Shown: positions 1-64,000 of the stretch, piece by piece
How the letters are laid out: the number at the start of each line of letters is the position of its first letter
Position numbering within the stretch: the stretch's first letter is position 1
Assembly: GCA_946631295.1 (NCBI GenBank)
Contig: CAMOZY010000001.1
Location: 62,001 to 126,000, forward strand
Origin: an uncultured Lachnospiraceae bacterium
GTDB lineage: Bacteria > Bacillota > Clostridia > Lachnospirales > Lachnospiraceae
Direction: 5' to 3'
Length of the DNA stretch: 64,000 nucleotides
Position numbers and translations under genes: made by a program
The notes under the pieces: model-generated
Database searches by the model: none
Told to the model about the DNA's origin: nothing
Seen by the model: only the letters and a program-made list of their open reading frames with translations

Positions 1-240
1 TGCTTCGCTCTGCAGCTCCTCCATCCTCTTTCGAAGTGTTTCCGGTGAGGCATTATGATGGGATGCTTTGTAATGCGGAGTCAGGATCATCCTGTCAATC
101 CCGCTCTTTTCCGCAATCCTGAGCATTTCGAGCGATTCGTCCATGTCTTCCGATCCGTCATCAACTCCCGGGAGAACATGGCAGTGAATATCCGTCATCC
201 GAAGCTCGTAACTGTTTTTTTCATTCCTGAATCTGAACAC
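1..240 (-). CDS. CpsB/YwqE-type protein-tyrosine phosphatase (PHP superfamily), 3' end beyond window
   Basis: The ORF track omits this ORF because it runs off the left edge. The minus strand reads MTDIHCHVLPGVDDGS, the metal-binding amino terminus of the CpsB/CapC/YwqE manganese-dependent tyrosine phosphatases that control capsule and exopolysaccharide kinases, followed by a D..ESLEML..A...GI...I.TPHY segment also typical of the family. Only about 66-80 residues of roughly 250 are present. The start is uncertain: ATG at 198 gives the usual family start, but a GTG at 240 is preceded by GGAGG at 4 bases and is in frame. The cohesin-like gene ends 14 bases upstream, so the two are probably co-transcribed. 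Family assignment comes from recognised motifs; a role in exopolysaccharide control is inferred. Confidence 0.8.
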   Translation of the reverse strand, partial: MFRFRNEKNSYELRMTDIHCHVLPGVDDGSEDMDESLEMLRIAEKSGIDRMILTPHYKASHHNASPETLRKRMEELQSEA

Positions 241-254
241 CCTGCCTCCACGAC

Positions 255-1406
255 TCAATGGTCTGTAAGATCTGTATTATCTGTACGATCTGAATTATCT
301 GTATGATCTGCATGATCCTCAGACCTGTCAGAGCCTTCGGTTTCAATGTTTATGAATTCAATTCCTTCTTCGTCAAAATCAGCAAATTCAAGATTGCCCT
401 CGGTCAGTTTTTCTTCGATCTCCAGTCTTTCTTCTTCCCTGCGTCTCTTTGACGATCCGGTTCTTCTTGAAAGAAGCATCATGACATCGATCCACAGGAC
501 AATGAAGATAACTGCGATTATCAAAATGGCAATGGGATTACTGAAAAACGACTTCCTGTTTTCCGTAAGAGGCTGCTCTTCCTCGGTCCAAATGGCACCT
601 GCGGATTCCTGTACCGCTTCGCCTGTACCGGACTCTTCCTGTGCCTGGAGGTCTCCCACGAATTCACCTGTCTCACCGTCCGAAGTATCGGATTGAACTT
701 CATCTGTCTGAGTGTCAGATGTCGAAACATTTGTCTGAGCATCTGTTACCTGATCATCTGTCTGGGTTTCAGATGTCTGGTCAGCTGCCTGAACATCCGT
801 TGTCTGAGCATCAGTCTGGGTATCAGGTGCCGAATTATCTGTCTGAGCATCATCAGCCTGATCATCCGTCTTCGCTCCCGGCTCATTGATGGTAACAGGA
901 GCCATGGCAAGACCGGTCAATGTATATTCCGTAATTCCCCCTGCAGGTACTGATACCGGAACGCCGTCCGCGCCTAAAGCAATCGTAGTGGGAACGTAAT
1001 GTACCACTGCCGACTCTGCATAAACAACTGCCGATCCGCTGCTGACAGCTTCAAACTTCAGGATTCTCTTTATGCTCGTTCCAAACGTGCTTCCTGATCC
1101 CGTGATCTGAAGTGCACCGTTTGCGGTATCCGCCAGATCGGCACCTTCAACATATATAAGATGCTGAGTATCATATCTGATGATGACGGTGTAATCGCAT
1201 GCACCGAAATCCGACTTTACATATACTCCAAGAGGAAAGGTTTCTCCTCTGTCTGCCTCATACTGATGGGAACCGAATGTCACCGCTGCATTTGCCGCCC
1301 TGACATCCATCGGAAAACACAATACAAGCACCTGCAGCAGCACAAAGCACATAACAGGTCCAATGCATCGGAAGATCTTTTTATTTTTTGCGGATCGGTT
1401 TTTCAC
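255..1406 (-). CDS. Membrane-anchored extracellular protein with a cohesin-like domain
   Basis: Start is GTG at 1406. A signal peptide or signal anchor (residues about 10-38, ending VRAANA) precedes a beta-sandwich region (about 40-140) with the spacing and hydrophobic pattern of cohesin domains (V..G..F.L.V.......G......IRYD...L). A Thr/Asp/Gln-rich linker (about 175-260) is made of repeated TD/AQTD units. One transmembrane helix (about 292-312) and a basic-then-acidic cytoplasmic tail ending in TDN/TDH repeats follow. I infer an extracellular scaffold-like or adhesive domain held by a C-terminal anchor. No dockerin gene is visible nearby. The DNA of the linker (roughly 690-880) and tail (roughly 270-320) is visibly repetitive. 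The next gene in the same direction is the CpsB-type phosphatase, so a link to cell-surface polymer control is possible. The cohesin call is by fold pattern, not a confirmed match. Confidence 0.6.
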   Translation of the reverse strand: MKNRSAKNKKIFRCIGPVMCFVLLQVLVLCFPMDVRAANAAVTFGSHQYEADRGETFPLGVYVKSDFGACDYTVIIRYDTQHLIYVEGADLADTANGALQITGSGSTFGTSIKRILKFEAVSSGSAVVYAESAVVHYVPTTIALGADGVPVSVPAGGITEYTLTGLAMAPVTINEPGAKTDDQADDAQTDNSAPDTQTDAQTTDVQAADQTSETQTDDQVTDAQTNVSTSDTQTDEVQSDTSDGETGEFVGDLQAQEESGTGEAVQESAGAIWTEEEQPLTENRKSFFSNPIAILIIAVIFIVLWIDVMMLLSRRTGSSKRRREEERLEIEEKLTEGNLEFADFDEEGIEFINIETEGSDRSEDHADHTDNSDRTDNTDLTDH

Positions 1407-1467
1407 CGGTCTGTTACTCTCCTGATCTCAAATAGAAATTCTCACAACAAAAACACAACCGGGTGTT

Positions 1468-1497
1468 TTGACAATCCGACTGCTATACTAATTATAT
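1468..1497 (+). promoter_or_regulatory. Sigma-A-type promoter ahead of the leader ORF and membrane protein
   Basis: A perfect -35 TTGACA (1468-1473) is followed after 18 bases by TTATAT (1492-1497). It points toward the 39-codon leader ORF and the polytopic membrane protein. Confidence 0.55.
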
Positions 1498-1520
1498 GTC
1501 TTTCAGGGGGTGTACGTCAA

Positions 1521-1640
1521 ATGATTAACATACAAAAAACAGCGTTTTTATGCATGTTTCACGGAATTTTGTGTTGCCGGGCAGAGAGGTTTAACGCTCC
1601 GAATGTCATTGACCTTTTCCGGGCTTCATCATATTATTGA
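1521..1640 (+). CDS. Possible 39-residue leader ORF upstream of the membrane protein
   Basis: ATG at 1521 is preceded by AGGGGG at about 10 bases, a far better ribosome binding site than any at the downstream gene. The ORF reads MINIQKTAFLCMFHG and stops at TGA 1638-1640, only 4 bases before the ATG at 1645. That arrangement would let ribosomes re-initiate on the membrane protein. The peptide is Cys-containing and resembles nothing I recognise. It may be a true small protein, a translational-coupling leader, or chance. It overlaps the upstream extension (1603) given for the membrane protein in the ORF track. Confidence 0.35.
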   Translation: MINIQKTAFLCMFHGILCCRAERFNAPNVIDLFRASSYY

Positions 1641-1644
1641 TTTC

Positions 1645-2823
1645 ATGGAAAAGAAAACAGACAAAATCACACTGATAAGCCTGTTTCTGCTCGCAGTAAC
1701 AGTGCTTTTCGTCTACATCATAAACTCAAAGATCCCCTTCATGATGGACGATCTGTGGTATTCCACCCTCCTTTATTCAAACGAACCCGTGCGTTCGCTG
1801 TCAGACATCATATCTGCACAGGTCTGGCACTGGAATAACTGGGGCGGACGCAGCATGACACACGGCCTCCTTCAGATCATCCTGATAATGGGAGAAAGGG
1901 CCGCGGATATACTTAATACCATCTTTGTACTCATACTTTCAGCGGTCATAACCCTCACCTCTTCAATCTCTTTCGGAAAAGTACGCAGATTCCCTGTTTA
2001 TCTTCTCGCAGGAGCAGGACTTCTCCTCGGGCTGAACGCAAACTGGAAGATGAGCATGTTCTGGGAGGCAGGAGCCGCCAATTACCTGTACATAACGGTA
2101 TTCATAATGCTGTTCCTGCTCTGCTATCTCAGAGAAGTTCCCGAAAAGAAGCCCCTCGGGGAAAAGAATGCAGATCCCGCGGATACTTCATCAGCCATCT
2201 CACAGCTTCCGGGAATAGCCGTCTGGATCATCCCGCTTGCCATCCTCACCGGGTGGAGCAACGAGAATATGGGACCGACCTGCTTTGTGATCTCCGTCCT
2301 CGTCATGATCATTTTGCTCCGTACGGGCGGCAGGATCCGCTTCTGGATGATCGAAGGAAGCGTATTATCCCTGGCAGGCTCTGTCATGTGTATCATAGCC
2401 CCGGGCAATTTCGTAAGAAGTTCTCAGATTCCCAAAAAAGGCGCCCTCTGGACTCTTTTCCTGAGATGCTATTCCGAGTGCTGTGCAGCGTTCAAATTCC
2501 AGCTCTATGCCGTACTGACGCTTGCTGCGATACTCATCATCAGCACCGTTTTCTGCGGAATAAAGCTTAAGAATTCCGAAAAGCTCCTGCTTCTTGCATC
2601 CCTCATGTCCTGGGGAGCCATGATACTCTCACCTCACTATCCGGACAGAGCAACCTTCGGAACGATGTGCCTTATGATATGCGTGATCATCTCGCGCTCG
2701 GCACTTGTCATAAAAGAGAAAAAAGAGGCATATCTGCCTCTTTATCTCGGATTTATCATAATCTGGCTTAAAGGTATGTTCGACCTGGGCGAATTCCTCT
2801 CAGCGGTACTTGGCTGGATCTGA
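1645..2823 (+). CDS. Polytopic membrane protein, DUF6056/GtrII-like
   Basis: A 392-residue protein with about ten hydrophobic helices. Near the N terminus it has the pattern PFMMDDLWY, followed by a short region containing WNNWGGRSMTH. This matches the acidic-pair-plus-GR loop of membrane proteins annotated as DUF6056 and related to glucosyl/lipid-linked-sugar transferases of the GT-C/GtrII type (recalled from memory). The start is placed at 1645 (MEKKTDK) rather than the track start at 1603. Neither has a strong Shine-Dalgarno sequence, but 1645 lies 4 bases after the stop of a leader ORF that has one. It could be a glycosyltransferase modifying surface polymers, which would suit the phosphatase and surface protein encoded divergently. 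Function is not established. Confidence 0.6.
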   Translation: MEKKTDKITLISLFLLAVTVLFVYIINSKIPFMMDDLWYSTLLYSNEPVRSLSDIISAQVWHWNNWGGRSMTHGLLQIILIMGERAADILNTIFVLILSAVITLTSSISFGKVRRFPVYLLAGAGLLLGLNANWKMSMFWEAGAANYLYITVFIMLFLLCYLREVPEKKPLGEKNADPADTSSAISQLPGIAVWIIPLAILTGWSNENMGPTCFVISVLVMIILLRTGGRIRFWMIEGSVLSLAGSVMCIIAPGNFVRSSQIPKKGALWTLFLRCYSECCAAFKFQLYAVLTLAAILIISTVFCGIKLKNSEKLLLLASLMSWGAMILSPHYPDRATFGTMCLMICVIISRSALVIKEKKEAYLPLYLGFIIIWLKGMFDLGEFLSAVLGWI

Positions 2824-2878
2824 ACAGTTCACCCTGTACCGGGACGGATATGCCGGATCACGCGGCCAAGCCATGCGT

Positions 2879-4477
2879 TTATCTGATCACTGCATGATGA
2901 GGTGATTCATCATACTCCTTCATAAATTCTTTGGTATAATCGGCATCGGATCTGCATGGAGCATATACGGTGCCGTATTTTTGTCTGGTTTCTTCACCTT
3001 TTCCGGTGATAAGAAGAACTGTAGGTTTTCTTACTTCCATAATGGCCTTGTGGATTGCCGCGCCTCTGTCTTCAATCTCCTCATATTCGATCCCCGCTTC
3101 GGCAGCATACTTTGCCACCTCAGCTGAAATCTCTTCAGCAGGATCAGGACCCGGATCTTCTGCGCATATATACAGCTTATCCGCATACTTTGCGGCAGTC
3201 TGAGGAAGCTCATATCTTCGCTGATATGCTTTTCCACCGGGACATCCGAATATTCCTACGATGCGTGATCCGGGATATTCTTTTTTAGCCGATGAATACA
3301 GGGCTTCGAAGCTGAGTTTGTTATGGGCATAGTCGACAAATGCGTGAACCAGTCCGTCAGCACTCCTGTAATGCTCCATTCTTCCGGGCGATTTAGCCTT
3401 GCGCAGGCCATTTTTTATGCATTCAAGAGGAATTCCGTAAACAGACGATGCAGCAATAACGCCCAGTGCATTTTCAACATTGAACAGGCCGGGCATGGTA
3501 AGTTCGAATTCTTCATCAAAGTCTTCACAGTCTGCTGTAGCAGGCTTACCGTTTTTCAGTGATGCATCATCAGCTTTTCCTGCTGCTTTACTGATAACTC
3601 TGAAGAAAATACTGTCGCCTTCCTTACGTACATCATATGCATAATAGTCCGCAGACTTATCTTTACAGCTGAATGTGATGATCCTTTCAGAAGCCTCAGC
3701 CTCCTTCAAAACTCTGTCGATGCAGTCAGAATCAAGATTCACAACAGCCGTCTCAGTCAGCGCAAACATCTTCATCTTGGACGCAAGATAATCCTCGAAA
3801 TCCGCATGTTCATTAGGGCTGATATGATCCTCGGAAATGTTCATGAACACTCCGACATCAAAGTTTACCCCCAAAACTCTGTCATACTTAAGGGCCTGAC
3901 TTGAAACCTCCATCTCAAGAAATTCTATCCCGCTTGATACGGCATTATCGAAATGCATATGCAGTTCAAGGGATTCGGCAGTCGTTATATGAGATTCTTC
4001 CCTTATGACGCCGTCATAATTATCAATGGACGAAAGAACGGCGCTCTCTTTTTTTCCAAGGCTGTTAAGGTATTCATCCACAACATACTTCATGTAATAG
4101 GTTGAAGTTGATTTACCTTTGGTTCCTCCAAAGGCTGTTATTTTGAGCTTATTCTGGGGACAGTCATAGAACAGATCTCCCAAAACAGGCATAGTCTTTC
4201 TGATATCGGAGACGATGATTGCAGGAACATCGCTGCCTTCGGGGTATTCGGTTTCGGAAATATAGGAAACAGCTCCGTCAGATATTGCATTCTTAAGATA
4301 TTCAGGTTTAAAAGCAGCTCCTTTGCACACAAATAATGTGCCCGGCTTTACCTGCCTTGAATCATATGTAACATAGGATATCTCCGCAGAAAACTTATCC
4401 TCTCCCATGCATCTGACCAGAAGGCCTTTTTCTTCGATGGCTTTTTTATATTCGTCTAAATGTAAAATCTTACTCAT
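2879..4477 (-). CDS. murE: MurE-like Mur ligase with a non-DNPR substrate motif
   Basis: A 532-residue Mur ligase. It has a MurE-type N-terminal UDP-binding domain with YDSRQVKPGTLFVCKG, an ATP-binding loop GTKGKST at about residue 116, the central-domain segment MEVSSQAL, and a C-terminal domain with FVDYAHN. MurE adds the third residue of the peptidoglycan stem. In meso-diaminopimelate-adding enzymes the specificity motif is DNPR; here the equivalent position (about residues 439-446) reads AEDPGPD, so the added amino acid is probably not mDAP and may be L-Lys or another diamine. It is the last gene of an operon with an aspartate racemase (50 bases upstream) and a D-aspartate-ligase-like ATP-grasp enzyme, which implies a modified stem/bridge peptide. 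Whether the genome also has a canonical MurE cannot be seen here. Confidence 0.82.
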   Translation of the reverse strand: MSKILHLDEYKKAIEEKGLLVRCMGEDKFSAEISYVTYDSRQVKPGTLFVCKGAAFKPEYLKNAISDGAVSYISETEYPEGSDVPAIIVSDIRKTMPVLGDLFYDCPQNKLKITAFGGTKGKSTSTYYMKYVVDEYLNSLGKKESAVLSSIDNYDGVIREESHITTAESLELHMHFDNAVSSGIEFLEMEVSSQALKYDRVLGVNFDVGVFMNISEDHISPNEHADFEDYLASKMKMFALTETAVVNLDSDCIDRVLKEAEASERIITFSCKDKSADYYAYDVRKEGDSIFFRVISKAAGKADDASLKNGKPATADCEDFDEEFELTMPGLFNVENALGVIAASSVYGIPLECIKNGLRKAKSPGRMEHYRSADGLVHAFVDYAHNKLSFEALYSSAKKEYPGSRIVGIFGCPGGKAYQRRYELPQTAAKYADKLYICAEDPGPDPAEEISAEVAKYAAEAGIEYEEIEDRGAAIHKAIMEVRKPTVLLITGKGEETRQKYGTVYAPCRSDADYTKEFMKEYDESPHHAVIR

Positions 4478-4527
4478 GTCATTACCGTCAGTTTAATTTT
4501 TTGCTCTTCATAAAAAAGAGCTTATGA

Positions 4528-5235
4528 TCATAATTCTTCGTACAAAGCTCCACTTCGCAAAATGGATTCTCTTACCAGGACATCCAGTGCATCGATGCAG
4601 TGGGCAGGAACCTTGTGGTGCTTTTTGTATACGCTGAGTTCGGTACACGCAAGTATTATCACATTGCATCCCTTCTCCTGAAGATTGCAGACAGCATCGT
4701 GGAATTTATCCTCATCACCGAGCTTTCCGGCCTTAATATCGTCATAGATAAGGGACATTACTTTCTTCTGATATTCAGGATCCGGAATATCAGATTCAAG
4801 TCCGTATTTCGAGCAGGCGTTCTGATAAAGACCGGTCTTGACCGCACCATCCGTTGCCATGATCCCCACTTTTCTGACCTTGATCTCTCCCTCTGCGATA
4901 GTCCTGGCAGTTTCATCGATCATGTTTATGACAGGAATGTCAGTCATTGCCTGTATCTTATCAATAAAGAAATGAGATGTATTACAGGGAATGGCAATAT
5001 TACCTGCTCCGCATTTTTCAAGCTTTTCAATCTCGCCCTTCATTGCCTTAAGAAGTGCATCATATTCACCCGTATTGATTGCTTCCGTCCTGTCGGGCAT
5101 TGATGCGTGGCTCAGAATGACCATATCTATATGATCCTGATCCCTGAGAGCCCTGGTATGAGCGATGACTTCCTCATAGAAATATGCAGTTGCCTCGGGT
5201 CCCATTCCGCCGATCACGCCTAAAATCTTCTTCAT
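4528..5235 (-). CDS. Aspartate/glutamate racemase family protein
   Basis: A 235-residue protein of the PLP-independent Asp/Glu racemase family. The N terminus VIGGMGPEAT is characteristic of aspartate racemases. The two catalytic cysteines are visible: C84 in IPCNTSH and C197 in LACTELS. It should interconvert L- and D-aspartate in the cytoplasm. Placement between a D-aspartate-ligase-like gene and a MurE-like gene suggests its product is used for cell-wall synthesis. In Enterococcus faecium an Asp racemase is likewise paired with the D-Asp ligase Aslfm. Length is normal for the family. Broad-specificity racemisation of glutamate or another amino acid cannot be excluded from sequence. Confidence 0.85.
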   Translation of the reverse strand: MKKILGVIGGMGPEATAYFYEEVIAHTRALRDQDHIDMVILSHASMPDRTEAINTGEYDALLKAMKGEIEKLEKCGAGNIAIPCNTSHFFIDKIQAMTDIPVINMIDETARTIAEGEIKVRKVGIMATDGAVKTGLYQNACSKYGLESDIPDPEYQKKVMSLIYDDIKAGKLGDEDKFHDAVCNLQEKGCNVIILACTELSVYKKHHKVPAHCIDALDVLVRESILRSGALYEEL

Positions 5236-5326
5236 TCAGTCAACCTCTTATACGTACCTGCATGCTTAAAACTGTTCATCCGCTGCAGATCTGTACGCGT
5301 AAACCGTCACCCAGCAATCTGTGGCT

Positions 5327-6544
5327 TTAGCTGTAATACTTTTTGAACTTCACATAATGGCTGAAATATGTTCTGATCATCCTGTACATGCGGTCCGGTT
5401 TGCTGTCGCCCTTTAAAAATACCGGATTTACAACCTGACCCGAGCTCCACAGTTTCTTCATTCGTGACTTAAGCTCCGGATCTTTGACATACTTAAGTGC
5501 AACGCCCTTGGGAACTACAGTCCACAGATGCTCTTCCTCCGCATACTTAAGTGGAAGGTCCTTACCGTAAAAGAAATCCTCTGTGATATATTCCGCCACA
5601 TTGAATCCTGAACCTGTGACATAGAAATTACTTCTTCCCTGTCTTGTATTTATCTCAAAGAATTTGAATTTTCCGTCACGCGTGTCATATTTTATATCGA
5701 AATTTGAAAAGCCTACATAGTGCATGGATTCAAGAAGATTCTTCACTTTCTCCATGAGTTCCTTATTGGGCTCTGTTATTATAAGTGCATGATTGCCGAG
5801 TCCGTGAGGAGTATGCTCTTCAAGAAGCACATGTCCGAGACACATCATCTTAACCTTGCCGTTATGATCCGAATATGATGTGAGGACTCTCATGAATTCA
5901 TCATTTCCCGGGATCATATCCTGTATGATCATTTTATCGGTATATCCGGCTGAATAAATATCATTCAGCACACTTATAAGTTCCTTTCTGTCATGTATCG
6001 TATATACCTTCTTCTGTGTTCCGAAGGGATGCTCCCAGTACTGGATGCCATTCGAGGGTTTCATGATCACGGGATAAGGGAAATTCATCTCGAAATCATC
6101 GCCCATGCTCCTGTCATAAATAACGGTTCCGGGATAATCGATTCCCCACTTGTCACAGAGCCCGTAGAAGGTTTCCTTCATCTGAAGAGAATGCATCAGA
6201 TCATAATCTATATAGGGAGTGATGATGTTATCAGCAAGTTCACTCTTATGCTTTGAACAAAGCGCAACATATGAATCTCCGCAGCCCACAAGAAGGATCG
6301 TTTTATCCTTATGTTCAGCTGCAAAATCATTGATCCTCTTTACGAAATACTCATCCGTTTCAATCCTGGGATCAGCCTCGTATTCAATTATCCTGCTTCC
6401 ATAGCTTGGACCTGTTGGGAATTTGCCGAAAACGTAACACTTTACGTTATATTTTTCGTAGAATGCTCTTGATACGCTGTAGGTATTGATGTCTCCCCCG
6501 AGCATTACGGGAATGAATTCTTTTTCGGTAAAGCTTAATGACAT
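5327..6544 (-). CDS. ATP-grasp ligase resembling D-aspartate ligase (Aslfm type)
   Basis: A 405-residue ATP-grasp protein. The N terminus EFIPVMLGGDINTY, the LLVGCGDSY and TPYIDYDLM segments, the KMMCLG strand and the metal-binding FEINTRQGRS follow the order I remember for Enterococcus Aslfm. Aslfm ligates D-Asp to the epsilon-amino group of lysine in the peptidoglycan precursor. The start is placed at ATG 6544 (MSLSF), 8 bases after an AGGA Shine-Dalgarno, rather than at the track start 6589. It is first in an operon with aspartate racemase and MurE-like genes, which supports the substrate guess. ATP-grasp carboxylate-amine ligases are numerous in this family of bacteria, so the exact acceptor is inferred from context. 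Confidence 0.75.
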   Translation of the reverse strand: MSLSFTEKEFIPVMLGGDINTYSVSRAFYEKYNVKCYVFGKFPTGPSYGSRIIEYEADPRIETDEYFVKRINDFAAEHKDKTILLVGCGDSYVALCSKHKSELADNIITPYIDYDLMHSLQMKETFYGLCDKWGIDYPGTVIYDRSMGDDFEMNFPYPVIMKPSNGIQYWEHPFGTQKKVYTIHDRKELISVLNDIYSAGYTDKMIIQDMIPGNDEFMRVLTSYSDHNGKVKMMCLGHVLLEEHTPHGLGNHALIITEPNKELMEKVKNLLESMHYVGFSNFDIKYDTRDGKFKFFEINTRQGRSNFYVTGSGFNVAEYITEDFFYGKDLPLKYAEEEHLWTVVPKGVALKYVKDPELKSRMKKLWSSGQVVNPVFLKGDSKPDRMYRMIRTYFSHYVKFKKYYS

Positions 6545-6575
6545 TACGCTCTTCCTCTCTAAAAAATAATCCAGA

Positions 6576-6586
6576 TAAGTATACCA
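6576..6586 (-). promoter_or_regulatory. Extended -10 promoter of the D-Asp ligase/racemase/MurE operon
   Basis: On the minus strand TGGTATACT forms an extended -10 element 34 bases ahead of the ATG at 6544. No convincing -35 is visible. The EEP gene starts divergently at 6639. Confidence 0.45.
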
Positions 6587-6638
6587 CAAATCGGGTATTT
6601 AGCGTAAAATAGGTAAGCAATTCAAATGAGGTTTTATT

Positions 6639-7718
6639 ATGAAAAAAATTCTTAAAAAGATAATAAAGATACTGTGCCTGATCATCTTAATACCTGTAGT
6701 GCTGTTTATGCTGATGATCGTCTGGCTTACCATCCGCGAATACAAGCCTGCAGAAAATGAGAAGATTGAAGTTTCGAACGCAAATGAAATCTGTGTAAAA
6801 ACCGGCGAAGAGATACGTATGGTCACCTGGAATATGGGCTGCGGCACCCTTGGTGACAATGCGGATTTTTTCATGGATTACGGAAAAATGGTCTACTCAG
6901 CAGACAAAAACAGAGTAGGCGAAAACCTTAGCGGCATCACCATGATCCTTAAGGAGATAGATGCCGACATCATCAATCTTCAGGAGATAGATACGGATTC
7001 CTCCAGGTCCTATCACATGGATGAAACCTCCGTATTAAGAGAACTGTATCCTGATTTTGACAATACCTTTGCATATAATTACAAGGTTGATTACGTTCCC
7101 TACCCCCTGCCACCCATCGGAAAAGTAGAGAGCGGAATAATGACTCTGTCACGCTTTGATATCTTAGATGCAGAAAGAATACAGCTCCCCTGTCCCTTCA
7201 GATGGCCTGTCAGGGTTGCAAACCTGAAGCGGTGTATTACGATAAACAGGCTGCCTGTCGAAGGTACCGATAAAGAACTGGTTATCATAAATCTTCACCT
7301 TGAAGCATTTGATGACGGCGAAGGCAAGATCGCACAGACCAAAATGCTTGCAGATATTCTTGAAAGTGAACTTCAGAACGGAAATTATATAATCGCTGCA
7401 GGGGATTTTAATCAGTCATTCTCCGGAACCGACATCTCAAAATACCCTGAATATGAAGGGAAATGGCATGCAGGTCTTCTGAACGAAGATGACTTTAATG
7501 AAGCATTCACTTTCTGTCAGGATCCGGAAAGCCCGACGTGCAGAGCCCTTGATCAGCCCTATATAACTGCTGCAGATAAGGAGCATTTCCAGTTTTATGT
7601 CATCGATGGATTCATAGTATCCGAAGGGATTGAGATTTTATCGGTAGAAACTTATGATCATCAGTTTAAATGGACTGATCATAATCCCGTTATCATGGAT
7701 TTCAGGATAACCGGATAA
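6639..7718 (+). CDS. Membrane-anchored endonuclease/exonuclease/phosphatase (EEP) family hydrolase
   Basis: A 359-residue protein with one N-terminal transmembrane helix (about residues 8-30) and an extracellular EEP domain. Motifs seen in order: VTWNMGCG at the domain start, INLQEID (metal-binding Glu), INLHLEAF, AAGDFNQ (catalytic D-x-N) and WTDHNPV (terminal Asp-His). The family includes Mg-dependent phosphodiesterases such as sphingomyelinases and nucleases. The membrane anchor points to a substrate outside the cell, but which phosphodiester is cut cannot be told. GAGG lies 7 bases before the ATG. It is transcribed divergently from the D-Asp ligase operon and followed by a strong hairpin. 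Confidence 0.85.
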   Translation: MKKILKKIIKILCLIILIPVVLFMLMIVWLTIREYKPAENEKIEVSNANEICVKTGEEIRMVTWNMGCGTLGDNADFFMDYGKMVYSADKNRVGENLSGITMILKEIDADIINLQEIDTDSSRSYHMDETSVLRELYPDFDNTFAYNYKVDYVPYPLPPIGKVESGIMTLSRFDILDAERIQLPCPFRWPVRVANLKRCITINRLPVEGTDKELVIINLHLEAFDDGEGKIAQTKMLADILESELQNGNYIIAAGDFNQSFSGTDISKYPEYEGKWHAGLLNEDDFNEAFTFCQDPESPTCRALDQPYITAADKEHFQFYVIDGFIVSEGIEILSVETYDHQFKWTDHNPVIMDFRITG

Positions 7719-7807
7719 TCCCCTGTCAGTATGCATCAGGCAATCTGACCCACAGTTCCCGGAACATATGTGTGTTTTCCAGATAAATATGTGATTTCCA
7801 AATAATC

Positions 7808-7837
7808 AGCCCCTCCCGTAAATGCACGGGAGGGGCT
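7808..7837. terminator. Strong hairpin between convergent EEP and pgi genes
   Basis: The 12-bp stem AGCCCCTCCCGT/ACGGGAGGGGCT has a 6-base loop. There is no long T tract on either side, so it is either a weak intrinsic terminator or an RNA-stabilising structure. It serves the 3' ends of both convergent transcripts. Confidence 0.6.
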
Positions 7838-7900
7838 GTTCATATACATGTCATTCTTATCTGATCTTAAACAGTTCCATCAGATTTCAAACAGTTTTCA

Positions 7901-9472
7901 TCAGATCTCAAACAGATCGCTGTATGCCTTGAGTGCTCCGTCTGTTTCGTGTGCAAGGACTTTCTTTGCAAGGACCTTACCAAGCTGTACACCTTCCTGA
8001 TCGAAGCTGTTGAGATTCCATACGAATCCCTGGAACATTACCTTGTTCTCGAAATGTGCAAGAAGTGCACCGAGAGCTTCGGGAGTAAGCTTTTCACCGA
8101 CGATAATGCTTGAAGGTCTGTTTCCTGCGAAATTCTTATTCTTGTTCTCATCAGCCTTACCGCCTGCAAAGGCCATGATCTGAGCTACAACATTTGCACA
8201 GAGCTTCTTCTGGCTGGTGCTTCCCTGAATGTCCACATCAACACCCTGCTGGCTCTCCTTAAATCCGATGAACTGAAGAGGGATGATGTCGGTTCCCTGA
8301 TGAAGGAGCTGATAGAAGGAATGCTGTCCATTGGTTCCGGGCTCACCGAAGATAACAGGACCGGTAACGTAATTAACAGGCTCTCCGAAACGGTTAACGC
8401 TCTTTCCGTTAGACTCCATGTCAAGCTGCTGGAGATGTGCAGGGAATCTGCTCATAGCCTGTGAATATGGAAGAACTGCGGTCGATCCGTATCCGAGAAC
8501 ATTTCTCTCATATACACCGATAAGCGCATCAAGAAGATCGGGATTCTTAAGTACATCCTTTTCGGTGGCAAGCTTGTCTTCTTCAGCAGCGCCGTTAAGG
8601 AATCTTGCGAAGATATCGGGGCCGAATGCAAGTGAAAGAACAGCACCGCCTACGGCTGAGGTTGAAGAATATCTTCCTCCGATATAATCATCCATGAAGA
8701 AAGCATCAAGATAATCACTGTTTCCTGCAAGAGGTGATGTCTCCGAAGTAACTGCGATCATATGCTTGGCAGGATCAAGGCCTGCCTTCTTAAGAGCATC
8801 CTTTACAAATGCCTCATTGGTAAGGGTCTCAAGAGTGGTTCCTGACTTTGAAACAAGGATGAAGATTGAATGAGCGACATCGATATTAGCAAGAACGCCT
8901 GCTGCATCATCGGGATCGACATTGGAAATGAACTGAGCTCCCATCTTGAAGCATCCGTTTACCTTAGCCCAGTTCTCAAGTGCAAGATACATAGCTCTGG
9001 GACCGAGATCGGAGCCGCCGATACCGATCTGAACAGCTGTGGTGAACTTCTCGCCCTTTTCATTGACTATCTCACCTGCATGAACCTTATTGGCAAACTC
9101 GGCGATCCTCTCCTGCTGCTTTACGTAGAAGGCTCTCTTATCGGTTCCGTCACACTCAACCTTGCTGCCGAGCTGGCCTCTTGTGAGGTGGTGAAGAACA
9201 AGTCTCTTCTCGCCGGTATTGATAACTTCTCCGTTGTAGAGTGCTTCGAATTTCTCGATAAGACCTGCCTCATCAGAAAGCTTCTGGAGATCCTTAAGTA
9301 TGGTATCATCAACATTCTTGGCTGCATAATTGTAATCCATGCCTGCAGCCATTTTTACGGAATAATTTCCCACTCTCTCTGCGGTCATAACCTTTGTAAG
9401 GTCTGCAGGGGTATCGGATGCAAGCTTTGCCGATGCATCAAGCTGATCGTAGTTAATCCATTTAATTGCCAT
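7901..9472 (-). CDS. pgi: Glucose-6-phosphate isomerase
   Basis: A 523-residue cytoplasmic enzyme interconverting glucose-6-phosphate and fructose-6-phosphate. Seen in order: GIGGSDLGPRAM, SKSGTTLET (phosphate-binding loop), GGRYSSTSAVG, DMESNGKS (catalytic Glu) and the catalytic His region GQHSFYQLLHQG. A C-terminal QLGKVLAKK supplies the conserved lysine. Length suits the long bacterial Pgi type. AAAGGAG precedes the ATG by a normal distance. It lies 65 bases downstream of glgX and is probably co-transcribed, joining glycogen breakdown and hexose phosphate entry. It would also accept fructose-6-phosphate from the mannan pathway. Confidence 0.97.
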   Translation of the reverse strand: MAIKWINYDQLDASAKLASDTPADLTKVMTAERVGNYSVKMAAGMDYNYAAKNVDDTILKDLQKLSDEAGLIEKFEALYNGEVINTGEKRLVLHHLTRGQLGSKVECDGTDKRAFYVKQQERIAEFANKVHAGEIVNEKGEKFTTAVQIGIGGSDLGPRAMYLALENWAKVNGCFKMGAQFISNVDPDDAAGVLANIDVAHSIFILVSKSGTTLETLTNEAFVKDALKKAGLDPAKHMIAVTSETSPLAGNSDYLDAFFMDDYIGGRYSSTSAVGGAVLSLAFGPDIFARFLNGAAEEDKLATEKDVLKNPDLLDALIGVYERNVLGYGSTAVLPYSQAMSRFPAHLQQLDMESNGKSVNRFGEPVNYVTGPVIFGEPGTNGQHSFYQLLHQGTDIIPLQFIGFKESQQGVDVDIQGSTSQKKLCANVVAQIMAFAGGKADENKNKNFAGNRPSSIIVGEKLTPEALGALLAHFENKVMFQGFVWNLNSFDQEGVQLGKVLAKKVLAHETDGALKAYSDLFEI

Positions 9473-9537
9473 TTCTTCTCTCCTTTATTAGGAAAATATT
9501 GATTGCTCCAATATATTACCCGTTTAAATCACGGATT

Positions 9538-11844
9538 TCAACCGCCCATTTCTATTGAAAGGGTAGCCTCATATATCCTGACGCTTCTTGCTTTTATCCT
9601 GAATGAACCGCTGCACCTTTCCCTCACGGTTTCAAACGGCTTTTCAAGAAATGTATCGGCAACAAGAACCCAGCTATAGCCGCTGCCCTCCGAAAGAGGG
9701 GGAAGTGTTGCATCGAGATCCTCCCAGTATGTATTGACCGCAAGGAATACCGCCTGGGGATAGTTACGGTTGTATTTTCCGGGATAACCGGCAAAGCAGA
9801 CACCCACATAATGGGAGTAATCGCAGAAGTCGCTCCATGCCTGAGTATCATGAACGGACATTCCGGGAAGACCGAGAGCATCATTTCCGCAGTTTTTCCG
9901 AATACAGTCATGTTCTTTTCTGAACCTTATAAGACCCTTGAAGAAATCAAAGAGATCCCTGTTAGCCTCCAGATCCTTCCAGTTCAGCCAGGAAATGTAA
10001 TTATCCTGACAGTATGCGTTGTTATTGCCTCCCTGTGAATTACCGAACTCATCACCCATGAAGAACATCGGGGTTCCGCGGCTTATCATAAGTACAGCAG
10101 CGGCATTACGAACCATTCTTCTTCTCAGGGCATTTATTTCGGGATCGCTGGTCTCGCCTTCCGTTCCGCAGTTCCAGCTTCGGTTGTCATTGGCTCCGTC
10201 AGTATTATTCCAGTTATTTTCCTCGTTATGCTTTTCGTTGTAGACATACATGTCATGAAGGGTAAATCCGTCATGACAGTTAAGGAAATTGACTGATGCG
10301 TTATGTCCTCTGACCTCAGGAATATACAGATCCGGAGAACCGCATATTCTTTTTGCGGCATCGCACGCTTTCCCGGCATCGCCCTTTAGGAAGGACCTTA
10401 TATCATCACGGTATCTTCCGTTCCACTCAGCCCATCTGTTCCATGAAGGGAATGTTCCTACCTGATAGAGTCCGCCCGCATCCCATGCCTCTGCGATAAG
10501 CTTTACTTTTCCGAGTATCGGATCATATGCAAGGCTCTGCAGAAGAGGAGGTTTGCTCATAGGAGAACCGTCTTCATTTCTTCCGAGTATGGATGCAAGA
10601 TCGAACCTGAATCCGTCGACATGATATGTTGTGACCCAGTACCTGAGACAGTCGAGGATCAGGCTCTGAACGATGGGATGGTTGCAGTTAAGTGTATTGC
10701 CGCATCCGGAAAAATTAAAATAATGTCCGTCCGGAGTCAGCATATAGTAAATATTATTATCAATTCCCTTAAAGGAAAACGCAGGACCGTTCTCATTACC
10801 CTCTGCAGTGTGATTGAATACAACATCCAAAAGGACATCAATGTCATTTTCGTGACAGGTTTTTATGAGTTCCCTGAGTTCCGTGCCTTCACGGTTATAT
10901 TCTATTGCCGATGCATAACTGGTATTCGGCGCAAAAAATGATACCGTATTATACCCCCAGTAATCCATCAGCTCTCTTCCGTAGAAATCCCTGTGATCGA
11001 GAGTTTCGTCAAATTCGAATATCGGCATTAGCTCCAGTGCATTGACACCGAGTTCCTTAAGATACGGAAGTTTCTCCATGATGCCGGCAAATGTTCCGCC
11101 CTTATCGCCTGTACCCGAGGATCTGTCCTTGGTAAAGCCTCTGACATGCATCTCATATATGATGAGATCCTCCATGGGCTTAAGCTTTCTGGTTGTCCTG
11201 CCCCAGTCGAAATTGTTCTTGACCACGCGGGCCTTATATATTGAAGCATTATGAGTGCCCCACTTGCTCTGTCCCGTCACAGCCTTGGCATACGGATCGA
11301 GGACTATCCTGTTCTTATCAAAAATAAGTCCCTTAGCCCTGTCGTACGGACCGTCAAAACGGTATGCATATTCAAAGTCCTCGATATCTATGTCGAAGAC
11401 TATCATTGACCAAACATTTCCAATGCGGTAACTGTCAGGAAAAGGAAGGATTGCAAAGGGAGTATTGCTCTCTCTTTTGAAAAGGAGCAGTTCGCATGAG
11501 TATGCCTGATTAGAGAAGATAGTGAAATTGACTCCGGTAGGGATTGCGGTTGCGCCGTTAAGCTCGTAGATCCCGGGTCTTACACCGAACCCTTCGATGA
11601 CATCGTAAGGTTCCATGTGTATCTCACCAAGATTGGAGATAGCAGCACGGACATCCGAGATGGTCGCAAACTTTTTGACCGCATTGCGGTTTTCGAGTGC
11701 GATTGACTCTGCAGCCGCTTCAGAGGCTGATTTCTTTTTCGAAGAAGCAGTTTCAGATTTCTTTTTACCCGTAACAGTAGAGTTACTTACGCTTTTCGAC
11801 TTATCTGTTTTGGACGAGGTCTTCTTTCCGGTTTTCTCTGCCAT
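9538..11844 (-). CDS. glgX: Glycogen debranching enzyme, GlgX/isoamylase type (GH13)
   Basis: A 768-residue GH13 debranching enzyme. A Lys/Ser-rich N-terminal tail (about residues 1-60) precedes a CBM48-like domain and the GH13 barrel. Catalytic motifs are complete: VDGFRFDLAS (nucleophile Asp near residue 414), LIAEAWDAGG (acid/base Glu near 451) and NCHDGFTLHD (transition-state Asp). The enzyme hydrolyses alpha-1,6 branches of glycogen in the cytoplasm. The start is moved from the track's 11868 to ATG 11844 because GGAGG lies 7 bases before it. The basic low-complexity N-terminal tail is longer than usual for GlgX and could be a glycogen- or nucleic-acid-binding extension. pgi follows 65 bases downstream. 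Confidence 0.94.
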   Translation of the reverse strand: MAEKTGKKTSSKTDKSKSVSNSTVTGKKKSETASSKKKSASEAAAESIALENRNAVKKFATISDVRAAISNLGEIHMEPYDVIEGFGVRPGIYELNGATAIPTGVNFTIFSNQAYSCELLLFKRESNTPFAILPFPDSYRIGNVWSMIVFDIDIEDFEYAYRFDGPYDRAKGLIFDKNRIVLDPYAKAVTGQSKWGTHNASIYKARVVKNNFDWGRTTRKLKPMEDLIIYEMHVRGFTKDRSSGTGDKGGTFAGIMEKLPYLKELGVNALELMPIFEFDETLDHRDFYGRELMDYWGYNTVSFFAPNTSYASAIEYNREGTELRELIKTCHENDIDVLLDVVFNHTAEGNENGPAFSFKGIDNNIYYMLTPDGHYFNFSGCGNTLNCNHPIVQSLILDCLRYWVTTYHVDGFRFDLASILGRNEDGSPMSKPPLLQSLAYDPILGKVKLIAEAWDAGGLYQVGTFPSWNRWAEWNGRYRDDIRSFLKGDAGKACDAAKRICGSPDLYIPEVRGHNASVNFLNCHDGFTLHDMYVYNEKHNEENNWNNTDGANDNRSWNCGTEGETSDPEINALRRRMVRNAAAVLMISRGTPMFFMGDEFGNSQGGNNNAYCQDNYISWLNWKDLEANRDLFDFFKGLIRFRKEHDCIRKNCGNDALGLPGMSVHDTQAWSDFCDYSHYVGVCFAGYPGKYNRNYPQAVFLAVNTYWEDLDATLPPLSEGSGYSWVLVADTFLEKPFETVRERCSGSFRIKARSVRIYEATLSIEMGG

Positions 11845-11869
11845 GAAAATTCCTCCATGAAATGTCAAT

Positions 11870-11875
11870 ATTATA
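11870..11875 (-). promoter_or_regulatory. -10 element of the glgX-pgi promoter
   Basis: TATAAT on the minus strand, about 25 bases before the glgX start. The -35 region (near GCAAAT) is poor. It sits back to back with the cobalamin-leader promoter. Confidence 0.5.
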
Positions 11876-11894
11876 CCACAAATTCAGCGTTTAT

Positions 11895-11923
11895 TTGCAT
11901 ATATCGAAGGCTTGTGATAGTAT
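11895..11923 (+). promoter_or_regulatory. Promoter of the cobalamin-riboswitch transcript
   Basis: -35 TTGCAT (11895-11900), a 17-base spacer and -10 TAGTAT (11918-11923) predict a transcript beginning near 11930, about 70 bases ahead of the conserved riboswitch core. Confidence 0.6.
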
Positions 11924-11928
11924 CTTTG

Positions 11929-11975
11929 CGGTACATCCGCAAGGCGCCCAGACCACGCCGGGCGTGTATGTACCG
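11929..11975 (+). other. Nested hairpin at the very 5' end of the cobalamin leader RNA
   Basis: An outer perfect 8-bp stem CGGTACAT/ATGTACCG (11929-11936 with 11968-11975) encloses an inner stem CGCCC/GGGCG (11945-11949 with 11960-11964). It lies between the predicted transcription start and the aptamer core and is not part of the standard cobalamin aptamer I know. It could protect the 5' end of the RNA or be an extra folding element. Confidence 0.5.
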
Positions 11976-11997
11976 GTAACTGAATAATGAATCGCTT

Positions 11998-12165
11998 ACA
12001 GGTGCCCGTATCCGGGCCAATACCATACAGATTTTTGTACGGATATGGATACGGGAGAATAGGGAAGCGGGTGAGATTCCCGCACGAACGCGTCGCCGTG
12101 TCGGTTTATGGCATTCACCTTTTGTCCGGCAGACAAGACCATTGAAGAAAGCCAGGGTTTACATG
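11998..12165 (+). ncRNA. Cobalamin (B12) riboswitch aptamer
   Basis: The conserved elements of the cobalamin aptamer appear in order: GGTGCC opening the P3 arm at 12001, the matching GGATACGGGAGAATAGGGAA block, GCGGGTGAGATTCCCGC forming P5 with its loop, a CGCCGTG block corresponding to the usual CCGCCACTGT, and the closing GAAGCCAGG near 12148. This core is diagnostic of adenosyl/methylcobalamin-sensing leaders. A transcription terminator 180 bases downstream is the likely expression platform. The genes under control are a DUF4430 surface protein and an ECF S-component, so the target process is B12 uptake. The exact 5' and 3' limits are approximate. Confidence 0.88.
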
Positions 12166-12340
12166 AATCCGGGCGCTTTGAGAAGGAATGTGAAATGTCG
12201 CTTTAAAAACCCCAGCCGAAAGACCTGCCTGTTTGTACTTTTTCAAGGTAAACTGCAATCAGTTTACTTTTGATCCCGCGTAATGGATCCGGAAAAACTT
12301 TAATCATGCACCGATCGCAAAGTGCATTATTTTTGTTGTG

Positions 12341-12369
12341 CTCCGGTTTTCCCGGAGTATTTTTTTTCC
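12341..12369 (+). terminator. Riboswitch expression-platform terminator
   Basis: The stem CTCCGG/CCGGAG (12341-12357) is followed by a TATTTTTTTT tract. It lies between the aptamer and the DUF4430 start, so B12 binding would stop transcription here. A second small hairpin (GCAC.../GTGC near 12308-12325) precedes it. The antiterminator pairing was not resolved by eye. Confidence 0.75.
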
Positions 12370-12423
12370 CGATGGGCCGGCACTTCGTAAGCAATTCATG
12401 CAAAAAGAAGGAGTATATGAAAA

Positions 12424-13239
12424 ATGGAAAAGAAAAAAGGTCTTGTAATCGGAGTGATCGTACTCGCTGCACTCGTTGCGGTATTTTTGATCGTCTACAA
12501 CATGGCTAAGCCGAAGCCTTCATCAGGAAGTTCTTCAGGAAACCAGCAGACCGCTGCTGATAATTCTAATGCACAGGCAAATGCAGATGCAGACAACAAT
12601 GAAGCAGAAGGCAGTAACGCTGAGGGCGGAAAGCATATCACCATCGAAGTAAAGAGTGCTGACGGAAGCATCGTATCCTACGATGTTGCAACAGATGCAG
12701 ATTATCTCAGACAGGCTATGGATGAGACTGAGGGACTTACCTACAGCGGAACCGAGAGCGAGTACGGAATGATGGTCGAGGTTGTCAACGGTGAGCAGGC
12801 TGTCTATGCTGAAGACAATGCTTACTGGGCATTCTATGTGAACGGTGAGTACGGTCAGTACGGAATCGACACACAGCCCGTTAACGACGGTGACAAATAT
12901 TCTATCGTATATGAGTCTGCTGTTGCATATGTCGAAGAAGGAAGCAAGCACATCACCATCGAGGTTACCGGAGCAGACGGAACTACTGTTACTTACGAAG
13001 TTGCTACCGACGCAGATTATCTCAGACAGGCTATGGATGAGACTGAGGGACTTACCTACAGCGGAACCGAGAGCGAGTACGGAATGATGGTCGAGGTTGT
13101 CAACGGTGAGCAGGCTATCTATGCTGAGGACAATGCATACTGGGCATTCTATGTAGACGGTGAGTATGGCCAGTACGGAATCGATTCACAGCCTGTTGAG
13201 GACGGTTCAACCTACTCGATCGTATACGAAGCAGCATAA
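12424..13239 (+). CDS. Surface-anchored tandem DUF4430 (transcobalamin-like) protein, B12-regulated
   Basis: A 271-residue protein. An N-terminal transmembrane anchor (about residues 6-26) and a Ser/Asn/Gln/Ala-rich spacer (about 30-72) are followed by two nearly identical DUF4430 domains (about 74-165 and 174-271). Each carries the YWAFYV.GEYGQYGID signature and the closing DG..YSIVYE. DUF4430 is related to the C-terminal beta-grasp domain of transcobalamin-type binders. With a cobalamin riboswitch upstream and an ECF S-component 49 bases downstream, the protein is best read as an extracellular corrinoid-capture protein. The start uses ATG 12424 in the DUF4430 frame; an overlapping ATG at 12418 is in another frame. 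AAGGAG lies about 10 bases before the start. Binding of B12 itself is inferred. Confidence 0.82.
   Translation: MEKKKGLVIGVIVLAALVAVFLIVYNMAKPKPSSGSSSGNQQTAADNSNAQANADADNNEAEGSNAEGGKHITIEVKSADGSIVSYDVATDADYLRQAMDETEGLTYSGTESEYGMMVEVVNGEQAVYAEDNAYWAFYVNGEYGQYGIDTQPVNDGDKYSIVYESAVAYVEEGSKHITIEVTGADGTTVTYEVATDADYLRQAMDETEGLTYSGTESEYGMMVEVVNGEQAIYAEDNAYWAFYVDGEYGQYGIDSQPVEDGSTYSIVYEAA
12697..13116 (+). repeat. 105-bp perfect direct repeat within the DUF4430 gene
   Basis: Bases 12697-12801 and 13012-13116 are identical over 105 nucleotides, offset 315 bp, including all synonymous positions. Flanking parts of the two domains differ at many third positions. The repeat marks a recent internal duplication or gene conversion of the central part of the domain. 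Confidence 0.9.
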
Positions 13240-13288
13240 AAGCTGCGGACAATACCCGGATCATATTTACGAACATTACAGGTTATAG

Positions 13289-13816
13289 ATGAAAAAAGGA
13301 TTCAGCATAAAAGATATAGCATATATCGGAATGGCAGTTGCCCTTATAGAAAGCAGTAAGGTAGCTCTGTCATTCCTGCCGAATATCGAGCTGACTTCCT
13401 TCTGGCTTGTGATGTTCACGCTTCTGATGGGGTGGAAGGCGCTTGTGATCGTCCCTGTTTTCATCGCGATAGAAGCAGGGCTTTACGGCCCGCACATATG
13501 GGTGATCATGTATCTGTATGTATGGCCGATACTTATGATCCTGACACTCATCTTCAGAAAAAATAAATCGGCTCTGTTCTGGGCTCTGTTATCGGGATTC
13601 TTCGGGCTTGCATTCGGACTGCTCTGCACCCCGGCTCAGGTGTTTTTTTTCGTAAAACCGGATTCCATGCAGAAGGCATTAAAAGCAGGCTTTACCTGGT
13701 GGGTGGCGGGAATACCGTTTGATGTTGCCCACTGCATCGGTAATTTTTCTCTGATGCTGGCCCTGTATCATCCGATACGTATAGCGGTAAACAAGCTGAG
13801 AAAAGAGCAGCTCTGA
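13289..13816 (+). CDS. ECF transporter S-component, probably cobalamin-specific
   Basis: A 175-residue integral membrane protein with about five to six hydrophobic helices and a basic C terminus, the size and hydropathy of ECF-type substrate-capture (S) components. Helix 1 begins IKDIAYIGMAVALIESSKVAL, the usual S-component small-residue-rich first helix for docking to EcfT. It is co-transcribed with the DUF4430 protein under the B12 riboswitch, so cobalamin or a cobalamin precursor is the likely substrate. No EcfA/EcfT genes lie here, so it would share a general energising module encoded elsewhere. No single motif proves substrate specificity; that part is from context. Confidence 0.75.
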   Translation: MKKGFSIKDIAYIGMAVALIESSKVALSFLPNIELTSFWLVMFTLLMGWKALVIVPVFIAIEAGLYGPHIWVIMYLYVWPILMILTLIFRKNKSALFWALLSGFFGLAFGLLCTPAQVFFFVKPDSMQKALKAGFTWWVAGIPFDVAHCIGNFSLMLALYHPIRIAVNKLRKEQL

Positions 13817-13850
13817 AAGCTGCATAAAACAAGCACCATAACAGAACTTA

Positions 13851-13888
13851 AAAAAAAGGCTTCCCGGAATTTCGGGAAGCCATTTTTT
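13851..13888. terminator. Bidirectional intrinsic terminator
   Basis: The 9-bp stem GGCTTCCCG/CGGGAAGCC has a 6-base loop, an A7 tract on the left and a T6 tract on the right. It ends both the cobalamin operon (+) and the ABC operon (-). Confidence 0.9.
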
Positions 13889-13906
13889 CTTACAATTTCA
13901 ATTTTC

Positions 13907-14983
13907 TTACAATCTCATTTCTGTTTCAGGATCAAACAGATATACGCTCTCATACGGAACGGAGAATTCCATCTCTGTATCCATTGCAGGTGTATTGTGA
14001 GGATTAACCTTAAGTATTGCCTTGTCATCCCCAATATTGACATACACATTGGTGTTATCGCCGAGCATTTCGGTAAGTTCCACCATGCACTTCATCGAAA
14101 ATGCTCCGTCCGTGGCAATCGGAAGTATCGCTTCAGGCCTGAATCCGATCATGATATCCTTTCCTTCGTATGCGGAAATCTTATCCGCAAACTGTGACTT
14201 AAGATCAAGCTTATTTTCACCGATAGTGGCAATACCATCCTTTATGGATGTCTTAATAAAGTTCATCGGTGGCTCGCCTATGAATCCCGCAACGAACATA
14301 TTGACCGGATCAAAATACATCTCCTTGGGAGTTCCGATCTGCTGGACAACTCCTTCCTTCATAACAACGATCCTGTCAGCCATGGTCATAGCTTCCGTCT
14401 GATCATGTGTTACGTAGATGGTAGTTGCTCCGGTCTCCTTGTGAATATTAGTGATCTCGGAACGCATCGTGACTCTCTGCTTCGCATCCAGATTGGAAAG
14501 AGGCTCATCCATGAGGAATATGCCCACCTTTCTGATGATGGCACGTCCTACCGCAACACGCTGTCTCTGACCTCCGGAAAGAGCTCTCGGGTATCTGTCA
14601 AGGTAATCCGTCAGACCCAGGATTGCCGCAACCTTGGTAACCTTCTCTTCTATCTCATCTTCATCGACTCCCTGAAGTGTCAGACCGTATCCCAGATTAT
14701 CATAAACAGTGAGCTGGGGATAAAGAGCGTAGCTCTGGAACACCATCGCTATCTCACGCTGTCTGGGTCCCATCTCATTAGCACGCTTTCCGCTAATGAG
14801 AAACTCACCCTTACTGATATCTTCAAGTCCCGCGATCATTCTGAGGGTTGTCGATTTACCACAGCCGGAAGGACCTACGAACACGATAAACTCTCCCTTC
14901 TCAATTGAGAGATTAAAATCATGTACCGCATGGAATCCGTTAGGATAAATTTTATTGATGTCTTTCAGTTCAAGATATGCCAT
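13907..14983 (-). CDS. ABC transporter ATPase B, MsmK/UgpC type
   Basis: A 358-residue CUT1-type ATPase. Walker A GPSGCGKST, Q-loop VFQSYALYPQ, signature LSGGQRQRV, Walker B FLMDEPLSNLD and H-loop VTHDQTEA are all intact. A C-terminal MOI/TOBE regulatory domain (about residues 235-358) carries GFRPEA. It should energise a carbohydrate importer from the cytoplasmic face. It is the last gene of a ten-gene operon and the second complete ATPase in it. Each ATPase gene is preceded by two small four-helix membrane-protein genes. Two different intact ATPases beside one permease pair suggest either a heterodimer or two alternative energising units. Confidence 0.93.
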   Translation of the reverse strand: MAYLELKDINKIYPNGFHAVHDFNLSIEKGEFIVFVGPSGCGKSTTLRMIAGLEDISKGEFLISGKRANEMGPRQREIAMVFQSYALYPQLTVYDNLGYGLTLQGVDEDEIEEKVTKVAAILGLTDYLDRYPRALSGGQRQRVAVGRAIIRKVGIFLMDEPLSNLDAKQRVTMRSEITNIHKETGATTIYVTHDQTEAMTMADRIVVMKEGVVQQIGTPKEMYFDPVNMFVAGFIGEPPMNFIKTSIKDGIATIGENKLDLKSQFADKISAYEGKDIMIGFRPEAILPIATDGAFSMKCMVELTEMLGDNTNVYVNIGDDKAILKVNPHNTPAMDTEMEFSVPYESVYLFDPETEMRL

Positions 14984-15006
14984 TTGCCATTCTCCGGTTC
15001 CGGTTA

Positions 15007-15654
15007 TTATCTCTTAACCTTTTCCCTGGCATCCTTCACGATGCCGGAAAAAACATTTTTCATTTTGATAAGCAACATATCAAATAATGTATAAAGTGCT
15101 CCGTAAAGTACCGGTTCAACTCCAAGCGCCAGCATGTCAGGTGCTCCGCTGATTCCTGCAGCCGCTGCATTTACCGCGGCATACACGGTCATAACGAAAA
15201 ACAGGATCACGAACGAATAAATGATATTGAAAATGAAGTTCCTGTATCTTTTGTCAGGAAACATCATGTATTTATCATTTGCCCCCTTGGAGCTTTCGAT
15301 AAATCTGAGGACATTATTGACGAGAAGATCCGTAAAAACTCCGCCGGCAAGTCCGAGTATAAAGAGCTGGTCCAGCATATCCGTTATGTACAGTCCCAGT
15401 CCCCACAGGAAAAGAAAACATACACATCCTGCAAACCACCATTTGATGAGGATTGCCTTTATCAGAGGAGTACCCTTGAACTTCACCTTTTTTCCGGTGA
15501 ATTTTGCAATCTCCTCTTCGGAAACCTCCGGAGAGTTTTCCTCAGTTGCATTCACCAAGTCGTCTATGGCACCGCTGTGCAGATCGTAGTAATCAGCGGA
15601 TACCTCGCCTTTTTCTTTGCTTTCTTTTCCTTTTGTTGTTTTCTTTTTACTCAT
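15007..15654 (-). CDS. Small 4-TM membrane protein of ABC operon (module 2, second)
   Basis: A 215-residue protein not recognised by name. A Lys/Glu-rich cytoplasmic N terminus (about residues 1-65) contains SEEEIAKFTGKKVKFKGTP, followed by a Trp-rich first helix (IKWWFAGCVCFLFLWGL). Three more helices (about 95-115, 135-160 and 180-200) and a basic C terminus complete it. The start ATG overlaps the stop of the upstream gene as ATGA, so translation is coupled. It sits directly before ATPase B. It has no Walker, permease EAA or substrate-binding motif. A role as an accessory subunit, assembly factor or regulator of the transporter is inferred from position only. Confidence 0.7.
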   Translation of the reverse strand: MSKKKTTKGKESKEKGEVSADYYDLHSGAIDDLVNATEENSPEVSEEEIAKFTGKKVKFKGTPLIKAILIKWWFAGCVCFLFLWGLGLYITDMLDQLFILGLAGGVFTDLLVNNVLRFIESSKGANDKYMMFPDKRYRNFIFNIIYSFVILFFVMTVYAAVNAAAAGISGAPDMLALGVEPVLYGALYTLFDMLLIKMKNVFSGIVKDAREKVKR

Positions 15655-16232
15655 TGATCGTCTGAAAGTTCGATCTCGCCCATCTGGTCGTTACCCTCGA
15701 TAACAACACCGGTAGGTATCTTTGCAAGAAGCTTTTTGTAAAGCGGCATCAGAAGTGTCAGCACAGATGCAGCTATAAGGAGCATTTCATGTGTGTTGAG
15801 CATGTTATACGCATTAGCGATGTATGTCTCAACCTTGACCGGATTCTCTGCCCTGTTAAGTGCAGTAAAAACGATATTCTGATATTTGATATCGCAGAAC
15901 ACAACTGCTCCGACCATGAGAAACATTAGGATCAGCATCGGGTAGTTCGGCTTTTTCCTTCTGGGAAAAGAATTCATGAAGCAGACGATGAGCAGGATTG
16001 AAAACAGCATCGTTATGAATCCGTACAGTCCCATATTCATGCCGAGTATCCTCGCAGTGGTGTGTGAGATGTTGGTAAGATTCAGTGAATACACACAGAA
16101 TGCGATGATATAGATGAGGAAAGGAATGTTCTGGGGACGTCTCTTAAGAGAGACGATGAACTTACGTATAAATTCAGGCCCCTTAAATATGCCGTTTCCG
16201 CTCTTTTTATTTTCCTTCGGGGACTTGCCCAT
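15651..16232 (-). CDS. Small 4-TM membrane protein of ABC operon (module 2, first)
   Basis: A 193-residue membrane protein of unknown family. A basic N terminus (about 1-35) leads to four helices (about 38-57, 67-87, 98-116 and 148-168). A longer outward- or inward-facing loop between helices 3 and 4 contains AENPVKVETYIANAYN. The tail is acidic (EIELSDDQ). GGAGG precedes the ATG by 7 bases. It overlaps the next gene by 4 bases and starts 2 bases after the ATPase A stop. It mirrors, in size and position, the 196-residue protein that precedes ATPase A together with its partner. Function unknown; a transporter-associated role is inferred from the operon. Confidence 0.7.
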   Translation of the reverse strand: MGKSPKENKKSGNGIFKGPEFIRKFIVSLKRRPQNIPFLIYIIAFCVYSLNLTNISHTTARILGMNMGLYGFITMLFSILLIVCFMNSFPRRKKPNYPMLILMFLMVGAVVFCDIKYQNIVFTALNRAENPVKVETYIANAYNMLNTHEMLLIAASVLTLLMPLYKKLLAKIPTGVVIEGNDQMGEIELSDDQ

Positions 16233-16234
16233 TT

Positions 16235-17308
16235 TTATGCCTCCAAGCGAATAGCATTTGTCGTTTCTTTATCGAAGAAGTGACATTTGGTGAATCCGAC
16301 ATTCACATAGTCACCGTCCTTGTAATCACACCAGCCCTTGAATTTGCCGGTTATCTTAACTGTCGAATCACCGAGATGTCCGTGCACAAGAGTGTTCATT
16401 CCCAGATTCTCGTTGGAGGTGATCCTGACCTTTATATGTCCGCCGGGTTTTACATCCTCAGGTCTGACTCCGAGTGTTACAGTCTTGCCGTTATATGAAG
16501 CAAGCATTTTCTTTTCTTCGGGAAGAAGTTCCATACTGAACTGCTCACACAACGCATTTCCTTCCGTGATGTTAACATCAAAAAAGTTCATGGGAGGAAG
16601 TCCGATGAATCCTGCGACGAAAAGATTTGCGGGGTTATCATAGAGCTCCAGAGGAGTTCCTATCTGCTGTACATGTCCCATGGACATACACACTATCCTG
16701 TCTGCAAGAGTAAGAGCTTCGGTCTGGTCATGTGTTACATACATCATCGTAGCACCGAGTCTCTTGTGAAGAAGAAGTATCTCTCTTCTCGTTGATCCTC
16801 GAAGTTTTGCGTCGAGGTTTGACAGAGGCTCGTCAAAAAGAAACAGCTTGGGACTTCTTACTATCGAACGTCCCATTGCAACTCTCTGCCTCTGTCCGCC
16901 CGAAAGCTGTGCGGGCTTTTTGTTGAGCTGCTCCGTAAGACCGAGTATCTCTGCCGCAGCAAGGACCTTCTTGTGGATCACATTGGGATTTTCCTTGCGA
17001 AGAGTAAGAGAAAACGCCATATTCTCGTAAACGGTCATATGTCCGTAGAGAGCGTAATTCTGGAAGACCATGGCCATATCACGATCCTTGGGAGGAGTCG
17101 CGGTGATATCCTTGCCGTCCATGATCAGCTGTCCGCTGGATATATCCTCAAGTCCGGCTACCATACGTAAGGTTGTGGACTTGCCGCATCCGGAAGGACC
17201 GACGAGAACTATCAACTCACCGTCTTTTACATCAAGGTTAAAGTCATAGACTGCCTGAACCTTGTTATCATATATCTTGTCGAGATGTCTAAGGGATAAT
17301 TCAGCCAT
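16235..17308 (-). CDS. ABC transporter ATPase A, MsmK/UgpC type
   Basis: A 357-residue CUT1-type ATPase with intact Walker A (GPSGCGKST), Q-loop (VFQNYALYGHM), signature (LSGGQRQRV), Walker B (LFLFDEPLSNLD) and H-loop (VTHDQTEA). The C-terminal MOI/TOBE domain has GVRPED. It differs clearly from ATPase B in the helical subdomain (RKENPNVIHKKV against QGVDEDEIEEKV) and in the C-terminal domain, so it is not a recent copy. AAAGGAG precedes the ATG. Its start overlaps the end of the upstream membrane gene by 8 bases. Together with ATPase B it gives this operon two full nucleotide-binding subunits. Confidence 0.93.
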   Translation of the reverse strand: MAELSLRHLDKIYDNKVQAVYDFNLDVKDGELIVLVGPSGCGKSTTLRMVAGLEDISSGQLIMDGKDITATPPKDRDMAMVFQNYALYGHMTVYENMAFSLTLRKENPNVIHKKVLAAAEILGLTEQLNKKPAQLSGGQRQRVAMGRSIVRSPKLFLFDEPLSNLDAKLRGSTRREILLLHKRLGATMMYVTHDQTEALTLADRIVCMSMGHVQQIGTPLELYDNPANLFVAGFIGLPPMNFFDVNITEGNALCEQFSMELLPEEKKMLASYNGKTVTLGVRPEDVKPGGHIKVRITSNENLGMNTLVHGHLGDSTVKITGKFKGWCDYKDGDYVNVGFTKCHFFDKETTNAIRLEA

Positions 17309-17807
17309 TTGACTGCTCCTTTAATGCTTTTTCATGAGCATGAAGCTCGCTGCACTTTATCAGACCAACCACCGCCGAGATCACGCAGCATGCGGCAGAT
17401 GCGATAAGATATGCCGATACCAGTGTAAACTGTGCCTTGCCCATTACCTTTGCGGTGACTTCGCCAACTACATAGTCAGCCTGAGATGCCTTGAGAGGAA
17501 GAAGGAATATTCTTACAACCTGAATGGCACCGATAGCTATCAGGAAATAGCTGTAATTTTTCTTATAACTTTTCACACCTTCCGAGCAAAGGAATACCGC
17601 AAGCATGAAAAGAAGATTATATACAATGGACACTCCCATTCTCAGCTGATAATAATATGTTCCGACTTCATAGTTGATATCGGAAGCATATATATTGATA
17701 AAGTAGATAACATCAAACAGGATTGCCAGATATGCGAGGCTTGCTGACAGTTTGTTCTTGGTATAGCGCATGCGGTCTATCCGCGTATACTTCTCATCCG
17801 CTTCCAT
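17301..17807 (-). CDS. Small 4-TM membrane protein of ABC operon (module 1, second)
   Basis: A 168-residue protein starting MEADEKYTRIDRM. The start is moved from the track's 17870 to ATG 17807 because GGAGG lies 7 bases before it and the ATG forms a TGATG overlap with the previous stop. Four helices are seen (about 21-42, 56-74, 82-103 and 121-145) with a short basic loop GVKSYKKNYS between the second and third. It directly precedes and overlaps ATPase A. No recognised family. The overlap chain through this part of the operon indicates tight stoichiometric co-expression. Confidence 0.7.
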   Translation of the reverse strand: MEADEKYTRIDRMRYTKNKLSASLAYLAILFDVIYFINIYASDINYEVGTYYYQLRMGVSIVYNLLFMLAVFLCSEGVKSYKKNYSYFLIAIGAIQVVRIFLLPLKASQADYVVGEVTAKVMGKAQFTLVSAYLIASAACCVISAVVGLIKCSELHAHEKALKEQSNG

Positions 17808-18397
17808 CACGCTGCCTCCTTTCCCTTGGAGATCAGTTTCTGTTCCTGATCCATGAGCATGAACTTCCATATCATGTTAGCTGCAAGAAGGAGACATGCC
17901 AAAAATGAAAAACCAAATACATATATGTGAACGTCAAACCAGAACGTTGATTCCGTATAATAAGATTTCATGAGATCCGCATATTCACGGAAAGCCTGAA
18001 AATCGACCTCATTTAAGAATTTATCCTTGTAAATGCCGATCTGTGCCGAAGCCCAGACAGCTGCTGCGATATTTGCAATGATATTTGCCGCAACAGCAAA
18101 AATATTACCGATATAGTATCTTCTTCTTACATGGGTATTGGTCACAAAAAGAAGAAGTGAAACAAGTATTAGTGCAATTCCGACCTTAAGAAAGGTCTTG
18201 TTGAAGTCCTGCATATCATAATAGATAAGAGAACCTGCGATAGGGTTTCTGGAAGGATTTTCCGTACTTCTGATCGAATAATAGAATGACTCATACAGGT
18301 CACTCATTATACCCAGTGAATAGGCAAATGTAACGACCGATGAAGCGAGCATTATAAAGCAGACTATCTTCTGCATTAACATCTGTTTCTTGTACAT
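17807..18397 (-). CDS. Small 4-TM membrane protein of ABC operon (module 1, first)
   Basis: A 196-residue membrane protein starting MYKKQMLMQK. The track's longer form begins at a TTG inside an intercistronic hairpin with no ribosome binding site; the ATG at 18397 follows GGGGA at 8 bases. Four helices (about 9-30, 69-88, 95-118 and 160-182) flank two long polar Tyr-rich loops, one with YYSIRSTENPSRNP and one with LMKSYYTESTFW. It is not recognised. It follows the solute-binding-protein gene after the hairpin and overlaps its successor by one base (TGATG). Confidence 0.68.
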   Translation of the reverse strand: MYKKQMLMQKIVCFIMLASSVVTFAYSLGIMSDLYESFYYSIRSTENPSRNPIAGSLIYYDMQDFNKTFLKVGIALILVSLLLFVTNTHVRRRYYIGNIFAVAANIIANIAAAVWASAQIGIYKDKFLNEVDFQAFREYADLMKSYYTESTFWFDVHIYVFGFSFLACLLLAANMIWKFMLMDQEQKLISKGKEAA

Positions 18398-18440
18398 GTG
18401 AAAATCCCCAAGTGTAGGTAAATCTTTTAAATTTCCGGCC

Positions 18441-18464
18441 CCGGACAGCGCCAAGGCTGCCCGG
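18441..18464 (-). other. Intercistronic stem-loop downstream of the solute-binding-protein gene
   Basis: An imperfect stem CCGGACAGCG/GGCTGCCCGG lies 52 bases after the SBP stop and before the small membrane genes. Such hairpins commonly stabilise the SBP mRNA or dampen downstream expression. No T tract follows it. Confidence 0.55.
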
Positions 18465-18515
18465 AACCGTAGATAAATACTTCTTAAGTTTTAAATCTTT
18501 TCCGGAAGCTTATTA

Positions 18516-20828
18516 TCAGTTTCCGAGTGATGCGTAGAAATCCTGATCCTCTGCCCATGCAGTGTTCTTGATGGTCAGATACTGCTTGCCGTTGTAGGTA
18601 TCTGATACGGTAGTTGCTGCTTCTGAAGCTGAACCGAATCCTGCAACTGCTCCGCCGTTTCCGTTAACAATGATATTAACAAGAACGTTGATCTGGTCGT
18701 CTCCCTTAGCGCCGCTGAAGTTGGTGGTCAGATCGGTGTAGCTGTTGATCAGATCATTATCAGCAGTAGTTGTAGGAAGTGTGGTAGGAACTGAGGTGTA
18801 CCAGCTGTTGGAAGCAAGTGCGAGTTCAGGATGCTTAATGGTTCCGAGACCGATAGCGTTAGAAATGTATCCTGCGCCTTCACGTCCTACTTCTGTGGTG
18901 CACTGATACTCGAATGCCTGACTCTTCATGAATGAAAGAGTTGATCCAAGGAACTGACGTGCATAGTTGGTATAGTTTCCGCTTGCCTTCTCCCAAAGCT
19001 CTGCTCTTGTTGCATCGGAGATCTCGGGCATCTGGGTTCCGTTAAAGTTGAATGTTACATAGCTTCCGTCAGCATTTGTCTTGATAAATGCATCGGGTCC
19101 GTAAGACATGAGAATGGTTCCTTCTGCACTGTATGCGTAGTCGATAAGCTTAAGAGCTGCATAGAGCTTGTCCTGGTTGCCTGCAACGCCTGCTGCAGAG
19201 ATTCCCCAACCATCGGTCTTAACAGATCTCCAGGACTCTGTAAATCTCATGTAAACGCCATTTGCATTTGATCCGTCATACCAGCGTGCTACAGGTACCA
19301 TTACTGCCATGTACTTCTCACCTGCTGCGTTATCAAGCTTGGAGTCGTTGTAAAGAGTCTGGGTCTGGTTGTAGTCATAGTGCATGAATCCGGTATCGTT
19401 CTCAAGGTAGTTCTGGGTCTTCTCATCCTGGCTCTTTACGAATGCTTCGGAGATAAGTCCTTCCTTAACCATGTCGTTCATTCTCAGAAGTGCTTCATAA
19501 GTTTCAACTTCCATACGTGAATCATGAAGCTGTCCGTCTGTTCCGACATAGAGATAATCCTGACGAGACTCAAGTCCTCTTACACCAAAGAGAGTTCCGC
19601 AGAATCTGAACATATCAACACGTCTCTGGTTATTTGCATCTTCACGTGAGAAGATACCCTGTACGGAATCGGTTCCGTTAAGAGTCTGAGGATTTGCAAC
19701 AACGCATCTGAGAAGTGCTACGAGTTCATCAGCATCCCATGCCGCATTCTGTCCGACGAAGAGGTTGGAACGTGCGGTTCCGTAATATCCGTTATATGCG
19801 GTATCAATGTAGTTACGGAGCATGTTAACTGCGTCAACACCACTCATAACTCCTGCATCGTTCATAAGCTGAACGATATTGCCTGCTGCATCATAATCCT
19901 TGGTTATGGTTTCAACAGACTTGCCATCAAGAGTAACGACATCAATGTCAACTTTTCCTGATGTAGGCATGTAAGGCTGATATGCTGCAGGCTTGGTGTT
20001 GTTGGAAGCATCTGCTGCGAACTCGCCTTCGCCGTCAAGAAGAGCTACAACCCAGTCGGTTCTCATGAGAGGCATTCTCTCGATATCGTCTACACCGTCG
20101 AAATAAGGGCTGAAATAGATAGCGCCGGTGTCAACATTTCCGGTAATGGAAAGTCTTACGATGGGGTTAGCTTCAAGATAAGCCTTGAAGTTAGGCATAA
20201 GATCAAGGTAATCTGCGATGTTTACAATAGAACCTGTCTCACCGAACTCGTTGAGCTTGGCTGCGGTACCTGATACCATATCAACCTGATCAAGCTGCTC
20301 TTTCCAGTAATCAAACTCCTTGGCTGCGGAGTTGCCCTGATATACGCTGGTGAATGACATTCCAAGTCTGTTCTGAACTTCAACCCAGGTCGGCTTAAGA
20401 TCGCCTGCCATATAGGTGTTGCCGTCAGCAAGAGTGATGGTAAGTCCTGAATAAGCTTCTGCCTTTGCATCTGCGATGGCTGCCTTGATCTCTTCCTCGG
20501 TCTTGCCGTCAGCTTCCATCTGCTCTCTGATACCGGCCTCGTCTACGGTAACCTTATTTGCCTTAGCGATGGTCTCGGAATCAAAAACGATACCTGTGGC
20601 AGCACTGTTATAACCTGTAGCCATACGGAGCTCTGTTCCGGCTGCGAATGCAAGGGGATCAACCTCTGCGGTCTGTCCTCCCTCACTGTTTCCGGCAGTA
20701 CCGGGATCAGCCTGTGCAACAGGATCACTGCTCTCGGGCGCAGGTGCTTCGATCGTATTACCGCAGCCTGTAAGCATTGCTACGGTCATGCATGATACGA
20801 GAAGCATCGATACTAACTTCTTTTTCAT
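18516..20828 (-). CDS. Very large extracellular solute-binding lipoprotein of CUT1 ABC transporter
   Basis: A 770-residue lipoprotein. The signal peptide ends in the lipobox MLTGCGN (lipidated Cys near residue 22), followed by a Ser/Pro/Glu-rich spacer. The body has the alternating pattern of CUT1 solute-binding proteins, including a long segment KAYLEANPIVRLSI in the first lobe and Trp/Tyr/Asn-rich ligand-binding stretches such as GWGISAAG and YDGSNANGVYMRF. At 770 residues it is much longer than typical sugar SBPs (400-560). This fits the LplA-type large SBPs that partner LplB/LplC permeases, with extra insertions. AAGGAGG precedes the ATG. It should capture an oligosaccharide and deliver it to the two permeases encoded just upstream. 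The substrate is not determinable from sequence. Confidence 0.88.
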   Translation of the reverse strand: MKKKLVSMLLVSCMTVAMLTGCGNTIEAPAPESSDPVAQADPGTAGNSEGGQTAEVDPLAFAAGTELRMATGYNSAATGIVFDSETIAKANKVTVDEAGIREQMEADGKTEEEIKAAIADAKAEAYSGLTITLADGNTYMAGDLKPTWVEVQNRLGMSFTSVYQGNSAAKEFDYWKEQLDQVDMVSGTAAKLNEFGETGSIVNIADYLDLMPNFKAYLEANPIVRLSITGNVDTGAIYFSPYFDGVDDIERMPLMRTDWVVALLDGEGEFAADASNNTKPAAYQPYMPTSGKVDIDVVTLDGKSVETITKDYDAAGNIVQLMNDAGVMSGVDAVNMLRNYIDTAYNGYYGTARSNLFVGQNAAWDADELVALLRCVVANPQTLNGTDSVQGIFSREDANNQRRVDMFRFCGTLFGVRGLESRQDYLYVGTDGQLHDSRMEVETYEALLRMNDMVKEGLISEAFVKSQDEKTQNYLENDTGFMHYDYNQTQTLYNDSKLDNAAGEKYMAVMVPVARWYDGSNANGVYMRFTESWRSVKTDGWGISAAGVAGNQDKLYAALKLIDYAYSAEGTILMSYGPDAFIKTNADGSYVTFNFNGTQMPEISDATRAELWEKASGNYTNYARQFLGSTLSFMKSQAFEYQCTTEVGREGAGYISNAIGLGTIKHPELALASNSWYTSVPTTLPTTTADNDLINSYTDLTTNFSGAKGDDQINVLVNIIVNGNGGAVAGFGSASEAATTVSDTYNGKQYLTIKNTAWAEDQDFYASLGN

Positions 20829-20901
20829 ACTAATCCTCCTTAAAGATTAAGAAAAAACTATTATTCGGATTCTATATCCGGAATAATCGGTTGCAGGCGC
20901 A

Positions 20902-21792
20902 TCACTCCTTGACGCCGCCCATGTTAACTCCCTTTGCAAAATACTTCTGTATAAAGGGATAGATCACCAGTATCGGGATTATGGAACATACGATAAGTGC
21001 ATATATAATGGAGTCCGATGAATATACTTCATTCCAACCTGCGGTATATTCGGGATCCTGATACTGCTCAAGTAACTCTCTGATGAAAACCTGAAGAGGT
21101 TTTTCAAATCCGTTCGAGATCATCTGACGTGCCCAGAAGTATCCGTTCCATCTTGAGATTGCGAAGAACAGTGCAACCGTTGCGATCGTCGATTTGCTCA
21201 TCGGTATGTACACAGTCCTTAGAACCTGGAACTCCGTAGCACCGTCAACTATTGCCGCTTCCTCTATCTCCGAAGGAATTCCTTCAAAAGCATTTCTCAG
21301 AAGGATGATGTTCATTGCCGCCATACCCATTGCTATAACGACAAGCCACTTATCATCGGTGATGCCGGCCTTGTTAAAGATCGACTTCGTAGCCAGATAA
21401 TTAAGATACTGGGGAACGATTCCGGCCGAGAACCACATCGTAAAAACCAGGAAGAAATTAAAGAACTTTCTGAACAGGAGTCTCTTCTTGGATAATGCAT
21501 ATGCTCCGAGTATCGAATAAAACATTGCCCAGAGTGTTCCGAAAACAGTGAGGAACAGCGTATTGGAATATGCATTCCAGAACATGTTGTCATTGAACAT
21601 TTTACGGAAGGCATCAAACTGGATATTTTTGGGGAGCAGTACAATCTGATTGTAGTCAACCTCATGCGCTCCGCTTATAGATGCTGAAATCGCATATACG
21701 AAAGGATACAGACACATCAGGGCAAATACAGCCAGAAACAGATAGCTGAACACCTTGAATATTAATTCTGATATTTCAAGTTTTCTCTTCAT
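20902..21792 (-). CDS. CUT1 ABC permease, LplC/YtcP-like
   Basis: A 296-residue permease with six predicted helices. The EAA loop region is visible as EIEEAAIVDGATEFQVLRTVYIPMSKS, which couples to the ATPase; the stretch after it, TIATVALFFAISRWNGYFWARQ, is typical of LplC/YtcP proteins. The C terminus ends in GVNMGGVKE, also common in that family. It lies 12 bases after the partner permease. AGGAG precedes the ATG. It forms the channel together with the LplB-like subunit. Confidence 0.92.
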   Translation of the reverse strand: MKRKLEISELIFKVFSYLFLAVFALMCLYPFVYAISASISGAHEVDYNQIVLLPKNIQFDAFRKMFNDNMFWNAYSNTLFLTVFGTLWAMFYSILGAYALSKKRLLFRKFFNFFLVFTMWFSAGIVPQYLNYLATKSIFNKAGITDDKWLVVIAMGMAAMNIILLRNAFEGIPSEIEEAAIVDGATEFQVLRTVYIPMSKSTIATVALFFAISRWNGYFWARQMISNGFEKPLQVFIRELLEQYQDPEYTAGWNEVYSSDSIIYALIVCSIIPILVIYPFIQKYFAKGVNMGGVKE

Positions 21793-21804
21793 CTCCGGCT
21801 CCTA

Positions 21805-22866
21805 TTAATAAAGTGACGTATCCGATGCCTTGCGTGCGATCGTATTTGCTCCGATGACAAGGAGCATGCTGATGACATTACTCATCATCTCTGCCGCTGA
21901 GGAAATGCCCTTTGCAGCGCCCTCAAGTCCGTACCTGTTGGCAAGCGTTGAAACAACATCTGCGGTGATGAATGTATTTGCGTTATAAAGAAGGAGAACT
22001 TTCTCATATCCTATGGAAAGAAGTGTTCCTATCCTTGTGATTAGCATGATGACGATCGTTGAAAGAATACTGGGAAGAACAACATATCTCATCTGCGCCC
22101 ACTTGCCTGCGCCGTCAATTTGAGCCGCCTCATAGCTGGTAGGCGAGATTGAGATGATTGCTGCAAAGAATACGATACTTCCGTAACCGGATCCCTCCCA
22201 GATGCCGCTGAGAATATATATCGGTCTGAAGAATCTCGGAAGATTGAGAAGTCCGGCATAAGCCGTTTCCTGATCCACCATTCCAAGCTTTACAAGAAGC
22301 TGTGAAATGATACCCATGTTTGAAGTGAGTGCACCCTGCTTGACCAGCATAACAACAAGCGATGTAATGACGACTGTGGACATGAACTTGGGCAGATATG
22401 TAAGAACCTGGAATACACTCCTGAGAATATTGGAACGTATCTCATTGAAAAACAGTGCAAGGATGATTGGAAAAGGAAATCCGAAGAGCAATCCGTAGAA
22501 GCTGAGGATAAAAGTATTTCTCAGAGCTCTCCAGAACTCATTGGAGATTGTGGTCTGTCCTGAAAGAAGAACCTTGAAGTTATAGAATCCTGCAAAAAGC
22601 TGATCTGATACAGAAAGAGTATTATCGGAAACCTTAAAGCATCCGAGCAGCTCATACATGGGAAAATAACGCCAGAATAAAAATACGAGGAGCATAGGAA
22701 CAAGCATCACATACAGACGCCAGTCCTTAACGATAGTGCGTCCGACGTGAAGCCAGTAATGCTTCTCGACATCATCTCTTACAGCCTGCTCGGGATCCAT
22801 ATGATAAGTACCATTTTCCTTATCATATATAAGATAGTCCGAGCCCTTTGCCTTTACATCAGCCAT
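21805..22866 (-). CDS. CUT1 ABC permease, LplB-like
   Basis: A 353-residue permease. The start is placed at ATG 22866 (MADVKAKGSDYLIYDK), with GGGGA 8 bases upstream, instead of the track's 22947. The ATG overlaps the previous gene by 8 bases. A cytoplasmic N-terminal region of about 60 residues is followed by six helices. The segment YFPMYELLGCF is the usual periplasm-facing start of LplB proteins, and SYEAAQIDGAGKWAQMRYVVLPSI is the EAA coupling loop. Pairs with the LplC-like permease encoded next. Confidence 0.92.
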   Translation of the reverse strand: MADVKAKGSDYLIYDKENGTYHMDPEQAVRDDVEKHYWLHVGRTIVKDWRLYVMLVPMLLVFLFWRYFPMYELLGCFKVSDNTLSVSDQLFAGFYNFKVLLSGQTTISNEFWRALRNTFILSFYGLLFGFPFPIILALFFNEIRSNILRSVFQVLTYLPKFMSTVVITSLVVMLVKQGALTSNMGIISQLLVKLGMVDQETAYAGLLNLPRFFRPIYILSGIWEGSGYGSIVFFAAIISISPTSYEAAQIDGAGKWAQMRYVVLPSILSTIVIMLITRIGTLLSIGYEKVLLLYNANTFITADVVSTLANRYGLEGAAKGISSAAEMMSNVISMLLVIGANTIARKASDTSLY

Positions 22867-23452
22867 TTTCGTGTTCCCCGTTTTGGAAATCTTTTTCCTT
22901 CTGTAACCCAAGAAGATAGGTTTTCTGGTCTTCAAAAACTCCGTCAAGCCTCGATGCTGTAAATACTATGAGCATCGTGAACAGTTCAGAGAGTGCATCC
23001 ATTGTGATAAAGTTCAGTATCGCTCCTGCTCCGGCTCCTGTGATCATAGCAGCCACCCCGCGTCCCGTCTGCATGAGAAGCTGAACAACAAGCGCATACG
23101 ATAAGGTCAGCAGCACGTTTTTCCTGATCCTGTCTCTGCCGGCAAACTTTATAAGTAAAAGTGCGGCAAGAGCAAATTCATTTCCGATCACATAAATAAA
23201 AAGCTGTTCGGCAGATCCACCTTGTACCGCTACATATATGATCCCGGCAAGTGCAGCGTGTATGGCCGACCAGATTCCCCATCTCATCATCACTATCGAA
23301 ACGATAGCCGCCGAAACAGATACCGTATAGAGCTGTCCCGGAAACCACTTCCTCGCTGCGGTTATGATGACGGTTTCTGATATTGCCAGGATGATGCCGA
23401 ACAGGACGTTATCTATGATCCTGTATTGTCCGAAACTAATCTGTCGGTCCAT
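22859..23452 (-). CDS. First gene of ABC operon: 6-TM membrane protein, S-component-like hydropathy
   Basis: A 197-residue membrane protein with about six helices separated by very short loops, a small-residue-rich helix (VSVSAAIVSIVMMRWG) and a polar C terminus. The size and hydropathy recall ECF S-components, although no diagnostic motif is present and the resemblance may be superficial. It is the promoter-proximal gene, ends inside the LplB-like start (ATGGCTGA overlap) and is therefore translated coupled to the permeases. An S-component-like protein as first gene of a CUT1 sugar operon would be unusual. Function unknown. Confidence 0.68.
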   Translation of the reverse strand: MDRQISFGQYRIIDNVLFGIILAISETVIITAARKWFPGQLYTVSVSAAIVSIVMMRWGIWSAIHAALAGIIYVAVQGGSAEQLFIYVIGNEFALAALLLIKFAGRDRIRKNVLLTLSYALVVQLLMQTGRGVAAMITGAGAGAILNFITMDALSELFTMLIVFTASRLDGVFEDQKTYLLGLQKEKDFQNGEHENG

Positions 23453-23497
23453 TCATCCACCAAGGCCCCTCGCGCCGTTTTGTCAATGAAAATCATT

Positions 23498-23513
23498 ATG
23501 TAAGCGCTTACTT
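23498..23513. promoter_or_regulatory. Operator/cre-like site downstream of the ABC promoter
   Basis: ATGTAAGCGCTTACTT contains the palindrome GTAAGCGCTTAC, fitting both LacI-family operators and the CcpA cre consensus (one mismatch at its 3' end). It is centred about 11 bases after the predicted transcription start, a repressing position. Confidence 0.8.
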
Positions 23514-23522
23514 GATGTAAAG

Positions 23523-23551
23523 ATTATATCAAGTCATTTTTACAAATGCAA
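23523..23551 (-). promoter_or_regulatory. Promoter of the ten-gene ABC operon
   Basis: On the minus strand: -35 TTGCAT (23551-23546), a 17-base spacer and a perfect -10 TATAAT (23528-23523). Predicted start near 23516. It is flanked by two AAGCGCTT-core operators. Confidence 0.8.
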
Positions 23552-23558
23552 CGAAAAA

Positions 23559-23574
23559 ATGTAAGCGCTTTTAT
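23559..23574. promoter_or_regulatory. Operator/cre-like site upstream of the ABC promoter
   Basis: ATGTAAGCGCTTTTAT shares 13 of 16 bases with the downstream site, including the whole GTAAGCGCTT. Its centre is 61 bp from that of the other site, close to an integral number of helical turns, so one repressor could bridge the promoter. Confidence 0.75.
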
Positions 23575-23864
23575 TGTGCAAAATTAACATAAAAGTACGA
23601 TTTTATGCGGTTTTTGTGGATTGCTTTTAGATGCCCCGTGGGCTTTTCTTTCATGTTCTTTCATAAAATTTTCATAAACTTTCACCCAGCATCATGTAAA
23701 AGCGATGAAAGCCTCCAAAAGCCGAAAACCCCAATATTTATGCGCCTTTGCGGAGACGCAAGCCATATTTGGTGTAAGAAACTGTCTTAAATCCTTGAAA
23801 TTGCTTACATAGACAGCGCTCGTCATTCTTTCAATCGCCTCCCGCCCACGGTCAGTAAAACACA
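23575..23864. other. Intergenic stretch without recognised gene
   Basis: About 290 bases between the ABC promoter region and the tRNA promoter. The ORFs in the track here (for example 23692-24006) run through the tRNA or lack ribosome binding sites. I see no RNA family, repeat or coding signal I can support. Confidence 0.5.
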
Positions 23865-23893
23865 TTGACGGACATCTCAAAAACGGATATATT
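23865..23893 (+). promoter_or_regulatory. Promoter of tRNA-Ser
   Basis: -35 TTGACG (23865-23870), a 17-base spacer and -10 TATATT (23888-23893). It ends 52 bases before the mature tRNA. Confidence 0.65.
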
Positions 23894-23945
23894 ATGATAG
23901 TTGGTAAAAAGAAGGCAGTGCCGCATGGGCACTGCCGCAAGATCC

Positions 23946-24031
23946 GGAGACGTATCGAAGCGGTCATAACGGGGCGCACTCGAAATGCGTTTGCCCTCCG
24001 GGGCACGAGGGTTCGAATCCCTCCGTCTCCG
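23946..24031 (+). tRNA. tRNA-Ser, anticodon CGA
   Basis: The acceptor stem GGAGACG/CGTCTCC has discriminator G. The anticodon stem CGCA/TGCG holds loop CTCGAAA, so the anticodon is CGA and reads UCG codons. A long variable arm (TGCCC/GGGCA) and the T arm GAGGG-TTCGAAT-CCCTC confirm a class II serine tRNA. CCA is not encoded. An intrinsic terminator follows immediately. A truncated integrase gene lies 120 bases downstream in the opposite orientation, consistent with this tRNA having served as an integration site. Confidence 0.95.
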
Positions 24032-24034
24032 CTG

Positions 24035-24065
24035 GCTTCCGCCGATTTGGCGGAGGCTTTTTTTT
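24035..24065 (+). terminator. Intrinsic terminator of tRNA-Ser
   Basis: The 9-bp stem GCTTCCGCC/GGCGGAGGC (one G-U pair) has a 5-base loop and is followed by T8. Confidence 0.92.
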
Positions 24066-24070
24066 GTGAG

Positions 24071-24091
24071 TTCTACCAAAATTCTACCAAA
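24071..24091. repeat. Tandem TTCTACCAAA pair just after the tRNA terminator
   Basis: TTCTACCAAA occurs twice (24071-24080 and 24082-24091) separated by one base, between the tRNA and the integrase remnant. It could be part of an attachment or arm-type integrase binding site of the lost element. Confidence 0.45.
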
Positions 24092-24152
24092 TCTATATTA
24101 ACTATAAATTCCATTATGGATCTATAGGCACTATCGCTGTAATAAAAACGTC

Positions 24153-24485
24153 TTATTTAAGGTTCAGAACCTCCATCATTTTCTTGGCTGTTTCTTCTTT
24201 TGATTCGTACTCAAGATGAGAGTATATATTGGCTGTCGTATTATAATCGCTATGTCCGAGCCACTCCTGGATCTGTTTCATTGGAACACCTGCACGTACG
24301 AGCATAGATGCACAACTGTGACGAAGTTCATGAAACTTTATCTTACGTAATTTATGTTTCTTCAATAATACCTGGAAATGATTTGAAACATAATTAGGTT
24401 CGATAAGTTTGTCAACAGGATCAACAAATATATAGTCTTCATATTCTCTGCTTTCCTTATTGAAGGCCTTCACCCTATATAGCAC
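24153..24485 (-). pseudogene. C-terminal remnant of a tyrosine recombinase (phage/ICE integrase)
   Basis: About 110 residues matching only the end of a tyrosine recombinase. HELRHSCASML carries the His-x-x-Arg box, WLGHSDYNTTANIYSHLE carries the second His and the catalytic Tyr. The N-terminal arm- and core-binding domains and the first catalytic Arg (roughly 280-300 residues) are missing, so it cannot be an active integrase. The track start is a GTG without ribosome binding site. It faces the 3' end of tRNA-Ser, the usual layout of an integrase next to its attachment site, and marks a decayed integrative element. Confidence 0.88.
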
Positions 24486-24727
24486 GAATTGAATCGTATT
24501 GGTTACACGTTTTTACTTTTTTGCACTAAAGTTACGATTCAGTATCATTTCAAAATTTAACACTATAAGCTATTTTTGGCACATAACTGGAATTTCGATG
24601 TATTTTTGGCGTCATAATTCCAATTATCGGCAAATATTTGCGTATATTTGGAATTTGGAGTATGATGCAGGTAAGTGAAAATCCACTCCTTAAACCATTC
24701 ATGTTATTCCGAAAGGAGATGATAAGT

Positions 24728-26155
24728 TTGAAAATAATTGGCCGAAAATCGGAAAAAAACGAATTAGAAAGATGTGAAAAATCCTCCAAACCTGAACTGG
24801 TATGCGTCTATGGCAGACGCCGCGTCGGAAAAACCTATTTAATAGAACAGACATTTTCAGATTACTTTGCATTCAGGGCAACCGGTGTAGAAGGAGGAAA
24901 AACCCGGGATCAATTAATATCATTTAATCAAAGACTTAAGGAATATGGTGACGAAGAAAGAAATATCCCCAAGAACTGGTTTGAGGCTTTTTCAAGATTA
25001 GATGCTATATTAAAGAAAAATTCGGTAAGGAAATCTGCTCACGGAAAAAAAATAGTATTTTTTGATGAATTTCCCTGGTTTGTCACAGCTAAATCTGATT
25101 TCCTTATGGCATTTGGAGAGTTTTGGAACAGATGTGGATCAGCTAACCAGGACTATATGTTTATTATCTGCGGAAGCGCCACATCATGGATAATAAACAA
25201 TGTCATAGAAAATACCGGCAGCTTATATGACAGGGTAACCTGCCAGATATTTCTTAAACCTTTTTCTTTGAAAGAGACTGAGGCTTTATTTAAAGATTTA
25301 GGTTTTGGATGGTCCAGAAAGCAGATAATAGACTGTCAGTTGGTGTTCGGCGGATTACCGTATTTCTTCAGTCTGATGAATTCAAACGAAAGCCTGACTT
25401 GGAATATAAATAAACTATGCCTGGAAGATCATGCATTACTTCAAAATGAATCAAAAAAACTGTTGGAAGCTACGTTAAAAGAGTCACCTGTTTATAACCA
25501 GATAATGGAATACTTATCCCAGTTTCAATATGGCACTCTAAAAAGCGCCTGCAGAAACTGCCTGAATATCCCCGCAGGAACTTTCACAAGGGCTGTAGAA
25601 GACCTGATCAAATGCGGATATGTGCATGAATATAAAGACGTATATGTAAAAGGACAGCCTCTTAAGCTTCAATTAGTAGATCCTTTCCTACTGTTCCATT
25701 ATAAATTTTTATCTGCGGAAAAAGCCAAAAGGTATACCGATTTTAACGATTACAGAAGCGATACTGGAAGATATACAAACTGGCGCGGACATGCATTTGA
25801 AATATTATGTATGTATCACATTGACCAGATAAAAAAGGCTTTAGGAATATCCGGTGTCCGCACCACCGAGTATCAATGGACAAGTGCAGCCATTAAAGAT
25901 GGCGCACAAATAGATCTGGTAATAGATCGAGATGATGGCATAACAAATATATGCGAAGCAAAATACACAGATACACCCTTTTCGATAAGCGAATCATATG
26001 AAGCAGATATGCTGAATAAGATCAAAACCTTTAAAGAGGAGACCGGAAATACAAATGCTCTAAAAATTGTAATGATCTCCGTTTCCGGGATAGCAGGAAC
26101 AGATCATACCGATCATATATCCAAGGTATTAACGCTGGATGATCTTTTCGAGTAA
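24728..26155 (+). CDS. AAA ATPase with DUF234-type C-terminal nuclease-like domain
   Basis: A 475-residue protein of the archaeal-type AAA ATPase/DUF234 group. Walker A is GRRRVGKTYL near the N terminus, Walker B is IVFFDEFPWF, and a sensor-like IICGSATSWI follows. The C-terminal domain has AQIDLVID followed by ICEAKYT, the D...ExK spacing of the PD-(D/E)XK nuclease fold. The start is set at TTG 24728 because AAAGGAG lies 9 bases before it. The in-frame ATG at 24719 overlaps the Shine-Dalgarno, and the track start 24638 has none. The gene is visibly more AT-rich than the sugar genes and sits beside an integrase remnant and tRNA, suggesting it arrived on a mobile element. Cellular role is unknown for most members. 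Confidence 0.85.
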   Translation: MKIIGRKSEKNELERCEKSSKPELVCVYGRRRVGKTYLIEQTFSDYFAFRATGVEGGKTRDQLISFNQRLKEYGDEERNIPKNWFEAFSRLDAILKKNSVRKSAHGKKIVFFDEFPWFVTAKSDFLMAFGEFWNRCGSANQDYMFIICGSATSWIINNVIENTGSLYDRVTCQIFLKPFSLKETEALFKDLGFGWSRKQIIDCQLVFGGLPYFFSLMNSNESLTWNINKLCLEDHALLQNESKKLLEATLKESPVYNQIMEYLSQFQYGTLKSACRNCLNIPAGTFTRAVEDLIKCGYVHEYKDVYVKGQPLKLQLVDPFLLFHYKFLSAEKAKRYTDFNDYRSDTGRYTNWRGHAFEILCMYHIDQIKKALGISGVRTTEYQWTSAAIKDGAQIDLVIDRDDGITNICEAKYTDTPFSISESYEADMLNKIKTFKEETGNTNALKIVMISVSGIAGTDHTDHISKVLTLDDLFE

Positions 26156-26171
26156 TCTATAATCAAAAAAT

Positions 26172-26191
26172 GGCGGGAAATTCTTCCCGCC
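26172..26191. terminator. Hairpin after the AAA ATPase gene
   Basis: The 8-bp stem GGCGGGAA/TTCCCGCC has a 4-base loop. A T6 tract follows it on the minus strand (AAAAAA at 26165-26170), none on the plus strand. Confidence 0.6.
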
Positions 26192-26280
26192 TACAGTGGT
26201 CCAAGGAGCTCAACACTCAAACCACCAATATTATAGCATTATAAATTCAAAGTTCAAACCAACTGAAACCCTAGATAAAA

Positions 26281-26305
26281 AAAGAGCTCACAATGAGCTC
26301 TTTTT
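26281..26305. terminator. Bidirectional intrinsic terminator
   Basis: The 10-bp stem AAAGAGCTCA/TGAGCTCTTT has a 3-base loop, with A and T tracts on both sides. It ends the sigma/serpin/lipoprotein operon on the minus strand. Confidence 0.85.
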
Positions 26306-26358
26306 CTCAGAACCCATTCCGTTGGCAACTTACTATAATCAAGAAATAGGTTTCTTTA

Positions 26359-27438
26359 TCAGACTTCCGATATAATTCTATCAAATAATTCCTGAATCTC
26401 TTTTTCCTCTGATTTATCTCCTGTCACACGCAGTGTATAGAAGACATTGTCTCTTACCCAATAGGCTATAGGAAAATAATAATCTCCATTGTAATAATTT
26501 AGATTATTCAGTCCGTCAGTAATCACAACCAGTACAGGTATACCCGACCCGGTAAAAACAGTTTTGTGATCATACGTTGCCATTCCACTGTATGTACTAC
26601 CTGTTTTATATATATCATCCCTTGATGAAACCACTGCCATTAATGTAATTCGAATTCCTTCGCTATTATAACCGGATGTGATAGTTATTTCATTCAACTC
26701 CCGGCCATTTATCTGTGAAGAGGCATTTGCCATTGCCTGAACATGAGATATATCAGGAACTTCCATACCAAAGTACCCAACCTTTTCAAGCCAGTCAAAT
26801 CCTTCAAGAGGATTATATATTGTGAGTCCGATAGTCTCTTCACATTCAGTCCAAGTTTCACAGTCAAAAGAGATCATACCAGGGATACTGCTTGAAAGCA
26901 TGCGCTGTTCAGAGGTCATATTATCCCATCTGTTCCATTCCTGTTCGATCATGTCAGAAAGAGATTCCGATATAACAGAAAAATCTGTAGCCAGAAGATC
27001 TGTTTCAACCCTGTAAAAAGACTCTTCTTCATCGTTTTTTTCTTCTATAAATCGAACCTCAGAAAACTCTTGTGATTTGTTGCCAAATATAACTTCAACA
27101 TTCTGGTTTCCATCAAATTTTTCTATATATTGAACTATAGAATCTTTTTCCGTGTCAGAAAAAGTGTATTCTCCAGAATGAATCTCAACCTTTGCTATTG
27201 TCCCATCCTCTGCCATCTCAATATCGGAATAAGCAGATGAACATCCGGTACTTTGAACGATCACTTCAGCAATACACTCTTGAAGGTAGTTTAAATATTT
27301 TTCATCTGAATCGATATTCTCTGTAGAAAGAGCCACGCTGATCTCATCTTCGGAATTTAATCCATTTCGTCCGCATCCAGAAACGACAAGCATCAAAAAT
27401 GCGACCAGAACAGATATTCCTCTATACCTGTTTTTCAT
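26359..27438 (-). CDS. Lipoprotein of unknown function, last gene of sigma/serpin operon
   Basis: A 359-residue secreted lipoprotein; the signal peptide ends in the lipobox VVSGCGR. The start is placed at ATG 27438 (MKNRYRG), preceded by GGAGAGG at 6 bases and overlapping the previous stop as TGATG; the track start 27453 lacks a site. The mature region alternates acidic stretches with predicted beta structure (EVIFGNKSQEFSEVRF, TVFTGSGIPVLVVITDGLNN). It is rich in Asp/Glu and Ser and has no catalytic motif I recognise. Three lipoproteins in a row downstream of an ECF sigma factor suggest an envelope-stress or surface-remodelling regulon. Confidence 0.72.
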   Translation of the reverse strand: MKNRYRGISVLVAFLMLVVSGCGRNGLNSEDEISVALSTENIDSDEKYLNYLQECIAEVIVQSTGCSSAYSDIEMAEDGTIAKVEIHSGEYTFSDTEKDSIVQYIEKFDGNQNVEVIFGNKSQEFSEVRFIEEKNDEEESFYRVETDLLATDFSVISESLSDMIEQEWNRWDNMTSEQRMLSSSIPGMISFDCETWTECEETIGLTIYNPLEGFDWLEKVGYFGMEVPDISHVQAMANASSQINGRELNEITITSGYNSEGIRITLMAVVSSRDDIYKTGSTYSGMATYDHKTVFTGSGIPVLVVITDGLNNLNYYNGDYYFPIAYWVRDNVFYTLRVTGDKSEEKEIQELFDRIISEV

Positions 27439-28583
27439 CATAAACCTCTCCAATCAGCTTCCAAAATGGCTCCATATGTAACAAGTCTATAATGTCCCTC
27501 CGGCAAGTTTGAATAATGACTTGCTCCGGTCAAAGAAACCGTTACCCGCTTTGTTTCTCCAGCCTTGAGAACCCTACATTCATCGGTAAACGCATAATTA
27601 TAATCACAATTCATAGGAACCTTGTACCAATTTCCGTCCAGTAGTACTTCTAATGAATAATAAGAACCATACTGCCAATCCTCCGAACCGGCGTTTTCAA
27701 GTTCATAAACGATTTTTTCATCGGTCCATTCAATACAAGTAATCGAAATATTCTCCGGGCTGTCAACATCATCAGATAGATGCATATTAGAAGCAATCCA
27801 TCCACTTTCATTCCGTGCCAGATAACAACCACAGGGCATATCCGCCAATGCCACCAATTGATGCTTATCTCGCCACGAATGCTCTTCCCAAATCTTTCCG
27901 AAGTCATAATCGAACAGATATACTTTGCCGTCTCTCATCACAAGGTAACCATTCGACCAAAAGGCCAGATAACCATTTCCATCCTCGGACCCGATCATAA
28001 ATCCATATGCGGGATAAGTAATAAGATCCGGAGTCCAATCTTCGACCATAACAGCATCCACACGATTCAACGATTCAACTACGCTAACTCTGTCATCCTC
28101 GGGATTGAACAGAAAACCACTGATTCCTTCCGTCCCATCATAAAACGACATATGTATCGCGCTCGTCTTCGGTGATGCTAATGCAAACAAATTCGAACCA
28201 ATATCATCTGCTACCTGATTCCTCATCAAAATCAGATATGGTTCTGTTCCATCTGGGGTTTCATCCCACACTTTCCATCGGAAAATCAATGATGAAGAAT
28301 CATCGGGATTAGTATAAACATATCCTTCGACAGTACTATCAAAATCATCCTTCATATCCAAGCCAACATTATTGGTCGCACCTATTATTTCCGCGTTATC
28401 CGGGAGATAATAAATCACATCACCCTGATAAGAATAAAGAACCCCATCATAATGAACGCAAGGAGACAAGGCCACCGGCAAATCCACCGGTAAGTCAGAC
28501 GGTTTATCATCGGTATTTATTGCACAGCCAAGCAAAGATATTAAACACAGCAAGACAATTGTTGAAAATACCCTTTTTCTCAC
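27438..28583 (-). CDS. Lipoprotein with C-terminal Ig-like domain
   Basis: A 381-residue lipoprotein with lipobox SLLGCAI. The start is assigned to GTG 28583, 7 bases after AAGGAG; the track's TTG at 28589 is too close to that site. The middle contains repeated short beta segments that read like a propeller or WG-like repeat region (GFMIGSEDGNGYLAFWSNGY). The last 95 or so residues resemble bacterial Ig-like domains of the Big_14 type: a strand with CIEWTDEKIVYELENAG, then LKAGETKRVTVSL and LPEGHYRLV. Surface-exposed binding role inferred. It ends in a TGATG overlap with the next lipoprotein. Confidence 0.72.
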   Translation of the reverse strand: MRKRVFSTIVLLCLISLLGCAINTDDKPSDLPVDLPVALSPCVHYDGVLYSYQGDVIYYLPDNAEIIGATNNVGLDMKDDFDSTVEGYVYTNPDDSSSLIFRWKVWDETPDGTEPYLILMRNQVADDIGSNLFALASPKTSAIHMSFYDGTEGISGFLFNPEDDRVSVVESLNRVDAVMVEDWTPDLITYPAYGFMIGSEDGNGYLAFWSNGYLVMRDGKVYLFDYDFGKIWEEHSWRDKHQLVALADMPCGCYLARNESGWIASNMHLSDDVDSPENISITCIEWTDEKIVYELENAGSEDWQYGSYYSLEVLLDGNWYKVPMNCDYNYAFTDECRVLKAGETKRVTVSLTGASHYSNLPEGHYRLVTYGAILEADWRGL

Positions 28584-28595
28584 AATCAAGCTCCT

Positions 28596-29012
28596 TTATT
28601 GATAAACTTTCAATTCTGAGTCCATAGTAGAAACAACCATGACCGCATGTTCCAGATATTGTTCAGCTATAGCCTTGCATTCTTCTGCGTTCTCTTCGGT
28701 TCCATCACAAACGATTTGTTCTGATGTAGCGAATTCGTTATCAGAATTCAGGGTATATACCTGGAGATAACATTCCCAGCTTCCCTGTCTTGCAGTAGGA
28801 GGAAAATATCTTATTAAACACGGTATATTATCTATCTCTGCGATATAGAACCTACACCACCCTGCATATGCCAATGAGAATGTATCATTCCACTTCATTT
28901 CACTTTCCCCTGGCAATGTTGGTCCAAAAACGACTTCATTCTGTTTTTTGGAGCATCCAAACAGAGATAATAAGCACATCAATATAATCGTTGTGAAAAT
29001 CTTTTTCACCAT
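28596..29012 (-). CDS. Small lipoprotein of unknown function
   Basis: A 138-residue lipoprotein; the signal peptide ends in the lipobox SLFGCSK. The mature part of about 118 residues includes a segment with four aromatic residues (YAGWCRFYIAEI) and two cysteine positions (PCLIRYFPP, WECYLQ, plus CDG and EEC) that could form disulfides outside the cell. No family recognised. AAAGGAG precedes the ATG. It starts 94 bases after the serpin gene and ends 12 bases before the next lipoprotein, in the same direction. Confidence 0.7.
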   Translation of the reverse strand: MVKKIFTTIILMCLLSLFGCSKKQNEVVFGPTLPGESEMKWNDTFSLAYAGWCRFYIAEIDNIPCLIRYFPPTARQGSWECYLQVYTLNSDNEFATSEQIVCDGTEENAEECKAIAEQYLEHAVMVVSTMDSELKVYQ

Positions 29013-29106
29013 AAGCTGACTCCTTTCTCTGTTTTGGAAATCATCTTACACAGGACGAACGAAACAATTTATACGACCTTCAATATATACTATAACTATA
29101 AACCGC

Positions 29107-30717
29107 TCACATGTTTCTTATAATTCCAGAAAACAATATTGATCCGTCATAGCCTGTAATGATGAACATGAAAGGCCGATCCAAAATAAAATCAATTTCA
29201 TATTCTATCTCCGGTGCTCCTCCTTCGAGCATAATATCAGTGTATGCCGCTCCCGTCACTCCATGCTCATCTATTTCTACCATTGCAGCATGCTCTGCCC
29301 TGCTTATATATATTTCATCTGCATCCCCGGTCAGAGGAGTGAAATCCGAGAGTTTGGGATCCAGAGAATCCGTAACCCCAAGTACCGTCAGCATATCCAG
29401 AAGATCCGTTTTATAGGAAATATTAAACTTCGGAACAGACATATGTACAATACAGTTTTTCCTGTGTTCATCATAATGTTCTTCAAGTGTATGATGCTCT
29501 ATTGCATTTATGATGTAAGGATCAGAAGCCAGGGAATTGATATCTACACCATCATTAGGAAGGTAAAAATACATTGATCCGCTGTCTGTCAAAGGAAGAC
29601 CAAGAGAAGTAAAGTTTTCTGTACTATATACGCTGCAAAGCAAGTCAGTATGCATCATATCCGCAACGGAATCTCTGCATATTCCATGGAACATTTCCTG
29701 AGTAGTTGCTTCTTCATTAAATTCAAAGCTCCACATTGCCTTATAATAAATAGTCGAAACAATAGCCATGACAGTTGTGGGGTCAAGATTAAGTTCCTTT
29801 ACTGATTCCTCCAATAATCCGCCGGTATTATGATTTGTCCAGTTCTGAAGTGCTTCACTCATATCCGTATTTCCGGGATCACCGATAAAAGATGCGACAT
29901 AGTATTTATCCGCTAAAGTATTCAATGTATCATCATTGTAGGTCAAGGATTCGTTAAGCCATATTGAATTAGCCAATATGCTCTTTATTTCGGGAGTATT
30001 AATATAATTACTGTTCCACAGGGTACTGACTATAGTCCTGAGATTCTCAATGTCAGAGACTCCGAGCATATCAAGTATCTGCTGCCTTGTATTCCCATCT
30101 GAAATCTCTGCGAGCACAGAAAAGGCAATGAATGTATTCAACGGTGAACATACGGTATTTTTTTCATCTGACACAAGAGTCTGTTCCATCATCGAAAGAT
30201 AATAATCATTAAGATCATGATTCAGCTCCTGTGATGCGGAATACCATTCTTTATAATCGCACCACCATTCCCAATGAGCCTCTCCATTCAAAAATTCCCG
30301 GGAGGTCATATTAGTACCTGATGGATTGGGAATATCAGCTCTTATTACACGTATGTTTTCCGGAACAGTATAATCATTGGGATAAAAATCATCATACGTA
30401 ACGGGCGAACCATCAGTGTCAACGCTATTATCCGTAGTGTTTCCAGATGGATCACCAGAATCAAGGATGATATCATATACCATACCGGGATCAGCGGTTA
30501 TAACGGAGGTTGTATTTCCAGTCTGTTCTGTATCATCAATATTGAATGTCATTATCATCGGAATGCTAATAATAACAATTAGAAGAGCAGCTGCAGCGCA
30601 AGCATACGGAAGCAATCTCACCTTCGAAAGCTTTTTCTTCGTAGTGAATGTTGCCGCTATTTTTATATCATTTTCATTTATATCGCCGAGAACTTCGAAT
30701 AGCTCCTCTGATTTCAT
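29107..30717 (-). CDS. Membrane-anchored serpin with an anti-sigma-like cytoplasmic N terminus
   Basis: A 536-residue type II membrane protein. Residues 1-33 are cytoplasmic (SEELFEVLGDINENDIKIA), residues about 36-58 are a transmembrane helix, and about 60-160 are a Thr/Asp-rich spacer. Residues about 170-536 form a serpin fold: SPLNTFIAFSVLAE, VPKFNISYKTDLL, the hinge EIDEHGVTGAAYTDI and the closing signature DRPFMFIITGYDGSILFSG. Serpins trap serine or cysteine proteases by reactive-loop insertion. The hinge keeps Gly and small residues but has Val/Gly/Tyr where classical inhibitors prefer Thr/Glu/Ala, so inhibition is possible but not assured. The gene overlaps the sigma-factor gene by ATGA, and short N termini like this in Firmicutes often bind the adjacent ECF sigma factor. 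An anti-sigma role is inferred. Confidence 0.85.
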   Translation of the reverse strand: MKSEELFEVLGDINENDIKIAATFTTKKKLSKVRLLPYACAAAALLIVIISIPMIMTFNIDDTEQTGNTTSVITADPGMVYDIILDSGDPSGNTTDNSVDTDGSPVTYDDFYPNDYTVPENIRVIRADIPNPSGTNMTSREFLNGEAHWEWWCDYKEWYSASQELNHDLNDYYLSMMEQTLVSDEKNTVCSPLNTFIAFSVLAEISDGNTRQQILDMLGVSDIENLRTIVSTLWNSNYINTPEIKSILANSIWLNESLTYNDDTLNTLADKYYVASFIGDPGNTDMSEALQNWTNHNTGGLLEESVKELNLDPTTVMAIVSTIYYKAMWSFEFNEEATTQEMFHGICRDSVADMMHTDLLCSVYSTENFTSLGLPLTDSGSMYFYLPNDGVDINSLASDPYIINAIEHHTLEEHYDEHRKNCIVHMSVPKFNISYKTDLLDMLTVLGVTDSLDPKLSDFTPLTGDADEIYISRAEHAAMVEIDEHGVTGAAYTDIMLEGGAPEIEYEIDFILDRPFMFIITGYDGSILFSGIIRNM

Positions 30718-31274
30718 ATGATATAACCCCTTCCTCTTAAATGAGACCTTAGCTCCTTTCGGATCCTGCTAAGCGTTACAGACACATTATTATTGGTTGT
30801 AGCAAAACGGCTAGCAATATCTGAAATGGAATCTGCATACCAATATCTTCTGATAAACATGAATTTTTGAATATCCGGAAGTGACGATAGAAAAATATCC
30901 ATTTCTTTTTTCAGTTCGCTTTTTAGGATAGTTTCTTCTGGAGATTCATTTCCCGAAACAACATCTTCCAATTCCTCCAAGATCAGGTCAATATTGTTTC
31001 CACCTCTTTTTACCCGGTGTTTTTCCTTATATCTGTTAATAGAGAGATTCCTTGTGATCTTCCCCAAAAATGAAGACAAAAGAGAAGGCTTTTGCGGAGG
31101 CATGGAATTCCATGCGTGAAGCCATGTATCATTCACGCACTCTTTTGCATCTTCGTCATCGGATAATATATTCCAAGCAATGGTCATGCAATAGGAACCA
31201 TATTTAGCGGATGATTCTGATATTGCCTGCTCATCTCTCACCCAGTATAGCTTTACTATTTCCTCATCCTTCAT
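30714..31274 (-). CDS. ECF-type RNA polymerase sigma factor
   Basis: A 186-residue sigma-70 family protein. Region 2 is visible as MTIAWNILSDDEDAKECVNDTWLHAWNSM, a standard promoter-melting segment, and region 4 as FIRRYWYADSISDIASRFATTNNNVSVTLSRIRKEL, the helix-turn-helix for -35 binding. The start is set at ATG 31274 (MKDEEIVKLYW); the track start at 31304 adds ten residues and overlaps a TATAAT-like sequence. It overlaps the serpin gene by 4 bases, so the two are made together. It likely responds to an envelope signal and drives the downstream lipoproteins. Confidence 0.9.
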   Translation of the reverse strand: MKDEEIVKLYWVRDEQAISESSAKYGSYCMTIAWNILSDDEDAKECVNDTWLHAWNSMPPQKPSLLSSFLGKITRNLSINRYKEKHRVKRGGNNIDLILEELEDVVSGNESPEETILKSELKKEMDIFLSSLPDIQKFMFIRRYWYADSISDIASRFATTNNNVSVTLSRIRKELRSHLRGRGYII

Positions 31275-31395
31275 CTTCCGGAACCTCACTATTATAGACA
31301 ACATATATCGGTAAAACTTACACTTATTTCATAAAGATATCTAAATAATATTAGTCGGCTCATAATACTATACCGTCTATATGTACAAGAATGTT

Positions 31396-31425
31396 GAAAA
31401 AGAGCTCGACTTTGCCGCCGAGCTC
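31396..31425 (-). terminator. Intrinsic terminator after the EAL gene
   Basis: The 7-bp stem GAGCTCG/CGAGCTC (31402-31408 with 31419-31425) is followed on the minus strand by T5. Confidence 0.8.
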
Positions 31426-31461
31426 CAGTTTTCTTCATCTATGTATCTTTCATCAATGTAT

Positions 31462-33429
31462 TTATGACGCCATCATAGCCTTTCTGCAGAATTCCTTAAA
31501 TTCCCTCTCAGGCATGGGCTTTGCAAAATAGAAGCCCTGTATGTATTCACAGCCCATCTCCGAGAACCAGTCAGCCTTTTCCTTATCTTCAACACCCTCT
31601 ACAACTATCTCAGCACCGAGGCTCTTAAGAAGGCTTATGGTCTGTCTCATTATTTCATAGCTTCTCTGATCGGTGAGACTGTCGACCAGTGATTTATCGA
31701 GCTTTATTATTCTGTAAGGGAAGCTCATCATTCTTCCGAGGTTCGAATAACCCGAGCCGTAATCATCTAGCGAGAATCCGTTTCCGTTACCGGAAATATC
31801 ATTCATCGTCCTTAAAACAGCTTCAGCAACATAATCGGATGCTGTTTCGGTTATCTCAAAATTGATCCTGTCCGGTGCTATCGAATACTGTTCAAGAACT
31901 TCCTTTATCTTATCAGCCATATTGGATTGCATGCACTGCACTACGGAAAGATTGACTTCCACAAATCTGATTCCGGTGTTCTCTTCTTCCATATCAGCCA
32001 TGAATCTGCACACATCGTTAATTACAAATTCACCGATCTGAAGAATGCTTCCGCTCTTTTCCGCAGCAGGTATGAACAATCCGGGGGATATAAATCCAAG
32101 CTGATCATCCTTCAGTCTTATGAGTGCTTCAGCTGAAACAAACTTGCCTTCCCTGGTTGAATAGATCGGCTGGTAGTACATCTCGAATCTGTCATTCTTG
32201 ATGGCATCGGATATTATCCTGTCGATATTGTTCTTAACTATGAAGTCCTTCTCGGGAGCCATCTCGGAATATCTGACGTATTTATTGAGGGGGACAGCAT
32301 TATGATAAGTCTCGGACAGCTTGATAAGTGCTCTTTCATTTCCTATTTCGTTGGGAACGATGACACCGCATATCGCAAAATCAAGTTTCAGTCTGATGCC
32401 ATCCACAACGAACAGATCTCTCAGTTTCGGGATCATGGTCTGTGCAGTGCTCTCAATGACTGAAACATTGTAATCGCCCCTGATAACAAATGCAAAGAGT
32501 CCGTTCTTGAGGTAGTAGAGGTTCATGTCCTCCTTAAAACTCATCTTGAACATCGAGTAAAAGCTGTCAGCGATGTCATGAAGAAGAGTCGTATACATCT
32601 CAGCTCCGAGAGCAGTCCTGATGGATGCCACATTGCGAAGCTTACCGAACATAACAAATGCATCATCTCCGGAGGCATATACATTCCTGATGCTGCGCCT
32701 GTATGCTGTGTAGGATTTTGCTCCGGTTTCCATATCCAGATATTCTTCCGGACTGATAACAAAGAAGCTGAGTATCAGAGCACTGATTGCAAATCCGAAC
32801 ATCTGAGCAAGAATATTCGGATACATATACTGAACTTCGAAAGAGATTATATTGAGCGGGAATACTACGATAAGAACAGCAAACTTAACCTTGTCGAGCT
32901 GACCCTTTTTAAAGCTGTACAGAATATGAATGAATGAAAAAATTACAAAGTAATATCCGACGCAGACAACTACCCATATTAAAGGTCCGCGATGATATTC
33001 GGTATCCAGCTCACCTATCTGGGTGTAATAGAAGATCGAATGAGTAAATATATTGGAGATGACTATCGCGATCTCTGCGATGACAGGAGTTATGAACGCA
33101 AATCTGAGAAGCGGTTTCTTCATGATGAGCCGGAAAGTACCGGTCATCCTTCCGACCATATAGATATATGCGGCATAATTAAGGACATTGAGGATATTGT
33201 AAATTGAACACCAGAATTCCCTGAATGCGACTGTGCCGGATATTGGCTTCATCAGAGAAAGAGGGGCGGCACGGAAGATATCCGTTACGGTGAGAACAAG
33301 AAGTATCATGACATAATGAACAAACGCGCGGTTCTCCTTGCCACGATACATTCGCCTGAATATTAATGATGCAAGAAGCGCAGTCAGCACAAAAATTGCT
33401 GCCACGTCCAGATAATATAGTCTGTACAT
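31462..33429 (-). CDS. Seven-helix membrane protein with degenerate GGDEF and intact EAL domain (c-di-GMP phosphodiesterase)
   Basis: A 655-residue protein. The start is set at ATG 33429, with GAGGG 5 bases upstream; the GTG at 33441 is an alternative. About seven N-terminal helices (to residue 225) precede a degenerate GGDEF-like region (about 240-380) in which the signature is lost. A full EAL domain (about 395-650) carries AEALIRL, EVNLS, FEITETA, DDYGSGYSN, IKLDKSLV, EGVED and QGFYFAKPM. The metal and catalytic residues are present, so it should hydrolyse cyclic di-GMP. It lies 66 bases downstream of a hybrid histidine kinase with a similar multi-helix N terminus, and the two probably share a transcript and perhaps a signal. 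Confidence 0.9.
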   Translation of the reverse strand: MYRLYYLDVAAIFVLTALLASLIFRRMYRGKENRAFVHYVMILLVLTVTDIFRAAPLSLMKPISGTVAFREFWCSIYNILNVLNYAAYIYMVGRMTGTFRLIMKKPLLRFAFITPVIAEIAIVISNIFTHSIFYYTQIGELDTEYHRGPLIWVVVCVGYYFVIFSFIHILYSFKKGQLDKVKFAVLIVVFPLNIISFEVQYMYPNILAQMFGFAISALILSFFVISPEEYLDMETGAKSYTAYRRSIRNVYASGDDAFVMFGKLRNVASIRTALGAEMYTTLLHDIADSFYSMFKMSFKEDMNLYYLKNGLFAFVIRGDYNVSVIESTAQTMIPKLRDLFVVDGIRLKLDFAICGVIVPNEIGNERALIKLSETYHNAVPLNKYVRYSEMAPEKDFIVKNNIDRIISDAIKNDRFEMYYQPIYSTREGKFVSAEALIRLKDDQLGFISPGLFIPAAEKSGSILQIGEFVINDVCRFMADMEEENTGIRFVEVNLSVVQCMQSNMADKIKEVLEQYSIAPDRINFEITETASDYVAEAVLRTMNDISGNGNGFSLDDYGSGYSNLGRMMSFPYRIIKLDKSLVDSLTDQRSYEIMRQTISLLKSLGAEIVVEGVEDKEKADWFSEMGCEYIQGFYFAKPMPEREFKEFCRKAMMAS

Positions 33430-33506
33430 ATCTGCCCTCACAATCCCCTATTCTCATAGTCACATATATGAAAACGGTTTTCAAGAGAGCTAATTCTTAA
33501 ATAATT

Positions 33507-35402
33507 CTAAACAGCCTTTTCCTTGATAAGTGTCTTGTCAAGACGCTTCATTACAGCTTCTTCGAGTCTCTTTCCGTTTATGGGTTTCGAAACAAAATCA
33601 TCAAAGCCCTGTCTGATATATTCGTCCCTTGCACCGGTCAGAGCATTAGCTGTTATCGCTATAAATGAGGTTCCGGAATTCTTGACTCTCTCTATCTGTC
33701 TTGCTCTCTTCAGGGCTTCGACTCCGTCCATGTCGGGCATTATATGATCGAGCAGAACCACATCATAACTGTTCCTGGAAAGTTCCTCCAGCATCTCTTT
33801 TCCACCGGCAACCTGACTGGTCCGAACCTCTGTTTCTTTAAGGAGCATAGCTTCAAGCACGCGGTTTATATCATTATCATCAACTATCAGAATCTTTGCA
33901 TCGGGTGCCTTGAAAAGAGGTCCGGTTATCACCTTATCTCCGGACAGCAGATCATCGTCCGAATTATCTACAAGATCCGACTCCTCTGCGATCTTCTGAG
34001 GTATGGTCACGGTAAAGACAGATCCCTTGCCGACATTACTGCTGACCTTTATATCTCCTTCCATCATGTCCGTAAGTTTTGACACTATGGAAAGTCCGAG
34101 ACCGAGCCCCTCTCCGCTTCTTGAATGCACATCGCCGGATCTGTCAAAAGTTCCGAATATGCCTCCAAGTTCCTCTTCCTTTATTCCTATTCCCGTGTCG
34201 GAAACCCTTATCTCCATCTCCACCATTCCGGCAGCGGTTTCCTTTGATCCGACGTACATGCTGACATTACCGTTATCCGTGAACTTGATACCGTTATCTA
34301 TCAGATTGATCATGATCTGTCGTATTCTGACACAGTCTCCGACAAGCATCTCAGGGACAAGCGACCCAAGATCACAGCTTAAGTTCAGTCCTTTCCTTTC
34401 TGCAGCAGGCTGACACAGCTTGAAGATCTCCCTTACAAGAGTCTCAACCTTATAAGGTGCATTTACTATCTCAAGCTTTCCTGCCTCGATATCGGAGTAA
34501 TCAAGGATCTTGTTGATAGTATCCATAAGGCTTTTTCCGGCAGTTGCAATATCACGTGCATATCCGGTTATATATTCGTCGCTGCTCTCCCTGAGGATCA
34601 TTTCATCCATTCCGAGAACTGTATTCATCGGAGTCTTTATCTCGCGGGATATGGACCTGAGGAATTCACTCTTGATCCTCTTTGCTTTTTCGGATTCGAT
34701 CCTGCAGGAATCAAGCTCGATCAGTGTTTCCTGAAGATGTGCATAATCAGGTGTCTCCACAAAAAGAAGTATTATAAGCACGCTGATCGATCCGAAGAAG
34801 AATGTAAGAAGCGTCCCCGGAAAAACAAGCGCCTGAAGAAGTGTACCGAATATTATGAATACAAATCCGGAAAAAGAAAGAATTTCCCTGAGTTCAAGAT
34901 TCTTATGATGGATCAGGGCATACATGAAACCGTATGTCACGAAATAGAAAGTCGGAATATAGCACAGATAGTGAAGAGGACCGAACATATAGTTCATGTT
35001 CTCATCAAAATAGAATATCCATCCCGTCTTAAGATTGACGGCCAAAACTATCGTGTAAGCAATGGCAATACCAAAGTTCACCTTTGCCAAAATCTTAAAG
35101 GCTCTTGTCATCTCGCCGACAAAAGCTTCCGCATATCTCAGATATGCATAGCCGCTTACCGCGGCAAAAAAGAAATAGATCGTGTTGGAAAGCAGAACAA
35201 CCGCATAAGGAAAAACATCACTGTGATTGATGGTCACAGCACCGAAGATATCAAACACAAGTCCGCCAAGGACAGAGATCATCAGGATCAGAAATCTCTT
35301 ATATCTGTCAGTCCTTTTTCTGCGCATCAGAATAAGACACGCAATGGATATGACCATAAAACAGACGGAAGCTGATTCAAATGAAATGTTGTACTGATTC
35401 AT
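33507..35402 (-). CDS. Hybrid histidine kinase with His-to-Arg phosphoacceptor substitution
   Basis: A 631-residue membrane protein. About seven N-terminal helices (residues 8-215) precede a HisKA-type dimerisation helix, a HATPase domain (about 360-480) and a receiver domain (about 510-625). The H-box reads SISREIKTPMN where SHEIRTPMN is expected. The phosphoacceptor His is Arg253, encoded CGC (His would be CAC). The N-box NLIDNGIKFT, DTGIGI and GLGLGLSIV are intact, and the receiver keeps LLDHIMPDMDG with Asp552 and the KP pair. Autophosphorylation at the usual site is therefore not possible, although ATP binding and the receiver look functional. The start codon has no nearby Shine-Dalgarno; see the leader entry. 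Confidence 0.9.
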   Translation of the reverse strand: MNQYNISFESASVCFMVISIACLILMRRKRTDRYKRFLILMISVLGGLVFDIFGAVTINHSDVFPYAVVLLSNTIYFFFAAVSGYAYLRYAEAFVGEMTRAFKILAKVNFGIAIAYTIVLAVNLKTGWIFYFDENMNYMFGPLHYLCYIPTFYFVTYGFMYALIHHKNLELREILSFSGFVFIIFGTLLQALVFPGTLLTFFFGSISVLIILLFVETPDYAHLQETLIELDSCRIESEKAKRIKSEFLRSISREIKTPMNTVLGMDEMILRESSDEYITGYARDIATAGKSLMDTINKILDYSDIEAGKLEIVNAPYKVETLVREIFKLCQPAAERKGLNLSCDLGSLVPEMLVGDCVRIRQIMINLIDNGIKFTDNGNVSMYVGSKETAAGMVEMEIRVSDTGIGIKEEELGGIFGTFDRSGDVHSRSGEGLGLGLSIVSKLTDMMEGDIKVSSNVGKGSVFTVTIPQKIAEESDLVDNSDDDLLSGDKVITGPLFKAPDAKILIVDDNDINRVLEAMLLKETEVRTSQVAGGKEMLEELSRNSYDVVLLDHIMPDMDGVEALKRARQIERVKNSGTSFIAITANALTGARDEYIRQGFDDFVSKPINGKRLEEAVMKRLDKTLIKEKAV

Positions 35403-35420
35403 TCAGTCTTGTTCATTCAT

Positions 35421-35460
35421 GCGAAAGAACAAAGATGTTCTGCGCAGCGGAATCCTCCTT
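35421..35460 (-). promoter_or_regulatory. Strong Shine-Dalgarno and hairpin distant from the kinase start
   Basis: AAGGAGG (35460-35454) lies 51 bases before the kinase ATG. An imperfect stem GCG..AGAACA/TGTTCT.CGC (35421-35445) sits between them. TGA is the in-frame codon just before the ATG, so no upstream in-frame start exists. Confidence 0.45.
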
Positions 35461-35535
35461 CAGATTTTTAACCGCATATATTATATGATATTTTCAGGCA
35501 AAATACCATTTTAGTATTTAGGCCAGGCAACAAAA

Positions 35536-35566
35536 TACCCGGGAAGCGCAAAACGCCTTCCGGGTA
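35536..35566 (-). terminator. Terminator hairpin of the mannan operon
   Basis: A long stem TACCCGGGAAGCG/CGCCTTCCGGGTA with one mismatch has a 5-base loop and is followed on the minus strand by TATTTTGTT. It lies just after the GH36 gene. Confidence 0.75.
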
Positions 35567-35588
35567 TGGATCACATGCCTTTTATTTT

Positions 35589-37892
35589 TCAGTTTTCTCT
35601 TTCTGTTATCTCAAGCATCATCTGTCCGTATTCGCCCCACAGAACCGGCATCAGGATTCCCGCATTCATAAGGCTTCTTCCGCTCACGCAGCCCGGAGCA
35701 AAAACATTCCATGCATGCTTTTTTCCATGGCTGCAGAATCTGCTGCCTTCTGTATCCGCACCGATAAGTTTCAGATCATATCTTTTTTCGGGGTCAAGAC
35801 CCTTAAGCTTAATGAGTCTCTTTCCGGTCTGAGGTGAGCCCTTACACTGGACATATGTAAGAAGCGCCCTCTTTTTATCCTTGGCCACGGACATCCACGC
35901 ATCATATAGCCCTATATCGGAAACTCTGGCGATACGGTAATAATCCCCTTCTCTAACAATGTCGCCTACTCTGTGGTATATCGCCACCTGTTCAGGGATG
36001 GCCGCTCTCTCTTCATCAGGAATGGCTGTAATATCAAGTTCATATCCAAAAGTTCCGGAAAGAGCAACTGCGCCCCTTACATCAAATGGCATGACTCTTC
36101 CGGATATATGATTGGGAGATGCCGAAACATGCGCTCCCATCGTACTGAGAGGATAGATCATCTCAGTTCCGGCCTGAATTGATAGTCTCTCGTATGCATC
36201 GGTATCATCCGAACACCAAATCTGAGGTGAGAAGAAGAGCATTCCTGCATCATACCTTGCTCCTCCTCCTGAGCAGTTCTCAAGGAGAAGATCCGGGAAC
36301 TCTTCAAGAAGCCTTCCCTGCAGCTCGTAAACTCCGAGTGTGTACAGATAGGAGAGCCTTCCCATCTCACTTCCCTTAAGCCCCAGACTGCCAAGATCTG
36401 CCAGCTGTCTGTTCATATCCCACTTTACATATGATATGTCAGCGCTCCTTAGGATCTTTGCAACGCATTCATATACATAGTCCCTGACTTCACTCCTTGT
36501 AATGTCCAGAACATACTGATTCCTGATCCTTGTGGGAACTCTTCCGGGAGAGCTGATAGCCCAATCGGGGTGAGCACGGTACAGATCAGAATCAGGAGAG
36601 ATCATCTCCGGCTCAAACCATATTCCGAATTTCATACCGATCTTTTCAAGTTCATCGGATAATCTCTTTATACCGCCGGGAAGTTTCTTCTCATTGACAT
36701 GCCAGTCACCGAGTGAGGAATTGTCATCATCACGCTTGCCAAACCATCCGTCATCCATGACAAGCATTTCGATGCCGTATTTTTTTGCATCGCTCGCTAT
36801 TGCAAGAAGCTTCTCCGTATTGAAATTAAAATATGTCGCTTCCCAGTTGTTGATAAGAACAGGACGTTCCATGTGAAGATATGGGCTTCTGATCAGATGC
36901 GAGCGGTAAAGATCATGGAATATATGACTCATTCCGTCGAAGCCTTCTTCCGTAAAAACAAGAACTGCCTCGGGAGCCTGAAATGATTCGCCGGGTTTAA
37001 GATCCCAGGTGAAATGCTCGGGGCTGATACCGATATATGACCTTACAGTTTCAAACTGGTCCATTCCGGCTCCGCATACAAAATTTCCGGACCAGATAAG
37101 ATTCTGGGCATATACGGTGCCATGAGAGTCATCTGTATTCTTTTCGCACAGCGCAGAAAAAGGCTGGAACTGATGGGAGCTCTCGCCTCTTGTTGAATAG
37201 ACTTCAGAATTGCCTCTTGAAATGGGCCTTCTGTCCAGTCTTCTCTCCCTTGCCCAGCTTCCCGATAATGTAATAAGTTCGGGCTGATGATTGCCGAATG
37301 CGCTAAGATCAAGATCCAGGTTACTGCTGAGAAGTCTGTCAATCATGACAGTGGTGTCAGAATTATTGACCACCTTTACACTCTTTACAATGGCATCGCT
37401 GTCTTCGAATACCGAATAGGAAAGAAATGCTCTTATCCCGAGAACCTTTTCTTCAAGCTCTATTTCAAGACATGCAGCCTTAGAATCTCCGGCAAAAGTT
37501 GCCGGCATCCTTACTTTCCTTCCGTCAGCCATGAAGGCATACATATCTTCCTTGGTTTCGGATATTCTGTAAGAAACATACGTAAACAATGACGAATCAT
37601 GTCCATCAGGATCACGCAGGGTTATGGCAGGGGTTCTGTAATCTCCTGTTCCTCCGGAAGGAAATTCCAGTCTTGCCTTATCAAAATAGCAGCCTCTGTC
37701 CCTGTCATTTCTTGAAGGAACCGAAGGATTCTCTTTTCCGCCTATAAGGTAAAAAAGATCATCCCTTCCGACCCTGCTGCCGTAATATACATTATTCAGA
37801 AAACCTTCTTCATCAACCACGGCAAGGCACATGGTAGTATTTGCGGTTTCTATGAAAAACAGTCTGTTTTCTTCATCATAAAATATTCCCAT
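35589..37892 (-). CDS. Alpha-galactosidase, GH36
   Basis: A 767-residue enzyme. An N-terminal beta-supersandwich (about 1-330) is followed by the catalytic barrel with DDGWFG, KFGIWFEPEM, the nucleophile Asp492 in YVKWDMN, ENCSGGG and the acid/base Asp562 in CSDDTDA. It removes alpha-1,6-galactose side groups from galactomannan or raffinose-family oligosaccharides. The start is moved to ATG 37892 because GGAGG precedes it by 5 bases and would lie inside the track's coding region. No signal peptide, so it acts inside the cell on imported oligosaccharides. Last gene of the mannan operon and followed by its terminator. Confidence 0.95.
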   Translation of the reverse strand: MGIFYDEENRLFFIETANTTMCLAVVDEEGFLNNVYYGSRVGRDDLFYLIGGKENPSVPSRNDRDRGCYFDKARLEFPSGGTGDYRTPAITLRDPDGHDSSLFTYVSYRISETKEDMYAFMADGRKVRMPATFAGDSKAACLEIELEEKVLGIRAFLSYSVFEDSDAIVKSVKVVNNSDTTVMIDRLLSSNLDLDLSAFGNHQPELITLSGSWARERRLDRRPISRGNSEVYSTRGESSHQFQPFSALCEKNTDDSHGTVYAQNLIWSGNFVCGAGMDQFETVRSYIGISPEHFTWDLKPGESFQAPEAVLVFTEEGFDGMSHIFHDLYRSHLIRSPYLHMERPVLINNWEATYFNFNTEKLLAIASDAKKYGIEMLVMDDGWFGKRDDDNSSLGDWHVNEKKLPGGIKRLSDELEKIGMKFGIWFEPEMISPDSDLYRAHPDWAISSPGRVPTRIRNQYVLDITRSEVRDYVYECVAKILRSADISYVKWDMNRQLADLGSLGLKGSEMGRLSYLYTLGVYELQGRLLEEFPDLLLENCSGGGARYDAGMLFFSPQIWCSDDTDAYERLSIQAGTEMIYPLSTMGAHVSASPNHISGRVMPFDVRGAVALSGTFGYELDITAIPDEERAAIPEQVAIYHRVGDIVREGDYYRIARVSDIGLYDAWMSVAKDKKRALLTYVQCKGSPQTGKRLIKLKGLDPEKRYDLKLIGADTEGSRFCSHGKKHAWNVFAPGCVSGRSLMNAGILMPVLWGEYGQMMLEITEREN

Positions 37893-37937
37893 TTTATCCT
37901 CCATGGCAGTAAGAGTCTGTAACAGACCGGGCAGATA

Positions 37938-38915
37938 TCAGTCAGCCTTTCTGGTCAGATAGAACTCCTTAAGTGTTTCCTCTGCAGGCTTTCCAAAGAT
38001 ACCAAATCCCACATCGGTCTTCGGGTCAAAGGGCCATCTGCATACAGCAACCTGATCCCACCAGAAATATCCGGCAAACCAGGGGATGTCCCATGTAGCC
38101 TCCATTGCTGTTCTGTAGAAATCCGACTGTTCCTCAAGAGAAAGTCCCTTCTCCGCCTTGGGTCTGTAATCAAAAGGATATGCAGAGCATCCGCGTTCGG
38201 AACGCATTCCTATCTCGGAAAACATGACAGGCTTTCCGAATTTTTTGTGGCATGCTTCCACCGCCTTCATCTGAACCGCCCAGCCTTTTCTCATATCATC
38301 GGCAGAAACATGTTCTCCGTCAGTCACTGCATAGTAAGCAGAAATACCGACGATATCAACATCCGAGAGCCAGTCAAAATCCAGTTCATCGCCATGGTTG
38401 ATATTGTGCATCAGCTTTCCATGATATATGCTGCGGACCTTTTCTATCATCTTCCTGCAGTGATCTGTCTGTGCATCCATTCCGGCCATCTCACATCCGG
38501 TACAGAGCATTTCACAGCCGTTCATTTCAGCGATCCTTGCATAGTGTGACATGAAAGCTGTATAGGATTCAAACCACTTATCCCACAAGGACATATTATC
38601 GAGAGGGAAGGAAACATGCGCTCTCCAGATTCCGTCAAGGCAGTCAACCATCGGCTTGAGACACACTTTAAGTCCGAGATCCTTCGCGGTTCTTATGGCA
38701 TAGATAACATCCTCGTCAGTCTGGGTTCTTCCGTATACGGGATGGATACTGAGTGAATGATATGTATCCATGTAATTGTTAACAGTGATGCAGATCCAGT
38801 CACAGCCATCGGAAGCAAGTCTCTTCATGGTCTCTCTGGCTTCCTGTGTCATATAATCTCCGGGGCGTGAATTAAATCCCCAGCTGAATCCTCTGCAGAA
38901 TATTTCCCTGTTCAT
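37938..38915 (-). CDS. Intracellular beta-mannanase, GH113
   Basis: A 325-residue TIM-barrel protein with the GH113 pattern: RGFSWGFNSRPGDY at the N terminus, CLKPMVDCLDG, the likely acid/base Glu142 in CTGCEMAG and the likely nucleophile Glu234 in VMFSEIGMRS. GH113 enzymes cleave beta-1,4-mannosidic bonds of mannooligosaccharides. There is no signal peptide, so it probably trims imported oligosaccharides rather than polymeric mannan. Neighbours (GH36, ManA, CE17, two GH130s and an epimerase) fit this fully. The catalytic assignments follow the family pattern and were not checked by alignment. Confidence 0.88.
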   Translation of the reverse strand: MNREIFCRGFSWGFNSRPGDYMTQEARETMKRLASDGCDWICITVNNYMDTYHSLSIHPVYGRTQTDEDVIYAIRTAKDLGLKVCLKPMVDCLDGIWRAHVSFPLDNMSLWDKWFESYTAFMSHYARIAEMNGCEMLCTGCEMAGMDAQTDHCRKMIEKVRSIYHGKLMHNINHGDELDFDWLSDVDIVGISAYYAVTDGEHVSADDMRKGWAVQMKAVEACHKKFGKPVMFSEIGMRSERGCSAYPFDYRPKAEKGLSLEEQSDFYRTAMEATWDIPWFAGYFWWDQVAVCRWPFDPKTDVGFGIFGKPAEETLKEFYLTRKAD

Positions 38916-38932
38916 AATGAAATCCTTCCAAT

Positions 38933-38956
38933 GCGGAATCTCATCCGCTTTTTTTT
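38933..38956 (+). terminator. Plus-strand terminator between ManA and GH113 genes (antisense to the operon)
   Basis: The stem GCGGA/TCCGC has a 6-base loop and is followed on the plus strand by T8. No plus-strand gene lies upstream, so it may stop antisense transcription through the operon. Confidence 0.5.
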
Positions 38957-38965
38957 GTTTGCAGC

Positions 38966-39910
38966 CTACGCAGGCATGCAGGATATGATAAGCTCCATAT
39001 CTCCGGAAAGTTCAACCCGCTTTGCTCCTTCGGCGGTTATAAGCATATGACTTCCTTTTTTGACATCAGTGTCATAAATCTTTCCGCTTCCTTTTATTAC
39101 AGTCGCACATAAAAAGCCGGCTTCAGAGCTGAAAGAAAACTCACCCTTTACGGAAATTTCGGCTACTTTGTAATGATTGCAGGAAATAAGTTCATTCACC
39201 GAATTGTCAGCCATATTACCGGTTTTTATAACCTGCTTATCCTCAGGAAGAGCCGGAACGGTTATGACATCCTTGCTCTGATCAAGATGTAACTGTCTGG
39301 GTTTTCCGTTCTGAAGCCTTCCGTAATCATAAAGTCTGTAGGTTATGTCACTGGACTGCTGAGTTTCGAGAACGCATACACCGCCTGTTATCGCATGGAC
39401 CGTTCCGGGTTCTATCTGAATCATATCTCCGGGCTTTATCTTAACTCTGCGTATCAGTCTGTCCCATTCTCCGTTATCGATCATACGGATCAGTTCTTCC
39501 TTACTCTCAGCGTTATGTCCGGCAACCAGCTCTCCGTTTTCGGGGCAGTCCAGAACGTACCAGCATTCTGTCTTTCCGAGCGATCCGTTTTCATGCACTC
39601 CGGCATATTTATCATCAGGGTGTACCTGTATGCTAAGATCATCCCTGGCATCAATGATCTTGATAAGAAGAGGGAATCTGTCACCGGATGCATTTCCGAA
39701 TAGTTCCCTGTGTTCATCCCACAATTCCGAAAGTTTTTTCCCGTTGTATTCTCCGCCGCAGGCAACGCTTTCTCCGGATGGATGAGCTGAAATACCCCAG
39801 CATTCTCCGATATCATCACCCGGTTCATCATACCCGAACTCATCGCGAAGTCTTGTTCCGCCCCATATGGTATGAGAAAAATATGGTTTTAACATAATAA
39901 ACTTTTCCAC
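38966..39910 (-). CDS. manA: Mannose-6-phosphate isomerase, type I
   Basis: A 314-residue cupin metalloenzyme converting mannose-6-phosphate to fructose-6-phosphate. Zinc ligands are visible at Gln95 and His97 (IQVHPDD), Glu115 (KTECWYVL) and His172 (PGTVHAI). The N terminus HTIWGGTRL is standard for the short Firmicutes form. The start is GTG 39910, with GGAGG 9 bases upstream; an in-frame ATG lies five codons later. It takes mannose-1-phosphate-derived mannose-6-phosphate from the GH130 reactions to glycolysis. A phosphomannomutase is needed between them and is not encoded here. Confidence 0.95.
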   Translation of the reverse strand: MEKFIMLKPYFSHTIWGGTRLRDEFGYDEPGDDIGECWGISAHPSGESVACGGEYNGKKLSELWDEHRELFGNASGDRFPLLIKIIDARDDLSIQVHPDDKYAGVHENGSLGKTECWYVLDCPENGELVAGHNAESKEELIRMIDNGEWDRLIRRVKIKPGDMIQIEPGTVHAITGGVCVLETQQSSDITYRLYDYGRLQNGKPRQLHLDQSKDVITVPALPEDKQVIKTGNMADNSVNELISCNHYKVAEISVKGEFSFSSEAGFLCATVIKGSGKIYDTDVKKGSHMLITAEGAKRVELSGDMELIISCMPA

Positions 39911-39961
39911 TGATCTGTTCCTCCAGCTGACATATCGGAATAGGCCGGATATGTTCTTTTT

Positions 39962-41110
39962 TTATTTGGAAGATCTTCCCGATGCGATCACGGAAGCAAG
40001 ATAAAACGGAAGTGCATCTGAGGTATGAGTATCTGTCAGTTCTATCCTTATGGTATGTTCTTTATTCTCACCATGATCAAGAACCGTTTCTGTGACAAGC
40101 TTATCTCCCCAGGTCTCCTTAAAATCGGCATCGAGGATCATTTTAGTCTCAGGGTTGCCGTCAAGGATAAGAGTTGCTGCGGGAGCAGGCTTTTGTATGG
40201 TCTTGCGGTACTGCACACCGATGCACGAACCATATACCTTAAATACGATATATGATCCCTTCTCCGTGGCAGTCCAGCCCTTTCTGAAAATATCGGTGAT
40301 AACTTCCTGAGGAAGGTGGTCCTTTTCAAAGCCCTTACAGTCAGCGACCATTCCGGAACAGTTGTCATTTCTGTATCTTACGGAATCCTCATAAGCGTTG
40401 GCCGTTTCCGGAGAAGGCATATCTCCTTCCGGTGCATCTTCTTCATCCATATGCATTCGGATATCTTCCAAAACAGAAATAATAACAGATGCAACCAGTG
40501 AATGTCCAATATCATTGGGATGAAGATCGTCATGTGTTATGACACGGTTTTCAAGTCTTCCGCTTTCAAGTTCCGGATAGATCACCTGCTGCATGGAAAC
40601 CGCAGGAACATCATATCTTCTTGCAACCTTAGAATGCTGAAGCTGTGCATTACCGCCATCGTCATATCTGACATTGTGGATCAGCATCAGTGCTCTTGAA
40701 GGATCCGATAAAAGTATCTTCCTTATAAGGCCTTCGTAGGTTTCATGAAAATGTTCGGTCGCTTCATCATTTACAGAGAATTCCACAAAGCATATATCGG
40801 GATCGTATATGAGCAGATCCGAATCAGCCCTTGCACATCCGAACTGCGAATCGGTAGCACCTATCCCGGCATTTACATATACAACCTCTGCCTTCGGAAA
40901 GCTTTCTGAAAACCATTCATAGACCTTGTGTGCATAGCATTTATCAGGATGCGTGGCAACACTTCCCTGGGTGATGGAACCACCCAGAAAACCAACGGTG
41001 ATCTTTTCACCGGCTGCAGCCCTTTTCATAACTTCCCTGATCCTGTGAAGGTTACCCCTGTTTGATACCGCCTTCGAATAATCAACATTAGGGATCTTTT
41101 CAGTTATCAT
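39962..41110 (-). CDS. Carbohydrate acetylesterase, CE17-like (SGNH hydrolase with C-terminal carbohydrate-binding domain)
   Basis: A 382-residue protein. An SGNH domain (about residues 35-215) has the catalytic Ser45 in [17 protein letters not shown] (block III Asn) and the Asp194/His197 pair in DDLHPN. A C-terminal beta-rich domain (about 245-380) follows, as in the two-domain mannan acetylesterase of Roseburia intestinalis that founded CE17. It should remove O-acetyl groups from mannooligosaccharides. It lacks a signal peptide. GGAG lies 6 bases before the ATG, which overlaps the GH130_1 stop as ATGA, coupling the two. Assignment to CE17 rather than another SGNH family rests on the domain order and mannan context. 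Confidence 0.85.
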
Positions 41111-42288
41111 AATTTTCTCCCAAAAAGCGCTTCGTTCTTCTCAATAAGTTCTATTCTCTGTCTCACGCACTGAGCACTGTGTCCGGGATCCTGAGGGGTG
41201 TTGAATACATAATCCTCAAGTCTTTCAAGCGATGTGCCGGCAACATGAAGTCTTGTGTCGGATGATGCATAATAGATAAACACATCTCCCATCTCATTTA
41301 CAACAGCACCGTTTGTAAAGACAACATTGCTGACATCTCCGGTCCTCTCAAATCCTCTGGGACCTATGAGAAGTCCGGAAGGCTCTGCTATCACTCTCGC
41401 AGGATCATCAAGTGCCGTTGCGAAAGCATAAATGACATATCTTAGTCCCGCTGCGGTATTTCTTACTCCGTGTGCGATATGTATCCATCCTTTTTCCGTT
41501 TTGATAGGAACTGCGCCTGCACCGTTCTTGACTTCGGTAATGGTGTGATACTTGCGAAGCGATGTGAGTCTTTCCTCTTCTATCACCGCATGCTCTATAT
41601 CATCGCACAATCCAAAGCCTATTCCGCCGCCTGAACCGGTATTAATAAAGTCATCCATCGGCCTTGTATAGAATGCATACTTGCCGTTTACGAATTCGGG
41701 AAGCAGACAGCAGTTTCTCTGCTGGGGGCTGTTAATAGTCTTAAGATTATCAAGTCTCTCCCAGTGTTCAAGGTCCTTAGTCCTTACAATACCTGCGGCT
41801 GCAACCGCAGCAGAAAGATCATCGGACTGGGTATCCTTGCTCTCAGAACAGTAAATGCCGTATATATACCCGTCCTCATGAAGAGTAAGCCTCATGTCAT
41901 ACGCATTGACCTCTTCGGGGAAACGTGAATCATCGATAAGGATGGGCTTTCCCCTGAACCTGAATCCATCTACCGGGCTGTCGCTTTCCGCTATCGCAAA
42001 GAAAGACTTTCTGTCATCACCCTCTATTCTGGGACAGAGAATATATTTTCCGTTAAGATACAGAGCTCCGGAATTAAATACTGCATTGATCCCGAGTCTT
42101 TTTTCAAAGAAAGGATTAGTCTCATCATCAAGGTCATACTGCCACTCGATGGGAACGCTCTCTCTTGTCAGTACAGGATTGACATATCTGTCATAAATCC
42201 CGTTATACATATCATCATCTATATGATTTTTTCTGGACAGATATACTTCCTGTTTTGCTTTCAGTTCAAAATATTTCTGATGGATCAT
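41107..42288 (-). CDS. Mannosylglucose phosphorylase, GH130 subfamily 1
   Basis: A 393-residue five-bladed propeller enzyme. The order [41 protein letters not shown] and [11 protein letters not shown] follows the subfamily that phosphorolyses 4-O-beta-mannosyl-glucose to mannose-1-phosphate and glucose. The start is placed at ATG 42288, 8 bases after GAGG; the track GTG at 42297 lies too close to that site. It acts on the product of the cellobiose 2-epimerase encoded immediately upstream, with 13 bases between the two genes. Length fits the subfamily (about 390). Subfamily is called from remembered sequence pattern. Confidence 0.9.
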
Positions 42289-42301
42289 GTCATTCACCTC
42301 A

Positions 42302-43540
42302 TCATAAACGTCCGGTTTTATCGGCTCTTATGAGTTCCATACACATTCTTCCGTTGTGGTAAGGGCATTTCCATTCCTCAACCATAGCTTCTGAAGGATC
42401 GGGATTGCCATCCTTATCCACGCGGTAGAACCACTCGCTTCCGTTCCTCTTATCGAATACGTACTCCTTGATAAAGTCAAGCTGGTGTATTGCGGCATCA
42501 AGATAATCCGTATGAGAGTTATCCCTCAGAAATCCGTTCAGAAATCCAAGTACCGTTTCAGCCTGTACCCACCAGTCACGTCTTTCATTGACCACGCCGT
42601 TTTCGCTCTCTGCGGGAAGAGATCTTCCGTCAAAAGCTGATTTAAATATCCTGTCTGTAAGGTCTGTGGTAATGGGTCTGATCTTTTCCTTAAGCCCTTC
42701 ATCACCAAGGATATCGATTCCCTTGTCCATAAGCCATGCGGTCTCGATATCATGACCGAATGAATGAAGATCTATTATCGACTTGAAATCATTATCAAAG
42801 AAAACATTCAGCCTGTGTAACTTAGGACAATAGATTTTTTTCTCAAACACATCACAGATATCACCTATAAGATTTCTGACACGCTTGTCACCTGTGATCC
42901 TGAAAAGCTCCGTATAGGCCTCAAACACATGAAGAAGTGTGTTCATGGTGCGGTCTGCCATAACTCCGTTCTCGGAAAGCTTGTCATTTTCTTCAGGCCC
43001 AAAATCAGCGCTCTGTGCCTCCAGATATCCGATATCATCCCTGCATTTTGTTTCGATCGTTTCAAGAAGGTTCCACGCAAGGTCAAGTGCTTCACCCTCG
43101 CCCGAAGCATCATGATAGGATGACAGGGCATATATGGCAAAAGCCTGATTATATGTGTGCTTCGTCGTATCTGAAGGTTCGCCCGTAAAATTAACGGACC
43201 AGAACACTCCGCCGTTATTCTGATCGATACATTTATCCTTCAGAAAAAGATAACCGTGGCGTGCAAGTGCCAGAACTTCTTCCGGGGCTATGCCGTACTC
43301 TTTCATCTTATCTTCTGTAAGAAAACCATCCTTATACAGAAGATAGATGTTCGAGAAAAACCATGTAATGCGGCTGTTCAGTATGCATCCCTTATCGGCA
43401 AGCGGATCCGTTTCAAGTTCATACGATACGTATCCGTAGAATCCGCCATTTTCATCATCGCGGAGATTCTTCCAGAAGGGAAGGAGCTTACCCAGAAGAT
43501 GATCGGTTGCCCATTCGGACATATGTCTTAGCTGTTCCAT
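42302..43540 (-). CDS. Cellobiose 2-epimerase (mannobiose 2-epimerase), AGE family
   Basis: A 412-residue alpha/alpha-barrel protein of the N-acylglucosamine/cellobiose 2-epimerase superfamily. Visible features: the N-terminal [16 protein letters not shown], the NGGVFWSV strand, [14 protein letters not shown]-type helix with the conserved His, [11 protein letters not shown] with the catalytic His, and the [16 protein letters not shown] helix. It converts the reducing-end mannose of mannobiose to glucose (and cellobiose to glucosyl-mannose). The product feeds GH130_1, encoded next. The neighbouring GH130 genes favour mannobiose as the physiological substrate. Confidence 0.95.
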
Positions 43541-43569
43541 ATTAACTCATAACTCCCATCCGGTAACAC

Positions 43570-43598
43570 GCCGCTGCATGCAGCATGCAGGCAGCGGC
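43570..43598 (-). other. Intercistronic hairpin between GH130_2 and epimerase genes
   Basis: The perfect 8-bp stem GCCGCTGC/GCAGCGGC encloses ATGCAGCATGCAG. No T tract follows. It lies 7 bases after the GH130_2 stop and could stabilise that upstream message or attenuate the distal genes. Confidence 0.6.
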
Positions 43599-43604
43599 TG
43601 TTCA

Positions 43605-44630
43605 TTATCTTATTCCAAGCTCTGTATCCGTATCGGTTACATGAGAGTGTGTCTTAATGTAATCAACAATAAGATCCACCTTTGTAAATGCAAGAGATAC
43701 ATAGCTGTCTGCGCATCCGTAATAAAGAGCGATCCTTCCTGTAGTGGGATCGTGAACTGTTGCGCAGGGGAAGCATACATTGGGAACAAATCCTCTTTCC
43801 TCATACCACTCTTCCGGAGTAAGAAGGAAATTCTCACATCTGTAGAGAACCTTGGAAGGCTCATTGATATCAAGGATAGCTCCGCCGATGGAATATACAT
43901 ATCCGTTACATGTTCCGGAAACACCGTGATAGAACATAAGCCATCCTTCAGTAGTTTCGATGGGAGCTGCACCTCCTCCGATCTTAAGGCTCTCCCACCA
44001 CTCATAGCTTCTGCTCATAACGTGACGGTGCTTTCCCCAGTAAACCATGTCCGGACTCTGTGAAAGGAAGATGTCACCAAAGGGAGTGTGTCCGGAATCA
44101 GAAGGTCTGGAAAGAAGAACATAATTGCCGTTTATCTTTCTGGGGAAAAGCACTGCATTTCTGTTGAAAGGAATGAACGGATTCTCAATCCTTGTAAATG
44201 TCTTGAAATCAGTTGTCTTGGCTATACCGATAGCTGCGCCGAAGAAGTCCTGACACCAGATTGCATAATAGGTATCCTCAACCTTAACAAGTCTGGGATC
44301 ATATGCATATACAGGCATGAATTCCTTGCCCTCTTCGTCAACAAACTTAATCTTGTCATGTTCAAAATCCCAGTGAATACCGTCCTTGCTTCTTCCGAAA
44401 TAGATGAATGAAACTCCGTTTCTCTGCTCACCTCTGAAAACTCCGACAAAAGCTCCTTCATATGCCACAACGGCACTGTTGAAGATTCGTGCAACTCCCT
44501 CGATGGGATTACGGTTTATGATAGGGTTCTCTGAGTATCTCCAGATGGGAGCGTCCTGAAATGATGCAGGTCCTTCCTGCCAGGGCATATTGGGTACATC
44601 GGGTGCATTGAGAATCTTGATATCGCTCAT
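43605..44630 (-). CDS. Beta-1,4-mannooligosaccharide phosphorylase, GH130 subfamily 2
   Basis: A 341-residue propeller enzyme. RYSENPIINRNP, ARIFNSAVVAYEG, FRGEQRNGVSFIY, YDPRLVKVEDTYY, KIGGGAAPIETTEGWLMFYHG and IALYYGCADSYVSLAF are the conserved strands of GH130. The shorter length and the FNSAVVAYEG segment fit subfamily 2, exemplified by Ruminococcus albus RaMP2. It removes mannose from the non-reducing end of mannooligosaccharides as mannose-1-phosphate. First gene of the operon; AAAGGAG precedes the ATG and a promoter with operator-like sequences lies upstream. Confidence 0.9.
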   Translation of the reverse strand: MSDIKILNAPDVPNMPWQEGPASFQDAPIWRYSENPIINRNPIEGVARIFNSAVVAYEGAFVGVFRGEQRNGVSFIYFGRSKDGIHWDFEHDKIKFVDEEGKEFMPVYAYDPRLVKVEDTYYAIWCQDFFGAAIGIAKTTDFKTFTRIENPFIPFNRNAVLFPRKINGNYVLLSRPSDSGHTPFGDIFLSQSPDMVYWGKHRHVMSRSYEWWESLKIGGGAAPIETTEGWLMFYHGVSGTCNGYVYSIGGAILDINEPSKVLYRCENFLLTPEEWYEERGFVPNVCFPCATVHDPTTGRIALYYGCADSYVSLAFTKVDLIVDYIKTHSHVTDTDTELGIR

Positions 44631-44661
44631 TTTCTTTCTCCTTTGATAATCTGATTGAATG

Positions 44662-44674
44662 GTTAATTTTTAAC
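44662..44674. promoter_or_regulatory. GTTAA/TTAAC inverted repeat in the mannan leader
   Basis: GTTAATTTTTAAC has perfect 5-base arms and lies about 30-42 bases downstream of the predicted start of the GH130_2 transcript. It is a possible second regulator site; weak on its own in this AT-rich leader. Confidence 0.35.
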
Positions 44675-44683
44675 TTGTATTAG

Positions 44684-44695
44684 ATTAAATTTAAT
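44684..44695. promoter_or_regulatory. Putative LacI-family operator of the mannan operon
   Basis: ATTAAATTTAAT is a perfect 12-bp palindrome about 10-20 bases after the predicted start. Its core TTAAATTTAA recurs upstream of the lacI gene, and the two are the best shared palindromes of the cluster. Confidence 0.5.
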
Positions 44696-44710
44696 TTATC
44701 CTTTGAGGTG

Positions 44711-44739
44711 AGTATATATCGGAAAATTCGTTTTCGCAA
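44711..44739 (-). promoter_or_regulatory. Promoter of the mannan operon
   Basis: On the minus strand: -35 TTGCGA (44739-44734), 17-base spacer and -10 TATACT (44716-44711). The predicted start is near 44704, 74 bases ahead of the GH130_2 ATG. Confidence 0.7.
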
Positions 44740-44782
44740 AGGATTTTTCGCATTTTTTCACTTTTCAGCGAATAAGATGCAT

Positions 44783-44814
44783 TTAACTGTTTTTAACTAT
44801 GCATTATTAACTGT
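44783..44814 (+). repeat. Three TTAACT(G/A)T direct repeats upstream of the mannan promoter
   Basis: Copies begin at 44783, 44793 and 44807, spaced 10 and 14 bases. They lie upstream of the mannan -35 and after the lacI stop. They may be binding sites of an activator or of the local LacI protein. Confidence 0.4.
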
Positions 44815-44855
44815 ACTTTGATTTTCCGGGTTAAATATTCAATTCTGAAGTTTTC

Positions 44856-45869
44856 CTATTTTATCTTTCTGACGCTGTCTTTTTTCACAAGCTTGCCGCT
44901 TACGATATGAACGCCCTTCTTGTGTGCTTCTCCCCAGGCTCCCTGAAGAGCAAGTTCAACAGCCTGTCTGGACATCTCTTCAAGATCAACTCCGTATGTG
45001 GTCACTTCCGTATCACAGATTCCCGGGTACATATAGTTGTCATATCCGGCAACGGAGATATCCCTGGGAACCCTGTAACCGTTCCTTTCGAGCTTCTTGA
45101 TCAGATGCCCTGCTGTCAGATCGCAGTTGCAGAAAAACGCAGTGGGCATATCCTTGGGAAGAATAAGCTTCTTTTCGGTATCGATGAATCCGCTCTTAAG
45201 ATCTCTGTCATCGATGACCCACTCTTTCTTTATTTTTCCGCCGTGCTCGAGAACAGATTTCTGATATCCGAGATACCTGTCAGTGATCGAACCTGTAGCA
45301 AGAACCGTCCCGACATAGGCTATCTTTTCGTGTCCCATGTCAAACAGATAATTGGTCATGGCATAAGCGCCGTAGAAGCTGTCAGATATCACACAGTCAT
45401 GCGTTTCGTCCGAATCGGCAAAATCAAGATAAACAAACGGTTTATTGAATCTGCTCCTCATCGCAGACAGATACTCCGAATTAAGATTTCCCGTAACGAT
45501 ATAGGTATCAACCTTGCCCTCTTCAAGCAGCCTCGGCATCTCCAGATTCTTTTCCATATCCGGAGTGAGAACCTCAAGCATCGCAAAGCTTCCCATCATC
45601 GAAGAGATCTTGTTCATATACTGATACATCTGCCAGTAGAAGCTTGAAAACCTCGCCATATATCCATCGCGTGCGATGATCCCCACATGACAGCTCGGAT
45701 GGCGTGCGGCATAGGTATGGGGTTCATACCCCAGTTCCTTCGCAACCCTTTTTATCTCCTCAAGCTTTTCCCTGCTGACTCCCCCTTTTCCGGAAAGGGC
45801 CTTTGATACGGATACTATCGATACACCGGTTTTTTCCGCAATATCTGCAAGTCTTACTTTTTCAGCCAT
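44856..45869 (-). CDS. LacI-family transcriptional regulator of the mannan cluster
   Basis: A 337-residue regulator. The N-terminal helix-turn-helix and hinge are clear: RLADIAEKTGVSIVSVSKALSGKGGVS, then a typical RVAKELGYEPHTYA hinge. The effector domain (about 60-335) has the periplasmic-binding-protein fold with AYVGTVLATGSITDRYLGY and PTAFFCNCDLTA. It sits immediately upstream of the mannan operon in the same orientation, separated by 225 bases that hold that operon's promoter. It presumably senses a mannooligosaccharide-derived sugar. A palindrome upstream of its own gene matches one in the mannan leader, suggesting autoregulation. GAGGTGA precedes the ATG. Confidence 0.93.
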   Translation of the reverse strand: MAEKVRLADIAEKTGVSIVSVSKALSGKGGVSREKLEEIKRVAKELGYEPHTYAARHPSCHVGIIARDGYMARFSSFYWQMYQYMNKISSMMGSFAMLEVLTPDMEKNLEMPRLLEEGKVDTYIVTGNLNSEYLSAMRSRFNKPFVYLDFADSDETHDCVISDSFYGAYAMTNYLFDMGHEKIAYVGTVLATGSITDRYLGYQKSVLEHGGKIKKEWVIDDRDLKSGFIDTEKKLILPKDMPTAFFCNCDLTAGHLIKKLERNGYRVPRDISVAGYDNYMYPGICDTEVTTYGVDLEEMSRQAVELALQGAWGEAHKKGVHIVSGKLVKKDSVRKIK

Positions 45870-45952
45870 AGCATCACCTCTGAAATATCACCAAAACAAA
45901 AACGCCTGCATCGGGACTTATATCCCTTTGCAAGCATTTTAATATAGGTTTA

Positions 45953-45965
45953 GTTAAATTTAAAC
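45953..45965. promoter_or_regulatory. Putative operator upstream of lacI
   Basis: GTTAAATTTAAAC contains the TTAAATTTAA core seen in the mannan leader. It lies 84 bases before the lacI ATG, just upstream of a TATATT -10-like element on the minus strand. Confidence 0.45.
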
Positions 45966-46054
45966 TTGGGAATCTTGCTAAATTTTAACTATTGTTTTAG
46001 CTATTATGAACTAAATACCCTTCCCGATGATCGTCATGACCGGATGCTCACACA

Positions 46055-47134
46055 TTACTGTCCGGCATACATGAGCGAATAATCGTAATTCAGATAAAAC
46101 TCAGAGATATCATCAAAGTACTGTTCGTAAGTTTCGACTGTAAGTTCATGTTCACCGTTCGCCATCCACACAAGGATCATATCAGAGATCTCACCGCTGT
46201 AATGCTGTGGATCCGAGAAATTATTCAGGTCGGTGATCAGGTCTGTCTCGTCGTAAAAACAGAACACATGGGCATTTTCATACTGTAAGACCTCGGACGT
46301 CAATATCTTCATGGTCTCGATATACGCATCAAAATCGCCCTCTGCAACATGACTCCACCCCCAGTCCGCAATACTGTATGGCGGTATGTAATAATAAAAC
46401 GTCACATCCGGATATGCGGCGATATTGGCAGTCAGGTTACATCTTATATTTTCGAGAAGCTGCTTTCTCTCATCATCCGTAAGCCCTCTTTGCTCCCCGG
46501 CAGGTGTAACGTTTCCGATATACTGAAGAACCGCCTCAGCGCCAAGAGGTCTGTCCTCCGCAAACCTCATATAAGTATCGAAATTATCTGAAGGAATTCC
46601 CTTAACCGTCCTTGATATCTCAGGATTAACATACAGAAAAAGAACATCCGCATTATAGATATAAGCATCATCATTAAAAGGATTGTTATCATAGATATAT
46701 GCAGGATCGGCTGCCTCCGGATTCCTGTAATCCTTATCGCTCATCGCAAAAAAGGTATCCATGCTCCTTATCACAAGTCTGATATCGGGATTGTACTCAA
46801 GTGCTCTTCTTTCCGCATCTGAGATTTCCTTATAATACCCACCGGCATATGTTGCTTTTACACTTCTTACTCCAAAGAGTTCATCCGCAAGGCTTGTCCT
46901 GAAGTTCTCAGAAACCGATGTACCGGTTATCAGAGCATCATATTCAAAATTCTTCGTAATGCCATCATTCTGGTACCTTTCATTATCAAGGATATAGGAA
47001 AAGTTCTCGTGGGGAGCATGATAATGGAAGAAAGGATCGACAAAGATAACAAGCCCCGCCACTGCAAGCATGAGCAGCGTGGTTATCACGATCTCCTGTA
47101 TTAGAAATTTTTTCCAGGTCTTTTTATCTTCCAT
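46055..47134 (-). CDS. SGNH-type partner protein of the MBOAT acyltransferase
   Basis: A 359-residue protein with one N-terminal helix (about residues 12-32) and an extracytoplasmic SGNH-like domain. ALITGTSVSENF holds the block-I Ser position, and SDPQHYSGEISD near residue 305 holds the Asp-x-x-His pair. This is the layout of DltD/AlgJ-like proteins that work with MBOAT transferases to pass acyl groups to extracellular polymers. It is encoded 33 bases downstream of the MBOAT gene. The polymer is unknown. No strong Shine-Dalgarno lies before the ATG, so translation may be coupled to the upstream gene. Confidence 0.75.
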   Translation of the reverse strand: MEDKKTWKKFLIQEIVITTLLMLAVAGLVIFVDPFFHYHAPHENFSYILDNERYQNDGITKNFEYDALITGTSVSENFRTSLADELFGVRSVKATYAGGYYKEISDAERRALEYNPDIRLVIRSMDTFFAMSDKDYRNPEAADPAYIYDNNPFNDDAYIYNADVLFLYVNPEISRTVKGIPSDNFDTYMRFAEDRPLGAEAVLQYIGNVTPAGEQRGLTDDERKQLLENIRCNLTANIAAYPDVTFYYYIPPYSIADWGWSHVAEGDFDAYIETMKILTSEVLQYENAHVFCFYDETDLITDLNNFSDPQHYSGEISDMILVWMANGEHELTVETYEQYFDDISEFYLNYDYSLMYAGQ

Positions 47135-47167
47135 GTGTTTTACCGAAAATCTTTCATCCCGGATTTA

Positions 47168-48580
47168 TCAAAATTTGAAATATATAAAATCGCTTACCGT
47201 ATTTGCATAAAGGAATGACCACACGAACAGTATCCCGGTGATCAGTGCCGTCCCAAAACAGGGCTTATATTTCTTTTCATAGATATTCTTAGTAAGCTGA
47301 AGGCATATAAAGGTCAGAACATAAAGAGCCGGTACTGCCAGATTCAGATGGTATCTGATAAATGGTATTGTTCCCATCTCAAAGGAATCATAAAAAGCCG
47401 CAGCAGGCATTATGTTATCGAAGCTGAACATTTCCTTAAGGAAGGTCCCGGCTTGTGATATATCAGCTGAAGCAAAAAGAACCCACCCGATATTGACCAG
47501 AGCAAAGGTTGCCGCCACCCTGATCACCTTAGGTATCTTCTTAAGTGCGTCTCCCGTAAGCCTTTCTGCAACCATCACAAGTCCGTGAAGCGTTCCCCAG
47601 AGTATGAAGGTCCAGTTTGCACCATGCCAGAATCCGCTTATGACGAAGATTGCCATCATATTGATGTAGGTACGCACCTTCCCCTTCCTGTTTCCGCCAA
47701 GCGGAAAATAGACATATTTTCTGAGGAATGATGTAAGGGATATATGCCATCTTTTCCAGAAATCACTTATCGAATCCGCCTTGTAAGGAGAATTGAAATT
47801 CATCGGGATATCGATATTGAACATCTTCGCAACGCCTGCTGCCATATCGCAGTATCCGGAAAAATCCAGATAGATCTGGAATGTATAGGCTATGGAGCAA
47901 AACCATCCTTCTGCAAGACTCATACCGCTTCCGAGCGAAAAACCGTATACGGAAGCTCCGGCAAACCGTGATGCAAGCAGAAGCTTTTTTGACATTCCGA
48001 CAGTAAACCACACAAAGCCGGTTGCGATATTTTCCGGGTCGGGAATAAATTTAGATCTGTCGTTTATCTGGGGAATGAACTCGTCATGTCTTGTTATGGG
48101 GCCAAGGATGATACGGGGGAAGAACCATACATATGCCAGATAATCAAGGACCGGGGTATTCTTTGTCTCGCCCCTGTATGAATCCACACACCAGGTGATC
48201 ATCTGGAACGTATAGTAACTGATGGCAACGGGCTGGATGATATCGATTGCGGTAAACTGCCCCCCTGCTATGCGGGCGATATTTTCACCGAAGAAATTCA
48301 GATATTTGAACGCAAGAAGCGGAAGGACATTAATGACAATGCCGGTCCCCAGAAGGAACTTATTCTTTTTTTCCGCAAGGAGTCTTGAAAAAATAAGGTT
48401 GATGACGGTCGACGCAAGAAGTATCAGAAACGAAGAAGCTCCGTACATCAGAAAAAAGATCATTGAAGAAAGGACCAAAACGACCTTGGAAATGTCGCTT
48501 TTTCCTTTACGGCCTGCCGCAAAATAAAGAACAAGGACAACCGGCAGAAATATGAAAAATTTTATCGAAAAAAAACTCAT
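47168..48580 (-). CDS. MBOAT family O-acyltransferase (AlgI/DltB-like)
   Basis: A 470-residue membrane protein with about ten helices. The MBOAT core is recognisable: FPRIILGPITRHDEF, the FNSPYKADSISDFWKRWHISL segment typical of AlgI/DltB, and the catalytic His in FVISGFWHGANWTF. It should move acetyl or D-alanyl groups across the membrane onto a cell-wall or exopolysaccharide acceptor. The start is taken as ATG 48580 (MSFFSIKFF); the track TTG at 48598 overlaps the upstream stop as TTGA. Neither has a Shine-Dalgarno sequence, and a TATAAT lies 6 bases before the ATG, so the gene may be coupled or leaderless. Confidence 0.9.
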   Translation of the reverse strand: MSFFSIKFFIFLPVVLVLYFAAGRKGKSDISKVVLVLSSMIFFLMYGASSFLILLASTVINLIFSRLLAEKKNKFLLGTGIVINVLPLLAFKYLNFFGENIARIAGGQFTAIDIIQPVAISYYTFQMITWCVDSYRGETKNTPVLDYLAYVWFFPRIILGPITRHDEFIPQINDRSKFIPDPENIATGFVWFTVGMSKKLLLASRFAGASVYGFSLGSGMSLAEGWFCSIAYTFQIYLDFSGYCDMAAGVAKMFNIDIPMNFNSPYKADSISDFWKRWHISLTSFLRKYVYFPLGGNRKGKVRTYINMMAIFVISGFWHGANWTFILWGTLHGLVMVAERLTGDALKKIPKVIRVAATFALVNIGWVLFASADISQAGTFLKEMFSFDNIMPAAAFYDSFEMGTIPFIRYHLNLAVPALYVLTFICLQLTKNIYEKKYKPCFGTALITGILFVWSFLYANTVSDFIYFKF

Positions 48581-48594
48581 CGATTTATTATAGC

Positions 48595-49506
48595 TCAAAC
48601 AAATGACATAAGAAATGTTATTGAGATAAAGGAAAAGACGGTCGTGACAATGATTCCTCTTGAAAGGACGTCCGTACGCTCCCCTGTCTTCTCAGCCTGA
48701 ATCATCGGAAGGTTTCCGACGGGCACTGCACACATAAGGCAGAAGGTCCTGATCATCTCCTGAGGAGCGGATATAGCACTGAGAGCCAGGACCGTGATCA
48801 CCGGAACTGCCACCATCCTTATAAGGATAAAGAACCACAGATGCAGGTCTTTAACCGCCTCAAAGAATCTGCTGCGCCCGACTGCGGCACCCAAAAGTAT
48901 CATTGACAAAAAGACAGTAGGTGCTCCGATATACTCCACAGTCTTTACAACAGGCTCAGGGAACCTCAGATCAAACCAGAATATGACAAGTGCCAGAATC
49001 GACATCAGGACTCCCGGACTGAATACCTTCTTGAGGTTCATTTTTTCCTTTCCGGAGGAAAGTGCGATCACACCATGCGTGTAGAACAGCAGATTATAGA
49101 AGACATTACAGATTATCACATACAGCATGGCATTTTCCGGAAGAATAGCCCTGGCTACAGGTATTCCAAGGAAACCGACATTTCCGTATATGGTCATCAT
49201 CGTATAGAATTTTCTTTCATCCTTAGGAACACGAATAATGAGGGGAATCACATAGGCAAGCACTATGAACAGAAAATAAACCGCTGCGCTGACTCCCACG
49301 CCTGTCAGAAAATCCTGATGAGTAACAGTAATATTTCCGGTCATGATAGTTGATACTATAAGGGCCGGATTACATATATCAACAATAATACGCGATATTA
49401 CCGGTGTGGACTTTTCGTCCAGCACCTTTCTTTTCTGAAGCCAGATACCGATACCGACAAGTATCGCGATCACTGACATCTGTTTTATGACCACTAAACT
49501 TCCCAC
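48595..49506 (-). CDS. AEC (auxin efflux carrier) family transporter
   Basis: A 303-residue permease with about ten helices in two inverted sets of five. The pattern CNPALIVSTIM after helix 2, the TIYGNVGFLGIPVA crossover helix and the second-half VPVGNLPMIQAEKTG are typical of AEC transporters such as malate/malonate and amino-acid-type exporters. The start is assigned to GTG 49506, 6 bases after GGAAGGA, in place of the track's TTG at 49521. It lies 14 bases before the MBOAT gene in the same direction. Substrate unknown. Confidence 0.87.
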   Translation of the reverse strand: MGSLVVIKQMSVIAILVGIGIWLQKRKVLDEKSTPVISRIIVDICNPALIVSTIMTGNITVTHQDFLTGVGVSAAVYFLFIVLAYVIPLIIRVPKDERKFYTMMTIYGNVGFLGIPVARAILPENAMLYVIICNVFYNLLFYTHGVIALSSGKEKMNLKKVFSPGVLMSILALVIFWFDLRFPEPVVKTVEYIGAPTVFLSMILLGAAVGRSRFFEAVKDLHLWFFILIRMVAVPVITVLALSAISAPQEMIRTFCLMCAVPVGNLPMIQAEKTGERTDVLSRGIIVTTVFSFISITFLMSFV

Positions 49507-49671
49507 ATTGATTCCTTCCAATAATAAGGCCTTACAACCCTATAGATTATAGCCTCAGCGCCAAAAACGAGTCAATCCTGATATCACCTTTCAAATTTTC
49601 TAAATATTGGCAAAATATTAAAAGAAAATTTAAAAAATAATACTCAAAAACAGGGATTATTTGATATAATA

Positions 49672-49680
49672 TCATCTGTA
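49672..49680 (+). promoter_or_regulatory. Extended -10 promoter of LacI-GGDEF gene A
   Basis: TGATATAAT is an extended -10 element 35 bases ahead of the ATG. No good -35 is visible. Confidence 0.5.
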
Positions 49681-49715
49681 TAATATGCAATTTTGTTCAC
49701 TTTGTTGAGGCAAAT

Positions 49716-51614
49716 ATGGCCAAAAGAAAAATAGCAGTATTCTCAACAGGATGGGCCGCAGATATCCTTGCTCAGTTCATGAGAGGAATGAGTGAGGAAG
49801 TCTCATCCGGCAATACAGATTTATATCTGTTCATGTGTTATGCGAACCCCGGCGAGATCAATGGTGCCCTCACCGGCGATCTGAACATCATGAATCTTCC
49901 GGATCTGTCATTATTTGACGGAGCTGTTGTTGTGTCCAATCTTCTGGATTACCCTGTTGAGCGTAGTGAGATTTTTGAAAAATGCAAGAAAGCAGGAATA
50001 CCTGTCGTAAGCCACGGACTTGTTGTGGATGGTGCATGCAGTGTTATTACCGAGAACGGTATCGGGATGCGCGATCTTACCAGGCACCTTATTGATAAGC
50101 ACGGCGTTAAGAATATCATATTCATAGCCGGTTCCCCCAATAACGGAGATTCAAACGACAGACTCGCTGCCGTAAGGGAAGTCTGTAAGGAAAAGGGACT
50201 GGACTTTTCAGATGACAATGTCGCATATACAAACTGGGATCTTACAAACTGCGAAAATATCATTTTAGACGCCTGCGAAAGAAACGAAATGCCGGATGCG
50301 TTCATATGTGCCAATGACGAACTGGCCATGACCGGCATTGTTGCACTTGAGAAGTACAACCTGGAGGCTCCGAAGGATGTGATAATCACAGGTTTTGACT
50401 GCCTGCAGGAAGCGCAGACCTTCTATCCTTCAATAGCATCCGTCAATCAGAATCTCAAAGAGCACGGCAGAAAATGTGCAGCCCTTATCAACGATATGAT
50501 CGATGGACGTGAAGTGGAACCTCTTATCAAACTTCCATGCTCATTCTGTGAAGGCGAGAGCTGTGGCTGCAACTGTCCCGAGGAAGCCGCAAACAGAAGG
50601 CTCAGATCGGGCACCATCACCTTCAAGAATATCCAGCTGGCAAATGCCGCAACCTGGCATACTATTGCTATCGAACGTACCATAATGGGATGTGATTCCT
50701 ATACCGAGATCAGGCGTGCCGTAACCGGAATGCTCTCAAGAACACATACCTTTGAAGGAAGCGATTTCCACATCCTTTTTGACCCTTCCTGTTACAGATC
50801 CGAGATTACAACCGAAGTCAGCAATGAAGACTTTGGTTACAGCGAGAAGATGGACGTTATCTTCTCAATGAAGGACAATGCCATCCAGAATATCCGCTCT
50901 ATCAGAACCAAGGACCTTGTCCCGGGAATAAGCGATGATGATCCCAATCATCTCTATATCTTTATCCCCGTTCACGAGCGCGGGATCAAGATCGGATACA
51001 TTGTTTTTGTTGACTGCTACGACAAGATCGAATCAAAGGCAATCCGTGAATTCCTTGAAAGATTCAATTCAGCAGTTGAAAAAGCAAGAAAGGCCATGTA
51101 CCTCAAGGCCATCAACGATTCCGTCAGAGAGCTCTCTCATATCGATGCACTGACACATGTCAAGAACCGTACCGCATATGAATTAAGGCTCGAGGAATTC
51201 AGGAAGAAGGCAGAGACAAAGAACAAGCCCGAATTCGGTATCGTTCTGTTCGACCTCAACAACCTCAAGAAGGTCAACGATGAACTCGGACACTATTCGG
51301 GTGACGAATATATCAAGAACTCCTGTAAGCTCATCTGCTCAATATACAAGAACAGCCCCGTATTCAGGATCGGCGGCGATGAATTCGTTGTAATCCTGGA
51401 TGGAAAGGCATATCTGCAGAGAAACGAGCTCATCAGGGAATTCGAGACCGAAATGAACATAGTCATGAACAGCGACCGTCCTCTCGAAGAAAGAGTCTCC
51501 ATCGCATACGGTATGGCTGTATTCGAAGAAGACGATACTGTGGACAGTGTTGTAAAGCGCGCGGACGTTGCGATGTACAACACCAAGAAAAAGATGAAGG
51601 CCGGAAGAAAATGA
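49716..51614 (+). CDS. Cytoplasmic LacI-type sugar-receptor / GGDEF fusion (diguanylate cyclase A)
   Basis: A 632-residue soluble protein without signal peptide, transmembrane helix or helix-turn-helix. Residues about 4-275 form a LacI/PBP1 effector fold: RKIAVFSTGWAADILAQF, DGAVVVSNLLD, PDAFICANDELAMTG and DVIITGFD. The segment ends in GESCGCNCPEE, the ESCGC motif known from sugar-sensing regulators. Residues about 290-460 resemble a GAF-like linker with a helix entering the cyclase. The GGDEF domain (about 470-630) has FDLNNLKKVNDELGH and RIGGDEFVV near residue 551, so it should be active. The RxxD inhibitory site is absent. It should couple a sugar-like ligand in the cytoplasm to c-di-GMP synthesis. 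A 633-residue paralogue is encoded at 59719-61620. GAGG precedes the ATG. Confidence 0.9.
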   Translation: MAKRKIAVFSTGWAADILAQFMRGMSEEVSSGNTDLYLFMCYANPGEINGALTGDLNIMNLPDLSLFDGAVVVSNLLDYPVERSEIFEKCKKAGIPVVSHGLVVDGACSVITENGIGMRDLTRHLIDKHGVKNIIFIAGSPNNGDSNDRLAAVREVCKEKGLDFSDDNVAYTNWDLTNCENIILDACERNEMPDAFICANDELAMTGIVALEKYNLEAPKDVIITGFDCLQEAQTFYPSIASVNQNLKEHGRKCAALINDMIDGREVEPLIKLPCSFCEGESCGCNCPEEAANRRLRSGTITFKNIQLANAATWHTIAIERTIMGCDSYTEIRRAVTGMLSRTHTFEGSDFHILFDPSCYRSEITTEVSNEDFGYSEKMDVIFSMKDNAIQNIRSIRTKDLVPGISDDDPNHLYIFIPVHERGIKIGYIVFVDCYDKIESKAIREFLERFNSAVEKARKAMYLKAINDSVRELSHIDALTHVKNRTAYELRLEEFRKKAETKNKPEFGIVLFDLNNLKKVNDELGHYSGDEYIKNSCKLICSIYKNSPVFRIGGDEFVVILDGKAYLQRNELIREFETEMNIVMNSDRPLEERVSIAYGMAVFEEDDTVDSVVKRADVAMYNTKKKMKAGRK

Positions 51615-51674
51615 TCAGGCTGTCTTAGAAGATGATCATCATCTTCAGCCATCTCCGAGAATATCAATAATACA

Positions 51675-51706
51675 AAAAAGAGGAGCTTAAATGCTTCTCT
51701 TTTTTA
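51675..51706. terminator. Bidirectional terminator
   Basis: The 8-bp stem AGAGGAGC/GCTTCTCT (one G-T pair) extends into A6/T7 tracts, with a 6-base loop. It ends LacI-GGDEF A on the plus strand and the three-gene unknown operon on the minus strand. Confidence 0.88.
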
Positions 51707-51778
51707 TATCTGCCTATACACAATCTGTTTCGACTCATCTGTTTTGACAGATCTGCTTTTACCGAATCCGCTTCCGTC

Positions 51779-52420
51779 TTACGCCCAGGGATCTTCTTCC
51801 TTAGGCTCCTTGATGCCGGGAGTAAGATATTCTTCGTTCAAAAACCATTCTCCCGTGCTTCCTTTTTTACGGAGTCTTACCTGTCTGTCACTGTCAGATC
51901 CGGAGGATTTTACCCAGAGGGTAACATATCCGTCCTTCTCGTTATCATATGAATTGGGATGATCAAAAACCGTGATCTTAAAAGGCTCAGTAGGCTTGTA
52001 ATTATTATCGGGAGTAGTTCCCTCAAAATAAGACCTCATCAGATAATCCTTACCTGTGAGCTGATCATGCATCCTTGAGATTTCCTGGTTCATAAGTCCC
52101 GCAGGTCCCTTGAGGAATGTCAGCATCTCCTTGGTCCTGTCAAGATCCTTGTTGTAGTTGTTCATGGCAAGAATGACAAGAGCAACAACACCGAACGGAT
52201 TCTGAAGATTGGCCTGGGGAAGAGCCTTCATCTCATCAAGAGTCTCGGGAATCCTGTCAAAAGTGAAGGTTTCCTTCTTCTGTTTAATATTGTTGACAGC
52301 CTGATGCGCAAGCTTGTCTGCTCCCTTGAGCGCATTATCCACAACCTTTCTGCTGCCGCTGGTGACGGCGCTTGAGATGCTGTTTCCGGCACTGTTTAAG
52401 ATACTGTCTAAAAATCCCAT
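51779..52420 (-). CDS. Uncharacterised soluble protein, DUF6935-like
   Basis: A 213-residue protein. An amphipathic N-terminal helix region (about 1-48, FLDSILNSAGNSISSAVTSG) precedes a compact domain. Its conserved-looking stretches are LDEMKALPQANLQNPFGVVAL, LKGPAGLMNQE, KPTEPFKITVFDHPNSYD and RLRKKGSTGEWFLNEEYL, and it ends EEDPWA. I recall this arrangement from proteins annotated DUF6935 in Clostridia, but am not certain. Function is unknown. It is the last gene of a three-gene minus-strand operon of soluble proteins, followed by an intrinsic terminator. AAAGGAG precedes the ATG. Confidence 0.7.
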   Translation of the reverse strand: MGFLDSILNSAGNSISSAVTSGSRKVVDNALKGADKLAHQAVNNIKQKKETFTFDRIPETLDEMKALPQANLQNPFGVVALVILAMNNYNKDLDRTKEMLTFLKGPAGLMNQEISRMHDQLTGKDYLMRSYFEGTTPDNNYKPTEPFKITVFDHPNSYDNEKDGYVTLWVKSSGSDSDRQVRLRKKGSTGEWFLNEEYLTPGIKEPKEEDPWA

Positions 52421-52481
52421 ATTTCAAAACTCCTTTCGGTTATCTTTTGGAAATCCGTACATATTATAACAGATTCTTATC

Positions 52482-53621
52482 TCATGGTGCCTGTTTTGCA
52501 ACATTGCCTGCCAGCAATTCGCATCTTCTTAGCATGGACCACATGAGATCGATATACTGTGTTCCGTTTGTTGCGGGATCCTTGGGGGACATGACCTCAT
52601 TAGCCACCTTACTTACATATGAATCATAATGCATGATGGAATAAGGGAATTCCTGAGTATTGTATCTGTAATTATTGAGTATATCCCTCGCCTCCTTATA
52701 AGTGGAGCGAAGGTAATCCAAAGCTTCATGAAGAATTTCGGCAAGGTAAGCCGTTGCGTTCAGGCCATTAAAATATCCGAACACTTCAGTATCGAGAGTT
52801 GCGATCTTCTGTATCTCATCGGCAAATTTCGAGATCTCGGGAAGACGTGTGATCCTCTTAGTGTCACTGTCAACTATAGTAAAATAATTGAACCAGTAAG
52901 GATCGGGATAGCTGAGAGTATCATGGATCATGTAACCGATCGGACCTGCCTGTTTAAAATCATCAAGCATGTGTTCAACAATAAGCTGTTTATTTAACTC
53001 AGGTCCGTTCTCCTTTTTGACTGCAGGCATCTCATTGAAGATTGAAGCCACCTTATAGCGGTTCAGTATCTTGTCGTAGTCGGTGCATGCATCTTCTATC
53101 ATTTCGAGAATGTCGGAATAATGCTCACTGCGTATGACAATATCCGTGTGTATGACGGTATAAATCTGCCTGAGAAGCCCGCTGCTGATTATATCCTGTA
53201 AATACATATAGATATCGTTAAGATACTTTCCGCCTTTTCCGTTTATGATGCGCCACAGTTCAAGAGAGGTCATCAGGTCGCTGCCTGTCAGACCCGCATC
53301 CTTATTGGCGAGATCATCCAGATCCGTATAATCAACATTCTTCAGCCACTTATTCTTCTCATGAAAATCATACAGGTTACCGAAAAGGATCTCATCAGCA
53401 AATGCAAGGATTGAATTTTCTGCAGAAGAATATCCCTCACCGGAATTAAGCTTGACCAGATCGTTCAGCATTTTTTTGGACAGCGATAAGGCTTTATCCA
53501 TAAGAGATGCTACATCATAACTGGACATGTTGCGTGCATCCCTGGGGCCGGCGTCTTTTTTCTTATCGGCAGTGCTTTCCGCACCCTGTTCGTTACTTAC
53601 TTCCATATTTTCATCAGCCAT
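52482..53621 (-). CDS. Uncharacterised soluble helical protein
   Basis: A 379-residue protein not recognised. It opens with an acidic low-complexity stretch (residues 1-30, NEQGAESTADKKKDAG) and then appears almost entirely alpha-helical, with SSYDVASLMDKALSLSKKML and IEDACTDYDKILNRYKVASI. There is no signal peptide or membrane segment. Gene order, 15 bases after the upstream gene and 61 before the downstream one, points to a shared complex or process with them. GGGAGG precedes the ATG by 8 bases. Confidence 0.7.
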   Translation of the reverse strand: MADENMEVSNEQGAESTADKKKDAGPRDARNMSSYDVASLMDKALSLSKKMLNDLVKLNSGEGYSSAENSILAFADEILFGNLYDFHEKNKWLKNVDYTDLDDLANKDAGLTGSDLMTSLELWRIINGKGGKYLNDIYMYLQDIISSGLLRQIYTVIHTDIVIRSEHYSDILEMIEDACTDYDKILNRYKVASIFNEMPAVKKENGPELNKQLIVEHMLDDFKQAGPIGYMIHDTLSYPDPYWFNYFTIVDSDTKRITRLPEISKFADEIQKIATLDTEVFGYFNGLNATAYLAEILHEALDYLRSTYKEARDILNNYRYNTQEFPYSIMHYDSYVSKVANEVMSPKDPATNGTQYIDLMWSMLRRCELLAGNVAKQAP

Positions 53622-53636
53622 CGGATCATCCTCCCT

Positions 53637-54923
53637 TTAAAATCTGTTTTCGTAAGTTTCGATATACCATCTTCCGTCTCCGATCCGTCTGCAGATGTGA
53701 CTTGAGGGAGATCCGATCTGTTTTCCGTTCTTGTCAAAGGCCGAAGTCTGGACGATTGCTTCCTCTTCCTTTTCTCCGTAGGCTGCCTTTATCTTTGCCT
53801 GCTCTTCATCATCCAGGAAGAAATTGTCTATGCTCTTATCATCGTAACCCTGAATGACCCGAATCTCTGTCTTATCGGGATTGACACTTGCGTGTACGTA
53901 TTCTCCGTGGAATCTCTCCTGGTGCAGATCCCAGTGATAGCTTAAGAGGCTCTGCTGTACGGGGTTTTCTTTTCTCGACCGGCAGATACAGTCAAGGTAA
54001 AGGTTGTAATTCTTTTCCTTGATCGCTGTCATGAAGATCTCGACAAGGCGGTCAGGTGTAACATCATCAGGCACTTCCTTAACAGTGTAGAAATCATCCT
54101 TTAATTGTGCCAGTTTATCCTCGTCGATGAATCTGCCGGTATGCTCTCCGCTTTCATCATATACAGCCATGATATGTCCGGGAACATAGAGTGCGACAGG
54201 CTCAACCACCCATGCCATCACAGGACCGGAGGATTTGTTTTCACCGGCATCGGGAATATCATATGTGATATCCGTTATCTTGCCTATCACCGACCATTCC
54301 TTTACATCCATCATGGTCGTATCAACCTGACGGCGGTAACGTTTTACGGCTTCATAGGGTCCGAGCCACTCCCTTCCGTCTATGCGGAGGAAATACATAC
54401 CGTCAGAACGTGTTCCGCTCCAGATGTATTCGGCATCAGAACCGTCGAACTGATTGTCCGGATAGCGGATATTATCCAGCACCACGATCTTATCCCTCAT
54501 ATCTTCTATGGTATGCTTCTTGAAATCAGGAACAGGGAAATTCTTTTCGATCTTATTTTCCGCATTGGCGGAAAGGAAATCATTCCATGCCTTTTCACTT
54601 GCATCTGCAAAATGTCCACGGAGTTTTTCTTCGTTTACAAGATAAGCACACATCGCATCGTCTATGGTCACGATATTGCCTGCACCGCCCTTCACGCACG
54701 CCTTCGCGCGGGCATACAGATCCTTCACGCGATCATTATCGGGTGCAAACTCGACAAGCATCTTGATCCTGCCGAGAGCATCTTCCTTATTGCGGAAAAC
54801 ATAGCCTGCGGCACCCTGTGCACGTGCTACTTCCTTTTCATATTCTTCCAGATAATGTGTTGCCTGGGTGATACGTGAATCCAGACTGGATTCGGTGATG
54901 GTAAATACAGAACTGTCAAACAT
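53637..54923 (-). CDS. Uncharacterised soluble protein, first of three-gene operon
   Basis: A 428-residue protein, start set at ATG 54923 (MFDSSVF), with AAGGGA 8 bases upstream; the track start 54950 has no site. Residues about 10-95 look helical with tetratricopeptide-like spacing (EYEKEVARAQGAAGYVFRNKEDA...). Residues about 165-300 look beta-rich (YIWSGTRSDGMYFLRIDGREWLG). A C-terminal region (from about 330) resembles an NTF2/SnoaL-like or DUF4878-type domain, ending IGDGRWYIETYENRF. No signal peptide. Function unknown; this last resemblance is by hydrophobic pattern only. Confidence 0.65.
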   Translation of the reverse strand: MFDSSVFTITESSLDSRITQATHYLEEYEKEVARAQGAAGYVFRNKEDALGRIKMLVEFAPDNDRVKDLYARAKACVKGGAGNIVTIDDAMCAYLVNEEKLRGHFADASEKAWNDFLSANAENKIEKNFPVPDFKKHTIEDMRDKIVVLDNIRYPDNQFDGSDAEYIWSGTRSDGMYFLRIDGREWLGPYEAVKRYRRQVDTTMMDVKEWSVIGKITDITYDIPDAGENKSSGPVMAWVVEPVALYVPGHIMAVYDESGEHTGRFIDEDKLAQLKDDFYTVKEVPDDVTPDRLVEIFMTAIKEKNYNLYLDCICRSRKENPVQQSLLSYHWDLHQERFHGEYVHASVNPDKTEIRVIQGYDDKSIDNFFLDDEEQAKIKAAYGEKEEEAIVQTSAFDKNGKQIGSPSSHICRRIGDGRWYIETYENRF

Positions 54924-55061
54924 ACTTTTTTCCCTTTCTGTATAGATCATATTAACTGCCGCAGCGTTGGTCTTTTATTGCAGACACCTGCCACAACACA
55001 GATTTTCAATAATATTATAACATAGTCCGATAAGGTTTACCTTGTACTTAAGTACACCGAC

Positions 55062-55092
55062 AAAAAAGCTCCCTGCCACGGCGGCAGGGAGC
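55062..55092 (-). terminator. Intrinsic terminator of lipoprotein gene A
   Basis: The 10-bp stem GCTCCCTGCC/GGCAGGGAGC is followed on the minus strand by T6. It lies 18 bases after the stop codon at 55111. Confidence 0.92.
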
Positions 55093-55110
55093 AATGTCAA
55101 GTTTTTGAAA

Positions 55111-56703
55111 TCAGTTGTTTGTTCCAACAATGGCATTGATTCCGGGGAACGGATCATTCATAACATTCACATACCAGCTGTCATAGTTGAAGGGATACAT
55201 ATCAGCATATCCGGTTTCCCAGTTTACACACATGGAAGGAAGATCAGATTCGGAAACATCGTAGAAATCATCGAAATCAGATCCCCATGCGCGGAGGAAA
55301 AGCTTTATCTCAGCCCAGGTTCCGTCATCACCATAGAGCCATATATCAGCTGAAATGTAGTCAGGAAGGAGCTGTCCGTCTGCTTCGGGATCGATGTAGA
55401 AATAGGTATCCTCAACATCAAATCCGATGACATCTCCGGATTCTGACATAAGCCAGCCGATATCGGTGGAATCCTCAAGGAATTGCATGTAGCAGTCAAC
55501 ATCAGTATCACCTTCGCTGTCTACAAGTTCGAAATGAACCTGATCATCACCTTCGAAGGTAAAGGTTGCAAGGCAGTCATAAGCATATCCGATATTATCT
55601 GCATAATCGTCGCATGCATCACATACGATCCAGAAGCCGTACCAGCCTCTCTCCCACCACTCGGCATAGGAACTGAAATCAGTGGTTCCGTTTCCTGTGG
55701 AGGTGTTGGGCACTTCAGTGGTCATATATTCCACATTGATGGTAAGCGTGTTAAGAAGCTCTCTGAAATCCTCAGTTACAGCATCATCATAGCTTGAACC
55801 TGTGGTATAGATATAAACAGCCTGCATCTCACCCCAGTTGTTACGATATGTCACATCGAGGGGAACGATGAACTCTGCACTGATATCTCCCCAGAAATCC
55901 TCATAGGTGTAGAGATATCCGGTAAGATATCCTACACTGATGGTTTCTACCTTGGGATCATAATACTGGATGTCAGCAATCTTCTCATCAACGAAATCCC
56001 ATCCGCTGAGTGAAGTTACATAAATGATCTGCTTTCCGTCTGCAGATACAAGATCACCGAACTCCGATGCAGGATCTGCCTCGCGAAGTCCTGAACCGTA
56101 CTCAACACTGTAAAGTCCGTCGCCGTAAGTAAATACTCCGCCGACAGCAGTATTTCCGCCGCCTGAAACTGAAACAGGCTCTGCATCCGAATCAACTGAA
56201 AGAGATGCAAGAACTGCAACGGGAATATCATCATCGTACTTGAAGCCGTCACTTGTAACAAGGATGATCTTCTTATTGACCTTGCCGTAAACAGCGAAGG
56301 TAGTCTTATAAGAAGCACCTGTCCACTTTACGCCTTCGATGGTGAACTCAACATCCTTAGCCTTCTCTTCACCATCCTTGAAATCCTCGATGAACTGCTT
56401 TGCATCGTCCTTTTCTACAACCGTAAAATAAAGATGATTGCCATCCTCATCCTCAAGAACGATACTGCTCTCGGAATCACCTTCCTCTGCTTCTCCTCCC
56501 TTGGGAACAAGAAGTGTGAAAACACCGATGGTATCTTCCTTACCCTTTATCTCGGGAACTTCGAGAGAATCATCATCTTCTTCTTTAACCTCTGTCTGAG
56601 GTTCTCCGGTTTCCTTGCCACAGCCTGAGAGGGCAGCTGCTGCCATCATAAGGCTTAAAATGACGGCAAGGCCTTTTTTACGAAACGTCATTTTTTTGCT
56701 CAT
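55111..56703 (-). CDS. Large lipoprotein A with RGWYGFW domain (paralogue of 61677-63299)
   Basis: A 530-residue lipoprotein; the start is set at ATG 56703 (MSKKMTF), with AAGGAG 5 bases upstream. Lipobox AALSGCGK. An acidic spacer (about 30-55) precedes a first domain containing VFTLLVPKGGEAEEG. This and the following KDVEFTIEGVKWTG/KTTFAVYGKVNKKIILVTSDGFKYDDDIPVAVLASL region recall DUF4367/PsbP-like folds. A middle beta domain has GDLVSADGKQIIYVTSLSGW. The C-terminal domain carries ERGWYGFWIVCDAC and YDCLATFTFEGDD. The paralogue at 61677-63299 has the same layout. Extracytoplasmic role unknown. The gene has its own terminator. Confidence 0.75.
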   Translation of the reverse strand: MSKKMTFRKKGLAVILSLMMAAAALSGCGKETGEPQTEVKEEDDDSLEVPEIKGKEDTIGVFTLLVPKGGEAEEGDSESSIVLEDEDGNHLYFTVVEKDDAKQFIEDFKDGEEKAKDVEFTIEGVKWTGASYKTTFAVYGKVNKKIILVTSDGFKYDDDIPVAVLASLSVDSDAEPVSVSGGGNTAVGGVFTYGDGLYSVEYGSGLREADPASEFGDLVSADGKQIIYVTSLSGWDFVDEKIADIQYYDPKVETISVGYLTGYLYTYEDFWGDISAEFIVPLDVTYRNNWGEMQAVYIYTTGSSYDDAVTEDFRELLNTLTINVEYMTTEVPNTSTGNGTTDFSSYAEWWERGWYGFWIVCDACDDYADNIGYAYDCLATFTFEGDDQVHFELVDSEGDTDVDCYMQFLEDSTDIGWLMSESGDVIGFDVEDTYFYIDPEADGQLLPDYISADIWLYGDDGTWAEIKLFLRAWGSDFDDFYDVSESDLPSMCVNWETGYADMYPFNYDSWYVNVMNDPFPGINAIVGTNN

Positions 56704-56851
56704 AATATCTCCTTTTCTAAAACCGGTTCGTAAGAACACTATCGAATATTTTACAATAATTTAATAATTTTTAAAACCCTAATATGCATTTATTCGGAAA
56801 AAAGAGGCTTCAAATGACATAATCTATCTTTTTTACTGAAGGCTGACACTG

Positions 56852-56857
56852 TATAAT
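56852..56857 (+). promoter_or_regulatory. -10 element ahead of the esterase gene
   Basis: TATAAT, 67 bases before the esterase ATG. The -35 region is only a T-rich stretch (TTTTTA at 16 bases). Confidence 0.4.
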
Positions 56858-56924
56858 GTATTGGATATGGCAGCTATACAGGAAGCTGACCTCGGGCTAC
56901 AGGAATCTGTAAAGGGGGCATAAT

Positions 56925-57863
56925 ATGGATTACAGACAATATCTGATTGACTACTGGAATATGATAGACAAGGGAAACGCTCAGGACTACTGCAACGGAG
57001 TAGATCCGAAGGGCTTCAGGGCCGAAAAGCACATCCCCTATCTTGGAGATTATGATCCGGCTCATATGCTGAATCTGTATTATCCCGAAGGATTTACCGC
57101 TTCAGGCGGCAAACTCCCTTCGATCATTTATATACACGGCGGCGGATGGCTGTACGGAAGCCCTGATGTTTCAGAAAGATATCTGGGATATCTTGCATCA
57201 CAGGGCTTTGCGGTTATGGGAATGAACTACAGGCTTTTAGACAGGGCAAACCTTCGTGACGAGATTGCCGATATTTTCGATGCAATGCACTGGCTCGGAA
57301 AGCACGGGGCAGAGAGAGGATTTGACCTTTCAAAAGTACTTGTCTGCGGTGATTCTGCAGGCGGACATCTTACCATACTCTCGACATGCGTAAGTTTCAG
57401 CGAAAAACTGCAGGCCATCTACAATGTTAAACCTCTGCCCTTTAAAATTACCGCATGCTCCGTGAGCAGTCCTGTCACAGAGACATCCGAACTCTATATT
57501 TCGGATGCAAAGGGAACTCCCAACGGAGAAGGAACTGCTAAGGCTTATCTTGATATGATGCTCGGTTTTCAGGGAGATGCAGCTCCCTGGAACGGACATA
57601 TGGCAGCTTCGGAAACCATTCCGGGGATTGATATGCCACCCATATATATAATCGATTCCGAGATGGATTCACTCAGCATGCATACCGGATATCTCCTCGA
57701 TACGCTGGAGAAGAACGGCTGCAGATATGAAAAGATCTTCTGGACAAAGGAAGAGGGCATTCACCTTCTTCATGTATTTAATATAAGTCACTGGGAGTGG
57801 AAGGAAAGCATCGACGCCAATAACGGAATGCTTGATTTCTTCAGAAGGGTAAATGAAACGTGA
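56925..57863 (+). CDS. Alpha/beta hydrolase, HSL-type esterase
   Basis: A 312-residue cytoplasmic esterase/lipase-like enzyme. The oxyanion-hole motif HGGGW (71-75) and nucleophile Ser144 in GDSAGG are the marks of the hormone-sensitive-lipase family. The likely Asp lies in IDSEMDS and the likely His in EGIHLLHVFN. Its substrate is probably a small ester or acetylated sugar. AAAGGGGG precedes the ATG. It overlaps the OpgB-like gene by 11 bases, so the two are translated together. Confidence 0.9.
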   Translation: MDYRQYLIDYWNMIDKGNAQDYCNGVDPKGFRAEKHIPYLGDYDPAHMLNLYYPEGFTASGGKLPSIIYIHGGGWLYGSPDVSERYLGYLASQGFAVMGMNYRLLDRANLRDEIADIFDAMHWLGKHGAERGFDLSKVLVCGDSAGGHLTILSTCVSFSEKLQAIYNVKPLPFKITACSVSSPVTETSELYISDAKGTPNGEGTAKAYLDMMLGFQGDAAPWNGHMAASETIPGIDMPPIYIIDSEMDSLSMHTGYLLDTLEKNGCRYEKIFWTKEEGIHLLHVFNISHWEWKESIDANNGMLDFFRRVNET

Positions 57864-59697
57864 TCTTCTTAAGAAAATTGTATTTGGTCTGAGTGTTCTG
57901 CTTGTTTTTGTACTTGTACTGATATCCTTCGGCATCATATGGATGTACAGGATCTGGGGAAGAAACCTTACCATCAATGACTTCCTGTTCCAGGTAACGA
58001 TGCTGGAGGGCACAGGCTCCGATATGGTCATCAGCTTCCTGCTCGGTGCGCTTCTCCCTGCGGTTCTTCTTACCGGAGGACTTGTTTTTCTTTTCTTTTA
58101 TATCCGCAAAAAAAGTATATACGGCAGGCATGTGTTCATGTGGAAGTTCACGCTTGCCGCAGTCACTGTTGCATCATGGTCGGTTCTGATCTTCGGGATC
58201 AAATGGCTCGGAGTCGATTCATATTTCGGATTTGCGGGCTTCAGAGCTTCACAGGAAGAGGCCTATGTTCCACCCGTGATTGAAGAGATCACTCCGGTTG
58301 TTCCGGTCACTGCAGATCCCGAAAACGAGATGATTCCGGGCCTATGGGATGAACTTCAGAATTCCCTTACTGCTGAGATGACTCCCTGGGAAAAGGGATC
58401 TTCAAGAGATTTTGTCGAAAGCTATTATGTAGATCCTTCGACCGTATCACTCAAATTCCCTGAAGAAAAAAGAAATCTCATATATATATTCCTCGAATCC
58501 ATGGAAGTGACCTTTTCCGACACTTCCGTAGGCGGAGCTTTTGACGTTAATGTCATTCCGAGGCTTACCGCCCTGTCACAGGAAAACGAAAACTTCTCCG
58601 GATCATACGGGGAGGGAACCCTTCTTGACGGCGGATATGCTTATAACGGCGGAACCTGGACGATGGGTGCGATCTTCTCACAGACATCAGGACTTCCCCT
58701 TCAGACGGGTGGTATCGGACGAAATGATATGGACACCCAGGAGGCATTCTATCCGACCATAACCACCATCGGTGATATTCTTGAAGACGAAGGTTACAGA
58801 CAGATATTTCTCATAGGGTCTAATGCCGTTTTCGGAGGAAGACAGTTATATCTGTCGAACCACGGAAATTATGAGTTCAGAGATCTTGTCTGGGCAAGAA
58901 GGACGGGCCATATAACACCGGGATACTATGTCTGGTGGGGATACGAGGATCATAAGCTTTTTGATTTTGCAAGGGAAACAGTTCTTGAACTTGCGGAAGG
59001 CGAAGAGCCATTTAATCTTACAATGCTGACCGTAGACACTCATATGACAGGGGGATATACCTGTGACCTGTGCGGAGATGAATTTGAGAACAGCTACTCC
59101 AATGTTTATGCATGCTCAGACAAACAGGTTACGGAATTTATTTCCTGGCTTCAGGAGCAGGATTTCTATGAAAACACGACCATTGTGATCGTCGGGGATC
59201 ACCCAACGATGGACGCCTCCTATTGCAGAAATATTGATCCGAGTTATGTAAGAAGAGTTTATACCTGCATCATCAATTCCCCTGTTGAGCCTGTAAGAAA
59301 TGCCTACAGATCATATTCAACTCTTGATATGTTCCCCACGACGCTCACTGCACTCGGTGTTGAGATACCCGGAGGCAGACTGGGCCTTGGAACAAGCCTT
59401 TACACAAATCAGAGAACCCTTACGGAAGAACTGGGATATACATCTCTTTCATCATCGCTTTCCAGATACTCTTCCTATCTTGACGGACTAGGCAGTATCG
59501 TCCCCGTAGATCCTTCCGGAAACACAATAAGCATCGGAGAAGACGGAACGATAACAGTACTTTCACCGGACGGAAACACTGCAGTCATTTATCCCGACGG
59601 AACACAGATGATCACAACGCCCGAGGGCACCCAGACTGTCATTGCCCCGGACGGAACAACCACCATAACTGAAAATCCCGGACAGATCATGCCCTAA
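57853..59697 (+). CDS. OpgB/LtaS-like membrane phosphoglycerol transferase with repeat tail
   Basis: A 614-residue membrane protein. Three N-terminal helices (to about residue 125) are followed by an extracellular alkaline-phosphatase-superfamily domain. LIYIFLESMEVTF (metal Glu), the nucleophile Thr in GGTWTMGAIFSQTSGLPL (about 266-272), LTVDTHMTGGY and VIVGDHPTMD follow OpgB/MdoB-type phosphoglycerol transferases more than LtaS. The last 65 residues form a repetitive tail of roughly 10-residue units (PDGN.AVIYPDGTQ, PEGTQTVIAPDG). It should transfer glycerol phosphate from phosphatidylglycerol to a glycan or lipoteichoic acid. The start overlaps the esterase gene by 11 bases; AAGGG precedes the ATG. 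Confidence 0.85.
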   Translation: MKRDLLKKIVFGLSVLLVFVLVLISFGIIWMYRIWGRNLTINDFLFQVTMLEGTGSDMVISFLLGALLPAVLLTGGLVFLFFYIRKKSIYGRHVFMWKFTLAAVTVASWSVLIFGIKWLGVDSYFGFAGFRASQEEAYVPPVIEEITPVVPVTADPENEMIPGLWDELQNSLTAEMTPWEKGSSRDFVESYYVDPSTVSLKFPEEKRNLIYIFLESMEVTFSDTSVGGAFDVNVIPRLTALSQENENFSGSYGEGTLLDGGYAYNGGTWTMGAIFSQTSGLPLQTGGIGRNDMDTQEAFYPTITTIGDILEDEGYRQIFLIGSNAVFGGRQLYLSNHGNYEFRDLVWARRTGHITPGYYVWWGYEDHKLFDFARETVLELAEGEEPFNLTMLTVDTHMTGGYTCDLCGDEFENSYSNVYACSDKQVTEFISWLQEQDFYENTTIVIVGDHPTMDASYCRNIDPSYVRRVYTCIINSPVEPVRNAYRSYSTLDMFPTTLTALGVEIPGGRLGLGTSLYTNQRTLTEELGYTSLSSSLSRYSSYLDGLGSIVPVDPSGNTISIGEDGTITVLSPDGNTAVIYPDGTQMITTPEGTQTVIAPDGTTTITENPGQIMP

Positions 59698-59718
59698 GGC
59701 TTCCTGTCCGGGATTTAT
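59673..59718. terminator. Hairpin overlapping the OpgB-like 3' coding end
   Basis: The 13-bp stem AAATCCCGGACAG/CTGTCCGGGATTT is separated by 18 bases. Its left arm lies within the last codons of the OpgB-like gene and encodes part of ENPGQ. Both convergent genes end within it. Confidence 0.6.
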
Positions 59719-61620
59719 TTATGCCTTGCCCTTGATGACGGCTTTGTTATGATACATCTTCTCGTCGGCTCTTCTTGTTATGTCCTGAACCGATGTATCC
59801 TCTCCGTGTACATATTCCGAAATACCCGCTGCGATTGAAATATAATCTTCAGGTATCGGAAGAGTAGCGGTATATGGACTCATCCTGTTCTGAAGTCTTT
59901 CAAGAAGTTCATCGCGGCTGTTATAATCATCGCCGCTGAGAACAGCAATGAACTCATCGCCTCCGACTCTGTAAACAGGACTGTGCTTGAATACATTACA
60001 GATAAGCCTGCAGCATCTGATCAGATATTCATCACCTGCCTCATGTCCCTTGGAGTCATTGATGATCTTAAGATTATTGACATCAAACATCGCAATTGCA
60101 AACTGAACAGCCGCACCGGAATTGATCTCTGACTGAAGGAAATTCTCCTTATCCTCATATGCCATACGGTTGTTGACATTAGTAAGAGGATCTCTCTTCA
60201 TAACTTCCAGAAGTCGTTTGTTTATAAGATCCAGACTGAGTGCATGTCTGAACTTATCAAAAACAAGTCCCATCCTGGACTGGTATGTCTGAAGTGTATG
60301 ATCATATACCTTGCTCATACAGTCTCTGAAAACAACATATCCAAAGGTCTCATCACCCTCGTGAAGAGGAAGGAACACATACAGATGATTGCTTCCGTCA
60401 TCTCCGTAACCCGGGAAAAGATTGGATGCCCTAAACTCATCCCCCTTAAATTCCACACCGTTTTCAGTCGAATATATAATCTCAAGATGATTGCCGTATC
60501 CGTTCTTGCGGAGCCTTATATTCGGGTCGTTTATCGACAATCCGAAATTCGGGTCAAGGAGAATATGGAATGAATCCCCTTCAAATGTATGATTCTGTAC
60601 AAGGAGATTGTGGAGCTTTTGTACAAACTCCTTATATGTCAGACATGAAAGAACCGTTGAATCGATCAGGTTCAGTTTTCTGTTAAAGTAAGTATTGGCT
60701 GCACGCTTTGTAAAGGCTTCTCTTCCGATCCTTCTTCTTATCTTGTCACTGTTTCTGAATTCATAACAGTTGCAGCTTTCTCCCGGAATAAACTGACAGG
60801 GAACTATAACGGATTCTTCAGGTGCCTCTCCGCCAAAAATCTTGATCCAGAGTTTTCCGCATGCATCTCCCATCTGGGCAAAGCACTGATCAACCGAGGC
60901 GATCGAGGGATCAAATATCTGGCTGTCATCGATCAGATCATATCCCGTAACGAGAACATCACCCGGAACGTTAACACCGTTATCATTGAGGGTGATGGTC
61001 GTCTCCATTGCAAGACCGTCATTTGCACAGATGAAAACATCCGGTAGTTCCTTTCCGGACTTACAGTATTCATTTATGAATTTTGTAGCCTGGGCGTTTT
61101 CCCATTTTGTATAGAATACTTCCTTAAGGTCTTCGGACCTGCCGCATCCTTCGAGATAATCCTTCACCGCCTTGAGTCTGAGCTCCGAATCAAGTGAATC
61201 CTCAGTTCCCGCAAGAAATACTACATTGCGGACATTATGCTTTTCCTGAAGATGCTTACACATATCAAGAGTTGCAACATAATTATCGGACCCAATATAC
61301 GTAGCACCTTCACGTCTTGCGCCCTGCATGACAACAGGAACTCCCGCTGCCTTACTGCGCTCCATTATCTTCTCGATCTCCTCGTGGAAATCCAGGCCGC
61401 TGCCGAAAATGACAACACCATCGAAATCATTCAGGTCAGGGAGATTGAAGATGTTCAGTTCACCATGCTTATTGGCCGGAGTATCAACATATGTGGGATA
61501 GCATGTAAACAGCATTATATCCACTCTTTCCTCAGCGAGTGAATCCTGCATTCCCGTCAGAAACTGTGATAAGATCTCGCAGCACCATCCTGTTGTAAAT
61601 ACGGCAATTTTCCTTTTCAT
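59719..61620 (-). CDS. Cytoplasmic LacI-type sugar-receptor / GGDEF fusion (diguanylate cyclase B)
   Basis: A 633-residue paralogue of the 49716-51614 protein with the same order: RKIAVFTTGWCCEILSQFL, DGVVIFGSGLD, PDVFICANDGLAMET and DVLVTGYD in the receptor. GESCNCYEF lies at about residue 278, followed by the middle domain and a GGDEF domain with FDVNNLKIINDSKGHEAGDEY and RVGGDEFIAVL near residue 553. Again no DNA-binding domain or signal peptide, and no RxxD site. The receptor halves diverge more than the cyclase halves, suggesting different ligands with a common output. Upstream in the same direction lies lipoprotein B, 56 bases away. GAGG lies 10 bases before the ATG. Confidence 0.9.
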   Translation of the reverse strand: MKRKIAVFTTGWCCEILSQFLTGMQDSLAEERVDIMLFTCYPTYVDTPANKHGELNIFNLPDLNDFDGVVIFGSGLDFHEEIEKIMERSKAAGVPVVMQGARREGATYIGSDNYVATLDMCKHLQEKHNVRNVVFLAGTEDSLDSELRLKAVKDYLEGCGRSEDLKEVFYTKWENAQATKFINEYCKSGKELPDVFICANDGLAMETTITLNDNGVNVPGDVLVTGYDLIDDSQIFDPSIASVDQCFAQMGDACGKLWIKIFGGEAPEESVIVPCQFIPGESCNCYEFRNSDKIRRRIGREAFTKRAANTYFNRKLNLIDSTVLSCLTYKEFVQKLHNLLVQNHTFEGDSFHILLDPNFGLSINDPNIRLRKNGYGNHLEIIYSTENGVEFKGDEFRASNLFPGYGDDGSNHLYVFLPLHEGDETFGYVVFRDCMSKVYDHTLQTYQSRMGLVFDKFRHALSLDLINKRLLEVMKRDPLTNVNNRMAYEDKENFLQSEINSGAAVQFAIAMFDVNNLKIINDSKGHEAGDEYLIRCCRLICNVFKHSPVYRVGGDEFIAVLSGDDYNSRDELLERLQNRMSPYTATLPIPEDYISIAAGISEYVHGEDTSVQDITRRADEKMYHNKAVIKGKA

Positions 61621-61676
61621 ATGTGATAAACCTCTGATCAGAACATCTTTAATATTTTTTCATCAATGATCAAATC

Positions 61677-63299
61677 TTAGTTTGTTTGAAGTGCAGTACC
61701 TTCTATGGCATAAAGTCCGGGAAACGGTTCATCCATGATACCGATATACCAGCTTTCATAATTGAACGGGAACATGTCTCCGTAAGAAGCCCTTACTTCC
61801 TCACCGTCTCTTCTATAGATGAAGGGAAGATCATCCTCATCCAGATCACAGAAATCTGAAAAATCAGATCCCCACGGACGAAGGACTACTCTTATCTCAA
61901 CCCACTCATAATCCTCATCATATACATATGTATCAAAGAAGAGGTAATCCTGAAGGATAAACATTGTGGATTCCGGATCCACGTTGATCCATGTCTGTCC
62001 GAGTTCGGATCCGAGAATATTTCCTCTGTCGCCTACCAGCCATCCGGAAAGGGTCCCGTCCGAATACCAGGACATTTCAACATCCATATCGAGATCTCCG
62101 TCGGTATCAACAAGCTGGAAATGAACGATTTCTGTTCCGTCAAATCCCGGTTCAAAATCAAATGTTGCAAGACAGTCATAGGAATATGTGACAAGATCTG
62201 TATAAGCCGGCGATGCATCGGCGTAGATCCACCATCCGTACCAGCCCCTCTGCCAGTAATCCCTGACTGCATCTGAAGCATATTCAGCCTGTGAATAACG
62301 GGTCTCACCTGTAAAGCACTCGCCATTAAGTGCAATGCTGTCGATAACTCCCATGAACTCATCACTGAGTAATGTATCCATATCGGGAGCATAGCTGCAG
62401 ATGAAAACTCCCATTAATTCGGCAGCTGTATTGGAGTAAACATAGTCCAGTGGAAGAATGTATTCAGCAACATACCGTCCGTCATATCCTTCATATGTAT
62501 ACAGATACCCGGGCATTCCGTTTGAATAGATGGTCTCTACCTGATAATCACAGTTTTCCTCTATCGAGTACATCTCATCATCTATCAGGGCCCAGCCGCC
62601 AAATCCGCTGACGTAAATCGTCTGGGATCCGTCATGTGATACAAGGTCTCCTTCTTCCGATCCTTCAGTCTCACGAAGACCAGGTCCGTAATGTACTGAA
62701 TAGATCCCGGCACCGTAAACAAATTCTCCGCCGTTTGAAACTGCAGTACCTCCGCCAAGATTAACGGTATCGGCATCAGGATCAACCTGGATTGATGCAA
62801 GTACTGCAAGGGGGATATCGTCGGTATATTTAAATCCTTCGCCTGTTACAACTACGATCTTCTTGCCTATCTTGGCCCAGATAACAAATTTTTTCTTATA
62901 AGAGCAGCCCTTCCATGTGGTACCGTCCAAAGAGAATTCTATCTCCTTGTAGCTCTCATCCCCGTCCATCGTATACTCAACTAATTTCTTAGCATCATCC
63001 TTTTCGGTAACCTGAAGAATAAGTGCATTTAGGTCTTCATCAAGCAGCATGATCTCAGAGTCGGAAACAGTCGTTTCAGCTTCCATTCCCTTGGGAACAA
63101 GAAGTGTAAATACACCGACCTCTTCTTCCTTTCCCTTTACCTCGGGAACCTCGAGTGCATTCTCGTCCTCTTCTTCTGTCTTCTCCTCGGTCTCAGCCTG
63201 TGCGGGTTCTTTTCCGCAGCCGGACATGGTACATGCCGCCATCATCAGACCAAGCATAACAGCAAGTCCTTTTTTTCTAAGAGTCATCATCCTGCTCAT
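61677..63299 (-). CDS. Large lipoprotein B with RGWYGWW domain (paralogue of 55111-56703)
   Basis: A 540-residue lipoprotein with lipobox TMSGCGK. It keeps the layout of lipoprotein A: an acidic spacer, VFTLLVPKGMEAE, KKIVVVTGEGFKYTDDIPLAVLASI, DLVSHDGSQTIYVSGFGGW, QRGWYGWWIYADAS and a closing FPFNYESWYIGIMDEPFPG. Lipoprotein A ends almost identically (FPFNYDSWYVNVMNDPFPG), showing the two share all domains. It lies 16 bases after a DUF5711-like gene and 56 before LacI-GGDEF B. It could be an extracellular partner in signalling, but no binding motif is recognised. AGGGGAG precedes the ATG. Confidence 0.75.
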   Translation of the reverse strand: MSRMMTLRKKGLAVMLGLMMAACTMSGCGKEPAQAETEEKTEEEDENALEVPEVKGKEEEVGVFTLLVPKGMEAETTVSDSEIMLLDEDLNALILQVTEKDDAKKLVEYTMDGDESYKEIEFSLDGTTWKGCSYKKKFVIWAKIGKKIVVVTGEGFKYTDDIPLAVLASIQVDPDADTVNLGGGTAVSNGGEFVYGAGIYSVHYGPGLRETEGSEEGDLVSHDGSQTIYVSGFGGWALIDDEMYSIEENCDYQVETIYSNGMPGYLYTYEGYDGRYVAEYILPLDYVYSNTAAELMGVFICSYAPDMDTLLSDEFMGVIDSIALNGECFTGETRYSQAEYASDAVRDYWQRGWYGWWIYADASPAYTDLVTYSYDCLATFDFEPGFDGTEIVHFQLVDTDGDLDMDVEMSWYSDGTLSGWLVGDRGNILGSELGQTWINVDPESTMFILQDYLFFDTYVYDEDYEWVEIRVVLRPWGSDFSDFCDLDEDDLPFIYRRDGEEVRASYGDMFPFNYESWYIGIMDEPFPGLYAIEGTALQTN

Positions 63300-63315
63300 C
63301 TTCTCTCCCCTTATA

Positions 63316-64000
63316 TCAGTTAAGTCTTACTGTATCTATGGATGTATTCGTCGAAAGCACATATCTGAATGCATTCTCGGTGGGAACTATCAGTCTGATG
63401 CTGTTCCTGAAGGAATCATCGAACTTTACTTTCCCCCTGTATGTATAGATGATGCAGTTTGATTCATTATAGATGACCAGATCATCCTTCTCAAAAAGCA
63501 CATCGGTATATTCGAAATCAATGTCATACTTTCCGACAAGCGTGTCGGAATTGTTATAAACGCTCATTCTGTATTTCACTCCCGGATCATCGGATCTGAA
63601 TACGATTCCAATATACCCGTTTCCGGAAAAAACAGATCTTATCTCATCGGATATCAGATGCTCTCCGATAGATTCAGGCTGGTCAGAACCCTTGTAGAAC
63701 ATGTATCTCTCATCACCGACCGCATACGCGGTGGAATCATCAAGGAAGCCGACTTCAGGCACTACAAGATCCGTGTAATCATAACTGCTTACAAGGAAGT
63801 CCGTATAGTTGTCACCGACTTCAGTGAGATTATAGAATGCTACCGTTGACTTGACTGTTCCCGCATCCACATAGATAAAGCTTACACACAGAAGGGTTCC
63901 GGAAGGGGACAGTGCTATATCAACCGGATAACCGCTTCCCGACATATGCATCTGACCGCTGTACAGAAGATCACCGCCCGGTGAATAAGTATTGATCAGT
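63316..64000 (-). CDS. DUF5711-like beta-propeller protein, 5' end beyond window
   Basis: The reading frame is open from the right edge, so the track start at 63951 is not the true start. Residues before it read INTYSPGGDLLYSGQ, in frame. The protein shows repeating blade-like motifs (VDIALSPSGTLLCVSF, VVPEVGFLDDSTAYAVGD) and ends IVPTENAFRYVLSTNTSIDTVRLN, which fits the short-strand propellers annotated DUF5711 in Lachnospiraceae (from memory). Probably a membrane-anchored extracytoplasmic protein, but its N terminus is not visible. It lies 16 bases before lipoprotein B and is likely in the same operon with LacI-GGDEF B. Confidence 0.65.
   Translation of the reverse strand, partial: LINTYSPGGDLLYSGQMHMSGSGYPVDIALSPSGTLLCVSFIYVDAGTVKSTVAFYNLTEVGDNYTDFLVSSYDYTDLVVPEVGFLDDSTAYAVGDERYMFYKGSDQPESIGEHLISDEIRSVFSGNGYIGIVFRSDDPGVKYRMSVYNNSDTLVGKYDIDFEYTDVLFEKDDLVIYNESNCIIYTYRGKVKFDDSFRNSIRLIVPTENAFRYVLSTNTSIDTVRLN

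Follow-up and report, generated by a model that had tools for sequence, protein, structure and literature searches.

A cobalamin riboswitch-controlled pair of a transcobalamin-beta-like DUF4430 protein and a CbrT-like S-component as a putative corrinoid scavenging unit in a lachnospiraceous bacterium

The locus that we describe here is probably a cobalamin-repressed unit for corrinoid scavenging in a B12-auxotrophic lachnospiraceous bacterium. It lies within the window, the whole 64,000-nucleotide stretch of an uncultured Lachnospiraceae genome (contig CAMOZY010000001.1) that was analyzed, and comprises a cobalamin riboswitch leader followed by genes for a membrane-anchored protein with two DUF4430 domains and for an ECF S-component (Table 1). 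The parts of this unit and its regulation by the riboswitch are well supported by sequence comparison; that the two proteins bind corrinoids is what we infer from their homologues and folds. An earlier sequence-only reading had proposed an uptake route in which a surface-tethered DUF4430 protein captures cobalamin and passes it to an ECF transporter and, as a reading of the genome, that interpretation is supported by our data. Identifying the B12 uptake systems of gut bacteria is an open problem (PMC6593275). What seems new is an ECF importer of B12 that appears, judged from sequence, to have a dedicated extracellular, transcobalamin-beta-like partner. No account linking DUF4430 to ECF transporters or to cobalamin riboswitches was found in the open-access literature that was searched, subscription papers being outside its scope.

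Table 1. Features of the corrinoid scavenging locus, in window coordinates.
Feature	Position	Strand	Basis or remark
Cobalamin riboswitch aptamer (RF00174)	11985..12246	+	Full model, 53.9 bits, whole-genome search
Leader intrinsic terminator (expression platform)	12338..12368	+	9-bp stem and U-run
Probable ribosome-binding site (aagaaggag region), before ATG at 12424	12406..12413	+	Read from sequence
Membrane-anchored tandem DUF4430 (transcobalamin-beta-like) protein, 271 aa	12424..13239	+	
N-terminal hydrophobic signal anchor, ~residues 6–27, positively charged N-terminus	12439..12504	+	Sequence
DUF4430 domain 1	12631..12921	+	
DUF4430 domain 2	12946..13236	+	Modelled, pLDDT 93
CbrT-like ECF S-component, 175 aa	13289..13816	+	6fnp_A match
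Operon-closing intrinsic terminator	13858..13888	+	Terminator-like on the - strand too, for the convergent gene

The leader matched RF00174 at 11998–12232 on the + strand with 48.6 bits (E 4e-9) and, with the full model, at the position given in Table 1; both scores exceed the curated gathering cut-off of 31.5 bits. The R1 covariance model scored its core (12056–12230) at 92.4 bits, and that core keeps all of the positions that are invariant across 18 aligned cobalamin riboswitches (the A2 alignment). The invariant core and B12 box are followed by an expression platform, a terminator whose stem-loop also appears in the predicted fold of the leader. A cobalamin leader with its own terminator is, therefore, present as had been proposed, and of the coordinates then given, the start at 11929 was slightly early while the rest need no correction. 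This aptamer was the sole cobalamin riboswitch found in the host genome, which is 91% complete. Based on its riboswitch class, the leader would control transcription according to ligand. At low intracellular cobalamin it would be read through at the terminator and the two proteins would be made, and when cobalamin is sufficient the aptamer would close and transcription would stop at the terminator.

The search of the host genome (91% complete) found no DUF4430 gene besides the first one behind the leader. Its product matched the DUF4430 profile in two stretches (61.1 bits, cut-off 23.8) and has a hydrophobic segment at its N-terminus, which bears out the expectation of a membrane-anchored protein with two such domains. 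An equivalent strong hydrophobic segment was observed in nearly all DUF4430 homologues of the survey described below, and inspection of the window protein revealed no lipobox. The two domain copies are identical at 84 of 97 amino acids and at 248 of 291 nucleotides, and this near-identity suggests that the duplication was recent or that the copies have been kept alike by gene conversion. Between the copies (12631–13236), 60 of 60 bases in the middle of the domain are identical and divergence lies at the ends, a pattern that recent duplication or gene conversion would produce. Two-domain proteins account for 10 of the 80 in the survey, with seven in the host genus (L113–L119) and three outside it (L159, L177 and L181).

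Foldseek searches with the model of DUF4430 domain 2 returned 19 matches at E ≤ 1e-3, and all were either 3u7z or transcobalamin, intrinsic factor or haptocorrin (among them 5np4, 2pmv and 4kki), so that the suggested relation of DUF4430 to the transcobalamin C-terminal fold is substantiated. The match to 5np4, the isolated transcobalamin beta domain with bound CNCbl, had an E of 6e-6 and a TM of 0.75. By sequence, the DUF4430 profile A1 matched haptocorrin 4kki with E 0.0018, although the match was weaker (E 0.34) for the larger profile A4, A1 being smaller and more diverse. Taken alone the sequence link to haptocorrin is thus modest, and the fold match carries more weight. Of the domain's 25 positions that are conserved at ≥90%, 18 fall within residues 46–96. 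This stretch probably includes counterparts of the strands and loops described as anchoring Cbl in rat transcobalamin (PMC11107200), as mapped by the order of secondary-structure elements only, and part of its conservation may reflect the fold core instead of ligand contact. No His or Cys conserved at ≥80% was found in the DUF4430 domain. In isolation, the beta domain of transcobalamin is reported to bind both CNCbl and Cbi (PMC5599065), and from the modelled fold it is likely that the DUF4430 protein captures corrinoids.

With the vertebrate B12 binders transcobalamin, intrinsic factor and haptocorrin (5np4, 4kki and 2pmv), the DUF4430 proteins have in common the fold (TM ~0.75), the remote sequence match to haptocorrin, and an extracellular location. 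In contrast to them, the bacterial proteins mostly have the beta domain only, are anchored in the membrane, are sometimes tandem and are without the alpha-alpha toroid, and their binding of Cbl is putative. Since the transcobalamin-family architecture of toroid plus beta domain was not found in the window protein, which has an anchor and two beta domains, we do not call it a transcobalamin. A single transcobalamin beta domain reportedly acts in B12 transport in zebrafish, where beta-domain-only B12 binders are said to have been described by Benoit et al. in 2018 (as cited in PMC11107200); these resemble DUF4430 but are eukaryotic and are without an ECF partner. The remaining Foldseek match, 3u7z, is RUMGNA_00854 of Ruminococcus gnavus, which has the same DUF4430 domain as the window protein and was named “putative metal binding protein” by its depositors. 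A protein very similar to RUMGNA_00854 adjoins an S-component gene in the relative G050.

The second gene encodes a protein to which neither Pfam nor NCBIfam assigned a family, and at an E of 0.001 a Pfam family is matched by only one of 65 of its homologues. It matched 6fnp_A with E 7.7e-5 as a single sequence and with E 2.8e-21 as a profile of the 65 homologues. That chain was the sole solved structure found by the profile, which matched no other solved S-component and no solved metal transporter, and the S-component that had been read into the operon is thereby confirmed by sequence. ECF-CbrT from Lactobacillus delbrueckii, deposited as 6fnp, is a group II ECF vitamin B12 transporter; its CbrT subunit binds both Cbl and Cbi and imports them when joined to the ECF module (PMC5997447). 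The matched chain, a 182-aa “membrane protein”, is taken to be the CbrT S-component based on its size and sequence. Homology makes it likely that the window S-component is specific for corrinoids. Its structural model (pLDDT 94) had 4huq_S as the best Foldseek match, at a non-significant E of 0.14. As with ECF-CbrT, the general ECF module is encoded elsewhere in the host genome, where one EcfT gene beside two EcfA genes and truA makes up one such module. Two records from human faeces that are labelled Bacteriophage sp., MT839276.1 and MT836162.1, encode this S-component with 39–41% identity; as both are short and carry no annotation, they may come from bacterial DNA.

The two genes form a transcription unit, as indicated by the terminator that closes the second of them and by neighboring genes that run in the opposite direction. 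To place this unit among its relatives, one genome per species was scanned, which yielded 197 relatives of the DUF4430 domain, and the best 80 of 197 were kept. A CbrT-like gene lies downstream on the same strand at 76 of these best 80 loci, with a median gap of less than 5 bases when the longest reading frames were used; the survey kept the DUF4430 genes nearest to the query, so its frequencies do not apply to DUF4430 overall. A reverse test, independent of that scan, ran the S-component profile over 118 genomes sampled evenly across the class and gave 10 close matches outside the host, nine of them with DUF4430 directly upstream. More distant matches in that sample were mostly in other ECF contexts, and some were apparently fused to long frames. 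The window-type S-component gene is thus nearly always paired with DUF4430, often behind a cobalamin riboswitch, unlike CbrT, for which PMC5997447 gives no extracellular partner (it mentions no DUF, operon or lipoprotein).

Distant CbrT-like S-components were seen at the C-terminal end of long open frames of ~820–1020 aa, for example at L234, L238 and L244 of the class survey, and also at L069 (9135–11732), where the frame holds two ABC ATPase domains as well, which suggests EcfA-EcfA-S fusions. The DUF4430 domain itself also occurs in long surface proteins. It was matched in Lactococcus lactis, in which a control search found no cobalamin riboswitch, and with 41% identity at 105882–106163 of OY725838.1, a 110-kb plasmid record of Subdoligranulum variabile.

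A covariance model from 18 cobalamin riboswitches of relatives was run over the 80 DUF4430 loci (1.06 Mb) and detected 38 strong cobalamin riboswitches and one marginal one. All 38 are directly upstream of DUF4430 on the same strand, with the aptamer ending 138–472 bases ahead of the domain. Chance does not explain this placement, because the survey genomes mostly have only one to three cobalamin riboswitches each. In the class-wide sample, a cobalamin riboswitch was present at 5 of 29 loci, all five with DUF4430. No other regulator was found at the DUF4430 loci, 16 of which were scanned against all Rfam families. The sequence-only reading had named a predominance of unrelated regulators beside DUF4430 genes as evidence against itself; what we observed beside them was a cobalamin riboswitch at nearly half of the loci and an S-component gene at almost all.

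At the 42 of 80 loci without a detected riboswitch the upstream gap is shorter (median 285 versus 572 bases). The pair persists without a riboswitch in B12-making relatives that have BtuFCD and is, therefore, not always B12-regulated. Over the S-component tree, the riboswitch state at the pair changed 18 times on the best tree and at least 5 times on supported branches, changes so repeated that they fit gain and loss alike. A recent transfer of the riboswitch between the btu operon and the pair was considered and is unsupported by sequence comparison, in which the aptamers of the one set differ from those of the other. In G084, G086, G087, G088, G099, G104 and G107 the pair is present, and genome-wide searches found no cobalamin riboswitch and no full-length FecCD permease. 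A tRNA gene directly follows the riboswitch-less genus pairs at L087, L089, L090, L093, L094 and L096; the host pair has no downstream tRNA, and a tRNA of equal bit score (51.8) is at 23946–24031 of the window. Weak matches resembling cobalamin riboswitches were also seen directly upstream of DUF4430 lipoprotein genes at L067 (4071–4191, 20.6 bits) and L092 (1259–1364, 16.0 bits), and these may be variants too divergent to be reported by Rfam.

The host encodes a cobalamin-dependent methionine synthase (MetH) with homocysteine, pterin and B12-binding domains. Searches of its genome (G000, 91% complete) found neither a FecCD permease (PF01032) nor cbiC, a gene of corrin synthesis, and G027 (99% complete), also with the riboswitch at the pair, agrees in having no FecCD. 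Ten genomes of the genus carry the riboswitch at the pair; none of them has cbiC, none has a riboswitch-linked FecCD, and in eight any FecCD is absent. In G007, G010, G012, G026 and G028, the pair is at the same place without a riboswitch there, and the riboswitch instead precedes a FecCD-containing locus; cbiC was found in all five of these genomes with the riboswitch at BtuFCD, on the same contig and within ~13 kb. This distribution indicates that within the genus apparent auxotrophs have the riboswitch at the pair, whereas apparent producers have it at the locus for synthesis and BtuFCD. BtuFCD with its binding protein BtuF has the same task as that proposed for the pair and is, besides the pair, the main place where the genus has its cobalamin riboswitch, but its proteins are unrelated to the pair. 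The suggestion that the pair acts in place of the BtuF/ABC route agrees with these data.

Outside the genus, 25 genomes that have the riboswitch at the pair included 2 with a riboswitch-linked FecCD, versus 10 among 25 that lack it there. Over 66–67 genomes, the riboswitch at the pair was negatively associated with FecCD, with Fisher p values (which ignore shared ancestry) of 1.3e-4 for riboswitch-linked and 2.2e-4 for any FecCD. The S-component tree gave five independent supported contrasts of riboswitch versus FecCD, almost all in the expected direction and too few for significance. Of the genomes outside the genus that carry the riboswitch at the pair, 21 were searched for cbiC and four have it (G059, G074, G077 and G080). 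As several of the relatives are metagenome assemblies of 68–99% completeness, little weight can be put on any one absence, and it is the overall pattern that supports the argument.

From sequence and fold, we propose that the unit operates as ECF-CbrT does, but with an extracellular binder in addition. The DUF4430 protein would be held by its one N-terminal helix with the transcobalamin-beta-like domains outside the membrane, where they would bind corrinoids and raise the local concentration. The CbrT-like S-component would take the corrinoid into the membrane and dock on the single general ECF module (EcfA1-A2-T), and ATP-driven import through that module, as expected from homology to CbrT, would supply MetH. 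We hypothesize that the corrinoid is handed directly from the DUF4430 protein to the S-component. A further possibility, which we put forward tentatively and regard as doubtful, is a split transcobalamin, in which the membrane-tethered DUF4430 beta domain and the S-component would close on the corrinoid from two sides, in the manner of the two domains (beta and alpha) of transcobalamin, and the extracellular partner would be an obligate ECF subunit.

Alternatively, the S-component could import the corrinoid while the DUF4430 protein stabilizes or gates it, or pulls corrinoid from, for example, protein-bound cobamide, with no delivery. We consider this unlikely, although the S-component alone explains specificity in the L. 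delbrueckii ECF-CbrT (PMC5997447), descriptions of ECF transporters assign the role of binding protein to the S-component itself, the DUF4430 domain is near its membrane anchor, and the two genes are tightly coupled. Against these points, the DUF4430 fold is that of proteins with cobalamin as their known ligand, the strongly conserved positions lie mostly in the probable counterparts of the elements that anchor Cbl in transcobalamin (PMC11107200), and a tandem duplication fits extra binding capacity better than it fits a structural subunit.

Readings in which the pair carries something other than a corrinoid fare worse. Cobalamin riboswitches also control cobalt transporters (PMC7689651, PMC11477304) and, together with the name under which 3u7z was deposited, this would suit a metal-binding DUF4430 protein in an importer of cobalt or another metal whose riboswitch tunes cobalt supply. 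However, the domain has no widely conserved His or Cys, and cobalt import was rated very unlikely on the basis of an S-component that resembles CbrT and matched no solved metal transporter, and of the missing cbiC in all ten genomes of the genus where the riboswitch is at the pair, in which cobalt for corrin synthesis is not expected. The pair could also carry a different nutrient that is linked to B12 metabolism and merely co-regulated with cobalamin status. Nutrients related to MetH can be tied to B12 status, and many pairs have no riboswitch. This reading is nevertheless highly improbable, as both proteins separately resemble corrinoid binders and most genomes with the pair show no other recognizable corrinoid importer.

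If corrinoid scavenging is indeed its role, the DUF4430–S-component pair, which recurs in many gut and rumen Clostridia, would be a recognizable marker for corrinoid uptake in Clostridia without B12 synthesis and BtuFCD, and it would give ECF transporters an extracellular binding partner. It offers a testable function for DUF4430 and suggests that a domain known from intrinsic factor and transcobalamin serves a B12-related role in bacteria. Were the split-transcobalamin arrangement true, an ECF importer would have an extracellular binding protein of its own, and this would suggest that the vertebrate B12 carriers use a domain that already served bacterial B12 uptake.

Larger clusters were also observed in the survey. 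Those at L072 (3449–11144), L069 (4291–11732) and L067 (4332–9401) hold DUF4430 lipoproteins, EcfT, EcfA and an S-component. L067 and L072 each encode a protein with an alpha-alpha toroid and DUF4430 (in L072 also with S-layer domains), that is, a transcobalamin-like two-domain architecture in bacteria. In relatives with BtuFCD, the riboswitch-led operon, as seen at L101 (930–4118), starts with a lipoprotein that carries a CbiK domain (cobalt chelatase), followed by a BtuF-like binding protein, and a chelatase domain on this lipoprotein was unexpected. The larger, toroid-type clusters at L069, L072 and L076 stand behind cobalamin riboswitches.
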